Origin: Coxiella endosymbiont of Dermacentor marginatus
Lineage (GTDB): Bacteria; Pseudomonadota; Gammaproteobacteria; Coxiellales; Coxiellaceae
Length of the DNA: 64,000 bases
Assembly (NCBI RefSeq): GCF_907164955.1
Contig: NZ_OU015521.1
Location: forward strand, 186,001-250,000
Direction: 5' to 3'
The notes below the pieces were generated by a model that ran no database searches, was not told where the DNA came from, and saw nothing but the letters and a program-made list of their open reading frames with translations. The position numbers and the translations under genes were made by a program. Each line of letters opens with the position of its first letter. The first letter of the stretch is position 1. Shown here one piece after another: positions 1-64,000 of this stretch.

Positions 1-73
1 AAAAAGAAAAACAATAAAAGTAAAGATTAACAAAATTAAGATTAAAGCTTCCGTAAAACTCAAAACGAAACAT

Positions 74-2029
74 GTGATTAAACACTCAGTGGAAAAGAAA
101 TCCAAACCATCCAAAACCAAAAGAGAAGTAATAAAAATGGCGAAAGTTTTGGTGTCTAAAAAAATCGAAGGAGAAGCGATTAAAAAACCGGGTCCCCTCC
201 CCGCGCAACAGGCTAAAGAAGAAGCAGCTTTCATCTCATCAACTATTTCTTCCGCTAAATTAGAAGAGAATATAAACGAGATCAAACGATTAGGTTTTAG
301 CGCCTTACTAGATGAAGCTAAAAATAAAGGATACCTAGTGCACGAAGATCTCATTAATCTTTTACCCAACGATTATGCCGATCCTACACAAATGGAAGGT
401 ATCATCGGTCGCCTCGCTGAGATGGGCATTAAGGTATTCGAGATTCCACCTGATACAGATTCTTTACTTTTGGAAGACGATACCCAATCAAACGATGACG
501 AAATTAATGAAGACGTAGCAGAAGTATTAGCGACGGAAACGCGAACCACAGATCCCGTTCGTATGTACATGCGGGAGATGGGTAGCGTCGAGTTATTAAC
601 GCGCGAAGGTGAGATTGTCATTGCTAAACGAATAGAAGAAGGGGTTCGTCAAGTAATGGGGGCTGTGGTCCAATACCCAGAACTCATTGAATCCTTTATT
701 AAAGAATATGAGACCATCGTAGCTACTGAGGGTCGATTAAGCGATTTACTTATCAGGTTTTTCGATGAAGAAGAAAGTGATGAAGAAGGTGTAGATGAAT
801 TCGGTGAAAGCGGGCCAGATCCAGTGGTAACTCAAAAACATATGGAAGAGTTTAAAGCACTCTACAGTCGTTACTTAAATACAATTAAACGCTACGGTAA
901 GAAAGCACATGTTACGCTTAGGAATCAAAGAAACTTAGCAGAATTCTTTTCTACATTTAAACTCTCTATTCGGCAATTCAATCAACTCACCGGACGATTA
1001 CGTCATTTATTGAAAGAAGCACGTAATTATGAGCGATTAATTATGACTTATTGTGTGATAAAAGCAAAAACACCCCGTAAAAAATTTATTGCATCTTTCC
1101 CTCATAATGAAACTAATATGAATTGGTTAGAACAATATAAAAAAAGAAATAAAGAGCAAGCAAAACGATTGGAACTTTACAGTAAAGAGATTTATCGTGC
1201 TCAACGAAATCTTGCACAATTAGAAGAAAAAAGTAATTTGACTATTCAGGAAATTAAAGAAATTAACCGGCGAGTTGCTATTGGGGAAGCCAAATCACAC
1301 CGCGCAAAAAAAGAAATGATTGAAGCTAACTTACGTTTAGTGATTTCTATAGCAAAAAAGTATACCAATCGCGGCTTACAATTTCTTGATCTTATTCAAG
1401 AAGGAAATATCGGTTTGATGAAAGCCGTGGATAAATTCGAGTATCGTCGGGGTTATAAATTTTCAACTTATGCTACTTGGTGGATCCGGCAAGCAATCAC
1501 TCGTTCAATCGCTGATCAGGCACGCACTATCCGAATTCCTGTACATATGATTGAAACTATCAATAAACTTAATCGAATTAGTCGGCAAATTTTGCAAGAA
1601 ACTGGCATGGAAGCGACTCCTGAAGAATTAGGTCGTCGTATGGATATGCCCGAAGAAAAAGTAAGAAAAGTACTGAAAATTGCTAAAGAGCCTATTTCTA
1701 TGGAAACACCAATTGGTGAAGATGAAGACTCTAACCTTGGTGACTTCATTGAAGATGTAACTGTAAAATCACCTATTGATTTCGCAACTTCAGCCGGTTT
1801 AGTAGAGGCAACCCGTGAAATTTTATCCATTCTTACACCACGTGAGGCCAAGGTTTTACGTATGCGTTTTGGAATTGACATGAATACTGATCATACTTTG
1901 GAAGAGGTAGGTAAGCAATTCGATGTAACTCGAGAACGAATACGTCAAATCGAAGCGAAAGCGTTACGAAAATTACGCCATCCCAGCCGAGCCGAAAAAT
2001 TACACAGTTTTCTTGAAACTGAAGAATAA
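74..2029 (+). CDS. rpoD: RNA polymerase primary sigma factor RpoD (sigma-70)
   Basis: Housekeeping sigma factor that directs RNA polymerase to vegetative promoters. Region 1.1 lies near residues 67-125, and region 1.2 near 159-190 ([11 protein letters not shown]). A non-conserved insert follows. Region 2 at about 421-490 holds the -10 binding residues ([10 protein letters not shown]). Region 3 follows, and region 4 near 600-651 carries the -35 helix-turn-helix ([17 protein letters not shown]). The core is nearly identical to other gammaproteobacterial RpoD. Start is uncertain: GTG at 74 has no visible Shine-Dalgarno, ATG at 137 has a weak one (agagaag), and the frame stays open leftwards to base 2, encoding a Lys/Ile-rich stretch. 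The gene may therefore begin outside the window. The Lys-rich N-terminal tail before region 1.1 is longer than in E. coli RpoD (613 residues). The usual rpsU-dnaG neighbours would lie to the left. Confidence 0.97.
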
Positions 2030-2486
2030 GCTAAATCTATTTCACTAAAAAGATTCGTAAAACCCATTAAAAGTAATGCAGTAAAATCTTATTTAATGGC
2101 TACATTAAATCCCTGTAAGTATATAAGTAAGAAGAACTCATACGCTAGCATCAATGAGATTTCTCAAAATGAAAAGTAATTTAAAGAAAATCTGCAAGCT
2201 TGTACACAATCAGTCCTCCAAACATTACATAGAATCATGGGGAAAAGGCAACCTTCTATCGAGTAAAAGAGAGTTCTTAAGTCGTTTCTATTCTCTATAT
2301 ATCAGAAAAAAAGTTCTAGAAAAATAACACAGAAAACCTTTCCTAATAACCGAATTTTTAAAATAACACACCCATACACTACTTCTCCACGAGTAAAGAA
2401 AGCTGCTTTAGAAAAATTAAAAATAAGATAAAATAAATCCCTTTGTCGTTAAGATGGTTGTTGGTATACACTGCTTTATGAATTAA
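2030..2486. other. Gene-free gap between rpoD and the CAU tRNA
   Basis: AT-rich stretch in which I see no frame, repeat or structured RNA that I can support. The frames are broken by frequent stops on both strands. It looks like eroded intergenic DNA. Confidence 0.6.
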
Positions 2487-2560
2487 TGGGCCCACCAGGA
2501 TTTGAACCTGGGACCTGTCGATTATGAGTCGATCGCTCTAACCAACTGAGCTATGGGCCC
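2487..2560 (-). tRNA. tRNA with anticodon CAU (probably tRNA-Ile2, else elongator tRNA-Met)
   Basis: Read on the minus strand, this 74-nt sequence folds as a cloverleaf. It has a 7-bp acceptor stem (GGGCCCA with TGGGCCC), a D arm (GCTC...GAGC), an anticodon loop CTCATAA giving CAU, and a T arm CCAGG-TTCAAAT-CCTGG followed by discriminator A. The 3' CCA is not encoded; the next bases are TTA. Acceptor bases C4 and C5 resemble the tRNA-Ile2 that TilS converts to lysidine-34 rather than E. coli elongator Met (U4, A5). A CAU tRNA just downstream of rpoD is also familiar from other gammaproteobacteria. The outermost anticodon-stem pair (27-43) reads A-C, a mismatch. Confidence 0.93.
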
Positions 2561-3067
2561 GTAGTTTATCTGCCCTCTTCTTTAGATAGGGTTATTTTTA
2601 TTATACTACCATCCTATGAGACAAATAAGCATCTATCAAGTCAAGTCAAGTCAATTTAATTAAATTCTAATTCCCCCTTGGGCACTTTTATCAAAGTGAT
2701 TATTGTGATTATTCAATGTTATCGGTATCGTTCTTAAGTACATAATATAAGTAGAATCGGCTTCTGAACTAAGCTAACAGGGTTATATATCGAGGTGGTG
2801 CTACAACCATAGCCCTCCCGCTTCTTTCAATCTAACACTTTATCTCATCCATGATTGGTCTAAGATTGGCAAATAACCACTTTTATTATTACTATCGGCA
2901 TGACTGAATTTAATAAAAGCTAACTTACTAGCGGAATAAACCACTTCATGTTATTTCTTCCTTTTTTAATATTGTCCGTAGGTGAAATTAATTAAATCAA
3001 ATTATTTAGCAAAATGGCAGATAGAAAAAAGGTCTTGTATTATTTTGTAAAGTACAAGGAAGTTATT
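2561..3067. other. Gene-free gap upstream of rimB
   Basis: About 500 bases without a supportable gene. A short tcaag repeat sits near 2636-2653. The promoter for rimB-rimK presumably lies in the last 150 bases, but no convincing -35/-10 pair stands out in the AT-rich sequence. Confidence 0.5.
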
Positions 3068-3520
3068 ATGATTAAGCAATCTTCGAACGTATCTTTAATG
3101 ACCCTTGGTTGGCGTGAGTGGCTTACTCTTCCTGAGTTTGGTGTCAATTGCATTGAAGCTAAAATCGATACCGGTGCAAGGACTTCAGCCCTCCACGCTT
3201 TTTCCGTGGATATCGTAAATGGGAATCCCAATCGCTTATGCTTTCACATGCATTCCATCCAAAAAAATGATCAAGTTATAGTTGCTTGCGAAGCAGATAT
3301 TCTGGATCAACGACTTATAACTAATTCAGGTGGATATAAAGAATTGCGTTACGTCATTAAAACAGACATTATTCTAGGTAATAGACGTTGGCCCATCGAA
3401 ATTACTCTCACTAATCGCGCCAGCATGGGCTTTCGAATGTTATTGGGTCGATCAGCTCTAAAGAACATTATTATCAATCCCAATCGATCATTTATAGCAA
3501 GTCATAAGGATCCTTTTTAG
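3068..3520 (+). CDS. Retropepsin-like aspartic/ATP-dependent zinc protease family protein, RimB-like
   Basis: Small protein (150 residues from this start) of the family that accompanies rimK (COG4067 type), with an aspartic-protease-like fold. The signature is [11 protein letters not shown] near residue 34, followed by a C-terminal [14 protein letters not shown] strand. In other bacteria the partner cleaves or trims the glutamate tail that RimK adds to ribosomal protein S6, so a role in S6 modification is inferred from family and context. I chose ATG 3068 because aaggaagt lies 6-12 bases upstream. A longer frame from 3014 would add 18 unrelated residues. The stop TAG shares its last base with the GTG start of rimK, indicating translational coupling. 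Confidence 0.85.
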
Positions 3521-4425
3521 TGAAAATTGCGATTTTATCAACTAAGCAAGCACTCTATTCTACTCAGCGTTTAAAAGAGGCTGCTTTGTCACGGGGACAC
3601 CGAGTGAAAATTATTAACACATTACGCTGTTATATGAGCTTAAGTCATGAAAAACCAACTATTCATTATATGGGGAAAGAATTAGCTACATATAATGCCA
3701 TTATTCCTCGTATTGGTTCTTCCATTACTTTTTATGGAACAGCAGTGGTACGCCAATTTGAAATGATGGGAACCTTTTGTCTCAATTCTTCTATGGCCAT
3801 TACTCGATCTCGGGATAAATTTCGTTCACTTCAATTTCTTTCTCGAAAAAGAATTGATCTCCCCATTACTGGTTTTTCTCATTCACCTGATGATATTGGT
3901 GATCTTATTCAAATGGTGAGTGGTCCACCTTTAATTATTAAACTTATTGAGGGAACACAGGGAATTGGAGTGGTTTTAGCTGAAACCAAAAAAGCGGCAG
4001 AAAGTGTAATACAAGCATTCCTGGGATTGAAAGTAAATATTATTATTCAAGAATTTATTGAGGAGACCCAGGGGCAAGATATTCGCTGTTTTGTGATTGG
4101 TAACAAAGTAGTTGCAACTATGCAGCGCGAGGCACAACCCGGTGATTTTCGATCGAATGTACACCGAGGAGGAACGATGAAGCTAATTAAAATTACCCCT
4201 AAGGAAAGAGAGATTGCTATTAATGCTGCTAAAGCTATGGGACTTAATATAGCTGGTGTTGATTTATTACGCTCAAAACGCGGCCCTTTAGTGCTTGAGG
4301 TAAATTCATCCCCAGGATTGCATGGGATCGAAAAAATTACTCAGAAAGATATTGCTGGAATGATTATTGATTTTATAGAAAGGAATGCTAAGCCAATTAA
4401 AGGCTATAATCGTTATCAAGGCTAA
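3520..4425 (+). CDS. rimK: Ribosomal protein S6--L-glutamate ligase RimK
   Basis: ATP-grasp ligase that adds glutamate residues to the C-terminus of ribosomal protein S6. At 301 residues it matches the E. coli enzyme (300). An N-terminal pre-ATP-grasp domain ([10 protein letters not shown] near 66) leads into the ATP-grasp core. The core has the Gly-rich loop [10 protein letters not shown], the IIQEFIEE nucleotide-binding strand near 180, and the metal-binding [14 protein letters not shown] near 275-288. The start is GTG, overlapping the rimB stop by one base, so the two genes are surely co-translated. Retention of both genes in such an eroded region suggests S6 modification still matters here. 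Confidence 0.95.
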
Positions 4426-4680
4426 TTATAAAAAAGGAGCCTAAAATTTTTAGACATTCAATAGAATCTAAAGAATAACTCAACTTACGTTCTAAGTTAT
4501 TTTACATAAATACCTATTGATATTCCAATAATTGGTGTTGTCTACAATTTATATACATGTTTATCTATAAACTACTCATCATCGAAATCTCTATTCTGGC
4601 GATGAAACCGTTCCGAGTTTATAAGAGATACCCTGTCATTAACCACGTTTTGGCAAAGTTGCTTTTGCCACCGATAATAA

Positions 4681-4945
4681 TTAAAAATTTACTTCCGATG
4701 GTGATATACTATTAAAATCTCTAAATAATTCTGGATTTTTTTCTATTGTAGGTAATCCATCTAAAACTGAATTGGTATTCGGATCAATACCAGGCACTTG
4801 TAAATCGATAATATGATTGACAATACAATCAAAGAATTGCTGCTCATTATGAAAATCAACACTATAAAAACCATTGTCCAAATCTATCAAAATTATAGCT
4901 AAATTTCGAGATTTATAATAACTAACTGTCCAAGGAATAAAAAAA
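4681..4945 (-). pseudogene. Coding-like fragment of unknown origin
   Basis: An open frame runs from a TAA inside the inverted repeat (about 4945) down to the stop at 4681. It has only a TTG as possible start (4890) and no Shine-Dalgarno. The translation has a protein-like composition, with PWTVSYYKSRNLAIILIDL near the beginning and VPGIDPNTNSVLDGLPTIEK later, unlike the Lys/Asn/Phe/Leu-rich shadows elsewhere. I do not recognise the family. It may be the surviving 3' part of a lost gene, or chance. Confidence 0.25.
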
Positions 4946-4983
4946 TAACATCTTACTTGGTTAAGATGTTATTTTTTTATTCC
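4934..4983. repeat. Perfect 22-bp inverted repeat (hairpin or terminator)
   Basis: Arms 4934-4955 and 4962-4983 are perfect reverse complements (ggaataaaaaaataacatct... and its complement) around a 6-base loop. A run of seven T follows the inner stem on either strand, so it could act as a bidirectional rho-independent terminator. However, no intact gene ends beside it. It may be the terminator of a lost gene. Confidence 0.6.
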
Positions 4984-5316
4984 ATTGAATATTAAATTGG
5001 ATTTCACAAATCATGGGTTTAAATTGGCTAAGGAGCGCGTGGATCTAAAATATCGATGATATTAAAAACTCAAGGAAAAAACAGATAATGGGAAAAAGTT
5101 TCGACGATAAATTAGTAATTACGGATTCTACAGTGGGATTCAGTGGTGTGCCAAGCGCGGTCTGTCGTTTTTTGACTTTGATCAAATAAATAGTGTAATG
5201 TGCGAATTTGTTCGAGTAAAAATAGCATCATTTTACAGATCGTATTTGAAAATATTTTGTTAACGTATTCAAAATCTTGCACTAGATTTGTAAAGCCATT
5301 TTAGTTGTTAACAATA

Positions 5317-5336
5317 GTACTTCCTAAAGGAAGTAC
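5317..5336. repeat. 20-base palindrome gtacttcct-aa-aggaagtac
   Basis: Two perfect 9-base arms separated by AA, in gene-free DNA. It could be an operator or hairpin left from a lost gene. No partner gene can be named. Confidence 0.35.
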
Positions 5337-5483
5337 CACAGCACTTAGGATTCCGTCCAGAGACACAAATCTAAAATAAATTTTTTGAGTGACGATAAAA
5401 GATGATTTAACGTGAATTTAGGTTTGATTCTAAAATTTGTCATTTGATTTGATTTATATTTCTTAAAGTAATTAAGCACTTAA

Positions 5484-5541
5484 ACACAGGTACACAGGTA
5501 CACAGGTACACAGGTACACAGGTACACAGGTACACAGGTAC
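5484..5541. repeat. Tandem repeat, seven copies of acacaggt
   Basis: Seven perfect, uninterrupted copies of the 8-mer acacaggt (5484-5539) plus AC. No divergence between copies suggests recent slippage. The unit length is not a multiple of three, so changes in copy number would shift any reading frame crossing it. None is visible now. It is more G+C-rich than the flanks. Confidence 0.9.
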
Positions 5542-5805
5542 GGTCATCTAAAGCAAGCGCACCCTCTCCTTCCTACCTCTATCCTTATACGATTTTAGCA
5601 GCAGATTTTATCAAATCCAGGAAAGCGTTAATCTGACCTACAAGAATTAGGTGAGAAAATTATTAATCATATAGCAGTATATAATACAAAGAAAGCCGAT
5701 AATAATCTTTCAATCGAAACCACATGGTTGGAGAATAAGTTGACACAGATCAGCGGTTTAAATTTTTTTATTTTTTATAAATGATATTTTCATCATTTCC
5801 TGAAG

Positions 5806-6003
5806 TTATTTAAGATCTTTTAAAATATACTTAGCTCCACAATAAGGACATACAAAATAGCCTTCTTGCTTAATAGGTAAGTAAACCCGAGGATGAGCAT
5901 CCCAGAGATGATATTTTGGCATAGGGCAAGAAAGTGGTAAATCCGATTGAGTTATTTCATAGTATCTCTGTCCAGCAAATTGAAGTTTTTCACGTTTCGC
6001 CAT
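5806..6003 (-). CDS. Small zinc-finger domain protein (zf-CHCC/COG4391 type)
   Basis: Protein of 65 residues ending in VCPYCGAKYILKD, the CxxC half of the CHCC zinc site. A further Cys (CPMP) and His residues sit near positions 26-36. Related short proteins are common in proteobacteria and resemble the zinc-binding segment of the mitochondrial complex I subunit NDUFS6. The bacterial role is not established. The start ATG (6003) has a good Shine-Dalgarno, AGAGGA, about 8 bases upstream on the minus strand. It stands alone between two decayed stretches, which suggests it is conserved for a reason. Confidence 0.8.
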   Translation of the reverse strand: MAKREKLQFAGQRYYEITQSDLPLSCPMPKYHLWDAHPRVYLPIKQEGYFVCPYCGAKYILKDLK

Positions 6004-6663
6004 TATCTGTCCTCTTTCAAAGAAGCAATTTTAACATTTGCTTTCATCAAGAAAAATGTTTAGATCGAATTTTAGTTTTTCCTCACTTTTAAAAGAAAAC
6101 AACATCCTTCAATTATTCGCGACATTTCATTTTTTGAAGGTGCTTCCTTTTATTTTACAAAAATCACTCTATGAACTTAAACAACCTTTTTGCTAAATAT
6201 GTTTTTATTTTTTTAATGGTTTTTCTATACAGAAGTAGCTTTTTTTAATTTTACTTTCCCAAAGTCGAAGCATACATCGGTATCATCGGTATTACTTTAC
6301 TATGACAATTGGTTAAAATCGGGTTTATTGGCTCGAAGTTACAAAGAGGATTTGTCTGTTGAATGCATAAGTATTAAGGTAATGCCATTATGTTTTGTAA
6401 TTAAAAATTACATAATCTCGTATTCCAAGTATCACTACAAAAACAACTTCATCAATCGATCGAGGAATAATTATCATTTATAAGACCATACCAGATTGAA
6501 TCAAGTGGGGAGATGCAAATTACTCATTATAGATGCAGTCTAGTAATTCAAACTAAAACTCACGATGTGGCAATCTCACCCAGTTTAACTTGAAACGTCT
6601 AATATTTTGCCAGACCGAAACCTCAACTTTTTAGATAAAGCTTACCATGCAGAAGTAGTACTC
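6004..6663. other. Gene-free gap upstream of the zinc-finger gene and downstream of surE
   Basis: About 660 bases of AT-rich DNA with no supportable gene. In C. burnetii, as I recall, the pcm/nlpD/rpoS genes follow surE. I could not recognise remnants of them here. Confidence 0.5.
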
Positions 6664-7464
6664 TTATTTTTCAAGATGTTTTATCCAAGTAACTAATGGA
6701 TCAAAAGCTTCATAATAAGTAAGATCCACACGCAATGGAGTTATTGAAACATATTGATTGTTGATGGCAAAAAAATCTGTCCCAGGACCTGCATCTTGTT
6801 CAGCTCCTGCTGCCCCTACCCAATAGATAGGATGACCACGAGGATCAATTTGTCGAATTATTGGCTCAGCTCGATGTCGAGTACCTAACCGAGTAATTTT
6901 AAAACCCTTTAATTCATGGTATGGCAGATCTGGTACGTTGATATTTAATATCATAGTAGGTGGTAAAGGATCTTTTATAATATGTCTAATTAATTGTCGA
7001 GTTACTTTGGCTGCTGTTTTGTGATAACAAAATTGTTCTCCTGCCAACGAAACTGCTAGTGCAGGCAAACCTAAAAACCGCCCTTCCATAGCAGCAGCGA
7101 TTGTGCCGGAATACCAAACGTCATCACCTAAATTAGGTCCATCATTAATCCCAGCTACCACCATATCTGGCATTTCCAGAAGTACTCCTGTAATGGCCAA
7201 ATGAACACAATCGGTAGGCGTTCCTTCTACACTGATCATTCCGTTTTCTAAGTTTTTAATATGTAATGGGGCATGCAAAGTTAAAGAATTACTCGCACCA
7301 CTACGATTACGATCTGGCGCTACGACGTTCACGCGACCGAGATCTCCCAAGGTTTTGGCTAAAATTGATAGTCCTTTTGCATACACACCGTCATCATTGG
7401 AAAGTAATAAGTGCAATTTCTTATCTAAGGTACTTTTCATAGCAGGAAGCTTAACATTTTGCAT
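6664..7464 (-). CDS. surE: 5'/3'-nucleotidase (stationary-phase survival protein) SurE
   Basis: Metal-dependent nucleoside 5'/3'-monophosphate phosphatase. The acidic metal site is seen in LLSNDDGVYAKG (near residue 20), with NRSGASNSLT near 57 and VVAGINDGPNLGDDVWYSGTIAAAMEG near 103-128. Length is 266 versus about 253 in E. coli; the excess is about 17 residues at the N-terminus. An internal ATG at 7440 would give the more usual length, and neither start has a clear Shine-Dalgarno. It is the last gene of the ftsB-side cluster, 56 bases after ftsB, and in many gammaproteobacteria surE lies in this same eno-ftsB region. Confidence 0.95.
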   Translation of the reverse strand: MQNVKLPAMKSTLDKKLHLLLSNDDGVYAKGLSILAKTLGDLGRVNVVAPDRNRSGASNSLTLHAPLHIKNLENGMISVEGTPTDCVHLAITGVLLEMPDMVVAGINDGPNLGDDVWYSGTIAAAMEGRFLGLPALAVSLAGEQFCYHKTAAKVTRQLIRHIIKDPLPPTMILNINVPDLPYHELKGFKITRLGTRHRAEPIIRQIDPRGHPIYWVGAAGAEQDAGPGTDFFAINNQYVSITPLRVDLTYYEAFDPLVTWIKHLEK

Positions 7465-7520
7465 CTAATTTGACGATAAAAGAGTCGAAAAAGCTTTTTT
7501 GTTGGGAACTTTCTTTAGAA

Positions 7521-7799
7521 CTACTGATAAAGATTAGCAATTTGATAAAATACTTCACTTTTTTTAATCATTCCTAAATCGTTCCGAGCACATTCTTCTA
7601 TGGCCTGATTACCATGTTTTAAATAAAAAATATCGGCTATTAATACAGTGTTACGCTCTGTTAATTTTTTATTCTCAACTGCTTGATAATTAAGATTTTC
7701 GTAAAGGCGATAAGCTGATAAAATACTACTTGCTGCAAACCACAATTGATACTGTAACAAAAAGAACGTAGTTAAAAGAATTAAAATAATCAAACGCAT
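7521..7799 (-). CDS. ftsB: Cell division protein FtsB
   Basis: Bitopic inner-membrane protein of the divisome that forms the FtsQ-FtsB-FtsL complex linking early and late division proteins. The 92 residues show an N-terminal membrane helix (about 2-20, MRLIILILLTTFFLLQYQLW). A periplasmic coiled coil follows (about 28-60), then the conserved tail ARNDLGMIKKSEVFYQI. It lies 13 bases downstream of eno, the standard eno-ftsB arrangement in gammaproteobacteria, so the two are probably co-transcribed. Confidence 0.93.
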   Translation of the reverse strand: MRLIILILLTTFFLLQYQLWFAASSILSAYRLYENLNYQAVENKKLTERNTVLIADIFYLKHGNQAIEECARNDLGMIKKSEVFYQIANLYQ

Positions 7800-7812
7800 T
7801 TTTAATCGCTTT

Positions 7813-9135
<1,323 letters not shown>

Positions 9136-9157
9136 CTATTTTTCTCGAGTTTCTAAG

Positions 9158-9988
9158 CTACTTTCTATAATTCTGATTTTTAACAACTTTATCAATAGCT
9201 TTCAACACCCTTAATAGATGTTGCATCTTTCCTAATGGCCATGAACTAGATCCATCGCTTAATGCCTGATCAGGATTCGGATGAGTCTCCATAAAAATCC
9301 CGGAAATTCCAGTTGCAACTGCAGCACGTGCCAAGACAGGAATAAATTCACGTTGTCCTCCTGAGCTTAGCCTTTGACCTCCAGGTAATTGAACAGAATG
9401 CGTGGCATCAAACACTACTGGGCAAGTAGTCTCACGCATGATAACCAAAGACCGCATATCAGAAATTAAATTATTATAACCAAAAGCATAACCTCGTTCG
9501 CAAACCATAATTTTTTCATTTCCTGTTGCTAATGCTTTGGCCACCACTTGTTTCATATCCCATGGCGCTAGAAATTGTCCTTTTTTTATGTTAACAGGTT
9601 TACCACAGGCTGCAACATTGCGAATAAAATTACTTTGTCGGCATAAAAAAGCTGGGGTTTGTAACACATCCACGATGGAAGTTACTTCATTTAATAGCGT
9701 ATCTTCATGAACATCAGTTAAAACTGGAACGTTAGTTATTTTTTTAACTTTTTCAAGTATGGCTAATCCTTTTTCAATGCCAGGACCTCGGTAACTCAAA
9801 TGAGAAGAGCGATTAGCTTTATCAAAGGAAGCCTTAAAAATAAAAGGCATTCTAAGTGCCTGGGTAATTGACTTGAGCTCATTTGCCATATCTAGGACAA
9901 GTTGCTCGCTTTCAATTACACAAGGCCCTGCAATTAAAAATAAAGGCTTATCTAAGCCTATTTCAAAATTAGCGATTTTCATTTCCAC
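9158..9988 (-). CDS. kdsA: 3-deoxy-8-phosphooctulonate (KDO-8-P) synthase
   Basis: Condenses phosphoenolpyruvate with arabinose 5-phosphate to make KDO-8-phosphate, the precursor of the inner-core sugar of lipopolysaccharide. The 276-residue TIM-barrel is full length. It shows [10 protein letters not shown] near 18, [12 protein letters not shown] near 51, the substrate loop [13 protein letters not shown] near 133, and [13 protein letters not shown] near 195. An N-terminal Asn/Cys metal pattern was not examined further. It sits between pyrG and eno, 64 bases upstream of eno. Its presence implies that this symbiont still builds an LPS core. Confidence 0.97.
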
Positions 9989-10110
9989 ACTTTAAAGAAA
10001 TTAATAAGGAATAACAAACACGTGCTTGGAAAAGCTTTATAATAACTATTATGATTATCCACTGATAGTTTTTGATAAAATTAAATAAAAATAATAATAA
10101 AAAATTTATT

Positions 10111-12396
<2,286 letters not shown>

Positions 12397-12963
12397 TTAA
12401 GCGATTGGCAGCATTACTCCTCGTTGACCTTGGTATTTCCCTCTGCGATCTTTATAAGAAAGATCGCAGACTTCGTCAGATTCTAAAAATAACATTTGTG
12501 CAATACCTTCATAAGCATAAATCTTAGCAGGCAAATTGGTAGTATTAGAAAATTCTAGGGTAACATGTCCTTCCCATTCGGGCTCTAATGGTGTGATATT
12601 GACGATAATTCCACATCGTGCGTAAGTAGATTTTCCTAAACAAATGGTCAATATATTCCGCGGAATTTTTAGATATTCTATTGTACAGGCTAAAGCGAAA
12701 GAATTAGGTGGAATAATACAAACATCCACTTTTAAATCCACAAAACTATTTCGGTCAAAGTTTTTTGGGTCAACAATGGAGGTATTAATATTGGTAAAAA
12801 CTTTAAATTTGTCCGCACAACGAACATCGTAACCGTAGCTCGAAGTTCCGTAAGATAAAATCTTCCCCGATGATGTTTGTCGAACTTGATTAGGTTCAAA
12901 AGGGCTAATCATTCCATAGGATTTCGCCATACGTCGAATCCATTTATCTGACTTAATTGACAT
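12397..12963 (-). CDS. dcd: dCTP deaminase
   Basis: Deaminates dCTP to dUTP, feeding thymidylate synthesis. The 188 residues show the trimeric dUTPase-like fold: [18 protein letters not shown] near 35-52, the catalytic-region strand [17 protein letters not shown] near 125-141, and the C-terminal [15 protein letters not shown]. The ATG overlaps the last base of the mrp stop (TAATG), so it is translationally coupled to mrp upstream. Confidence 0.96.
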
Positions 12964-13850
12964 TATTTTGTTTTCTCCACTACGATATTTGGGAATTTTA
13001 TGCCATAATTAATCGGCTGTAATGACAATTGTTCCACTAATTTAGAGGCAATATCCTGATAAATTTTTGCTATAGAGCTATCCGGATCTGCAATCACTGC
13101 AGGTATTCCTCTGTCCGAGTTTTTACGAATAGTAATATTGAGAGGCATTTGTCCTAATAAGGGGATATCGCTACTTTCAGCCATTCTTTTTCCACCCCCA
13201 TTTCCAAAAATTGTTTCTTCGTGGTTACAATGAGGACATTTATAAGTTGTCATATTTTCAATGATACCTAAAATCGTAATACCCAGTTTTTTAAACATCA
13301 TAAGTGCCTTACCTGCATCAATTAAAGCCACCTTTTGAGGAGTAGTAACGATGATAGCTCCAGCAAGAGGAACTTTTTTAGCTAAAGTTAATGGTATATC
13401 ACCTGTGCCTGGAGGTAAATCCAGGATAAGGAAATCAAGATCTTCCCAAAGCGTTTCATAAACTAACTGCTGCAAAGCTTGGCTCACCATCGGCCCACGC
13501 CATATCGTTGGGGTTTGCATATCAATTAAATAGCCAATGGAAATTGATTGAATGCCATGCTGACGAAGAGGAATAAATTTTTTGTTAGAACTAATTTTGG
13601 GCTTTTCGTCAACTCCTAGCATAATGGGCTGATTAGGTCCATGAATGTCGGCATCTAGTAAACCTACTTCGGCTCCCAACTTGTAAAGTGCTAAAGCAAG
13701 GTTGACAGCAGTAGTTGATTTTCCAACGCCACCTTTTCCTGAAGCAATAGCAATAATATTTTTAATTGTAGTAATTCCTTTTTGCCCTGCTTGTACTGCA
13801 TATGCTGAAATAAAGCGTTGTTTTAATTTGTCACGCGTGGATTGCTTCAT
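12963..13850 (-). CDS. mrp: Mrp/ApbC-type Fe-S cluster carrier P-loop ATPase
   Basis: Cytosolic ATPase of the Mrp/NBP35 family that carries Fe-S clusters to apo-proteins. It has a deviant Walker [16 protein letters not shown], near residues 36-50, [10 protein letters not shown] near 77, and DLPPGTGD near 144. The CPHC pair near 201-204 would bind the shared cluster. Length is 295. The N-terminal DUF59 domain of longer homologues such as E. coli Mrp (369) is mostly absent. It is first in a two-gene unit with dcd and divergent from metG, a pairing also seen in other gammaproteobacteria. Confidence 0.93.
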
Positions 13851-14080
13851 AGAGAAATTATATCATAAACGTCCTTCCGCTTATTCAAACACCCTTATCT
13901 AAAAAGGGGAAAGGCACTGCGCTAAATAAAAGGAAATGGTGTGTAAAAATATACTCCAATTTTATTCTCTTTAGGATTAAGTGGGAAGGGAAAAGAGCTG
14001 AGGTGAGATGGTTAATTAAGAGCTAATACAAAATAATTTCCAGATGAAAATCTTTAATAAAATGAGTATAGTGTTAGTCT

Positions 14081-15709
14081 ATGGATACAAAAAAACGATA
14101 CATTCTAGTTACTGCTGCCTTTCCCTATGCTAATGGGCCTATTCATTTAGGACATATGGTAGAGTATATCCAGTCTGACATTTGGGTGCGTTTTCAGCGT
14201 CTTTTAGGAAATTCATGTCTTTATATTTGTGGAGAAGATGCTCATGGAAGCGCTATCATGATTACTGCCCAAAAACTAGGCATCTCCCCTGAAGCTCTAG
14301 TAGCTAGAATGCATAAAGACCATGCGAAAGATTTTTCTGATTTTTTAATAGATTTTGATAATTTTTATACAACACATTCTCCCGAAAATCGTAAATTATC
14401 AGAATTTGTTTATCAGAAATTAAAAAATAACGGCGACATTTTTACAGAAACTATTTCACAAGCTTACGACCCTGTACAAAATATATTTCTTCCTGACCGT
14501 TTTATTCGTGGTACATGTCCTCATTGTGAAGTGCTAGATCAATACGGTGATGTTTGTGAGTCGTGCGGTGCTACATACAGTTCTACAGAATTAATTGATC
14601 CTGTTTCCATTCTATCAGGTGCTAAGCCTATACAAGAGCGTTCAAAACATTACTTTTTTTCTTTAAATCGGTATAGAAACTTATTAGAAAATTGGATAAA
14701 TGGAGGTCATTTGCAACCTCAAGTTGTAAATAAATTAAAAGAATGGTTTTCGAATGACCTTAAAGCTTGGGATATTTCTCGCGATGCTCCTTATTTCGGT
14801 TTTAAGATTCCTGGGTCGGTTGATAAATATTTTTATGTATGGTTAGATGCCCCAATTGGCTACATGGCTAGTTTAAAAAACCTTACTATGCAACGTGCCG
14901 AAATTGATTTTAATTTCTATTGGCAAAGAGAAAGTTCAACCGAACTCTATCATTTCATAGGAAAGGATATCGTTTATTTTCACGCTCTTTTTTGGCCAGC
15001 CATGCTCGCCGGTGCTGGCTTTCGTTTGCCAACAGGAATTTATGTACATGGTTATCTTACCATCAATGGTCAGAAAATGTCAAAATCTCGTGGAACATTT
15101 ATTACCGCCCGTCAATACCTAGAACAATTGAACCCGGAATACTTACGATATTATTTTGCTGCTAAACTAGGCCCCAAAGTAGAAGATATCGATTTCAATC
15201 TAGAGGATTTTACTCAACGTGTGAATGCCAATTTAGTCGGTAAATATGTTAATTTAGCTAGTCGGTGCGCTGGTTTCATCACTAAAAACCGAAAAGGAAA
15301 ATTAGCTGATAAATTACCGAAACTTTCGCTATATGAATCATTTATAGAAACTGAAAAAAATATCGTAGAATGCTATGAAACCTTAAATTACAAAAAAGTC
15401 GTGCGTATCATTATGACTCTCGCTGATCGAGCTAATCAATATATCGATGAAGAAAAACCATGGGTGCTGGTAAAAAAAGCTGGTCAAGAAAAACGTCTTC
15501 AAGCTGTGTGTACACAAGGATTAAATTTGTTTAAAGTGTTAACAACTTATTTAAAACCTATTTTGCCAAATACAGCAAAAAAAGTAGAAATATTTCTAAA
15601 TTGCAATGAATTAAATTTCGCAAATTTAAAAGAACCGTTACTTAACTGTTCTATTAATCCATTTAAACCATTAATGCAACGAATAACACCTAAGCTACAG
15701 ATCAATTAA
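14081..15709 (+). CDS. metG: Methionyl-tRNA synthetase (short form)
   Basis: Charges tRNA-Met. The 542 residues contain the class-I HLGH signature at 22-25, a zinc knuckle with two CxxC-type pairs (CPHC and CESCG) near 147-165, the KMSKS loop at 332-336, and the anticodon-binding helical domain. The C-terminal EMAP/Trbd tRNA-binding domain that brings E. coli MetRS to 677 residues is absent. This is a known variant and not a truncation, as the catalytic and anticodon domains end normally. The rnfB start follows the stop by four bases. Confidence 0.96.
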
Positions 15710-15713
15710 TTCA

Positions 15714-16349
15714 ATGAGTACAAAGCAAGAGTTAATTGATAAACTGAATGACTTATTACCTCAAACACAATGTGGTTTGTGCAACTATGAGGCATGTCTT
15801 CCTTACGCCACAGCAATCGTAAATAATAAAGCTACCATAAACTGTTGTTTGCCAGGCGGAGTTGACACGCTCATCAATGTGGCCACTCAATTAGGTCAGG
15901 ATCCGACTCCGTATATGGCTGAAATGCATAAAAAAGCAAAGTTACCGTCCATAGCCAACATTCGTGAAGAGGAATGTGTTGGTTGTACTAAATGCATTCA
16001 AGTTTGCCCCACCGATGCTATTATTGGTGCTGCCAAGCTAATGCACACAATAATTACTGATGCGTGCACAGGATGTGAACGGTGTCTTCCCTCTTGTCCC
16101 ATGAATTGTATTGAAATAAAAACACTCCCTTCCATAAACACAGAAGTAAAAAAACATCATGCACAAAAATGGCGTTTGCGTTATGAAAAACGTCAAAAAA
16201 GACTCATACACGATAAAAATGAACAGCAACAGAAACATCAGGAGGCAAAATTAGTTAATTCTAAAAAAACGCTAGAAGCTCTTCAAGAATCTGTTCGAGC
16301 TGCTGTAGCTCGCGTTCATGCAAAAAAAAAATATCATGAATCAAATTGA
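15714..16349 (+). CDS. RnfB/RsxB-like ferredoxin-type protein (orphan)
   Basis: Iron-sulfur protein of 211 residues related to the RnfB subunit of the Rnf electron-transport complex. An N-terminal 4Fe-4S domain (QCGLCNYEAC...NCCLPGG, residues 19-49) is followed by two ferredoxin clusters, ECVGCTKCIQVCP near 84 and ACTGCERCLPSCP near 114. A Lys/Gln-rich, coiled-coil-like tail runs from about 145 to 211. The N-terminal membrane helix of true RnfB is missing, so it is probably soluble. No other rnf gene is in the window. It lies between metG and nth; a role in delivering electrons or Fe-S clusters to Nth or other enzymes is only inference. Confidence 0.88.
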   Translation: MSTKQELIDKLNDLLPQTQCGLCNYEACLPYATAIVNNKATINCCLPGGVDTLINVATQLGQDPTPYMAEMHKKAKLPSIANIREEECVGCTKCIQVCPTDAIIGAAKLMHTIITDACTGCERCLPSCPMNCIEIKTLPSINTEVKKHHAQKWRLRYEKRQKRLIHDKNEQQQKHQEAKLVNSKKTLEALQESVRAAVARVHAKKKYHESN

Positions 16350-16959
16350 ATGCGAGGAAATCTTTCGCCGCTTCAAAGCTCATAATGCTAAACCTACTTC
16401 AGAATTAATTTATCGCTCTGAATTTGAATTATTAATTGCAGTAATATTGTCCGCTCAATCCACCGATGTGAGTGTTAATAAAAGCACTAAAAAGCTATTT
16501 AAAGTAGCAGATACACCTTTGAAAATGTTAGATCTTGGTGAAAAAGGTTTAAGGAATTATATTAAATCTATCGGATTGTATAACAACAAATCTAAAAATA
16601 TAATAAAAACCTGTAAGATATTGATAGAAAAGCACTATTCACAAATACCAAAAACGCGGAAGGGACTTGAAGCACTACCAGGAGTTGGTCGTAAAACAGC
16701 AAACGTTATTCTCAATACTGCCTTTGGCTATTCTACTATTGCAGTCGATACTCATATTTTTCGCGTATCTAATCGTACTGGTTTAGCTTCAGGAAGGACG
16801 CCTTTAGCAGTGGAAAATAAATTAATGAAGATAGTCCCTAAAAAATATTTATCTGATGCTCATCATTGGCTCGTTTTACATGGTCGTTATATATGCATTG
16901 CTCGTCGCCCTAAATGCCCTGAATGTTTTATTAATGATTTATGTGAGTATCCTAAATAA
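16336..16959 (+). CDS. nth: Endonuclease III (DNA glycosylase/AP lyase)
   Basis: Base-excision repair enzyme that removes oxidised pyrimidines and cleaves the abasic site. It closely follows E. coli Nth: LLIAVILSAQSTDVSVNK, the helix-hairpin-helix LPGVGRKTANVILNTAFG carrying the catalytic Lys, and VDTHIFRVSNR with the catalytic Asp. The 4Fe-4S ligands sit in CIARRPKCPECFINDLC at the C-terminus. I chose ATG 16336, which gives MNQIECEEIF, matches the family length (207) and overlaps rnfB by 14 bases. A frame from 16318 would only add six residues. Confidence 0.96.
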   Translation: MNQIECEEIFRRFKAHNAKPTSELIYRSEFELLIAVILSAQSTDVSVNKSTKKLFKVADTPLKMLDLGEKGLRNYIKSIGLYNNKSKNIIKTCKILIEKHYSQIPKTRKGLEALPGVGRKTANVILNTAFGYSTIAVDTHIFRVSNRTGLASGRTPLAVENKLMKIVPKKYLSDAHHWLVLHGRYICIARRPKCPECFINDLCEYPK

Positions 16960-16980
16960 AAACCATTTACTTAGGATACT
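16944..16980 (+). terminator. Possible hairpin across the nth stop codon
   Basis: agtatcctaa near the end of nth pairs with ttaggatact about 14 bases further on. There is no T tract after the stem, so if it ends transcription it is not a classic rho-independent terminator. Weak call. Confidence 0.3.
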
Positions 16981-17836
16981 GACGAAAGAAGATGATTGTA
17001 TATGAAAATATTTCGAAACTTAAAAATGTAATAAAAACCACTCTCGCTGGGAAATTAATTAATTTCAGTAATATTAATTTATCACGCGAATAACTTCAGA
17101 AGAAAGACATACTACCTTTTTACATACATGAGGTAAAATGTTTAACTATAACTTCATTTGGAAAATCTAAAAAAATGATGGGATCTCTAATAAATAATCT
17201 CATATCAAGAATTTGAAAAATAATATAAAAAATCATACTTAGCGGATAAATACCTGATAAAAATAAAAAACCCACTCCAAAAATGAAGCCTAGGACCCAT
17301 TATAGCAAAATGCGATTTTAAAATAGACATCGAATTGCAAAACAAATATATTTTAGATGCTTACCAGTGTTCGCTTTGTATGAGATAAGATGAGTCTAAA
17401 CACGTACTGATTTTTCCCATAGGTTGCAATATTCCACCAACAACACTTTCTCGACATTCAATCTAATAACTCATCAAAGGACTTTCACTTAATTTCGCTT
17501 TTTCTTCTTTAGCTGAACATGTGTATATGTGTATGGAGAGTATGATTGTATATTGCTTTTGATTAGTGATGCGGTGATCCTCATTTAAACAATATAATTC
17601 TTCTTTTTTATACGTAATTTACTGCAGTTTGTGCCTTATTTCTTCATCGTTCGAATTTTTCGAATGTCAAAAAGAAGAATAAGCAATAAAGCTTTAGGTA
17701 GCCGAAAATGTCACAAAAACCATTTTTCATTTTTTTGGGCTTTATTAGAAGTTTTCGAAAAAAGACTTTTAGTTGTACACGGATCAAATGAGTTTTGCTA
17801 GAATCAGTTTTAATTGGAATTTAGGAACAAGTGAGA
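16960..17836. other. Gene-free gap between nth and pyrC
   Basis: About 870 bases of AT-rich DNA. I see no gene or recognisable remnant. The pyrC promoter is expected close to its right end. Confidence 0.5.
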
Positions 17837-18919
17837 ATGAATAAAATTACAATAATTCAGCCAGATGATTGGCATTGCCATTTACGTGACTATCCATACC
17901 TTGAACGAACCGTCACAGATGCTGCGCTCCAGTTTGAGCAAGCAGTTGTTATGCCTAATTTAGTGCCACCGATCACAACAGTGGCTCAAGCTAAAGCATA
18001 TTATGAAAGAATCAAACAGCATATTCCCGCCAATTCCAAATTTACCCCTCTAATGACACTCTATCTTACCGATACTCTATCACCAAAAGAAATTAAAGCA
18101 GCAAAACAATCGAACTTTATCATTGCTTTTAAACTTTATCCTATGGGAACAACTACACATTCTCGATTAGGTATTAAAAGCTTTCAGAAAATTTATTCCA
18201 TTATAGAAGCACTACAATCTATGGATCTACCCTTATTAATTCACGGGGAAACTATTGATCCAACCATCGACATTTTTGACCGAGAAGCTGTTTTTATCGA
18301 ACGAGAATTAACTTATTTAATTAAGCATTTTCCAAACTTACGAATGGTTCTAGAACATATTTCTACTAAAATAGCAGTAGATTTTATTACAGAGACAGCG
18401 CTGCCAACATTGGCAGCGACTATTACCCCTCACCACCTTTGGCTTACCCGAGATCATTTATTAAAAGGAGGTCTTCGTCCTCATTATTATTGTTTGCCAA
18501 TTTTAAAGACGAGTTCAGATCAAGCTGCGCTTATTCAAGCAGCTATTAGCGGTAATCCAAAATTCTTTTTAGGTACAGACAGTGCTCCTCATCCAAAAAT
18601 AGAAAAAGAATCAGCTTGTGGAGCTCCAGGTATCTATAGCGCTCCTGCCGCTATCGAAATTTATACAGAACTATTTGATCGATATAATGCGTTAGACAAA
18701 TTAGAAGGCTTTGCTAGTCGTTTTGGCGCACGATTCTACGGTTTACCAATTAATGCTAAAAAAATTACTTTGGTTAAACAAACTTGGCGAGTAGCTCAAG
18801 CTTTACCTTTTGGTTCAGACACTGTGATACCCTTATTAGCAGGTGAAATATTAAACTGGCGGATTAGCCGCACTTTGCCATTAAAAGATCACTTGAAAAT
18901 TGAAACCTATGACTTATGA
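17837..18919 (+). CDS. pyrC: Dihydroorotase (class II)
   Basis: Cyclises carbamoyl-aspartate to dihydroorotate in pyrimidine synthesis. The zinc ligands are visible: WHCHLRD (His13, His15), the carboxylated Lys in AFKLYPMG near 102, His in LIHGE near 139, LEHIS near 177, and the catalytic Asp in GTDSAPHP near 250. I chose ATG 17837 because aggaac lies 8-14 bases upstream; a GTG six bases earlier is also open. The stop overlaps the rnt ATG (ATGA), so the genes are coupled. With pyrG this indicates that at least part of de novo pyrimidine synthesis survives. Confidence 0.96.
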   Translation: MNKITIIQPDDWHCHLRDYPYLERTVTDAALQFEQAVVMPNLVPPITTVAQAKAYYERIKQHIPANSKFTPLMTLYLTDTLSPKEIKAAKQSNFIIAFKLYPMGTTTHSRLGIKSFQKIYSIIEALQSMDLPLLIHGETIDPTIDIFDREAVFIERELTYLIKHFPNLRMVLEHISTKIAVDFITETALPTLAATITPHHLWLTRDHLLKGGLRPHYYCLPILKTSSDQAALIQAAISGNPKFFLGTDSAPHPKIEKESACGAPGIYSAPAAIEIYTELFDRYNALDKLEGFASRFGARFYGLPINAKKITLVKQTWRVAQALPFGSDTVIPLLAGEILNWRISRTLPLKDHLKIETYDL

Positions 18920-19554
18920 TCAAAAATGATTCCTATCCAAACGACCTTTTAAAAAAGAGATTTAGCGGTTATCTTCCTGTTGTAATAGATGTTGAAACGG
19001 GTGGACTGGAACCCCTTAAAAATCCTCTATTGGAAATAGCTACTGTTTTAGTTGAAATTAATCAGGAAAAAAAATTACATCCCGGAAAATTATTTGCTCG
19101 TCATATATTACCATTCGAAGGTGCTTCTTTGGACCCAGTATCTTTAGAAATCACGCGAATTGATCCTTTTCATCCTTTCCGCTTTGCTATTAAAGAAAAA
19201 AAAGCATTACAGGAATTATTTACGTTCGTGGAAAAAGCTGTGGTTAATCATGGCTGTCGTCGAGCAGTTCTCGTAGGTCATAACGCCCATTTTGATTTGT
19301 CCTTTATTCAAGCGGCTATGAAGCGTTGTAAGATAAAAAAATCTCCATTTCACACATTTACTTGTCTTGATACTGCTACTCTAGCAGCTACTGTATTCGG
19401 CAAACCTGTATTAGCTAAAGCACTGCAGGAGGCTCGTATTCCATTTGATAAAAACGAAGCGCACTCCGCAATTTATGATGCCAAGTGTGCAGCTGCATTA
19501 TTTTGCCACATTGTCAATAAAATTGGACCAAGATGGAGACGAGAAGAGCCATAA
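18916..19554 (+). CDS. rnt: Ribonuclease T
   Basis: DEDDh 3'-5' exoribonuclease that trims the CCA end of tRNAs and matures 5S and 23S rRNA. The 212 residues show Exo I VVIDVETGG near 22-30, Exo II VGHNAHFDLSFI near 118, and Exo III HSAIYDAK near 178, including the catalytic His. It starts on the ATGA that ends pyrC. Confidence 0.95.
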   Translation: MIKNDSYPNDLLKKRFSGYLPVVIDVETGGLEPLKNPLLEIATVLVEINQEKKLHPGKLFARHILPFEGASLDPVSLEITRIDPFHPFRFAIKEKKALQELFTFVEKAVVNHGCRRAVLVGHNAHFDLSFIQAAMKRCKIKKSPFHTFTCLDTATLAATVFGKPVLAKALQEARIPFDKNEAHSAIYDAKCAAALFCHIVNKIGPRWRREEP

Positions 19555-20087
19555 ATCTTTTATCTTTTCCATCTATCGTCACCCAAAAGGTGATCAGAAG
19601 TGCGAAGATATAACCTACGAAAATATATCTCTGCTTCAGATATGCATCCATTATGCAATACTTCTTATTTATTTTAGTCCTATCTTAGGTTAAACATTGC
19701 GGTTTATGTTATATTTATAGTGTACTGGGTTTTTGAAATTCAACAACGGGAATTTGAAACGCTGCTGCATGATGTACTTTCTCACTCTTTAATTTCTAAA
19801 TAGTTCTAATTTAGACCAATTTCTGTTATTTTCAGGTACTTCTAACATAGTACGGCTTTTTAATACTGATGATTTTTTTTAAGCTTTTTTAGAAATATGA
19901 ATACATTAGGAAAGAAAATATATTATACCCTTTAAATAAAGGGAAAACAATGGTATTTAAAATTAATAGAAATATTGCACCAAACAAGTAGGTAAACTGT
20001 AATATTTATGATACTTGAAAAAATCTAAAAAAATTATTAAGCTCAAGTTTTACTAAGAATTTCTAAGTTAATTAGAAGGAGACTCAA
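19555..20087. other. Gap between rnt and sodB
   Basis: About 530 bases, AT-rich. Peroxiredoxin and glutaredoxin genes sit near here in C. burnetii as I recall, but I recognise no remnant. A short plus-strand frame overlapping the rnt end (19445-19693) is a shadow. The sodB promoter must lie in the right-hand part. Confidence 0.45.
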
Positions 20088-20672
20088 GTGGCTTTTGAAC
20101 TACCGGATTTACCCTATAAATTAAATGCCCTCGAACACTATATTTCTCAAGAAACCCTATCATATCATTATGGCAAACATCATCGCGCTTACGTGGATAA
20201 ATTGAACAAACTCATTAAAAATACATCCTTTGAGAGCAAATCCCTTGAAGAAATTATCACGCAATCTGATGGGAGCATTTTTAACAATGCAGCCCAAAGC
20301 TGGAATCATACCTTCTATTGGCATTGTATGAGTCCGAAAGGTGGTCATGACCTGAGTAGTGATTTAGAACTAGCAATAAAAGGCCATTTTGAGTCCTTCG
20401 AAAAATTTAAAGAGGAATTTACTAATTCAGCTAATAATCATTTTGGCTCTGGATGGACCTGGCTGATAAAAGATAAAAATGGGAAATTGGAAATCTTGAG
20501 TACAGTAAATGCTCATAATCCTATGAGGGATGGTAGAAAACCATTATTAACATGTGATTTATGGGAACACGCCTATTACATTGATACACGCAATGATCGT
20601 TCCAAATACATCAGCAATTTTTTGCATATAGTTAATTGGGATTTTGTAACAAAAAATTTTCAATCTCAATGA
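20088..20672 (+). CDS. sodB: Superoxide dismutase [Fe]
   Basis: Cytosolic Fe-superoxide dismutase, full length at 194 residues. All metal ligands are in their canonical places: His27 (LSYHYGKHH), His74 (SWNHTFYW), Asp157 and His161 (CDLWEHAYY). [16 protein letters not shown] is typical of the iron enzyme. It starts with GTG behind a strong Shine-Dalgarno, agaaggagac, ending about 6 bases upstream. The stop is shared with the dapB start in an ATGA overlap. Confidence 0.97.
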
Positions 20673-21421
20673 TCAATGTTGTTATCAATGGAGTTAACGG
20701 TAAAATGGGCCGTGTGGTTAAAAAAAGTATTTTAACTCAATCTGATTTTCACTTAGTTGCAGGAACTGGCCGACAAGACAATTTATCGAAAATTATTAAA
20801 GCAACAAAAGCAGATATCGTTATTGACTTCACTACCCAAGATGCAGTTTTTGTCAATACAGAAATAATTATTGATGCGGGCGCCTGCCCTGTAATTGGGA
20901 CCACTGGATTGACTCTAGAACAGATTAACATTTTAGCAAAACAATGTCAGAAAAAAAAACTAGGTGGAATAATTGCTCCTAATTTTTCTTTAGGAGCGGT
21001 GTTAATGATGAAATATTCCATGGATGCTGCCCGTTATTTCTCCAATGCCGAAATTATTGAAATGCATCATCCTGATAAAGTAGATGCTCCTTCAGGCACT
21101 GCAATTAAAACTGCTCAAATGATGGAAGAAGTACGTCCTGCTTCTAAAGGAAGAGAAATCTATCGAAACTCTGCTCGCGGAGTATTAAAAAATAATGTGC
21201 CTATCCATTCTGTTCGTCTTCCAAGCTTATTTTCCCATCAATTTGTAATCTTTAGTGGAAATAAGGAAACACTGACCATTCAACATAACGGAATAGATCG
21301 TAGCTGTACAATATCAGGTATTTTTATTGCATGTCGAAAAGTAATGGATCTTGATCATTTGGTATATGGTTTAGAAAACCTTTCGTTAAAAGCCTGTCGC
21401 GGTGATATTCCTGTAAAATAA
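20669..21421 (+). CDS. dapB: 4-hydroxy-tetrahydrodipicolinate reductase
   Basis: NAD(P)H-dependent step of the diaminopimelate/lysine pathway, supplying peptidoglycan and lysine. From ATG 20669 the protein has 250 residues. An N-terminal Rossmann fold ([10 protein letters not shown]) is followed by [10 protein letters not shown] near 60, GTTGL near 84, and the catalytic [15 protein letters not shown] near 140-154. The ATG overlaps the sodB stop, so an earlier frame start at 20636 is not needed. The C-terminal codons and stop lie inside a 22-bp unit that is immediately duplicated. Confidence 0.95.
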
Positions 21422-21444
21422 AGGTGATATTCCTGTAAAATAAA
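21401..21444 (+). repeat. Perfect 22-bp tandem duplication over the dapB stop
   Basis: ggtgatattcctgtaaaata plus aa occurs at 21401-21422 and again, base for base, at 21423-21444. The first copy encodes the last residues and stop of dapB; the second is untranslated. It is a recent duplication between the stop codon and the terminator. Confidence 0.95.
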
Positions 21445-21445
21445 A

Positions 21446-21479
21446 ATGAAAAACCCCCACACGGGTGGGGGTTTTTCAT
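21446..21479. terminator. Bidirectional rho-independent terminator between dapB and groEL
   Basis: Perfect 15-bp stem (21446-21460 with 21465-21479) with a GC-rich core (cccccac/gtggggg), a 4-base loop and a T run on either strand. It would end both the plus-strand sodB-dapB unit and the minus-strand groES-groEL unit, which converge here. Confidence 0.9.
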
Positions 21480-21499
21480 CGATAAAAGCTCGGAAGCAA

Positions 21500-23164
<1,665 letters not shown>

Positions 23165-23186
23165 CTACCTCTTATTTCCACTTTGA

Positions 23187-23480
23187 TTATTTTTCAGTTA
23201 ATACACCCATAATGTCATCTTCTCGCATGACGACATATTCCTTGCCACTAATTTTGACTTCGGTACCAGCATATTTACCAAATAAAATACGGTCACCCAC
23301 TTTGACATTCAAAGGGCGAGTTTCACCATTCTCAAATTTTCCTGGACCGACCGCAACGATTTTCCCTTCAGAAGGTTTTTCAGCGGCAGAGTCTGGAATG
23401 ACGATACCACCTGCTGAAGTACGCTCTTTCTCTTCAAGACGATGGACCACCACTCGATCGTGTAATGGACGTATATTCAT
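23187..23480 (-). CDS. groES: Co-chaperonin GroES (Hsp10)
   Basis: Heptameric lid of the GroEL chamber. It starts at ATG 23480 ([14 protein letters not shown], 97 residues) because GGAGAG lies about 8 bases upstream. A frame extending to 23495 would read through that Shine-Dalgarno. The mobile loop ([16 protein letters not shown]) and the roof strand ([15 protein letters not shown]) are intact. First gene of groES-groEL. Confidence 0.98.
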
Positions 23481-23547
23481 GCTTACTCTCTCCATAATTT
23501 AAATTTCACTTACACAAGCTCACTAAGCGCGAGCTATAATCATTAAG

Positions 23548-23583
23548 TATATGAGGGCGTTGAGTAAAAATTCAAGGGCGAAA
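23548..23583 (-). promoter_or_regulatory. Sigma-32 heat-shock promoter for groES-groEL
   Basis: On the minus strand, TTTCGCCCTTGAA (23583-23571) matches the sigma-32 -35 consensus TNtCNCcCTTGAA at every position. After a 13-base spacer comes CCCTCATATA (23557-23548), close to the -10 consensus CCCCATtTA. It lies about 70 bases upstream of the groES start, a normal leader length. rpoH itself is not in the window. Confidence 0.85.
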
Positions 23584-23700
23584 GCGGAAACAAAATAAAA
23601 AAGTAGAATTTTTCTGTGACGGAGCCAAAGATTGGGTTGCAAGATAAAGATTATGATAAGCTCAGTGCGAGATCAACTTCTGCTGCTGTGAGGTTATTTT

Positions 23701-26373
23701 ATGTTAGATTCATTCAAAACATTACGCACACTAATCGTTAATGGTGAAACTTATTATTATCATAGTCTCACAGCAGCAGAAGAGGCAGGGCTATCAAATA
23801 TTCATTCTTTACCTTACTCTCTAAAAATTCTTTTAGAAAATCAATTACGACACGAAGACGGCCAAACAGTTACTTATAAACATATTGAAGCTTTTGCACA
23901 TTGGCTAAGAGAACAACATTCCAATCAAGAAATCGCTTATCATCCCGCTAGGGTATTAATGCAAGATTTTACTGGCGTTCCTGCTGTAGTAGATTTAGCC
24001 GCTATGCGTGATGCTATAGCAAACATGAAAGGCGACCCAACTAAAATTAACCCTCTTTGTCCCGTAGATCTCATCATTGACCATTCAGTGCAAGTAGATG
24101 AATTTGGAAATAAAAAAGCTTTCTATAATAATATGCATATAGAAATGCAACGGAATTATGAACGATATACATTTCTAAAATGGGGACAACAATCGTTTCA
24201 TCATTTCCAATTAGTCCCACCAGGAAACGGTATTTGCCATCAAGTAAATTTAGAATATTTAGGGCGCGGGGTATGGTCTAGTCAAGTAGGAGATAAACTA
24301 TTTGCCTATCCAGATACCGTCGTTGGTATGGATAGTCACACTACTATGATTAATGGTCTGGGTGTTCTAGGATGGGGTGTAGGTGGAATTGAGGCAGAGG
24401 CAGCCATGCTAGGCCAACCTATATCTATGTTAATTCCTAAAGTAGTGGGCTTTCGTCTATCAGGTAAGTTACAAGAAGGGGTAAGCGCTACCGACCTTGT
24501 TTTAACGGTAACTCAAATGCTACGACAGAAAGGAGTAGTTGGAAAATTCGTGGAGTTTTATGGCCCAGGTCTTGCTGAGCTTCCTATTTCTGATCGCGCA
24601 ACTATTAGCAATATGGCTCCAGAATACGGAGCTACTTGTGGTTTATTTCCTATCGATGCAGAAAGCATCAAATACATGAAACTAACTAGTCGTGACCCTA
24701 AGATCATTGAACTAGTGAAAGCCTATTCCCAAGCACAGGGTACCTGGTATAATAAAGACACTCCAGAACCTGCTTTTAGTGATACGCTCTCACTAGATCT
24801 TTCCGCGGTTGAACCTAGTCTAGCAGGTCCGAAACGACCACAAGATCGTGTTAAGCTACCTGATTTAAAAAGAGCCACCGAAAATTTTATTACTACGGCC
24901 GCGCAAGCTCAAGAATTAAACCAAGCGTTCAAAAGTACCGACGATTTCAATCTTCATCATGGAGATGTAGTTATTGCAGCAATTACAAGTTGCACTAACA
25001 CCTCAAATCCCAATGTAATGCTTGCTGCAGGCCTGATTGCTAAAAAAGCGGTGGAAAAAGGTCTGCGAAAAAAACCTTGGGTAAAATCATCGCTAGCCCC
25101 AGGATCTAAAGTAGTAACAAATTATTTACAAAAAACGGGATTAATTGATTACTTAGAACAGCTTGGGTTTTATCTGGTAGGCTATGGTTGTACAACTTGC
25201 ATTGGTAACTCTGGGCCTTTGCTTGAAACAATTATTAAAACAATTACAAAAAATGATTTAATTGTTTCAGCCGTTTTATCCGGCAATCGTAACTTCGAAG
25301 GTCGGATCCACCCTTTGATTAAAGCGAATTGGTTAGCTTCACCTCCTCTAGTAGTAGTTTTTGCTCTAGTAGGAACCACTCGAATTGATCTTACTAAAGA
25401 TCCAGTAGGAATTAATGATCAAGGTAAGTTAGTTTACTTACATGATATCTGGCCGTCGAATGCGGAAATTGCTGAAGTAGTCCATCAGGTGCATCATGAG
25501 ATGTTTCATAAAGAATATTTGGATGTTTTTAAGGGCGATTCTGAATGGCAACGTATTACTGTATCTACAGGTAATACATTTAATTGGCAGGAAGATTCCA
25601 CTTACGTAAAAAAACCACCATTTTTTGAAAGTATGGGGACTCACTCTAAATCTCTCAAAGAGATAAAGAAGGCGCGTATTTTAGCAATCTTTGGCGACAG
25701 TGTAACAACGGATCACATTTCTCCAGCAGGTGCTATTAAATCAGACAGCCCGGCCGGTAAGTATTTAATTGAAAAGGGTATCGACGTTAAAAATTTCAAT
25801 TCTTACGGTTCTCGTCGAGGAAATCACGAAGTAATGATGCGAGGCACTTTTGCCAATATTCGCATTCGAAATGAAATGCTATCTAACATAGAAGGGGGAT
25901 TCACTAAACATCTCCCTGATGGCGAGCAATTATCTATTTACGATGCTGCAATGAAATACCGCCATGAAAATGTCCCGCTGATAGTAATCGCTGGAAGGGA
26001 ATATGGCACAGGTTCTTCACGCGATTGGGCTGCTAAGGGTCCACGATTATTAGGTGTTAAAGCTGTTATTGCGGAAAGTTTTGAACGTATTCATCGTTCC
26101 AATTTGGTGAGTATGGGTATTTTACCGCTCGAATTTAAAAATGGCGCTAATCGCAAAAGTCTAAAATTAGAGGGCAATGAAATAATTGATATTACAGGAA
26201 TAGAAAATAATTTACACCCAGGTAGAGATGTCATTATGACAATCAAGCGTAAAAACACAATGATCGAAAAAATTCCGCTGCGTTGTCGAATCGAAACCAA
26301 AAATGAATTAGCTTACTACCAACACGATGGCATTTTGCAATTTGTATTGCGTCAAATGTTATCGAGCACTTAG
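23701..26373 (+). CDS. acnA: Aconitate hydratase (AcnA/IRP-like)
   Basis: Interconverts citrate and isocitrate in the TCA cycle via a 4Fe-4S cluster. The 890 residues are full length for the AcnA type. Visible are the substrate region VVGMDSHTTMINGLGVLGWGVGG near 210, the cluster cysteines in SCTNTSNP near 436 and GCTTCIGNSGPL near 500, and the swivelling C-terminal domain with FGDSVTTDHISPAG, NSYGSRRGNHEVMMRG and REYGTGSSRDWAAKG. It stands alone, divergent from groES. Confidence 0.98.
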   Translation: MLDSFKTLRTLIVNGETYYYHSLTAAEEAGLSNIHSLPYSLKILLENQLRHEDGQTVTYKHIEAFAHWLREQHSNQEIAYHPARVLMQDFTGVPAVVDLAAMRDAIANMKGDPTKINPLCPVDLIIDHSVQVDEFGNKKAFYNNMHIEMQRNYERYTFLKWGQQSFHHFQLVPPGNGICHQVNLEYLGRGVWSSQVGDKLFAYPDTVVGMDSHTTMINGLGVLGWGVGGIEAEAAMLGQPISMLIPKVVGFRLSGKLQEGVSATDLVLTVTQMLRQKGVVGKFVEFYGPGLAELPISDRATISNMAPEYGATCGLFPIDAESIKYMKLTSRDPKIIELVKAYSQAQGTWYNKDTPEPAFSDTLSLDLSAVEPSLAGPKRPQDRVKLPDLKRATENFITTAAQAQELNQAFKSTDDFNLHHGDVVIAAITSCTNTSNPNVMLAAGLIAKKAVEKGLRKKPWVKSSLAPGSKVVTNYLQKTGLIDYLEQLGFYLVGYGCTTCIGNSGPLLETIIKTITKNDLIVSAVLSGNRNFEGRIHPLIKANWLASPPLVVVFALVGTTRIDLTKDPVGINDQGKLVYLHDIWPSNAEIAEVVHQVHHEMFHKEYLDVFKGDSEWQRITVSTGNTFNWQEDSTYVKKPPFFESMGTHSKSLKEIKKARILAIFGDSVTTDHISPAGAIKSDSPAGKYLIEKGIDVKNFNSYGSRRGNHEVMMRGTFANIRIRNEMLSNIEGGFTKHLPDGEQLSIYDAAMKYRHENVPLIVIAGREYGTGSSRDWAAKGPRLLGVKAVIAESFERIHRSNLVSMGILPLEFKNGANRKSLKLEGNEIIDITGIENNLHPGRDVIMTIKRKNTMIEKIPLRCRIETKNELAYYQHDGILQFVLRQMLSST

Positions 26374-27810
26374 AAATTTTAATGGGTTAGTGGTTTCTAA
26401 ATGTTTTATTCATTAGATTATTTTTCTGTCAGTTCATACATAATGTTCTTCTCTGTTGGAAATATTTATTAATTGTGGATATCAATAGTATCCAACGTAT
26501 TTCCGAAGGAAATAGAGTTTATAGAAAAACCACAATCAGTAAGATGTTAAAATAAGAAAATGAGACGCTTTTTATTCGCAAAGCTGGTTACTATTTATTT
26601 CTCTACTACACATACCACTTGAACAATTTACCTCTTTGATCAAGCATTGCACTTAAAGATTACCAAATGTGATATTGTTATTTAACACATAGAATGGATT
26701 CGATTCTTTCTACTTCTTAATGCAATCAGATCCCTTCCAATTTACTTAAAACCGACCTTGAAAATTATCGGTTTGTTTCATCCGATTTAAAATACCTAAT
26801 TCCTCTTAATTAAAAACTACCAGCTCAATGCTTTATTTTTACGATAGATTACCCAACAAAGTTTTGGATAAAGGTATCTATCTGCTCATTTCGAAACAGT
26901 GGTTATTTCTTAGTTGAGAATTGTATACAACTTACTACTCCCACTATTAGTTGAGTATAGACGTTATACCTCGCAGCATGTTCAAAAATAGAAACTATAG
27001 TGCTTCTTAGTGGCACTGTCATTTGCATTTCAAAACTTTGGGTTATCTTACTTTATTTAGATTAATTAAAGTGATAAAAGTACACTTGTCCTTGACACGC
27101 AGCTGCCCATTTGGGTAACAGCTATTTAAATATTAGCGCATATTTATCGGATAACATTACTAATCTACTATGAACTCTCATATTAGTCATTAATTCTACG
27201 CATTGTAAAAAATAAGATAATTAGTGGGATTAATTTTATTTATTTCCATAGATGGTCTTAGTTCGCAATTTCTCTGGAAATATCAACCCTCTGTATCCTT
27301 TTTCGGGAAGATCAGAAACTCAAAATAGGAATAAAGAAAAATTTTTTTTGATTTATTTAATTCAAGAACCAAGTAACTATTAAAAATAAATAGCTTAAGA
27401 CCTGGATCAATTTTATTCTAATTGATTTTTATTTGGATTGATATATTTCCTAAGAACAGACGAACCAATCAACTTTTCCAAATTCAAGAGTATAAAAGGA
27501 AATGTTAAAGATTCTGGAAATTCCTTACATAGTCTTACCATGAGAAGATCTTCTAGGTAATTATTAATTAATATTAGGGCATATATCTACTGTTCAAAAT
27601 AAGATAAAACTTATTCTAGCTAAGCGTTTTTGATTAAACTGGTTTTTAATAAAATAAGTTAGATCTTACTGAGGTCTGTAGCAAATAAGATGATCAATTT
27701 TCGATTCTAGACAACTAAGACAAGATGAGGCAAAATTACTAACAAGTGATTCTCGTGTAAATGGGAATAGTGGTGGTTAATTATTTCCTGACCTGATAAA
27801 AGAAATTTCT
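26374..27810. other. Gene desert between acnA and accB
   Basis: 1.4 kb of AT-rich DNA with stops in all frames. I looked for aroQ, which precedes accB in many gammaproteobacteria, and did not recognise it. No repeats or RNA genes are seen. Confidence 0.5.
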
Positions 27811-28290
27811 GTGGACATTCGCAAGATTAAAAAACTCATTGAATTAATTCGTGAAACAGAGGTGGAAGAAATTGAAGTAAAATCCGGCCAAGAATTAGTA
27901 CGCATCAGTCGATTCCCTCAACAACGGTCTTCTATAGTACCTCCTGCTCCTACTACCGTCATAACTGATTCACCAGAGGAACCCTTTTCTAGAAATGCTC
28001 TGATGATGACACCGGAGGTAAGTGAGATTTCAGCCCATGTTGCCTTAAATGGTCACTCTTTAAAGTCCCCCATGGTAGGGACGGTCTATTTATCACCAAT
28101 GCCTGGAGCAAAACCTTTCGTAGAGGTTGGACAGCGAATTTCAGTAGGCGAGACAGTGTGTCTTATTGAAGCAATGAAAATGTTTAATAAAATTGAAGCT
28201 GATAAGAGTGGTGTCGTTAGTGCTTGCCTTGTTGAAAATGAACAGCCTGTAGAATTTGATCAACCACTCTTTGTTATTGAACAAGGCTAA
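27811..28290 (+). CDS. accB: Biotin carboxyl carrier protein of acetyl-CoA carboxylase
   Basis: Carries biotin between the biotin carboxylase and carboxyltransferase of acetyl-CoA carboxylase, the first step of fatty-acid synthesis. The 159 residues comprise an N-terminal helical segment, a Pro/Thr-rich linker (about 35-80), and the biotinyl domain with the modified Lys123 in [11 protein letters not shown]. The start is GTG 27811 ([13 protein letters not shown]), with an AG-rich stretch upstream. accC follows after 18 bases. Confidence 0.96.
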
Positions 28291-28308
28291 GGGCTAGACG
28301 ATATTTTC

Positions 28309-29646
28309 ATGTTTAAAAAAGTATTAATCGCTAACCGCGGTGAAATTGCCTTACGCATTCATCGAGCCTGCAAGGAAATCGGTATCCAGACGGTGGCAGC
28401 TTATTCTACCGTTGATCAAAATCTTATGCATGTACGACTGGCAGACGAAGCGGTTTGCATTGGACCACCCAATAGCACTAGCAGTTATCTGAATATTCCA
28501 GCTGTCATTTCAGCCGCTGAAATCGCTCATGCTGATGCTATTCACCCAGGATATGGTTTTCTTGCAGAAAACCCTAATTTTGCTGAGCAAGTAGAAAAAA
28601 GTGGATTTACATTTATTGGACCCACTCATGATACTATCCATCTTATGGGAAATAAAATCTCAGCTATTAAAGCGATGAGAAAAATAGGTCTACCTTGTAT
28701 TCCTGGTTCTGATGGTGCCCTAAGTAAAAATAATAATGCCAATATAGAGATAGCTCATCGAATTGGTTATCCTGTTTTAATCAAAGCTGGTGGTGGTGGT
28801 GGTGGTCGAGGCATTCGTGTTGTTCATCAAGAGGTGGATTTATTAAATTTAATTGCCTTAACACGGACAGAAGCAGCTGTTGCTTTTGGAACGGATGAAA
28901 TTTACATGGAAAAATACCTTGAAAATCCCAGACATATTGAAATCCAAATTCTTGGTGATGGTAAAGGGCATGCTATTCATCTTGGAGAACGTGACTGTTC
29001 GATGCAACGTCGTCATCAAAAAGTTATTGAAGAGGCTCCCGCTCCAGGTATAACACTAGAGCAACGCGCTGCTATCGGTGAACAGTGTACTCAAGCTTGT
29101 GTTACTATGAATTATCGAGGTGCTGGAACATTTGAATTTCTATACGAGAAAGGTGAATTTTATTTTATCGAAATGAACACGCGAGTTCAGGTTGAACATC
29201 CCATCACAGAAATGGTTACGGGTGTTGATATTGTAAAAGAGCAAATTCATGTGGCTGCTGGACATCCTTTACGCTATAAACAAAAAGATATTGCAATTAA
29301 AGGGCACGCAATTGAATGTCGTATTAACGCTGAGGACCCTAAAAATTTTATGCCGTCTCCCGGAGTGATAACTGCTTATCATGCACCTGGCGGATTGGGC
29401 GTACGTATGGATTCCCATCTCTATACAAATTATCGAGTTCCTCCCTATTATGATTCCCTGATTGGAAAATTAATTGCTTATAATGAAAATCGTCCTGAAG
29501 CTATTTCCCGCGTTAAAAACGCTTTAACTGAACTGGTGATTGAAGGAATAAAAACTAATATCTCATTTCACCAAACGATGATGGAGGATAGGGCTTTTTA
29601 TAAAGGAACACAAAATATCCATTATCTGGAAAAAAATTGGCTTTAA
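28309..29646 (+). CDS. accC: Biotin carboxylase subunit of acetyl-CoA carboxylase
   Basis: ATP-grasp enzyme that carboxylates the biotin on AccB. The 445 residues are full length. The N-terminus is [15 protein letters not shown], with [10 protein letters not shown] near 80. The ATP-binding Gly loop [11 protein letters not shown] is near 162, the bicarbonate and biotin region [18 protein letters not shown] is near 287-304, and [10 protein letters not shown] is near 335. Operon with accB. The carboxyltransferase genes accA/accD are not in this window. Confidence 0.98.
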
Positions 29647-30828
29647 TGAGAAGACTGAACAACTCTTAATTCAGCCTAAAGACTATTAACCATTCCGTTT
29701 TTGAATTTAAGATAATATCTCCAAATAAATTTTTTTAGATTGCTTCTTTTGTTTTTAGGATTATTTAAGAAATGTAATAACTATTCGCTTTTCTCTAAAA
29801 TTTCCAGCCCAACTCTATTTTATCCGAACGGTTTTCATCAATAATGTTTGTAGTTAGTGTTTTATGGTTGTTATTACCTTTACCTATTTATCTTCTAATA
29901 TTTTTGATTTTTTTGAGTGTCTGTAACAATAAGTAATGGTATTAGCATGTTTCACAGCAGATCCATCTCCTTTTCGGAAAAAATTTCTTTGAGTTTATTT
30001 TCCTCTCGAAATATCAAGAAGTTGCGAGTTAGTAGAATGCTGCAATAACTTAGTAGTTATCAAAATACTAAAAAATACATGCAGGTAAAATATGACAGTG
30101 CATTTTGTCAGGAATGGATAGAGGCCCACCCCCGCCCAATATCTTGGAATCATAATAATTCCAATAGTCTAAGTTTGCTCATTACGTTGGTCCTAACTTG
30201 GCACATTGCAACATTAAGTCATTAAAAATGATAGGGAAATTAATACTAATTTAACAATTTAACTCATCAAAACAAGTGATTACATAAATTAGATTAAATT
30301 TAACATAAAAAAACGATAAAATAGGTTTATAAAAGTATTTAATCCCGTTTAAATTAAGATCTCTTCGCTAAAAAATAAAAAACGCTGTCTAGCGGCAATC
30401 CATGTGCTAATGATAACAATTTTCTTAAAGTTTGAGAATAAGATATTGTGAAGCATACCCACTTTGATCCATCAATCATATTGGTTCATAACTTTCTGTT
30501 TTTGTGATAAAAATCAAAACTGATGGTGACAAGAAAATGAAAACCTTCCTTAAGTATGAACATAAGAATCTTTAATAATTCGGAGACGCTTTTGAGTATT
30601 GGTGGTTGACATTCCACAACATAAACCTTAAAAAATTAACATCACTTTGCTTAATCAGTATTGCTCTGCATTATCTTTCTGAAAAACTGTCTTTTCCACA
30701 TCTTCGCCCTGAGGCTTTCTCCGTAATGTTTTTTGAAATTGAGCTCGCGGCCACCTTATCTTAGTTAAGTGTCCATCTGCAAGTTTTGAAAACAAACCTC
30801 AACTTCACTTGTTTTATTTTATTGTTTT
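29647..30828. other. Gene desert between accC and the HAD phosphatase gene
   Basis: 1.2 kb of AT-rich DNA. No intact gene. The right end (30655-30805, minus) holds an open, charged, coding-like stretch listed separately; otherwise nothing is recognised. Confidence 0.5.
30655..30804 (-). pseudogene. Coding-like remnant downstream of the HAD phosphatase gene
   Basis: About 47 open codons on the minus strand ending at TGA 30655. They encode a strongly charged, Gln/Lys/Arg-rich sequence (for example WPRAQFQKTLRRKPQGEDVE) and are more G+C-rich than the neighbouring desert. There is no start codon with a Shine-Dalgarno, and I do not recognise the family. It may be the 3' end of a lost gene that once followed the phosphatase. 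Confidence 0.25.
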
Positions 30829-31599
30829 TTATTTAATTAATAAGTTCCCCTGATTAATTTGATTTAGACCTTTTTGGAAAAGATTTCTCTCTGTTTGTGA
30901 TAATTTCTCTTGTTCATTAAGTGCCAGACATAAAGGCAAAACCGGTGACAATGTCTTTGTTTTAATATAAAAATCACACATTTCCGCAATATGATGTCGA
31001 TAATAAGCTCCGCCATACCCAATAAATCGCTTTACTAAACTAGCAGCTTCTACGTCGTTCATTCCATCACCAATATAGGCGATGCGAGGGTGTTCCTTTC
31101 TTAGCTCTTTAATTATTTTGCATTTTCCCAGTTGATAAGTCATTGGAGAATCTTCTTCATAGCTATCAAATTGCCCTTCATTATTAAAATACACATCAAC
31201 TGCAAAAATATGTGTAGCAGGGATTCCTAAGCGTTCAGAAAACGCCTTGACCGCCGTCTTAATTCCAGCAGAAACCACATAAACAGGTTTATTCATATTT
31301 TGAAAGACAGCTATTACTTTCTCAGCATCTGGTGTTAAATTAGCATAATAACAATCGTCTAAACAGGCTACTTGTTTAGCTGTAGGACGAACCAAATTTA
31401 AGCACTTACGATAGATATCTGTGGTAATCCCTGTAAGATTCATTGCCGTTTCTGTTAAAAATCGGACATCGTCATCAACATGATTGTTTGCTGCTAGATA
31501 ACCTATCCCCTCAATCTGACTTAAGGTCCCATCACAATCAAAAGCAATAGCATCAAGTGGTTTCGTTAATTGCCAAACGGCAGGGAGCATTCTTCTCAC
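30829..31599 (-). CDS. HAD-IB family phosphatase, phosphoserine phosphatase-like
   Basis: Haloacid-dehalogenase superfamily phosphatase of 256 residues. Motif I is FDCDGTLS near 20-27, motif II is the VVSAGI Ser near 110, and motif IV is YIGDGMNDVEAA near 176-187. A helical cap lies between motifs I and II. The layout fits SerB-like phosphoserine phosphatases without the N-terminal ACT domain. The true substrate cannot be told from sequence alone. An internal ATG four codons in is an alternative start. It is isolated between two gene deserts. Confidence 0.85.
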   Translation of the reverse strand: MRRMLPAVWQLTKPLDAIAFDCDGTLSQIEGIGYLAANNHVDDDVRFLTETAMNLTGITTDIYRKCLNLVRPTAKQVACLDDCYYANLTPDAEKVIAVFQNMNKPVYVVSAGIKTAVKAFSERLGIPATHIFAVDVYFNNEGQFDSYEEDSPMTYQLGKCKIIKELRKEHPRIAYIGDGMNDVEAASLVKRFIGYGGAYYRHHIAEMCDFYIKTKTLSPVLPLCLALNEQEKLSQTERNLFQKGLNQINQGNLLIK

Positions 31600-32984
31600 T
31601 CTACTTTTATCAAGATGTTAATTATATATCACTTAACTGCACTTAACAAAATATCAAGGACGTAATAGAGTGTTGCTTACTGAACACTTTCCCAAAGATA
31701 GTGGTTTTTGTTTTTGTATTTTTGTTTCTATTTTGTTAGATATTCCTTGATGATCTTAACAGAATGCCTGTAAATCCTAATATAATTTTATTTTAATTCT
31801 TAAATAATTTTCACGATAAAAGTTTTTTTGACAGTGTTAAAGCTATTGAATTGCAGCAGATGCTAACATTAATAATGTCACAAGTTTCACAATTGACTTC
31901 TCATGATGTTTCTATATGAGATACCCAATAAACTAAGGAAAGAAAGAATTAATAATCATTAGCATGATTTTTGGTTAGACGTTATTATATTTTACTCATC
32001 TGTAATTACACAAGTCTATTGGACTGAGTTAAAGAAATACCTTTCGAAATTAAGTGTGCTATTCCCAGCATTGCCCTCAAGTAATTTGCTTACCTCAATT
32101 TTAGTGCTTTATTCTATTAATTTTCTCAACTATAAAAACTCAAACAAACAGAGAGTGTAAAATTAATGTCATTAATAAAAAAATTCCTAGAGCGGAATCG
32201 TAACATGATTGTCCGAATTTTTCTACCCTTGTTATCTCAAAGACCAATATAATATTACTTATGGAATTAATTTGCAGGAAAATCGCTCACATTGTAATCG
32301 ATCTTAATGATAAGACCAAAGGACAAGATTAATAAAAAGTTCTTGAAGCAAATGTAAAGCATTGATAGCTATCACCCAAGATATAAAGGATGATTTCCTC
32401 TCTTTACTCACCTAACCCCACCTCCCTACTGATTGAAGAGAAGAGAAAATGCTTTGAGGAAAAAAGTTTATTTAAGTAAAGAAGAAAAAAAATTTTCTTT
32501 TTCATAAGGGGTAGTAGGTAAAAAGAAAAAGCTATAGAGCACTTTCTAGAGTAATTTTCAGATTAACGTGAGGCTTGTTGATCTAACCTATTTAAATAGC
32601 TTATGAGACGCATCTTGCAAGGTAAGTGATGCACTAAGAATTAACCTTCGTCAGGGGGTAATTTAAAATCGTGATTCATATGCATACATTTATAATACTT
32701 TAACTAAATAAATCAATTAATTTTATTTTCTAATATTTCTTTTAGTTCATATGAGATCTATTTTTATTATGATAAAAATTATTAAAAGTAATTTAATCTC
32801 TTAAATTAAATTTTAAAAGTAACTGATCTCTGATATCTTTAGTTAAGATAGAGCCAAATGACATGAAAAAAAATTATCACCTATGAACTTTTCTCTCTAC
32901 TGATCCTATAACTTAATTTTTTTCTAAAGAATTATATGATTTTCTCCTTCCGTTTATCTGCACTCCCTTGCTATCCTTTCATTT
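31600..32984. other. Gene desert between the HAD phosphatase gene and purM
   Basis: 1.4 kb, AT-rich, stops in all frames. A roughly 29-codon plus-strand stretch near 31828-31920 reads like protein (KAIELQQMLTLIMSQ) but has no start and I cannot assign it. purM promoter expected near the right end. Confidence 0.45.
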
Positions 32985-34031
32985 ATGTCCAAATTTAAAA
33001 AACTATTATCCTATCGTGATGCTGGTGTAGATATCGAAAAAGTCAACTTGTTTGTAAATTCGATCAAGCCCATCGCTAAACGCACTCATCGGCCTGAGGT
33101 TTTAAGCGGTATCGGGGGATTTAGTGGCTTATTCAAACTGCCAGGTGGTTACAATTGCCCTGTCTTAGTTTCAGGAACAGATGGTGTAGGGACCAAATTA
33201 AAATTAGCCATCGATCTTAATCGTCACAATACAATTGGTATTGATTTAGTTGCCATGTGTGTTAATGATGTTATTACTAGCGGAGCGGAACCATTATTTT
33301 TTCTCGACTATTATGCTACAAGCAGCTTAAATATTGAGCAAGCGCATCAAATTCTTACAGGAATTATCAAAGGCTGCGAAATGGCAGGAATAGCTTTGAT
33401 CGGGGGTGAAACAGCAGAAATGCCTAGGATTTATGATAGTGTCAACTACGACCTTGCGGGATTTTGTGTGGGTATCGTTGAAAAAGAAAAGATTATCGAT
33501 GGAAGTCAAGTTCACATAGGGGATATTTTGATCGCTTTGGCGGCATCAGGACCCCATGCTAACGGCTACTCACTAATTCATAAAATTCTTGCTCGTACTA
33601 AAGTAAAACCTACTGATGTTTTTAAAGACTCTACTTTTGGAGATACGTTACTTACACCTACTAGAATTTATGCTCAGATCATTAAACAACTTTTACACAA
33701 CTTTAATCTTCATTTTATAACTCATATTACAGGCGGAGGATTGATAGAAAACATCTACCGTGTGCTACCTCCTTTCATGCGAGCTGTTATTAATACTCGT
33801 AGCTGGGATTGGCCAGAAATTTTTCAGTGGTTACAAAAAGAAGGTGGAGTGACAGAACAAGAAATGGTCCGAACCTTCAATTTAGGAATAGGTATGGTTC
33901 TCTGTATTGCAGAAAAAGACACAAACAAAGTTCTAGATTTTCTTCTCAGCCTTGGCGAAAAAGCCTGGATAATTGGTGAGATTCAATTTTCTCTTAACAA
34001 GGAACCCAACGTCATGATGAGTTGTCAATGA
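32985..34031 (+). CDS. purM: Phosphoribosylformylglycinamidine cyclo-ligase (AIR synthetase)
   Basis: ATP-dependent ring closure in purine synthesis. The 348 residues are full length: [14 protein letters not shown] at the N-terminus, [15 protein letters not shown] near 59, the loop [25 protein letters not shown] near 87-111, [11 protein letters not shown] near 138, and [13 protein letters not shown] near 249. Coupled to purN by an ATGA overlap. Retention suggests purines are still made de novo, though the other pur genes lie elsewhere. Confidence 0.97.
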
Positions 34032-34681
34032 CAGCCAAAAAATTACCTATTGTTGTTCTCATTTCAGGATATGGAAGTAACTTACAATCCATTATTGATA
34101 CAATAGAACAAGGCTTAGCAGCGGAAATACGCGCAGTTATCAGTAATAACACAGATGCTTATGGAGTAGAACGGGCTAAAAAATATTACATTCCCACAGA
34201 GATTATTCCTCATAACAACTTTACTAAGCGTAGTGGTTTTGAGCAGATTCTTCAGAAAACTATTGATAAGTATCACCCTAAATTAATTGTACTAGCGGGG
34301 TTTATGAGAAAATTGAGCTGTAATTTTGTAAGTTATTATGAAGGAAGAATACTTAATATCCACCCAGCTCTCCTCCCAAAATATCCTGGTCTTAATACTC
34401 ATGCTCGTGTACTCGCAGCAGGTGATCGCGAACATGGTGTTAGTATTCATTATGTAACGGAAATCGTAGATAGTGGACCTATTATTTGCCATGCTAAACT
34501 TTTAGTTTCATCCCATGATACTCTAAAAAGTTTACGCACACGAGTTAATGCCATTGAGCGTATTATATATCCCCAGGTTCTTTCATGGATTATAGCCAGA
34601 CGTCTAACATTGGTAGGAGATAAGGTTTTTTTGGATCAGGAAATATTACCTAAGAACGGAAAACAAATTAAAAGCGAATAA
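34028..34681 (+). CDS. purN: Phosphoribosylglycinamide formyltransferase
   Basis: Transfers a formyl group from 10-formyl-THF to GAR in purine synthesis. ATG 34028 overlaps the purM stop, and the protein starts [14 protein letters not shown]. The 217 residues show the N-terminal [12 protein letters not shown] loop, the formyl-site [12 protein letters not shown] with catalytic Asn-His near 104-106, and [16 protein letters not shown] with the catalytic Asp near 143. An in-frame TTG at 34022 is an unnecessary alternative start. Confidence 0.96.
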
Positions 34682-34706
34682 TACAACCAGAAACGAAATT
34701 CGCTTT

Positions 34707-34744
34707 GGGGAAAAAATCCTCATCTAGGATCTGCGAGTTTCCCC
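34707..34744 (+). other. Possible structured RNA between purN and ihfB
   Basis: ggggaaa (34707-34713) can pair with tttcccc (34738-34744), enclosing a smaller atcct/aggat stem (34716-34720 with 34726-34730). There is no T tract, so it is not a standard terminator. It could be the purN 3' end or an ihfB leader element. Confidence 0.3.
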
Positions 34745-34847
34745 GATTGAAACTTTAGAAAACACCATAATAGAGTAGAATTGTTAATAGCCCATCATGT
34801 ATAATCGCTACTTGTCAGTAAATAGAGCTTATACAGGTAACAGTGTA

Positions 34848-35186
34848 ATGGTTAAGTCTGAACTTATCAATCGCATCGCAACGAAACAAAAAACCCTCTC
34901 ATTAAAGGATGTTGCACTCAGTGTTAACTACATTTTAGAACGCATGAGCCTAACTTTAGGCCAAAATAACCGAATTGAAATTCGTGGGTTTGGTAGTTTT
35001 TCTTTGCGTTACCGTTCTCCTCGCAAGGCGCACAATCCAAAAACAGGCGAATGTATTTATACTGAAGCAAAATATACGCCGCACTTTAAACCAGGAAAAG
35101 ATCTACGAAAACGCGTGAATAATAATCGTCATCGCTATCAGATCACGGAAATAAAGACGATAAGTGCATACGCTATTGTTGAATAG
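34848..35186 (+). CDS. ihfB: Integration host factor beta subunit
   Basis: DNA-bending nucleoid protein of the HU/IHF family. The sequence follows E. coli IHF-beta ([12 protein letters not shown], then [14 protein letters not shown] and [10 protein letters not shown]) and ends in [16 protein letters not shown]. The beta-arm Pro and flanking basic residues are present. I chose ATG 34848 (MVKSELIN, 112 residues) because it matches the family N-terminus and has aggtaa upstream. The frame from 34797 would add 17 unrelated residues. The C-terminus is about 18 residues longer than in E. coli. ihfA is not in the window. Confidence 0.92.
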
Positions 35187-36919
35187 TATAAGTGCTAAAG
35201 AATAAATTTTTTCGAGAAACATCGCAATCATGGTTAAATCCACTTTCTTTTTAAGCATTAATTTATTAGGTAAAGTAATATGATTAATAAATATGATTTT
35301 CCTTACTTATTTCTTTTGTTATTTCAGGATATCACTAGATAAAAAACAAAAATTTGTCGCTTTTTGACCTGAATTTTCACTTAACCGTTTTTTTAATTCT
35401 TATCTAAGAAGATAGTATCAATATGAACTTTTGTTAACTTGCAAGCTACTTTTAGTTTCACGCTACGAAATCTCACATTAAGAATCATGATAATATTGGC
35501 TCTCTTCTTTAATTTTTTACACAATAGGGGATATAGGAAATGCTGAAGAGACTTCATTTTGTCTGTGTAAAAATAGAAAAGAGGTCTTTATTCCGCAATA
35601 TTGCAATAAGTCTTTGTGTTTAGGTTTATCCTCTCTAACTCAATTAAGTCAATAGGTTCGTTTTTAAGTTAATAAGCTCGCGTGGTTTTGATCGCCTGAA
35701 GAAATAATATCGGTTTACTACTCAATTGGAAATAGCAATAATGTATACAAATCAGGTATTAGGTAAAAAAGAGTAACTCTATTAAAAGTTTTTTGGACTA
35801 AGATAGATTTTGGGTCATGTAGTAAAGATTGTTATAACTACCATCAGCACTTTTTTGATTTTTAGTTACACTTTTTTATTTAATCCAGATTCTTTTCATG
35901 TCCTGCAAACACAATGAGAATTACTTGACAAAAAGACAATTTATAAAGTTAATAAGGAATTAAGCTACGAAATTTGTCAATTGTCAAAAAATTATATCAA
36001 ATATCGACAAATTAGAATTTTGAAATCAGCGTTTTATGTTAAGCTTTTATGCTAAAGCATTGCATAAAAAAATGTGTTTTATTTCTACATTGGTTAAGAA
36101 AATTTTGACACTATTTTTCTAGTTACTAACTTTACATCTAAGTGAGACAAATTATTCTACTATTTCATTTTTATTATGCAGACGACGTTTCCTTTCTATA
36201 CAATTTCTGCTATATTTATTCTAAACAGCAGTTATCGACACGACCCAGATGGCACAATTTTTGATGGTACATCTAGATTCTGGTTATAAATAATTGCCAT
36301 TACTTTTTCAAAAAACGCGCAATAAATTAATATACTCTGGCTAAATTCCTAAAAGTAAAACCTCCCCTTCTATGCATCAAATACCATGAGGTTTTACTAT
36401 GGTTTTCTTCTTAATAACAATATAAGTTTAGCGACTCATGTCTAAACTTAATACCTAATTAGCAAGTTATCTCCAGCTCTTAAAATAGACGCAAAAGCAA
36501 TTAACAGCTAAGCGTACAAGTAATGAGATAATAATTTTAAAAATCCTATTATCTACTATAACTTTAATTTTGGTTTTAAATTTGAAAATATCTTGCAAAT
36601 TTTTACAATTGCTTTACATCAAGAAAAATTTTGTACACAAGACGGAAGTAATTGATTTAATGATATCTTATCGATCAATTCTAGTCTTTTTATGAGTTTT
36701 CTGTCGTTATTCTTTTCATTTCATACATCTTAATAAAATATTTTTTGCCTAAAAGCATTACCTTATAAAAACTGCTCCCGCTCTATTTTGATTAAAATTA
36801 TCTTGCTGATTTACTCGTATATCGCTTTGATATTTATGATAGTATTATTAATGGTGGATTTATTTTAACGTATTTAACATAATTTCAACGAAAACATTCA
36901 AACTAAAATCAAACTAAAA
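35187..36919. other. Gene desert downstream of ihfB
   Basis: About 1.7 kb of AT-rich DNA with no frame I can assign. From synteny, rsmI, lpoA and yraN-type genes would be expected to the left of diaA in gammaproteobacteria. I recognise no trace of them. Confidence 0.5.
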
Positions 36920-37314
36920 TAATAGCTGTGCGAGGTGTTTTGTCGATTCTATTTTTCAAGCAAGAAAATTATATAGTTCATTATATAGTTCAATGCTTAC
37001 TTACAAAGCATAAAATTCTAAGTTTCGGAAAGTGAAATCTTTTCCCTATAAATTAAAGGATTAGGAGCAAGCAGCGATATTGTATCAGCCCATAGTACTT
37101 GTTCGGTTGTTTCAAAATCTCCTTCAGTAATAGACGCTACTCACCAGCATACAATGAATGTCATTGCATTGACGGGAGCGAAATGAGGAAGACCTCTCCC
37201 TTTAATTAATTCCTTCAAGAACATGGAGATTCGAGTGCCTGCAGAATCTGTACTTATGTTTAAGAAACTCATTTACTTATTATGTATTATCTATGTAATA
37301 TTATCGGCTGCTAG
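36920..37314 (+). pseudogene. Decayed diaA/gmhA-like SIS-domain gene
   Basis: The three forward frames contain successive pieces matching E. coli DiaA in order. Around 37075-37180 an in-frame stretch aligns over about 35 positions with the GDVLLAIST...IVALTG segment, reading STCSVV in place of the Ser-rich loop and ending MNVIALTG. After a TGA, NMEIRVPAES (about 37218-37248) matches VEIRIPSHRSA. Then, in another frame, ETHLLIMYYLCNII (37263-37305) matches EMHMLTVNCLCDLI. An eroded N-terminal piece with FFKQENY appears near 36920-36970. Stops and frameshifts make it non-functional. Its place directly before the yraP/dolP-like gene is the conserved diaA-dolP order. Confidence 0.7.
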
Positions 37315-37383
37315 TTGTTTGAATTTGATAAATAAAAACACATTTACTAGCAGTTCTAAGAAATCATTAATTATAAGAAAATA

Positions 37384-37968
37384 ATGAAAAAAATAATAAT
37401 TTTAATGATGTTTATTTTTCCTTTAGTAGGTTGCGTTCCTGCTGTGTTTTTAGCAGGTGGTGCTACTAGTGCTGCTCTGGGTCTAGGTAAAGCTGTGATT
37501 CATGATCAACGAGCTTATCGAACAATAAATCAAGGTCATAACGCTCGTTCGATTATCCAGTATTGCTTAAATAATGATCCGCTTTTAAAAGGAAGATCTC
37601 ATATTACTATTTCAGTATTTAAAAGCGCAATACTGCTTCTAGGGCAAGCTGAAAAACCAGAAATTCGCGATCGTGCTTATCAAATTGTAAAAAAATTGAC
37701 TCACTCTCAATACATTTATAACGAAATTACTATTGAATCTCTGCTTTCTTTGGTACAAAGAGCTGCCGATGCGTGGATCACTACTAAAGTTCGAACAGCT
37801 ATGCTAGATATAGCTGGTTTACATTTTTCTAATTTTAAAGTAATGACCGAAAATAAAGTCGTTTATTTGATGGGTACAGCCAGCCCTAGGCAAGCAGCAA
37901 TAGCAACCGACATTGCCAGTCAAATTTCTGGAGTAAAAAAAGTAGTCAAGGTATTTGAATATAAATAA
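37384..37968 (+). CDS. BON-domain outer-membrane lipoprotein, DolP (YraP)-like
   Basis: Lipoprotein of 194 residues. The N-terminal signal MKKIIILMMFIFPLVGC ends in a lipobox with Cys17 as lipidation site. Two BON domains follow, at about 45-112 and 122-193, the second ending SGVKKVVKVFEY. In E. coli, DolP supports outer-membrane integrity and BAM function, and by homology this protein would sit on the inner face of the outer membrane. It follows the diaA relic, the expected gene order. It is intact while its neighbour decays, so it is presumably under selection. Confidence 0.9.
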   Translation: MKKIIILMMFIFPLVGCVPAVFLAGGATSAALGLGKAVIHDQRAYRTINQGHNARSIIQYCLNNDPLLKGRSHITISVFKSAILLLGQAEKPEIRDRAYQIVKKLTHSQYIYNEITIESLLSLVQRAADAWITTKVRTAMLDIAGLHFSNFKVMTENKVVYLMGTASPRQAAIATDIASQISGVKKVVKVFEYK

Positions 37969-37992
37969 TATAAATAATTACGTCAAAGTTAT

Positions 37993-38667
37993 TTACAACC
38001 CAAAAATAGAACGAATAAATTGGGAAAGATAAATAACGGGGGGTGAAAGTATTCGATCGAGTAATCCAAACACTAACAGACCCAGCAAAATCCACATCCC
38101 ATAAGGTTCGATTTTTGAATAGCTATAAGCTGCTTTAGGAGACAATATAGCAGAAACAACGCGACTTCCATCTAAAGGGGGAAGAGGAATTAAGTTAAGA
38201 ATCATTAACACTATATTAATTAATATCCCAAAAATACCTGCATTATAGAAAAAAACCGTTATATTTATTAAGATAGAATCTTCTGTTCCGCTTCCCAAAA
38301 TAACGCTTAGCTTTGCAATAGCTGCCCACAAAAATGCCATAAATAAATTGGCAAAGGAACCTGAGATTGCTACAAGAGCCATATCTCGACGAGATTTTCT
38401 CAGATTCTGCCAAGTAATAGGAACAGGTTTTGCCCAGCCAAAAGCAAACGTAAATTTACTCAGAATTAACATCAGAATTGGAAAAATAATAGTTCCCAAA
38501 GGATCAATATGCTTTATAGGATTAATTGTAACCCGTCCCATCATGAGAGCAGTCTTGTCGCCTAATTTACTAGCTACCCACCCATGGGCAGCTTCATGTA
38601 AGGTAATTGCAAACAATAAAGGTAAAATAATGACTGCAATAAGATGGATGAGATTGTTATAATTCAT
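37993..38667 (-). CDS. Site-2 protease family (M50) intramembrane metalloprotease
   Basis: Integral membrane zinc protease-like protein of 224 residues. The HEAAH motif (His24, Glu25, His28) lies in the first membrane helix, and the third ligand lies in LIPLPPLDGSRV near 160-170. About five to six hydrophobic segments are visible. It belongs to the short M50 subgroup (YwhC-like) without PDZ domains, whose substrates are unknown. It converges with the DolP-like gene with only about 24 bases between them. Confidence 0.88.
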   Translation of the reverse strand: MNYNNLIHLIAVIILPLLFAITLHEAAHGWVASKLGDKTALMMGRVTINPIKHIDPLGTIIFPILMLILSKFTFAFGWAKPVPITWQNLRKSRRDMALVAISGSFANLFMAFLWAAIAKLSVILGSGTEDSILINITVFFYNAGIFGILINIVLMILNLIPLPPLDGSRVVSAILSPKAAYSYSKIEPYGMWILLGLLVFGLLDRILSPPVIYLSQFIRSIFGL

Positions 38668-39092
38668 GAGGCTTAGTATATCAGAGACATCAAAAACTAT
38701 TTAACAATATTCAAGCCTTTTTTTGACCAGCACACTTATTTGAGCGTGCTTCTAATCCTAGCTTTTTGGACCAGGAGAGAATTGTAGATGGATTTTTCAG
38801 AAGTCATATGGGAGCCCCACTTTTTCCAGTCCCTTCTTTATTATAAGGTATTTCACAGCTAGTTTCAAAGATGCAAACCGTGTATATTTTTATTTCTGAA
38901 ATAAAAATATGGTAAGTAACTAGAAGAACGTGTAAATTCAATTACATTATTACTTGTTTTGTTATTTTATTACTTATTTTTTAATCACGCTCATTGCTTA
39001 GGATTCAACATTCAAAATCGTTTTTCCCATTTTAAATCGTAAATATCCCCTAACAAATAAAGAACGATTAGCAAGTTCTTGCGAAGGAATGA
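38668..39092. other. Gap downstream of sspA
   Basis: 425 bases with no supportable gene. sspB normally follows sspA; I could not align any frame here with the SspB N-terminus, so it appears to be lost or moved. Confidence 0.5.
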
Positions 39093-39728
39093 CTAGAGCT
39101 TTCCATTTGACTCTCTATATTCGCGTTCAGCTTCACTTAAACTTGTCTGAAAGGATTTTTGATTAAACAATCGATTTTCATAATTAGCGATAGCTTTAGC
39201 CGAACGAGGTAATTGAATGCCTAAATGCGATAATCGCCATAATAATGGCAATAAAACACAGTCCACTAATGTAAATTCATCATTCATAAGATAAGGTTTT
39301 TCTTTAAAAATTGGTTCCATCAGTATTAGATCTTTTTTGAGTGCTTCACCTTCAACTTCTGACTGTTTAAAGAAATCCTTTTCAATGGACTTTAATCGCG
39401 GATATAAATCTCGTTCAATACGATACATTAATGAACGACATTTTGCTCGAGCTACAGGATAAACAGGTAATAAAGGAGGATGAGGAAAACGTTCATCTAA
39501 ATACTCCATGATGATATGTGAATTAAATAGGACTAAATCTCGGTCTACAAGAGTAGGTAAAGCACTGTAGGGGCTAAGTTCAATTAAATCTTTGCTAGGA
39601 TGATTCGCATCAACGTTAATGATATCAACGCTAACACCTTTTTCCGCTAGCACGATTCGTACTTGATGACTATAAATATCCATAGGACCTGAATAGAGAG
39701 TCATAATGGAACGCTTTAACATAATCAT
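39093..39728 (-). CDS. sspA: Stringent starvation protein A
   Basis: GST-fold protein that binds RNA polymerase and adjusts transcription in stationary phase and stress. The 211 residues match E. coli SspA (212). The N-terminal thioredoxin-like domain has MTLYSGPMDIYSHQVRIVLAEKG. SALPTLVDRDLVLFNSHIIMEYLDERFPHPPL spans about 53-84, and a helical C-terminal domain follows. Last gene of rplM-rpsI-sspA, 25 bases after rpsI. The Cys of catalytic GSTs is absent, as in other SspA proteins. Confidence 0.95.
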   Translation of the reverse strand: MIMLKRSIMTLYSGPMDIYSHQVRIVLAEKGVSVDIINVDANHPSKDLIELSPYSALPTLVDRDLVLFNSHIIMEYLDERFPHPPLLPVYPVARAKCRSLMYRIERDLYPRLKSIEKDFFKQSEVEGEALKKDLILMEPIFKEKPYLMNDEFTLVDCVLLPLLWRLSHLGIQLPRSAKAIANYENRLFNQKSFQTSLSEAEREYRESNGKL

Positions 39729-39753
39729 GGTTAACTTTTAGGTTATCCTAGAA

Positions 39754-40182
39754 TTATCGTTTAGAATATTGGGTACCCTTTCGTGACTTATGATGGCCTA
39801 CCTTCTTACGCTCAACCATACGAGGATCCCGAGTAACAAATCCAGCTTTTCGCAATACGCTGCGCCATGAGCCACCCTTTTTACTTTCTTCATCATAGCT
39901 TATTAAAGCTCGAGTAATCCCATGCCGAATCGCGCCGGCTTGTCCGCTATCACCTCCACCTTCAACAGTAGCATAAATATCGAATTGAGACTGGGCATTA
40001 AGGCTCATTAATGGCTGACAAACTACCATCCGAGCAGTTTCTCGACTAAAATATTCATCTAACTCTCTTCCATTAACCACGATCTTTCCAGAACCTCGTC
40101 TCAAAAAAACCCGAGCAGAAGCCGTTTTTCGACGTCCTGTGCCCAAATTTCGCTTTTCTATCGCTTCTTGTAGTAGTGCCAT
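39754..40182 (-). CDS. rpsI: 30S ribosomal protein S9
   Basis: Ribosomal small-subunit protein whose C-terminal tail reaches the P site. The 142 residues have the N-terminal [38 protein letters not shown] near 78-96, and the basic tail [17 protein letters not shown] ending in the invariant Lys-Arg. It follows rplM by 31 bases, the universal rplM-rpsI order. The N-terminus is about 12 residues longer than in E. coli. Confidence 0.98.
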
Positions 40183-40213
40183 AGCTAAGACTTCTCTCCC
40201 CCTTCTTCTGTAT

Positions 40214-40645
40214 CTAAACCAGATTAATTAATTCAGGTTGTTGCGCCTGATGAGGATGTTGATTTCCCACATAAACTCTTAACTTATTGTACATCTTATA
40301 ACCTAATGGACCCTTAGGTAACATTCCCTTAACTGCTAATTCTAACACACGTCCCGGATATTTTGCCTGCAAATCAGAAAAATTAATGGTTTTTATTCCA
40401 CCAGGATATCTAGAATGATGATGATACTTCTTATCTTTCAATTTCTTACCAGAAACGCGTATCTTATCTACGTTCACAACGACTATAAAGTCACCTGTAT
40501 CAGCATTAGGAATATATTCTGGTTTGTGCTTTCCTCGTAAGCGCATAGCAATTTGGCTTGCCAACCGGCCAAGTGTTTTGTCCTTTGCATCCACTAATAG
40601 CCACTGTGGCTTAACAGTCTTTACGTTTGTCCTACAAGTCACCAT
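40214..40645 (-). CDS. rplM: 50S ribosomal protein L13
   Basis: Early-assembly large-subunit protein that binds 23S rRNA. At 143 residues it matches E. coli (142): [16 protein letters not shown] near 15, [22 protein letters not shown] near 37-58, [13 protein letters not shown] near 107, and [17 protein letters not shown] near the C-terminus. First gene of the rplM-rpsI-sspA unit. The Shine-Dalgarno is weak. An inverted repeat 92-184 bases upstream may belong to its leader. Confidence 0.98.
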
Positions 40646-43474
40646 AGTTATAAAATCATCAATTCAAAGAAAGGGAAAGCATGGTACAGCACATTGTATT
40701 GATATGCAAGCATAAGAGCGTTTTCTAAGAGGAATGTTCTAGCCTTAGTGATTTTTGAAGCAACAGCACTGCGACGAGAAAAAAGATAGCCAAAGAAGTT
40801 CGAGGATAAAAAAATCACTAAGGCTAGAAAGTGCTGAAGGTAAAGTCTAAAAAGAAAAAATTTTAAAAAAATTCGTTTTTATGCGAAAATATCTTACTTT
40901 TCAATAGTAGCTTTCTTACTATTTATAGTAAATTGTAGAAAACATAAAGAAGGAATTCTTATTAAGTAAAGTAAAAAGAGAAATCTACAAAACAGTGTAG
41001 TAAGAACAAAACTAAAACTCAATTTTACTCAATATGTACTCACCAATTCGTATTCATTATAAAAATCCTAACTTAATATTCTAGTCTTAGCGAGAGAAGC
41101 CCTGCTAAGTAGCAAAGATTTTGTGAGTCCTGTTTAGAGTAATGATATTCAGAAGCTAAATCTGTTATGATGTCATCAACGTTCGACTTACAGTAAGTAA
41201 AGATTTATGCCTAGAAGGAAGAATAATAACCTCTTTTTTGTCTTATCCTCTATTACGTATCTTTATCACGTATCTTTAAAAGATTCCTAACATTCACTTT
41301 AAATTAACTTAAGCTCACGAGGATAATTATCTCCATAATGGCTGTGTGTGTAGGATGGCCACTATTCTTCTTACACGATTAGGTAATCGATTAAAAATTT
41401 AATCCCTATTTTAAAAGCGTTGCAAAATTAAGAACTATCTTTTTTCAGTATCGATGAACATCCAAAGTAAAAATCTGACATCGGGTTAGAGTTCTCATCG
41501 ATAAACTCAATCAATTAACGACGCTTTCTGGAAAAGTAGATGTTCCCACTAATATGATTGCTTTCAGTAGTAATTCTAAAACATAAAAACTCAAAATGCC
41601 GCTTTTTTAATACACTCGCAAAATATAAGAACAAAGAAAAAGAAAAAAAATGAAGTAGATATGGATTGTGACACAAAAACATTATCATAACCATTATTAA
41701 ACACAGGATCAAAGACTTGAAGATGAATATTAAAAAAGCTCTACATTCTCAATAAAGCTCAACTTGGAGTAACATCGACCTTTTTGGCCATTTAACCGAC
41801 GTAATCTTAATTGTAATCTTAATTACAAAATAATACTTTTAAAATCAAAAGATTAGCTGAGATGATCAATTAGATTAGCTGTTTTATATATTCAAATTCA
41901 AGGCCTAAACAACGAAACGGCTACATATGAATGATGCGATTATAACAACACCTATATAAACGATTAGCAAATATATCTTAGAATTGACTATCAAATACAT
42001 CAATTTCAGAAATACTAATGAAGAAAAGCATCCGTTAGACAATATTATAAAAAATCCACTTAAAACACTTATCAAGCACTAACAAAATTACTAGATGAAG
42101 TGCTTAACATTAATGCCGTATTGACAACGATGGTAACACAGCTTCCCAATTTAAGGAATTAAACCACTGGTTTTAACTACATGCTAACGTCAACGTTATC
42201 GGACAATACAATCCATTTTAGAAAAAGATAAAAATGAAAAAATCCCATCTTAAAATACAGCAAGAATAAAATTTAAAATCAAAAAAAAGGGCCTAGCCTA
42301 TGATGCAGATTTCTCTTCTTAAGATAGAAGGAAAGAGAATTAATGTCATTTTCTGGATGAACATATAGATAAACATAACTCTCACTTATAGCGATTAATA
42401 AAGTATAAATTCCGCATTCCCATGTATTGTATAATTCAATGCTTCCTATCCTTTCCAGATACACATTGATTTTTATAGATGTTTTTCCACAATAACATTT
42501 GATCTCCTAATTATGATGCTGTCAAGATACAAAATACTCTTTAATTTTCTATATAGCATCAACATCTCAGAGTCTTAAGTATTTTATGTATTTATCCATT
42601 AAATAACAAATCATCACTTTTAATTATAGTGAAATTAAAAAACCGTCATCTCCAAGATCAATATAACAGACATAACTAGAAAGAGCTTTATAACTAAGAC
42701 CTATAATATGCTGTTATTATGCTGTATACCCGCAGATAGATGTTATACGTAAGTCCTGCATTCTCGATTGTTTGATACGCTTGTGCCTTTCATGAGATTT
42801 TCCGTCTATCTCAATATTCTGCGAGCAAAAACTCGATTATCGGAGACTTTTGTGCATACTGCCTATATAACAGCAGATGACCGGTCAATCATCCTATCCT
42901 ACATCATGTTCATCCACTCTGGATATTTTTTAGCCAGGAACCATTTCCGCCTCAGTACCAAAGGATTACCAAAGGATTGACTAAGAGTACCTTTTCGGAT
43001 TTATGATTTCACCATCGCTATTATCCTCCTTAACTACCATACCCCTCTAGGAAAATATAGCAATCCCTCTTCGAATCAAAAAACCTGGGAGAGCTATTTA
43101 TTAACTTACCATAATGATAAATCATCCTTCCGATTTATCCGTAATAGACTTAGACTCTAGAAAATCTTCCACTGCACTGATGCTTACTTCTTGTAAAAAA
43201 CGCAGCAATACTGTAAAAAGCAGAGAATTTTCTACGCGCTAAAGGCCGCATCCCAATCTATATTTTTTAAATAGAGTTTTTTAAGAGTACCTTATATCTC
43301 ATTAGTTCATATTTTTCTTTATACTTTTTTTATCTATTGAATGTGTGTATTTGAAAAGTGAATAATTTCGAACAAGTACTACTCTCTCCTACCATTTAGT
43401 ATTCACTTCTCTGCTTTCATTTCTAAATTAACAAAAAAGACACATCCTACAAAACAATAAATCAGATAACAACC
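40646..43474. other. 2.8-kb gene desert upstream of rplM
   Basis: The longest gene-free stretch of the window. It holds an inverted repeat near its left end (40737-40829) and the rplM promoter. Open frames at 41515-41712, 42279-42464 (minus) and 42768-42980 (plus) are not convincing as genes. Short protein-like pieces occur near 42085-42165 (plus; LLDEVLNINAVLTTMVTQL) and 42730-42980 (minus; QAYQTIENAGLTYNIYL), suggesting relics of unidentified genes. Confidence 0.5.
40737..40829. repeat. Inverted repeat with perfect 20-bp arms upstream of rplM
   Basis: ttctagccttagtgattttt (40737-40756) is exactly the reverse complement of 40810-40829. The 53-base interior is G+C-richer than the desert around it. 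It could be the leader of rplM, a pair of sites, or a degenerate palindromic element. No second copy is seen in the window. Confidence 0.75.
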
Positions 43475-43702
43475 TCATATTTGTTCATCAATCCATTTAT
43501 AAATTTCAGTAAATTGGGAATGGCAAATTTGACACCTCGTGCCACAATCTGATGGTTTTCCAAGACGGTATATTTTCCCTTTTTTTATCCAGTGTTCTAA
43601 CATAGAACGTATTATTTGAGGCTGCTTGCAAAAATGTAAAGATAATTCTTGCAAATTAGCTGTCTTTCGTTCTCTTAAAAAAGATTTTAAAGATAAAAGC
43701 AC
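43475..43702 (-). CDS. feoC: FeoC-like transcriptional regulator
   Basis: Protein of 75 residues with an N-terminal winged helix (SLKSFLRERKTANLQELSLHF...MLEHWIKKGKIYRL) and a cysteine cluster Cys53-x3-Cys57-x2-Cys60. This resembles the Fe-S-binding wing of FeoC. In enterobacteria FeoC stabilises FeoB and may sense iron or oxygen. The start appears to be GTG 43702, 33 bases after the feoB stop. Third gene of feoA-feoB-feoC. Confidence 0.85.
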   Translation of the reverse strand: MLLSLKSFLRERKTANLQELSLHFCKQPQIIRSMLEHWIKKGKIYRLGKPSDCGTRCQICHSQFTEIYKWIDEQI

Positions 43703-43735
43703 ATCGCACCTGCTTATATTCAGTTTAAAAAGGAA

Positions 43736-46027
43736 TCAACCTCTTTGGCTACTTATTCGATTCTTATTTTTTCTTGAGAAATCACAATAACACCGCAATC
43801 CAGCAATAACAATCATTAAAAAAGTGAGTAAACTTGTATTCCATAATAGTGTGGTCCATGGATGCTCAAACACTGTCAATAATTGGTAACAAATTACAGC
43901 CGATGTATAAGCTAAGACTGTGCTCCAAAGTATAGAAAATAAAGCCCATTTCTTACCTGCTTCACGAGATATCGCTACTATTGTCGAGATGCATGGAAAA
44001 TATAATAAAACAAATAAAAGATAAGAAAATGCAGAAGCCTTCCCGCCAAACTGTCTATACATGACTCCATAAGCTGTTTTATCCATCTCATACAGCGATT
44101 CATTAGTTGAAATAGGATTTTTGAAAGCATCCCCTAATTGACTCAAATTTTGTGGCACAGATTTAATAGCGTCACACAGCCCCCTAAAAAAATTAAATTG
44201 AAATACTACAGTCTGCTTGCTTAAACAACCTTCCTGTTCGCTATATAAAGTATTTAAAGTACCTACAACTACTTCTTTCGCCAATATACCCGTTACTAAA
44301 CCTACTGTAGCTGGCCAGTTATCTCTTTTTATTCCAAAAGGAGCGAATATAGGTGTTATGATTCGTCCCCCAGCTGATAATAGTGATTCATGAGTTATAT
44401 TTTGCACTAATTTTCCTGTTATGGTGACTGAGTTTAAAACACTAATAATGACGCAAATCGGAATAATGTATTGGCCAGCGCGAAACAAAAAGTTTTTTAG
44501 TCGCTGCCACATATGACGATACATAAAACACAATCGGGGCACATGATAATGAGGTAATTCCATCACCAATGGTGCAGGCTTTCCAGGAAGAATCGTTTTC
44601 CGCAACACTAAACCGGATAGAACAGCAATTAAAATACCGATTAAATATAAAATAAATATGATAGTAGCGCCCCCACTTGGAAAAAAAGCACTGGCAAAAA
44701 CAGAAAAAATAACCAACCGCGCTCCACAAGACATAAAAGGTACCATCATAACGGTTAGCACTTGATCGCGTCGATTTTCTAATGTACGTGCTCCTATCAC
44801 TGCCAGTACATTGCAACCAAAACCAACAATCATTGGAACAAACGATTTCCCAGGTAATCCTAATGCTTGCATGAAACGGTCCATCACAAAAGCAGCTCGC
44901 ACTATATAACCAGAATCTTCTAAGAAAGTAAGGAATAACAACATACCTCCAATAATAGGTACAAACGTAATGGTAGTATTTATACCTTTTCCAACACCAC
45001 TAACCAAAAGCATAGTTATCCAGTCGGGACAATGCAAAGATATTAACACACGTGTCAGGCCGCCAACAAAAACGGTCATACTGCTAATATTAAAGAATTC
45101 TTGAAAAGCACCACCTATATTAATAGCAAATAAAAACATTAGGTACATAACTCCGAAAAATATTGGAATACCCAAAAATCGATTTAATACGATACAATCA
45201 ATCCATTTTGTTATAGATTGTCGCGGTATTTTAATAAATTGTGTTATTTCCTGCATCATCTGATTAATAAATACGTAACGCGCATTGGCAATTAAAATAT
45301 CAGGCTCTTCATTGAATTTAGTTTTAATTAAATCAATTCTATTTTTAGAAAATTTTAAAACCGACTCTTCCACCATTTGTTTTGCTAAATAATCATCTTC
45401 TAATAAACGTAAAGCTAACCATTTTGATAAATGGTTATCGCCGAAAGATATCATTCTCGTAAGTAGATGAACTGCCTCATTAATTTCGCTTGGTAGCAAT
45501 AAACGAAATTTAGAAGGGTAGGGAGTTTTTTTTAATTTTAAAATAACATCTTTTAATGAATTTATGCCTTGATTTTGACAAGCAACCAAACCAACAATTG
45601 GAGAACCTAATAATTTACTGAGCTGCTTAAGATCTAACTTTAAGCCACGCTGTTTCACAATATCCATCATATTTACAGCCAAAATCACCGGAATATTCAT
45701 TTCTAATAACTGTAAAGTAAGATATAAATTGCGTTCAAGATTGCTACCGTCAATGACGTTTATGACCATATTAGCTTCATCCGACAACAAACATTGACAA
45801 GCAATTTTTTCATCGACTGCATCTGATGCTACACTTGTTGAGTAGACTCCGGGTAAATCTATCACTCGCACACAAGAGTTTTGATGCTGAAAAAAGCCAT
45901 ATTTCTTATCAACTGTAACTCCTGACCAATTTCCTACATGCTGACGGCTACCTGTTAACAAATTAAATATAGCAGTTTTTCCGCAATTGGGGTTACCGGC
46001 TAAAACAACAGTAAAATCACTACTCAT
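43736..46027 (-). CDS. feoB: Ferrous iron transporter FeoB
   Basis: Inner-membrane Fe(II) uptake protein with a cytosolic G-protein domain. From ATG 46027 the protein has 763 residues. G1 is AGNPNCGKT (10-18), switch I is GNWSGVTVD, G3 is DLPGVYS near 53 and G4 is NMMD near 120. A helical spacer follows, then a membrane domain with about ten helices. That domain includes two Cys-containing gate motifs, GFGCNV and MSCGARL. The ATG overlaps the end of feoA by eight bases, so this start is preferred over 46042. Confidence 0.97.
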   Translation of the reverse strand: MSSDFTVVLAGNPNCGKTAIFNLLTGSRQHVGNWSGVTVDKKYGFFQHQNSCVRVIDLPGVYSTSVASDAVDEKIACQCLLSDEANMVINVIDGSNLERNLYLTLQLLEMNIPVILAVNMMDIVKQRGLKLDLKQLSKLLGSPIVGLVACQNQGINSLKDVILKLKKTPYPSKFRLLLPSEINEAVHLLTRMISFGDNHLSKWLALRLLEDDYLAKQMVEESVLKFSKNRIDLIKTKFNEEPDILIANARYVFINQMMQEITQFIKIPRQSITKWIDCIVLNRFLGIPIFFGVMYLMFLFAINIGGAFQEFFNISSMTVFVGGLTRVLISLHCPDWITMLLVSGVGKGINTTITFVPIIGGMLLFLTFLEDSGYIVRAAFVMDRFMQALGLPGKSFVPMIVGFGCNVLAVIGARTLENRRDQVLTVMMVPFMSCGARLVIFSVFASAFFPSGGATIIFILYLIGILIAVLSGLVLRKTILPGKPAPLVMELPHYHVPRLCFMYRHMWQRLKNFLFRAGQYIIPICVIISVLNSVTITGKLVQNITHESLLSAGGRIITPIFAPFGIKRDNWPATVGLVTGILAKEVVVGTLNTLYSEQEGCLSKQTVVFQFNFFRGLCDAIKSVPQNLSQLGDAFKNPISTNESLYEMDKTAYGVMYRQFGGKASAFSYLLFVLLYFPCISTIVAISREAGKKWALFSILWSTVLAYTSAVICYQLLTVFEHPWTTLLWNTSLLTFLMIVIAGLRCYCDFSRKNKNRISSQRG

Positions 46028-46259
46028 TCGCCACTCGCTCAATTTTTAATTGAATAGCTTCGTTTTGCCGGAGAGTAAGATAAAAATCACGTACCTGTAT
46101 CTGGATTGGATCTCCTAGCGGAGCCCGCCGAATTACTTGAAATTGAGTATTTGGCGTGAGACCCATGGCAAGCAATTTTCGTCGATAAGATTCATCACCT
46201 GGATGAAACCCACAAATCCTACCCATGTCACCAAAATTTAAGTCGGAAAGAGTCAACAT
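46020..46259 (-). CDS. feoA: Ferrous iron transport protein FeoA
   Basis: Small SH3-fold cytosolic partner of FeoB, 79 residues, with the family hallmarks LLAMGLTPNTQFQVIRRAPLGDPIQIQVRDFYLTLR. First gene of the feo operon, behind a Fur-box-like sequence about 80 bases upstream. A Shine-Dalgarno AGGAGG lies immediately upstream of the ATG (cctcct on the plus strand near 46261). Confidence 0.95.
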   Translation of the reverse strand: MLTLSDLNFGDMGRICGFHPGDESYRRKLLAMGLTPNTQFQVIRRAPLGDPIQIQVRDFYLTLRQNEAIQLKIERVANE

Positions 46260-46776
46260 TCCTCCTTTTAAATGAGAATGAGATGCAATTGTATAATTCG
46301 CTATTATCCTCGTAATTCCAGATTGGTGTCAAGAAAATTGAGAATCATTCTCGTTAAATATGACCAATCTTCAGAACCGCTCTTTCTAAAAAATTCTGTG
46401 CAACAGAAAAATGATTTCTAGAGTTCTTTAAAAATCTCTCTAAAATATTAAAGAGCTTTTTCCTATTGGTTCTTAAGAGATTTGAACTATAAGATTAGAT
46501 AAATTTACGCCGATTCTTATTTTAATTACGAAATTTTGGATGACTAAAGAAGATGACGGACCAGTTTAAATCAGGTATTCGCATTCAATGCTTCTCGAAG
46601 TTTAATCAAATGAGCACGAAAAATAGATGCGCGTAGCTTTGAAGTAGCCAAAAAATGATCTCTTAAATAGCTTCTTTAAACTAAAGAGCCATTTAGTTAT
46701 TACTTATAACTTTCCTTTTTCAGTCTATTTAGCATTAGTAAAGATGTTCTATTCTTTTTCTTTGAAAACAATTTCA
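46260..46776. other. Gap between feoA and the ABC-transporter ATPase gene
   Basis: 517 bases containing the feo promoter region and its Fur box (46339-46353); beyond that I see nothing. Confidence 0.55.
46339..46353. promoter_or_regulatory. Fur box upstream of feoABC
   Basis: TGAGAATCATTCTCG fits the 7-1-7 Fur consensus TGATAATnATTATCA (TGAGAAT-C-ATTCTCg) as an almost perfect inverted repeat; only the last base breaks symmetry. A second weaker half-site, tgagaatgaga, lies at 46273. The position is right for iron-dependent repression of feo. Confidence 0.8.
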
Positions 46777-48078
46777 TTAAGGGTTCTCTAAACTTAGAAT
46801 ACCTGAATTATAATCGTAAGCAAAAATTTCTGCATATCGACCCCAGTCAATGACAGTAGTTAAAACTTCGCTCGCTGTCTGCTCACTGAGATAATTCTCA
46901 AGATTATCCAGAAAGTGCTCTTTAGAAATCTCGTGGTTGAGATGTTTATTTAATTCTTGGCAGATTTTACTTGCTAATGGAACACATTCAATTAAATGCC
47001 TTGCAAATATTTTTTTACGTTCTAGAATGTTAGCTTCTGCTAATTGACGTCCTGCCTTTGTTAATTCGATGTCTCCACCGGAGACGCGAGCAAAATGCAG
47101 TATTTCAAGTGCTTCTGTAATAGGAAATAACGCATCAATTTCATAATGTAATTCTTCCGTTAATTCAGGTAAATCTATTTTTTTCTGCTCATAAGAAGCT
47201 AATGTTTCTATAAAGCCCATCATTTCAGAAATGGGTACTTGCGGTAACCTATAGCCAATATCGATAGTCTTAAATTTAATGGCTTCTGGAACAGCTTCTA
47301 CCGATGATGGTTTTGTCATTAATCCATAAATATTATCTACGATTTGACGAAATTTTGGATCTTGATCATTTCGCAAATGCGGCAAGTCAACTTTCACTTC
47401 TGCACGAATAGTTCCTGGATTAATTGAAAATACTAAAATGCGATCCGCTAAAAATGCGGCTTCTTCAATATTATGAGTTACGATAATTACATTTTTAATG
47501 TTAGTTTTTCCAGAACGCCATATATTAATTAAATCACTTCTTAAATTTTCAGCCGTTAAAACATCTAACGCTGAAAATGGCTCATCCATTAATAGCACTT
47601 CTGGATCTACAACTAATGCTCGTGCTAACCCAACCCGTTGAGACATACCGCCGGATAATTCTTTTGGATAAGCCGATTCAAAACCATCAAGGCCCACGAC
47701 ATCAATAGCTTTAAGAGCACGAGCCCGACGCTCCTCACGGAGGACACCTCGGGCTTCTAGACCTAATTCAACGTTTCCTAATACCGTAAGCCACGGCATC
47801 AATGCAAAATGTTGAAACACCATACTTAATCCAGGAACAGGTGCAACGATGGGTTTATCGTGATAAAGAACTACTCCAGATGAAGGCTTAATCAAGCCTG
47901 CAATAATTCGCAGTAGAGTGGATTTTCCAGATCCGGATTTTCCTAAAATTGCGATAATTTCACCCTCATTTAAATTAAAGTTTATACGATCTAGCACTAA
48001 TAAATCCTGTAAACCTTGTTTTTTAAATAGTTTACTTACATTTCTAACTTCGGTGATAGGATGATTATTTTTTCTCAC
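46777..48078 (-). CDS. ABC transporter ATP-binding protein, nitrate/sulfonate type with C-terminal AAA-associated domain
   Basis: The 433 residues comprise an N-terminal ATPase domain (about 1-260). It has Walker A GKSGSGKST near 48-56, signature LSGGMSQRVGLARAL near 141-155, Walker B VLLMDEP near 161 and the switch His in VTHN near 201. A C-terminal AAA-associated domain of about 160 residues (PF09821 type) follows. This architecture occurs with double-permease NitT/TauT-like importers of unknown substrate. It lies 20 bases downstream of the permease gene. No substrate-binding protein is encoded nearby. Confidence 0.93.
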   Translation of the reverse strand: MRKNNHPITEVRNVSKLFKKQGLQDLLVLDRINFNLNEGEIIAILGKSGSGKSTLLRIIAGLIKPSSGVVLYHDKPIVAPVPGLSMVFQHFALMPWLTVLGNVELGLEARGVLREERRARALKAIDVVGLDGFESAYPKELSGGMSQRVGLARALVVDPEVLLMDEPFSALDVLTAENLRSDLINIWRSGKTNIKNVIIVTHNIEEAAFLADRILVFSINPGTIRAEVKVDLPHLRNDQDPKFRQIVDNIYGLMTKPSSVEAVPEAIKFKTIDIGYRLPQVPISEMMGFIETLASYEQKKIDLPELTEELHYEIDALFPITEALEILHFARVSGGDIELTKAGRQLAEANILERKKIFARHLIECVPLASKICQELNKHLNHEISKEHFLDNLENYLSEQTASEVLTTVIDWGRYAEIFAYDYNSGILSLENP

Positions 48079-48098
48079 GATCCACTACTCTGCCTGTT

Positions 48099-49892
48099 TT
48101 ATTTAACCTGAAAATGTTCTTCCGCCAATCGATATAGCGGTCTCCACAGGCCGTGATTAAATGTTAATACATATAAAGACATCACCATAATCACTAGAGC
48201 AAGACGTGGAAAATCACCTTGTTGAGAAACAGATGTGATATAAGCACCCAATCCGATTGCATGTAAATGCGTGTCTCCCCAGTTCACTGCTTCAGCAATA
48301 ATACTTGTGTTCCAAGCACTACCTGCTGCCGTAATGGCGCCTGTAATGTAATAAGGAAATATTCCTGGTAACATAAATCGTTTCCACCAGAGCCACCCCG
48401 TAACGTTCAATGTACCAACAGCATGGTGTAAGTTTTTAGGTAACGCCATTACTCCAGCAATGACGTTGAATAAAATGTACCATTGTGCGCTTAAAATCAT
48501 CAGCGGTGAAGTCCAAATATTTACATTTAAAGCAAATCGAATGATGCAAACCACTATGATTGGAAATAACAAATTAGCAGGAAATGCTGCTAAAAACTGC
48601 GCGATAGGCTGAACTACTCGAGAGATATTCGGTCGTAAACCAACCCAAACTCCAATAGGCACCCAAATGAGAGAACTGAAAATAAGTAAAATAGTAACAC
48701 GTAATCCTGTCACAAAACCCAAATAAAAGACGTGAAATATCTCAGACCAACTCACTTCAGCTAAAATAAAACGCATTAACAAGTAAAAAGAGATCGCCAA
48801 TGCCAAAATTAAAAGCATATTCCAGCTTATAGTAAAAAACCGACGGAATAAATGTCGATATTCAGAAAATTTTCGTGGAAGACGATAATGAAAGATCCGG
48901 CAATTAACGATAGTGTTTCCTAATAAAGAGAAATATTTACCAATAAAACGTAAAAATCGCGTACGCTGAAATAAATTTAATATCCACGATTGTGCTTCAC
49001 TTTCGCCTACATTTACTTCCGCACTGAATTTTTCTGCCCAAGCAACAAGTGGACGAAACAACAATTGATCATATAATGCAATCACGATAATCATTGTGAT
49101 AATCACATAAATCACAGCCATTTTATCCGCGCGCTTAATTGCCAAACCGATGTAAGAACCAATGCCCGGTAACATAATATCGTGTCCTGCTACAGTAATC
49201 GCTTCTGAAGCCACTAAAAAAATCCAACTACCTGACATGGATATCATGGTATTCCACAATAAACCTGGTGTAGCAAATGGAGCTTCCACTCGCCAAAAGC
49301 ATTGCCAAGCAGATAATTGCAACATTGTAGAAGCTTCTTGTAAATCATTTGGCACAGTTCGAAGGCTTTGATAAAAACTCAATGCCATATTCCATGCCTG
49401 TGCTGTAAAGATTGCGAATAATGCTGCACATTCAGGGCCTAATAAGCTACCGTGAAATATGGAAACAAAAGTAGCTACCGTAATTGTTAAAAAACCTAAC
49501 ACGGGTACGGATTGTAAAATATCAATTATAGGGATAATAATGCGTTCAGCATTGCGGCTTTTGGCAGCCCAAGTACCAAAAGTAAATGCAAATAATAGTG
49601 AAAAAAACATTGCGATTAACATGCGTAATATAGTCCGTAATGCATAATACGGCAGCATGGTCGGATCTAATGAAATAGAGAGAGGCTGCCCTAAATCAAA
49701 CCTTGCCATCATTGCATTGGCGCCATAACCTAGTAAAACAAGAATGGCTAAAACCAATAAAAGAGCGACTGCGTCCCAATAATTCGGGATCGGAGATAAA
49801 ATAACTTCATTTTTTGCATACGTTTTTTTTTTAAATAACAACACGTCCTCTCTATTTCTTTTTCTTTTATGGAGTAATTTTGGTGGCATCAA
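48099..49892 (-). CDS. ABC transporter permease with two fused BPD transmembrane domains
   Basis: The 597-residue inner-membrane protein contains two binding-protein-dependent permease domains in tandem (about 85-290 and 365-590). Each ends in an EAA-type loop (LQEASTMLQLSAWQCFWRVEAP near 189, and VGTLNVTGWLWWKRFMLPGIF near 488). About twelve membrane helices are expected. The family partner is the AAA-associated ATPase just downstream. A basic N-terminal segment (MMPPKLLHKRKRN) precedes the first helix, so the start may be a few residues further in. The substrate is unknown. Confidence 0.9.
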   Translation of the reverse strand: MMPPKLLHKRKRNREDVLLFKKKTYAKNEVILSPIPNYWDAVALLLVLAILVLLGYGANAMMARFDLGQPLSISLDPTMLPYYALRTILRMLIAMFFSLLFAFTFGTWAAKSRNAERIIIPIIDILQSVPVLGFLTITVATFVSIFHGSLLGPECAALFAIFTAQAWNMALSFYQSLRTVPNDLQEASTMLQLSAWQCFWRVEAPFATPGLLWNTMISMSGSWIFLVASEAITVAGHDIMLPGIGSYIGLAIKRADKMAVIYVIITMIIVIALYDQLLFRPLVAWAEKFSAEVNVGESEAQSWILNLFQRTRFLRFIGKYFSLLGNTIVNCRIFHYRLPRKFSEYRHLFRRFFTISWNMLLILALAISFYLLMRFILAEVSWSEIFHVFYLGFVTGLRVTILLIFSSLIWVPIGVWVGLRPNISRVVQPIAQFLAAFPANLLFPIIVVCIIRFALNVNIWTSPLMILSAQWYILFNVIAGVMALPKNLHHAVGTLNVTGWLWWKRFMLPGIFPYYITGAITAAGSAWNTSIIAEAVNWGDTHLHAIGLGAYITSVSQQGDFPRLALVIMVMSLYVLTFNHGLWRPLYRLAEEHFQVK

Positions 49893-50195
49893 CTGAAACT
49901 GAGAAACACCACATCCGATAAATCAAGATTCGATAATTTCTACTATAACTAACTATCGTCCATCGGCTTTCTACATTACCTGCAAAAACCTAAATTTAGG
50001 TGCAGTTTGGAAAACTATCATTATAGTCCTATGGACTATATAGGGAACTACTGGAAGTTTTTAAGCAAGGTGTGGTGTGATACACACAGCGCTCCTAGAC
50101 CTCACAAAGAGGTAAGTTATTCAAAATTTGAGAACTTTACAGTGGTTTTTTAAAAAAGGCAACCTTCCTCTCTTTTGATTCCTTTTTTTCTATTT
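49893..50195. other. Upstream region of the ABC transporter with two palindromes
   Basis: About 300 bases between engB and the permease. acctaaatttaggt (49988-50001) is a perfect 14-base palindrome. tatagtcc-tat-ggactata (50022-50040) has two perfect 8-base arms. They lie 96-148 bases upstream of the permease start, where an operator or promoter would be. Confidence 0.5.
50022..50040. promoter_or_regulatory. Candidate operator: 19-base palindrome upstream of the ABC permease
   Basis: Perfect 8-base arms around TAT, about 130 bases upstream of the permease start. No regulator can be named; AT-rich DNA produces such palindromes by chance, but the arms here contain GTCC/GGAC. Confidence 0.35.
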
Positions 50196-50813
50196 TTATC
50201 GATACCAATCATTTAATACTAATTTTACTCCATCCAAACCATTACTGCTCCGGTTGTGAGAAGAAAATAATTGAATGGATATCTTATTGCTGTTCTTATT
50301 GCCGTATCTAGTATTCAGCCAATGTTGTACTTCACTAAGAACTTTTTTCGCTACGCTTTGATTAAGTTTATCTGATTTCGTGAGGAGTATGTGAAGAGAA
50401 ATATTGTATTTCACCACCCACTCAATCACATCCTCGTCCATCCCTTTTAAAGGGTGTCGTATATCCATAACTACTACTAATCCTTTTAAACAGTTCCGTT
50501 TTTTTAAATAACTCCTAACTAACTTTTCCCATCGTTCTTGAATTATACGAGGAACTTTAGCGTAACCATAGCCTGGTAAATCTACCAAACGCTGTTTCTC
50601 ATTTAAGGCAAAAAAATTAATCATTTGCGTCCGGCCAGGCATTTTACTGGTACGCGCTAAACCTTTAATACCTGTAATTGCATTTAATGCGCTCGATTTT
50701 CCGGCATTAGATCGACCAATGAACGCAACCTCGGTTCCCTTATCCGGCGGAAAATTACTAAATTCAGCCGCACTATTAAGGTATTTTGTCTCTTGATAGA
50801 TGGTGGATATCAT
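50196..50813 (-). CDS. engB: Ribosome biogenesis GTP-binding protein EngB (YihA/YsxC)
   Basis: Essential small GTPase for assembly of the large ribosomal subunit and, in E. coli, for division. The 205 residues have G1 GRSNAGKSS (33-41), G2 region [11 protein letters not shown]3 [10 protein letters not shown] near 78, and G4 TKSDKLN near 143. Length is typical. It is followed downstream by the ABC transporter but is separated from it by about 300 bases. Confidence 0.95.
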
Positions 50814-51726
50814 AGTTCGATCATAAACTTAAATGTTTAATCTTGAAGGGTAAAGTATAACACTGTTTAAGATAAAATACGGAACTTTATCTAATTTTTT
50901 AAATTTAGTTCTTGTATAAATCCGAATAGGCAACGTTCTTTTATCCATTTCTCAGATAAATGATGTGTTGAGCATCAATGTTGGTTACTCATCCCCTAAA
51001 AAAATTAAATGACGAATTAAATGGAAAACTAATTGAGAGGCCGAAATTGTTATAACAGCAACTATTCAACAATAACTTAATGGCTTAATTCAGTACTTCA
51101 TTCAGAAGATGGGCGGCTTGTGAGTATAATATTTTTCTATATTCCCATTTAGCCTATATGGTAGAAGTAGAGAATCTAAAGGATCTAAGAAGAGAGAAGA
51201 ACTTGATAAATTCTTCCTGCCAAATTGGACTTTATTGAAAGTAATCATCACTTTATCCTGAACCTGCGAAAATTAAAACAAAAATTTTTCCTGTTAATTT
51301 AGGAGATTTTTTGAATGGCAGAATAAATTTCCTTTCCTTTCCTTTCCTTTCCTTTCAAGTTTCCAATTTTCAAGGAATCTTCGTTTTTTTGAACAAGTTT
51401 ATCGTAAAGAGCACAAACAGTAATAACAATTTTCTAGGAAGTGAATAAACTTTTCAATATGAGATAAACTTGCAATAGTAAGCGTTGGAATTAAACATTT
51501 AACTAACAACTATTTTATTAAAATCGTCTTTTCCTTCCTCGGAACTTAAAAATTAACACAAGTCATTTTCTAAAATAACTTTTTTCTTATTAATTGAAGA
51601 CAGACCGTTACTCAACGAGAAGATGTGATCTATACTAAATTCATATAATTATTCAACACGACAACCATCATAAGATTAAGATTAAATTGTTAACCGAAAA
51701 CAACTACTTTTCTAAGGAAGTAGCAT
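50814..51726. other. Gene desert between engB and fba
   Basis: 913 bases, AT-rich, with no frame or relic I can assign. It contains the ccttt tandem repeat at 51331-51355. Confidence 0.5.
51331..51355. repeat. Tandem repeat, five copies of ccttt
   Basis: Five perfect copies of the 5-mer, preceded by TTT. Simple slippage repeat in gene-free DNA. Confidence 0.85.
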
Positions 51727-52797
51727 CTATGCATTCCGAACTCTCGGTTCAAGCTCATCATTTTTATAACGTTTCATCATATTTTCTAGTGAAATCACTT
51801 TGATTTTGTCGGCTTGCCCCGCAGTGGCAAACGCTTCATAACGTATTTCACATATGGCTTTCATTGCTTTTAGTGCTTCACTTAAGTATTTTCGCGGATC
51901 AAATTGAGAGGGATTTTTAACCAGATAACGACGAATGGCTCCTGTAGAAGCTAATCTTAAATCCGTATCAATGTTAACTTTCCGAACACCATAGCGAATG
52001 CCTTCTTGGATTTCTTCAATAGGTACACCATAGGTTTCAGGAATTTTACCTCCGTACTTATTAATTATCTTAAGCCACTCCTGGGGAACTGATGAAGATC
52101 CATGCATTACTAAATGGGTATCGGGTAGTCGTTCATGGATAGCTTTGATTCTATCAATAAAAAGCACCTCCCCAGTTGGAAGTTGTGAGAACTTGTAAGC
52201 ACCATGACTGGTGCCAATAGCAATGGCTAACGCATCTACTTTAGTTTTTTTAACAAAATCAGCAGCTTGTTCAGGATCCGTTAACATCTGCTCATATGAT
52301 AATCTCTTTTCAGAATCCAAATCATCCTTTTTGCTTGCTTTTAATTTTTCCAGCGAGCCTAAGCAACCAAGCTCCCCCTCTACCGAAACACCACAAGCAT
52401 GTGCCATTTGTGCTGTTAATGCTGTTACTGAGATATTATATTCATAATCTGAAGGAGTTTTTTGATCTTCAAGAAGAGAACCGTCCATCATTACTGATGT
52501 AAACCCCATTTGAATAGACCGTTGGCATACTGATGGTGAAGCACCATGATCTTGATGCATGCAAATCGGGATATGTGGCCATTCTTCGGTTGCTGCAAGA
52601 ATGAGCGCACGAATAAAATGAGGACCAGCGTATTGGCGTGCACTCGCTGAGGCTTGAACGATAACTGGGCTTCTCATTTTATCAGCTGCTTCCATAATTG
52701 CACGTACTTGCTCTAAGTTACTGACATTGAAAGCAGGAACTCCATACCCGTGCTCGGCAGCGTGATCTAATAGTTGCCGTAAAGTGATAAGAGCCAC
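51727..52797 (-). CDS. fba: Fructose-bisphosphate aldolase, class II
   Basis: Zinc-dependent cleavage of fructose 1,6-bisphosphate. The 356 residues show zinc and catalytic residues in CMHQDHGAS near 78-86, [10 protein letters not shown] near 138, GTSHGAYKF near 197, and MHGSSSVP near 230; the NIDTDLRLA phosphate-binding segment is near 277. It belongs to the class IIB-like lineage of Coxiella and relatives, and length is normal. In C. burnetii, as I recall, pyk and pgk stand between this gene and gap; here only 389 bases do. Confidence 0.97.
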
Positions 52798-53186
52798 AAA
52801 ATCTCCTTCTTTTTTATGTTTTATTATGAACCACTTTTAAAGGGTAAAATCTTTATGGCTTTATAAGCTATCCATCTCCATTGTATCTATATGATCACCC
52901 TTACCCCAACATTATAAAATTCTCATTATTAAATAAGCTCTTTTCCCATAAAAAATAGTTCTCGCGTAAGCTACTATTTAGAGTATATTCTGCAACTTCT
53001 ATTGCGATAGAGATTACACATAAACGTCCTAACTATAACGAAAAAATCAAGTGGTTTTTTTTTATGTGCCGAGTTAAAAGCAGAATCGTTATTATTTTAA
53101 CCAACATAATTTGAACATCATCGGCAATTGTGCTATTTTTCCTTAAATATAATTAAGGCCTTGTGAATGAAAGTACGTTTGTTTTT
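52798..53186. other. 389-bp gap where pgk and pyk would be expected
   Basis: AT-rich, no frame resembling phosphoglycerate kinase (about 390 residues) or pyruvate kinase (about 470 residues) in any piece. The stretch is too short to hold either, so the genes are deleted here, not merely mutated. Confidence 0.6.
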
Positions 53187-54194
53187 TTATTTTAAAAAAG
53201 CATCCGCTACATCTAACATACGGTTAGAAAACCCCCACTCATTATCGTACCAAGAGATAACCTTTACTAGTTTATCGATTATTCGAGTTTGACCTGCATC
53301 AAAAACTGATGAATGCGGGTTATGATTAAAATCGATAGAAACAAGCGGCTCTTCATTATAACCAATAACACCTTTCATTTTACCCAAACAAACTTCTTTC
53401 ATCAAGGCATTAACTTCTAAAACATTCACTGATTTTTTGGCATTAAAAGTAAAATCAATCACAGAAACATTAATTGTAGGCACACGAATAGCATAACCAT
53501 CTAATTTTCCATTTAATTCTGGCAATACCAACCCAACAGCAACGGCAGCTCCAGTTTTGGTAGGAATCATTGATTGTGTAGCTGCACGTGCTCGATGCAA
53601 ATCTCTATGATAGCTATCAGTAAGGTTTTGATCGTTAGTATAAGAATGAACAGTTACCATTAACCCACGTTTAATTCCAATTTCATCATTTAATACTTTC
53701 ACCAGAGGTGCCAAACAGTTTGTTGTACACGAGGCATTAGAAATAATTCTATCTTCTTTAGTAATAGTATTTTCATTAATACCAAATACAATGGTTTTGA
53801 TATTATTACCAGCGGGTGCAGAAATTAAAACTCTTTTTGCTCCAGCGCTCAAATGCGCCTCAGATTTTTCTTTATTCGTGAATAATCCTGTACATTCGAG
53901 CACTAAATCAATACCAAGTTCTCGCCAGGGTAATTCTTTTGGATTTCTTATCGAAAATACTTTAATTTTATCGCCATTAATCACTAGTCCTTCTTTGTCA
54001 ACGCTCACGTCAGCTGGAAATAGTCCATGCACTGAGTCATATTTAGTTAAATGAGCAGCATTGATGTTGGTATCTCCCAAATCATTAATGGCAACAATTT
54101 TAAAGTCATGATGCCTCTTTGATTCGTAAAAAGCCCGTAAAATATTTCGGCCAATGCGGCCATAACCATTAATAGCAATTTTATATGCCATGTT
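53187..54194 (-). CDS. gap: Glyceraldehyde-3-phosphate dehydrogenase
   Basis: NAD-dependent oxidation of glyceraldehyde 3-phosphate. The start is ATG 54194 ([16 protein letters not shown], 335 residues), preceded by GAGGAGA six bases upstream. A TTG-initiated frame to 54212 would translate the Shine-Dalgarno itself. The active-site Cys lies in [12 protein letters not shown] near 155, and [25 protein letters not shown] and [12 protein letters not shown] follow. It lies 22 bases downstream of tkt. Confidence 0.98.
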
Positions 54195-54216
54195 ATCTCT
54201 CCTCAGTTTCAAATTT

Positions 54217-56208
54217 TTAGAAAAACCCTTTCACTGTATCAATAATCCGTTTTGGAGTGAATCCATATTCATGATACATCACTTGATAAGGTGCTGAAGC
54301 GCCAAATCGATCGATCCCAATTACCTTACCTTCGCGCCCAACAAATTGGTACCAATAATCTGGATGAGCTGCCTCGATAGCAATGCGCTTGGTTATGTGT
54401 GAAGATAAAACTGATTCCTGGTAATTGATATCTTGATTTTTAAAAATTTCACAACAGGGCATAGAAACAACTCGTACCGGAATGTTTTTTTCCAAAGCTT
54501 TTGCAACTTCAACAGCAATCATTACTTCAGAACCCGTAGCTATTAGAATAACTTGAGCTGGTTTTGTCGCCTCCCACAATATATATCCTCCTCTTGCAAT
54601 TAATTTCATTTGTTTCAAATCATGATGCTGATGGGTAACCTTTTGACGAGTTAATAAAATACAACTTGGTCCATAATGCTCAATCATCTCTCGCCAAGCC
54701 ACTGCTGTTTCGGTACCGTCACAAGGACGCCACACATACAAATTTGGAATCATTCGCAAAGAAGGCAATTGCTCAATTGGTTGGTGCGTAGGACCATCTT
54801 CTCCCAAACCAATCGAATCATGAGAATAAACAAAAATAGTATGTGCCTGAGTAAGCGCTGCTAGACGTATAGCATTTCGCGCATAATCTGAAAAAGTTAA
54901 AAAAGTACCAACAAAAGCAATAAAACCACCGTGTAGTGCAATGCCGTTTGCTATAGCTGTCATCGCGAATTCTCGCACACCATATTCAATATAATTTCCC
55001 TGACGATTTTCTTTACTCAAAATATTCGCGCCCGACCATTTTGTGCAATTCGATTCTGATAAATCGGCAGAACCACCAATTAATTCAGGTAATGAAGGTA
55101 CAATAGCGTTTAAACATTTCAAAGATAATTTACGTGTAGCACTGTCTTCTTTCAATTCTTCCATATTTAAAATAAATTTTTCTACTGTTTTAGCATAGTC
55201 TACGGATAATAATTTTTTCTGTCGTCGCAAAAATTCTTTTGCTAACTTAGGATGATGTTTTTCATAATGAGTGAATAATTGATTCCACTGAGTTTCGCGT
55301 TCTTCCCCTTTTTCTCTCGCATCCCATGCAGCATAAATTTCCTGAGGAATTTCAAATGGCGGATAAAGCCAATTTAAAATTTTTCGAGCACCGGCAACTT
55401 CTTCCTTTCCTAGAGGAGCTCCATGTGTCAACGCTTGGCCTGCCAAAATAGGCGCACCATAACCAATAATCGTTTTGCAACAAATTAGTGTTGGCTTAGT
55501 GATTTCATTTTTTGCAACAATAATAGCTTGAGAAATGACGTCGGGATCATGCCCATCTATATGTGGAATTACTTGCCATCCATAAGCTTCAAAGCGCTTT
55601 GGTGTGTTATCGGTAAACCACCCTCGCACATCTCCATCGATAGAGGTACCGTTATCGTCATAAAAAACAATTAATTTTCCTAGACCTAAGGTTCCTGCTA
55701 ACGAACAAGCTTCATGGGAAATACCTTCCATGAGATCCCCGTCACCTGCAAAAACATACGTGTGATGATCCACTATGATTGGAAAATTCTTACGATTAAA
55801 AGTTCTAGCTAAAACTTGTTCGGCGATAGCCATTCCCACCCCATTGGCTAAACCTTGCCCAAGTGGACCCGTTGTCGTTTCAACACCAGGAGTGTGCCCA
55901 AATTCAGGATGACCTGGTGTGCGTGAATGGAACTGACGAAAATTTTTTAAGTCTTCAATTGTTAAATCAAACCCACTTAAGTGTAACAGCGCGTATTGTA
56001 ACATGGCTCCATGACCGTTAGATAAAATAAATCGATCACGATTGAACCAATAAGGATTAGTAGGATTGAATTTTAAAAAATCGCGCCACAATACTTCAGC
56101 AATATCCGCCATGCCCATTGGCATTCCGGGATGTCCAGAACTAGCTTTTTCTACAGCATCCATTGTCAACACACGAATTGCATTAGCACACTCTCGGCGT
56201 GATAGCAT
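54217..56208 (-). CDS. tkt: Transketolase
   Basis: Thiamine-diphosphate enzyme of the pentose-phosphate pathway. The 663 residues are full length. The ThDP motif is [18 protein letters not shown] near 156 with [24 protein letters not shown] is near 104, and [20 protein letters not shown] is near 457. A C-terminal domain has [11 protein letters not shown] and [17 protein letters not shown]. First gene of a tkt-gap unit on the minus strand, divergent from glmS. Confidence 0.98.
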
Positions 56209-56548
56209 AAACCTTTTCCTTTGATAATTCTAAAAATTAGAATTCTAAATTAAAACATAAATATCAAACTATAGATGGTAACGCGTCTAAAGAGGTTACG
56301 CAATTTTAAGAGGTTTGGTGTTAAGTAAAATTGACGTTAAGTAAAATTCTCGGTCGAAAATTAGAGCATTCAGATTAACATTGGATAATATTACAGGACT
56401 GTAACACTTTGAGGTCTAAGCGTATTATCTCCTAGAGGTTAGGAATGTTGTTAATCTTATTATAAATCTCCAATTTTCCAAAAATAGAAATATAATCCAA
56501 TGGGAAGTATAATTCTGTTTTTAAATTTTTCGATAAAGGAATGAAACG
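56209..56548. other. Divergent promoter region between tkt and glmS
   Basis: 340 bases that must contain both promoters. No clear -35/-10 pair, riboswitch or small RNA is recognisable; a glmS ribozyme (known from Firmicutes) is not seen. Confidence 0.5.
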
Positions 56549-58387
56549 ATGTGTGGCATTATAGGGGCGATTGCTCAACGTGATGTGGCAGACATTTTAT
56601 TGGAAGGTTTGAACTATTTAGAATACCGTGGTTATGACTCTGCCGGAATCGCCATCCTTCATCCAGAAACTTATAAAATTCAACGATCTCGTATTAAAGG
56701 TAAGGTTCAAGCTCTTGTCAAAAAGCTAGAAAAAAAACCTCTGAAAGGTTACACAGGCATTGCCCATACTCGCTGGGCGACGCATGGAAAACCCACAAAA
56801 AACAATGCTCATCCTCTCTGCTCGAAAAATTCCATTTCCATCGTTCACAACGGTATCATCGAAAATCATGAATTGCTTCGGCAAAAGCTCACAAAATTAG
56901 GCTATGTATTTAAGACAGAAACTGATACAGAAGTAATTGTTCACTTAATTAATTATTACAGTAAAAATAAAAAGGAATTATTACCAGCTATCCGGCAGGC
57001 CACTCAGGAATTAAAGGGAGCTCATGCCTTAGCCATTATTTCCACTATAGAACCCGAAGCATTATATGCGGTTCGCTGTGGCAGCCCTTTAATTATTGGT
57101 CTAGGAATTGGCGAACACTTTATTGCCTCAGATATTAGTGCTTTGCTTTCAGTAACTCAGAAATTTATTTATTTAGAAGAAGGAGATATTGCTAAAATTG
57201 GAATTAATACTGTTTCTATTTACGACCAATCTGGAAAATTAATTGAACGGCCTTCACATACTTCGAAAATTGATTATGATGAGGTGAAAAAAGGGAAATT
57301 CCGTCATTTTATGCAAAAAGAAATTTTCGAGCAGCCACAAGGTGTGCTAGATACGATTTCTGGGCATTTAATAAATAATACAGTAACCCTACAGAGTTAC
57401 AATCATCAAAAAGCAGAATCTATTCTTAGAAGAATAAAACGTCTCCAAATTGTTGCTTGCGGTACAAGTTTTCATGCTGCTTTAGTTGGTCGTTATTGGT
57501 TAGAAGACTTAGCCGGTATTCCTTGTCAAGTGGAAATCGCCAGCGAAAATAGGTATCGCAAAGTAGTAGTAGAACCTAATACTTTATTTATTGCTATATC
57601 TCAATCTGGGGAAACAGCTGATACGTTAGCAGCATTACGCCAAGCAAAGAAATTGGGATATGCTGCAACCTTAGGTATTTGCAATGTTCCAACAAGTTCC
57701 ATAGCTCACGAAACTGACCTAGTTTTTCTTACTCGTGCAGGAATTGAAATCGGTGTTGCAGCTACTAAAACATTTACTACACAATTAGTTTCTTTATTAT
57801 TACTAGTCGCCTTGTTTCAAAGAGAAAATAATGGAAAATGTGAAATTATCATTAATCATTTACGAAATTTACCAGATCTTATAAAAAAAACACTTGATTT
57901 AAGCGCTTCCGTCAAGCAGTTGTCGCAGCATTTTTTGGATAAACAAAATGCTTTATTTCTGGGTCGCGGTGCACTTTTCCCAATCGCTTTAGAAGGCGCT
58001 TTAAAATTAAAAGAAGTTTCCTATATGCATGCAGAAGCTTACCCAGCAGGCGAATTAAAACATGGTCCTTTAGCTTTAATCGATAAAGGCATGCCAGTTA
58101 TCGTCATTGCACCTAATAACCATTTGATTGCAAAGTTAGAATCAAATATACAAGAAGTTCGAGCGCGGGGAGGTGAATTATATATTTTCATAGATGAACA
58201 AATTCCCTGGAAATCCAAAACTTACAATAGCTTAGGCTTAGCTATTCAAATGCCTACTATGGCTGACATAATCGCTCCTATTGCTTATACCGTACCCTTG
58301 CAATTACTAGCCTATTATACGGCTATTTTAAAAGGAACTGATGTTGATCGACCACGCAATTTAGCGAAATCTGTTACGGTAGAATAA
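56549..58387 (+). CDS. glmS: Glutamine--fructose-6-phosphate aminotransferase (isomerizing)
   Basis: Makes glucosamine 6-phosphate for peptidoglycan and LPS. The 612 residues start with MCGIIGAIA, exposing the Cys2 nucleophile after Met removal. The N-terminal glutaminase domain has YRGYDSAGIAI, HTRWATHGKPT and HNGIIENH. Two SIS isomerase domains follow, CGTSFHAALVGRYW and SQSGETADTLAALR (about 298-360) and FLGRGALFPIALEGALKLKE (about 470). The conserved tail DRPRNLAKSVTVE is intact. aaaggaatg lies just upstream of the ATG. Confidence 0.98.
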   Translation: MCGIIGAIAQRDVADILLEGLNYLEYRGYDSAGIAILHPETYKIQRSRIKGKVQALVKKLEKKPLKGYTGIAHTRWATHGKPTKNNAHPLCSKNSISIVHNGIIENHELLRQKLTKLGYVFKTETDTEVIVHLINYYSKNKKELLPAIRQATQELKGAHALAIISTIEPEALYAVRCGSPLIIGLGIGEHFIASDISALLSVTQKFIYLEEGDIAKIGINTVSIYDQSGKLIERPSHTSKIDYDEVKKGKFRHFMQKEIFEQPQGVLDTISGHLINNTVTLQSYNHQKAESILRRIKRLQIVACGTSFHAALVGRYWLEDLAGIPCQVEIASENRYRKVVVEPNTLFIAISQSGETADTLAALRQAKKLGYAATLGICNVPTSSIAHETDLVFLTRAGIEIGVAATKTFTTQLVSLLLLVALFQRENNGKCEIIINHLRNLPDLIKKTLDLSASVKQLSQHFLDKQNALFLGRGALFPIALEGALKLKEVSYMHAEAYPAGELKHGPLALIDKGMPVIVIAPNNHLIAKLESNIQEVRARGGELYIFIDEQIPWKSKTYNSLGLAIQMPTMADIIAPIAYTVPLQLLAYYTAILKGTDVDRPRNLAKSVTVE

Positions 58388-58489
58388 AAATTGCTCTTGG
58401 CCCTAAGTCGCTCTAAAAAATCACTAAGCTCAATTTTCTCAACTGATGTATTAGCTTTTGATGTATTAGCTTTTACAGATTTTCTGTTG

Positions 58490-58742
58490 GTTAAAATTTT
58501 ACCATAAAAGCGGAAGTTATTTGAAACGTTCGGACCTATCTCAAGAAGCTGACCGTAAACTCTTGACTAGGTGTAATCACGAGCATACGTACATATATGA
58601 TAAAGCCTTACTGATCTTTGATGAAATTCAAGAATGCTTTAATATGCATTATCCTAAATAGTTTGCAAATATTTCTAAAGTTCCTTGTTTAGGTATAAAG
58701 CTAGTATATACTAAAGAAGTTTCTGTCCTTGCTCTGTTTTAG
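58490..58742 (+). pseudogene. Relic of an AAA/DUF4143-type ATP-binding protein
   Basis: An open plus-strand stretch reads through KALLIFDEIQECFN near 58608-58646. This is the Walker B signature (LLFFDEIQEC) of the large family of AAA ATPases with a C-terminal DUF4143 domain. The preceding about 40 codons are open and charged (DLSQEADRKLL). A TAG at 58659 stands where a Tyr codon of the family's KYF segment would be expected, and the same frame continues to a TAG at 58740. There is no start, no Walker A and no C-terminal domain, so only a fragment survives. Confidence 0.45.
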
Positions 58743-60579
58743 AAAGATGTATTTCAAAACCCTTTTTACCCGATTAACTTTAGTCTACTTAACTTTAAAT
58801 TGAATTTTTGTATAATGAAGGCATCGGGTCGCTAGAAACTAAGAAGAAGAATCCACTTGACCATGTTTTAGTCTCCTTTGCATTTTTCGTCAAGCTATAC
58901 CCATTTGAGAATGTAAGCAATTAATTACAGACCTCCTTTGGAATTTTTCCATATCGAGTGAAGATACACACGCTAATTCAAAACTACTTAACTAACCTAA
59001 CCAAATTTTCCGTTACCCGAAGCTTGGTCATTTTTAAGAAGAAATTTCCGCTACAAAATGTATTATTGTAGAGTAATCATAACATCACCTGCTTTACGCA
59101 ATACAACTGAATCAATAAAATCTATTATTTTCCAAGATTGATAATCATCGCTGACAAAATCTAATCGATGTAAGGAAAAGATTAAATGATATTAACCTAA
59201 ACAAAAAAAATTTTTAGAGAAATATCACATAAGTCCTTCACCTGATGCTTCTTTTTTATGTAATCATTTGCATCAACAAGTCTTTCCTAAATTTACTACT
59301 ATTTATCAGAAAAAGAGTTCTATCCTTTTCAAAAGGTTGCATACTCATTAATCAAACCTAATTACCGGGTTATAACCTCTTTTTTAAGAGCGAGAAAAAT
59401 TTCACTACTTTTTTAGAAAAAGAATATTCGTGATCTATTGATTAATATTACAATCATTTTTCAAATGATTCGCTTTCTCAAAGCTTAGGAACGATGTTAT
59501 AAAGATTACTTAGAACTTCATCCAGCGAACAGTTAGAGTCATGAGAATATTAGCACCCATAGCTAACACAAATAATCGGTTAGAAAAGAAGTTGAGAAAA
59601 CATAATGCCTATTCACTTATCTTTGCTTGTTTAACTCATTTAGTCCGAAAAGCATATATAATAATTACTGAATAGCTAACAATCAATAGAAGAAGATGCT
59701 ACAAATACCAACAGAACCCAAAAATAAATAATCTTAAAATAAAACAGCAACAATTAAGAGAAATTGGATGCCCATTGATTTTAATCAACATTGCTTTGAT
59801 AGACGATTTATTAATCCACTAAAATAACCACAACTAAAATTAAAACCCTATTTCATCCGTGGGAAGTAAGAAGAGTAAACAATCCATAGTAGTAAGAAAA
59901 ATCAAAAATGAATGGAAGGAAACTACTCAATTCATAAAATCACCACTAATGCAAAAATGAAATGTTTTCATTTTCGGATTTTTCCGTTCAACAACCCCAC
60001 CCGTATTAAAATCTTGTAAATCTTAATAAAATATATAGCGTGATGAAATCAGATATGCGTTGCTTTTTCTGTTTTCAAGTTTCTTTAAAAATAGCCAAGC
60101 ACCCACAGTAAAAATGCATTGGCCAATGAAATTGGCAAAGAAAAATTAAAGCAGTACTGATAAATTCAACCAATTTAAAAACATTGTCTAAATAATAAAT
60201 GCTGTTAATAATCAAACTGATAATAAAGTCAAATAAGATCAGCGATAAAGACAATATTTCGCTTTATATTGATAAAAACTGATATTCATAATCATGCTTA
60301 CGCAATGGAGCTTGCTTGATATGAAGTCGGCAATCCACACTTACTTCTAATGATTAATTAATAAAGATTAAACTATGGATAGCTATTTAATAGCTGACAA
60401 TAAATCACTAAGAAACAACTCCAGTAAACAAATTAAAAATGCTTTTTGCAATCTATACAAATCGGATAAATCCCCTGAAATTGACTAGGGACGGCTTAGC
60501 ATTCTAAAACCGCTTTCACGTGTAATCAAAGATCACAGTTCCGCTCTACTCTAAATACAGAGGGGTTTATGTAAACTTA

Positions 60580-60596
60580 CGATACGAATCGTATCG
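60580..60596. repeat. 17-base palindrome cgatacga-a-tcgtatcg
   Basis: Perfect 8-base arms around a single A, 18 bases beyond the stop of the moeB-like gene. There is no T tract, so it is unlikely to be a rho-independent terminator. It is more likely an old operator or chance. Confidence 0.4.
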
Positions 60597-60613
60597 CTAG
60601 AGTACAGCAGATA

Positions 60614-61720
60614 TTAATAACTTGCTAATGAAGAATCAATACAGTTAATCCAGGCAAGAATACCCCCTTTCAAGCTTGAAACTCGAGTAAACCCACTATC
60701 TTTTAGTAATTGTGCGGCGTAATAACTACGCTGCCCGGACTTGCAATAACAAACGATAAACTTGTTTCTCGGTAACGTTGTTAGAAGCTTATTAAGTTTA
60801 GGTAACGGAATATGCAGACCACCAATATGGCAAATATCCCTTTCATAGAATTCACGCACATCAATTAATAAAATGTCTGCGTTTGATTTTTCTAACCACT
60901 GAGAGAGTGTCTTCACTTCTATTTCCTGAATTTGTGCTTGATCCTTACCTATCGGAAAAAACTCACTGATTGATTCACCTTCAATACAGCATGGACAATG
61001 AGGATTTTTGGGTATAACAAATTCTTTTACCTTCATTGATAAAGCATCAATAGTCAGCAGTCGTCCCGATAGTACTTTTTCTTTGTTTAATAAAATTTTT
61101 ATAGCTTCGGTGGCTTGAATACAACCTAAAATTCCAGGTAATACACCTAGAACACCACCTAATGTACAATTGCCAATAAGTTCCTTTGGTGATAGTGCTT
61201 CATATAAACAACGATAACAGGGACCTTCTTTATAATTGAAGACACTACATTGACCTTGAAATTGGTAAATTCCTGCAAAAATTAGGGGTTTTTTATGTTT
61301 AACACAGACATTATTTAGTAAGTAACGTGTTCGATAATTATCAGTGCAATCGATAATAATCTCAAAATCACGCACTGTTTTTTCTGCGTTATCTTCTCTT
61401 AAGAAGATTTCATAGGTAATTACTTTTAAAGAAGGGTTAAATTGTTCAAGATAATGTTTTGCTTGAACTGCTTTATTCTTACCAATATCATTAGGTGTGA
61501 AAATGACTTGTCTCTGAAGATTCGATATTTCCACTTGATCACCATCAATAATACCCAAAGTACCAATACCTGCTGCTGCTAAATATTGCAATACAGGAGA
61601 ACCCAACCCCCCAGCACCAACACAGAGAATGCGTGAATTAAAGAGACGTACTTGCCCTTTTTGACCGATTAATGGAAAATGGCGAGTATAACGTCTGTTA
61701 TCCATGGAAGTTAGCGCCAT
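60614..61720 (-). CDS. MoeB/ThiF-family adenylyltransferase with C-terminal rhodanese domain
   Basis: E1-like enzyme that adenylates the C-terminal Gly-Gly of a small sulfur carrier (MoaD or ThiS type). The 368 residues have an N-terminal Rossmann domain with ILCVGAGGLGSPVLQY near 31-46, IIDCTDNYRTRYLLN near 127, and two zinc-binding Cys pairs (CYRC; CPCC). A rhodanese domain (about 270-368) follows, with the persulfide-forming Cys326 in YCKSGQRS and the ending LKGGILAW. The fusion joins activation and sulfur supply, as in MoeZ or MOCS3. Whether it serves thiamine or molybdopterin synthesis, or tRNA thiolation, cannot be told; no partner gene is in the window. It starts 6 bases after the polA stop. 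Confidence 0.9.
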   Translation of the reverse strand: MALTSMDNRRYTRHFPLIGQKGQVRLFNSRILCVGAGGLGSPVLQYLAAAGIGTLGIIDGDQVEISNLQRQVIFTPNDIGKNKAVQAKHYLEQFNPSLKVITYEIFLREDNAEKTVRDFEIIIDCTDNYRTRYLLNNVCVKHKKPLIFAGIYQFQGQCSVFNYKEGPCYRCLYEALSPKELIGNCTLGGVLGVLPGILGCIQATEAIKILLNKEKVLSGRLLTIDALSMKVKEFVIPKNPHCPCCIEGESISEFFPIGKDQAQIQEIEVKTLSQWLEKSNADILLIDVREFYERDICHIGGLHIPLPKLNKLLTTLPRNKFIVCYCKSGQRSYYAAQLLKDSGFTRVSSLKGGILAWINCIDSSLASY

Positions 61721-61726
61721 AAAAAC

Positions 61727-64000
61727 CTAATGTGCCTCATCCCAATTATTTCCTACTCCAATATTAACCACTAACGGCACTAAAAGGGATGTGACTTCTT
61801 CCATTTCTTTCTTAATTTTCGGAATAATGCGATTAAGATCTTTATTTGCAACCTCAAAGACAAGCTCATCATGCACCTGAATAATCAAATTGGTATTAAT
61901 GGTACTGTTATTTTTAAGCCAATCATTTAATTTGATCATAGTAATTTTAATGATATCCGCTGCAGTACCCTGTACAGGTGCATTAATTGCAGCGCGTTCG
62001 GAAGCACGGCGGCGCTGAAGATTAGAAGCGTTAATGTCAGGAAGATAGATACGTCGACCAAAAAGGGTTTCTACATAGCCCTGCAAAGAAGCTATAGCAC
62101 GTGTTTTTTTCATATATTCATGAACCTTAGGATAACGTTTAAAGTAAATATCGATGTACTTTTGAGCAAGCTTACGTTCAATACCAAGTTGGTGTCCAAG
62201 ACCAAAACTTGACATACCATATAATAATCCAAAATTAATCGTCTTAGCATGACGACGTTGTTCCGTTGTTACTTGCTCTAATGGTACTTCAAAAATCTCA
62301 GAAGCGGTGGTACTATGAATATCCCATTTTTTTTCAAATGCCTTGATTAATTCGGAGTCTTTGGACATATGAGCAATAATACGTAATTCCACTTGTGAGT
62401 AATCTGCTGAAACGATACAAAAACCCGGTGGTGCAATAAAAGCACGTCGGATTTTTCGACCTTCATCCGTACGGATAGGGATATTTTGCAAATTAGGATT
62501 ATTTGAAGATAAACGTCCTGTAGAGGTAATGGTCTGATTGTATGACGTATGCACCCGACCGGTTAATGAATTCACTTGTTTAGGTAGACGATCGATATAA
62601 GTCGATTTTAATTTACTAAAACTTCGATGCTCCAAAATAACTTTTGGCAAAGGATAATTGCGTGCCAAATCCTGCAATACATTTTCCGCCGTCGACGGCT
62701 GCCCTCCGAGAGTTTTTTTGAATATCGGCAGTTTTAATTCATCGTACAAAATCTTTTGTAATTGTTTCGGTGAGCCGAGATTAAATGCCCGCCCTGCTAA
62801 CTTATAAGCCTCATATTCAAGCTTATTGATACATTGACTCAATTCATCACTTTGTAAGCGCAACATTTGGGTGTCAATTAATACACCATGCCTTTCCATT
62901 TGCATTAGAATAGGTATAAGCGGTATTTCAATTGACTCAAAAACTTTCTTTAAATTTTTTTCTTTTTCGATTAACGACATTAATTTATAATGTAATTGTA
63001 AGATTAGATCCACATTTTCAGCAGCATAGATTGTTGCCTTGTCAATGGGGACTAAATTAAAGGTAATCCGTTTGATGTCCTTCCCCACAATATCTTCAAA
63101 CTTGAGTATTGAACGCCTTAGATAATGTAAAGCTAATGCAGATAAATTATATCGACTACTATTGCTATTTAAAATATAGGATTCCAATTGGATATCATAT
63201 ATTTTTGCTTTGATACTCAAGCCTTCTTTGGCTAACATCTTACTGCCATATTTTACATTTTGACCGATAACTGTTTTTTCTGAATCACCGATAATTGATT
63301 TTAATTGCTGCAGTACCCACTTTTTTTCAAGTTGAACAGGGGCATGAGCGTAATTATGGCCTATAGGAACATAGGCTGCTTTATTAGGTCTAATGGCAAA
63401 TGAAATTCCGACTACGCTCACTTCTACAGCAGAAAAATTATTAGTTTCTATATTAAAAGAAAATTCTTTAGCATCTCTTAATTTTTTTTCCCACTTTTCA
63501 AAAGTTTTTTTACTAACGATGGTAATATAATTAGGATTATCAGAAGATTTAATAGTCTTTTCCATTAAAATCTCCGAGAGCCAGGATTTAAATTCATATT
63601 TGGTAAATAATTCAATTAATTTTCTATTGTCTTTAGATCCCAATTTTAAATCCGTTAGTTTTTCTTCCAAAGGTAGATCAGAAATCACCGTAACTAATTG
63701 ACGTACTAACGGTAATTGATGCAAATGAGCACGAAGGTTTTCACCTACTTTTCCTTTTATTTCATTAGCCTGTTTTTGAATATTTGCAAGGGATCCATAT
63801 TCATTCAACCATTTAGCAGCGGTTTTTGGGCCCACTTTGGGAATGCTTGGAATATTGTCGATTTTATCACCGGTTAAACTTAAATAGTCAACAATTTTTT
63901 CAGGGGGGACGCCAAACTTTTCTACGACACCCGAAGGATCCAAGAAACGATGCGTCATTGTGTTAACTAAAGTAACACGATCACTGACAATTTGTGCTAA
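61727..64000 (-). CDS. polA: DNA polymerase I (5' end beyond the window), proofreading site eroded
   Basis: Repair and Okazaki-fragment polymerase. The frame continues past 64000: the codons before Met (63958) match the family (LVNTMTHRFLDP), so that Met is internal. The visible part holds the end of the 5'-nuclease domain (SLTGDKIDNIPSIPKVGPKTA), the 3'-5' exonuclease-fold domain and a complete polymerase domain. The latter has motif A VSADYSQVELRI, motif B RRHAKTINFGLLYG and motif C QVHDELVFEV, and ends GNNWDEAH. In the exonuclease domain the E. coli catalytic residues Asp355, Asp424 and Asp501 are replaced by Asn (63452-63454), Gly (63245-63247) and Asn (63014-63016); only Glu357 remains. 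Proofreading is therefore predicted to be lost while polymerisation is intact. Confidence 0.97.
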   Translation of the reverse strand, partial: LAQIVSDRVTLVNTMTHRFLDPSGVVEKFGVPPEKIVDYLSLTGDKIDNIPSIPKVGPKTAAKWLNEYGSLANIQKQANEIKGKVGENLRAHLHQLPLVRQLVTVISDLPLEEKLTDLKLGSKDNRKLIELFTKYEFKSWLSEILMEKTIKSSDNPNYITIVSKKTFEKWEKKLRDAKEFSFNIETNNFSAVEVSVVGISFAIRPNKAAYVPIGHNYAHAPVQLEKKWVLQQLKSIIGDSEKTVIGQNVKYGSKMLAKEGLSIKAKIYDIQLESYILNSNSSRYNLSALALHYLRRSILKFEDIVGKDIKRITFNLVPIDKATIYAAENVDLILQLHYKLMSLIEKEKNLKKVFESIEIPLIPILMQMERHGVLIDTQMLRLQSDELSQCINKLEYEAYKLAGRAFNLGSPKQLQKILYDELKLPIFKKTLGGQPSTAENVLQDLARNYPLPKVILEHRSFSKLKSTYIDRLPKQVNSLTGRVHTSYNQTITSTGRLSSNNPNLQNIPIRTDEGRKIRRAFIAPPGFCIVSADYSQVELRIIAHMSKDSELIKAFEKKWDIHSTTASEIFEVPLEQVTTEQRRHAKTINFGLLYGMSSFGLGHQLGIERKLAQKYIDIYFKRYPKVHEYMKKTRAIASLQGYVETLFGRRIYLPDINASNLQRRRASERAAINAPVQGTAADIIKITMIKLNDWLKNNSTINTNLIIQVHDELVFEVANKDLNRIIPKIKKEMEEVTSLLVPLVVNIGVGNNWDEAH

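Follow-up and report, generated by a model that had tools for sequence, protein, structure and literature searches.

Repeated substitution of proofreading-site carboxylates in the DNA polymerase I of Coxiella endosymbionts of ticks

In the Coxiella endosymbiont of Dermacentor marginatus, DNA polymerase I carries substitutions at three of the four carboxylates of its 3′–5′ exonuclease site, while its polymerase and 5′ nuclease active sites are intact. We consider it highly probable that the enzyme is in other respects a normal DNA polymerase I, and that relaxed selection inactivated its proofreading site after tick endosymbiosis began. This conclusion draws on the substitutions themselves, their repeated origin, a relaxation specific to the exonuclease domain and the retention of an intact DnaQ.

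The stretch analysed here (‘the window’) is 64,000 nucleotides of contig NZ_OU015521.1, positions 186,001 to 250,000. polA is an open frame on its minus strand (61727..64000) that runs past the window end, which falls inside the gene; the full-length gene (G000:C1:247727-250453, minus strand) encodes 908 aa, with 453 bases, the first ∼150 codons, lying outside the window. Its start codon is GTG, and an ATG occurs at codon 10. In a profile search it gave the single PF00476 match (E = 2.3e-161) in the 901,206-bp window genome, and an N-terminal FEN-like 5′ nuclease is also present (PF02739, E = 9.8e-59), so that the product has both hallmarks of a DNA polymerase I (PolA1), a family A polymerase with its catalytic residues and a 5′ nuclease. 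All 13 checked catalytic residues are intact in the polymerase domain (61730..62956, minus strand), as are all 13 checked active-site residues of the 5′ nuclease when the full gene is considered (in-window part 63548..64000, minus strand). The 3′–5′ exonuclease domain lies between them (62966..63547, minus strand) and can be aligned end to end with residues 324–517 of the Escherichia coli enzyme, although its active site is broken. Sequencing error was considered as a source of the substitutions and rejected as unlikely, the 908-codon frame being unbroken.

Alignment of the exonuclease domain with Klenow (phmmer to PDB 8oo6, E = 7.3e-207) required no gaps, and residue numbers differ by 21 throughout; residues can therefore be assigned securely to their E. 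coli counterparts. Reading the codons on the minus strand, E. coli Asp355 is replaced by Asn334 (AAT, 63452..63454), Asp424 by Gly403 (GGC, 63245..63247) and Asp501 by Asn480 (AAT, 63014..63016), while Glu357 is kept as Glu336 (GAA, 63446..63448) and Tyr497 as Tyr476 (TAT, 63026..63028). The original prediction had named these three substitutions and had described the alignment as secure and the polymerase motifs as conserved; the reading frame, motifs and coordinates proved to be as it gave them. Substitutions are concentrated in this domain: changes affect 7 of the 31 near-invariant exonuclease columns as against 2 of the 126 polymerase ones (Fisher p = 1.7e-4), and 2 of 46 are changed in the 5′ nuclease. 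Within the exonuclease, the catalytic columns are hit more than the rest (3/4 vs 4/27 changed, p = 0.028).

In E. coli Klenow, metal A is held by D355, E357 and D501, and metal B by D355 and D424; exonuclease activity is abolished by D424A or by D355A/E357A. The window protein therefore retains the domain with a broken DEDDy motif, having N, E, G and N in place of the four carboxylates of an active exonuclease together with the motif tyrosine, and so has the sequence character of an exo-dead Pol I. With three of four carboxylates gone, no usable metal site should be expected and 3′–5′ exonuclease activity has probably been lost, although retention of E357 and Y497 may permit a trace of activity. 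An AlphaFold model of the Klenow part, made with seven sequences, was poor in the latter half of this domain (mean pLDDT 62, pTM 0.45) and supports no structural claim here.

The states of the site were compared across ten Coxiella genomes, C. burnetii not among them, nine of which encode the exonuclease domain; the ancestral state was judged from the Ornithodoros maritimus symbiont and other Coxiellaceae. Given in the order D355, E357, D424, D501 (E. coli numbering), the site is D,E,D,D in the O. maritimus symbiont, the one genome of the nine with a complete DEDD-Y; at least one carboxylate is gone in the other eight. In a maximum-likelihood tree, the window genome (N,E,G,N) groups with its sister G005 (N,K,I,D, with Y497N in addition), which we take to be the Amblyomma americanum symbiont, and the two have D355N in common. 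A second group unites G004 (H,Q,D,D), presumably the Rhipicephalus turanicus symbiont, with G001 (D,Q,D,D) and CLERM (D,E,D,N); E357Q is common to G004 and G001, D355H being extra in G004. In the third, the intact O. maritimus symbiont falls with its close relative from O. amblus, which carries D424N (D,E,N,D), and the Amblyomma nuttalli symbiont (D,K,D,G) falls with G007 (D,K,D,D), these two having E357K in common and the former D501G as well. Because the substitutions differ between lineages, at least five independent first losses are required on this tree. Several of these relatives have a single substitution and might retain partial exonuclease activity. All nine genomes preserve the active sites of both the 5′ nuclease and the polymerase, save one polymerase residue in G005.

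Outside Coxiella, the site is intact (D/E/D/D) in 37 of 40 gammaproteobacterial PolAs, and the genomes in which it is broken (G036, L048; G037, L015; G049, L045) belong to other gammaproteobacteria; the other sampled Coxiellaceae have an intact site. That the broken site is an old family trait of Coxiella at large, rather than a loss in symbionts, is hardly credible, as the O. maritimus symbiont and the other Coxiellaceae are intact and the residues broken vary by lineage. The original prediction favoured symbiont decay over such a trait and proposed an alignment with other Coxiella symbionts; that alignment, in which the broken residues differ by lineage and one site is intact, lends support to its reading, the intact O. 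maritimus symbiont being nested within the Coxiella tree. To judge from these sequences, loss of the exonuclease is recent and has occurred repeatedly within the genus.

Codon ω within Coxiella was 0.173 for the exonuclease (bootstrap sd 0.019), 0.124 for the polymerase (sd 0.012) and 0.123 for the 5′ nuclease, a modest exonuclease–polymerase difference of about 2 sd, with synonymous sites near saturation in the deeper pairs; the corresponding values in other Coxiellaceae were 0.092, 0.087 and 0.091. In comparisons of close pairs (NG86), the exonuclease exceeded the polymerase in the pairs O. maritimus/O. amblus (0.34 vs 0.12) and G004/G001 (0.58 vs 0.19), and the gap was small in the pair A. 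nuttalli/G007. Constraint on the exonuclease domain in Coxiella is relaxed and far from absent. An ω well below 1 shows that this is no neutral relic, and some residual constraint is to be expected because the domain is still needed to hold PolA together.

Later stages of polA decay are seen in three of the relatives. Where the exonuclease and polymerase domains meet lies an A-rich tract (62951..62968, minus strand), across which the frame is intact in the window genome. This tract carries two different single-base contractions in G001 (L033) and G007 (L038): in each, the runs of A are a base shorter than in relatives, and polA is split into one frame for the 5′ nuclease plus exonuclease and another for the polymerase. 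Both genomes are without an intact mutS, with which such contractions fit; homopolymer assembly error is an equally possible source, and the split gene could represent decay, a product rescued by slippage or an assembly error. In G006 (L089), at 623 kb the smallest genome, polA consists only of a 295-aa 5′ nuclease ORF with conserved neighbours, beside which lies a weak 24-aa polymerase remnant.

Family searches of the ten genomes bear on the mutational consequences. Every one of the ten encodes a DnaQ whose DEDDh site is intact. MutS and MutL were not found in the window genome, G002, G005, G006 or G007; they are broken in G001 and the O. amblus symbiont, and intact in CLERM, G004 and the O. 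maritimus symbiont. A second, weak DnaQ-family match in the window (19219-19512, plus strand, in a 213-aa frame) is probably another DEDD exonuclease, e.g. RNase T.

The original prediction had further suggested that loss of Pol I proofreading could help explain the AT drift and gene deserts of this genome. As a main cause of AT drift, genome decay and gene deserts, exonuclease loss seems very improbable and finds no support here, as DnaQ is intact everywhere and MutS and MutL are missing from the window genome. The only fully intact genome, that of the O. maritimus symbiont, does have the highest GC at the polA locus (0.43, as compared with 0.36 at that locus in the window genome), and loss of the exonuclease from E. 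coli Pol I is cited in PMC3121766 as producing a lagging-strand mutator. Nevertheless, the same paper cites a share for Pol I of only 1–2% of lagging-strand synthesis, the O. amblus symbiont lost the exonuclease at a polA-locus GC of 0.42, and D424G runs against AT drift because its GGC codon, which is GAC or GAT in most relatives, raises GC. CLERM and G004, moreover, have lost exonuclease residues yet keep MutSL, so in these lineages the exonuclease was lost before MutSL. The missing MutS/MutL is a stronger mutator in the window genome than loss of the Pol I exonuclease, which probably has a small mutator effect on the lagging strand and in repair patches; with MutS/MutL absent and DnaQ intact, this modest effect would add to that of the absent mismatch repair. 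In the symbiont of A. americanum, mutSL loss has already been proposed as a driver of reduction (PMC4494066).

A loss that was itself selected is unlikely. H. pylori Pol I is without proofreading and performs mutagenic translesion synthesis (PMC3121766), and by analogy an exo-minus Pol I might extend mismatches and bypass lesions in a cell with no Y- or B-family polymerase; convergent loss of proofreading in tick Coxiella symbionts would then allow Pol I to take over lesion bypass. The window genome gave no match to the Y-family (PF00817) or B-family (PF00136), and this, together with the absence of MutS/MutL, makes its polymerase complement similar to that of H. pylori (PMC3121766), which likewise has neither mismatch repair nor translesion polymerases; the losses in Coxiella are, furthermore, convergent. 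Against this, the O. amblus symbiont, G001 and G004 lost exonuclease residues while fragments of a Y-family polymerase are still recognizable. Decay accounts better for the variety of residues and substitutions, the relaxed ω across the whole domain and the frameshifts or deletion that came later, and small symbiont populations favour drift.

Under relaxed selection, Pol I would retain removal of RNA primers through its 5′ nuclease and gap filling through its polymerase, while the exonuclease domain would persist as a scaffold under weaker constraint, no longer binding catalytic metals. Sister lineages broke the same site independently, and in the smallest genome deletion of the exonuclease and polymerase left a stand-alone 5′ nuclease. 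Our literature search, with subscription journals outside its coverage, found no paper on loss of the polA exonuclease in Coxiella symbionts. Exo-dead Pol I and stepwise loss of polA in symbionts are already published, and the window protein is in this respect mostly ordinary. The useful part is a series within one genus of intact, once-hit, multiply hit, frameshifted and truncated polA, open to comparative tests of the order of decay (proofreading, then polymerase, the 5′ nuclease being retained) and of its mutational cost.

Compared with E. coli DNA polymerase I (PDB 8oo6, 1kln), the window protein has the same three domains, ∼50% identity, a gapless exonuclease alignment and intact polymerase and 5′ nuclease sites, and differs in the replacement of three of four DEDD carboxylates. 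In keeping with the original prediction that exo-dead Pol I exists naturally in other lineages, the DEDDy motif is broken in about half of the Pol I orthologues of bacteria, a state that shows no relation to genome size and is for the most part specific to particular phyla (PMC12926913). The proteins of Firmicutes, Actinobacteria and Helicobacter pylori (PMC12926913; PMC3121766) likewise keep the domain with a broken motif. Whereas exo-dead Pol I is usually viewed as a fixed, phylum-wide state, and is mostly that elsewhere, Coxiella shows at least five losses inside a single genus, at different residues. The closest parallel is the stepwise reduction of polA in other symbionts, in which proofreading and polymerase parts were lost independently and the 5′ nuclease kept: partial loss of polA arose independently in Cardinium (PMC12842512), and Buchnera and many endosymbionts keep the 5′ nuclease of Pol I alone (PMC6403173). 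Unlike those cases, most Coxiella genomes show the stages of point mutation that precede deletion.
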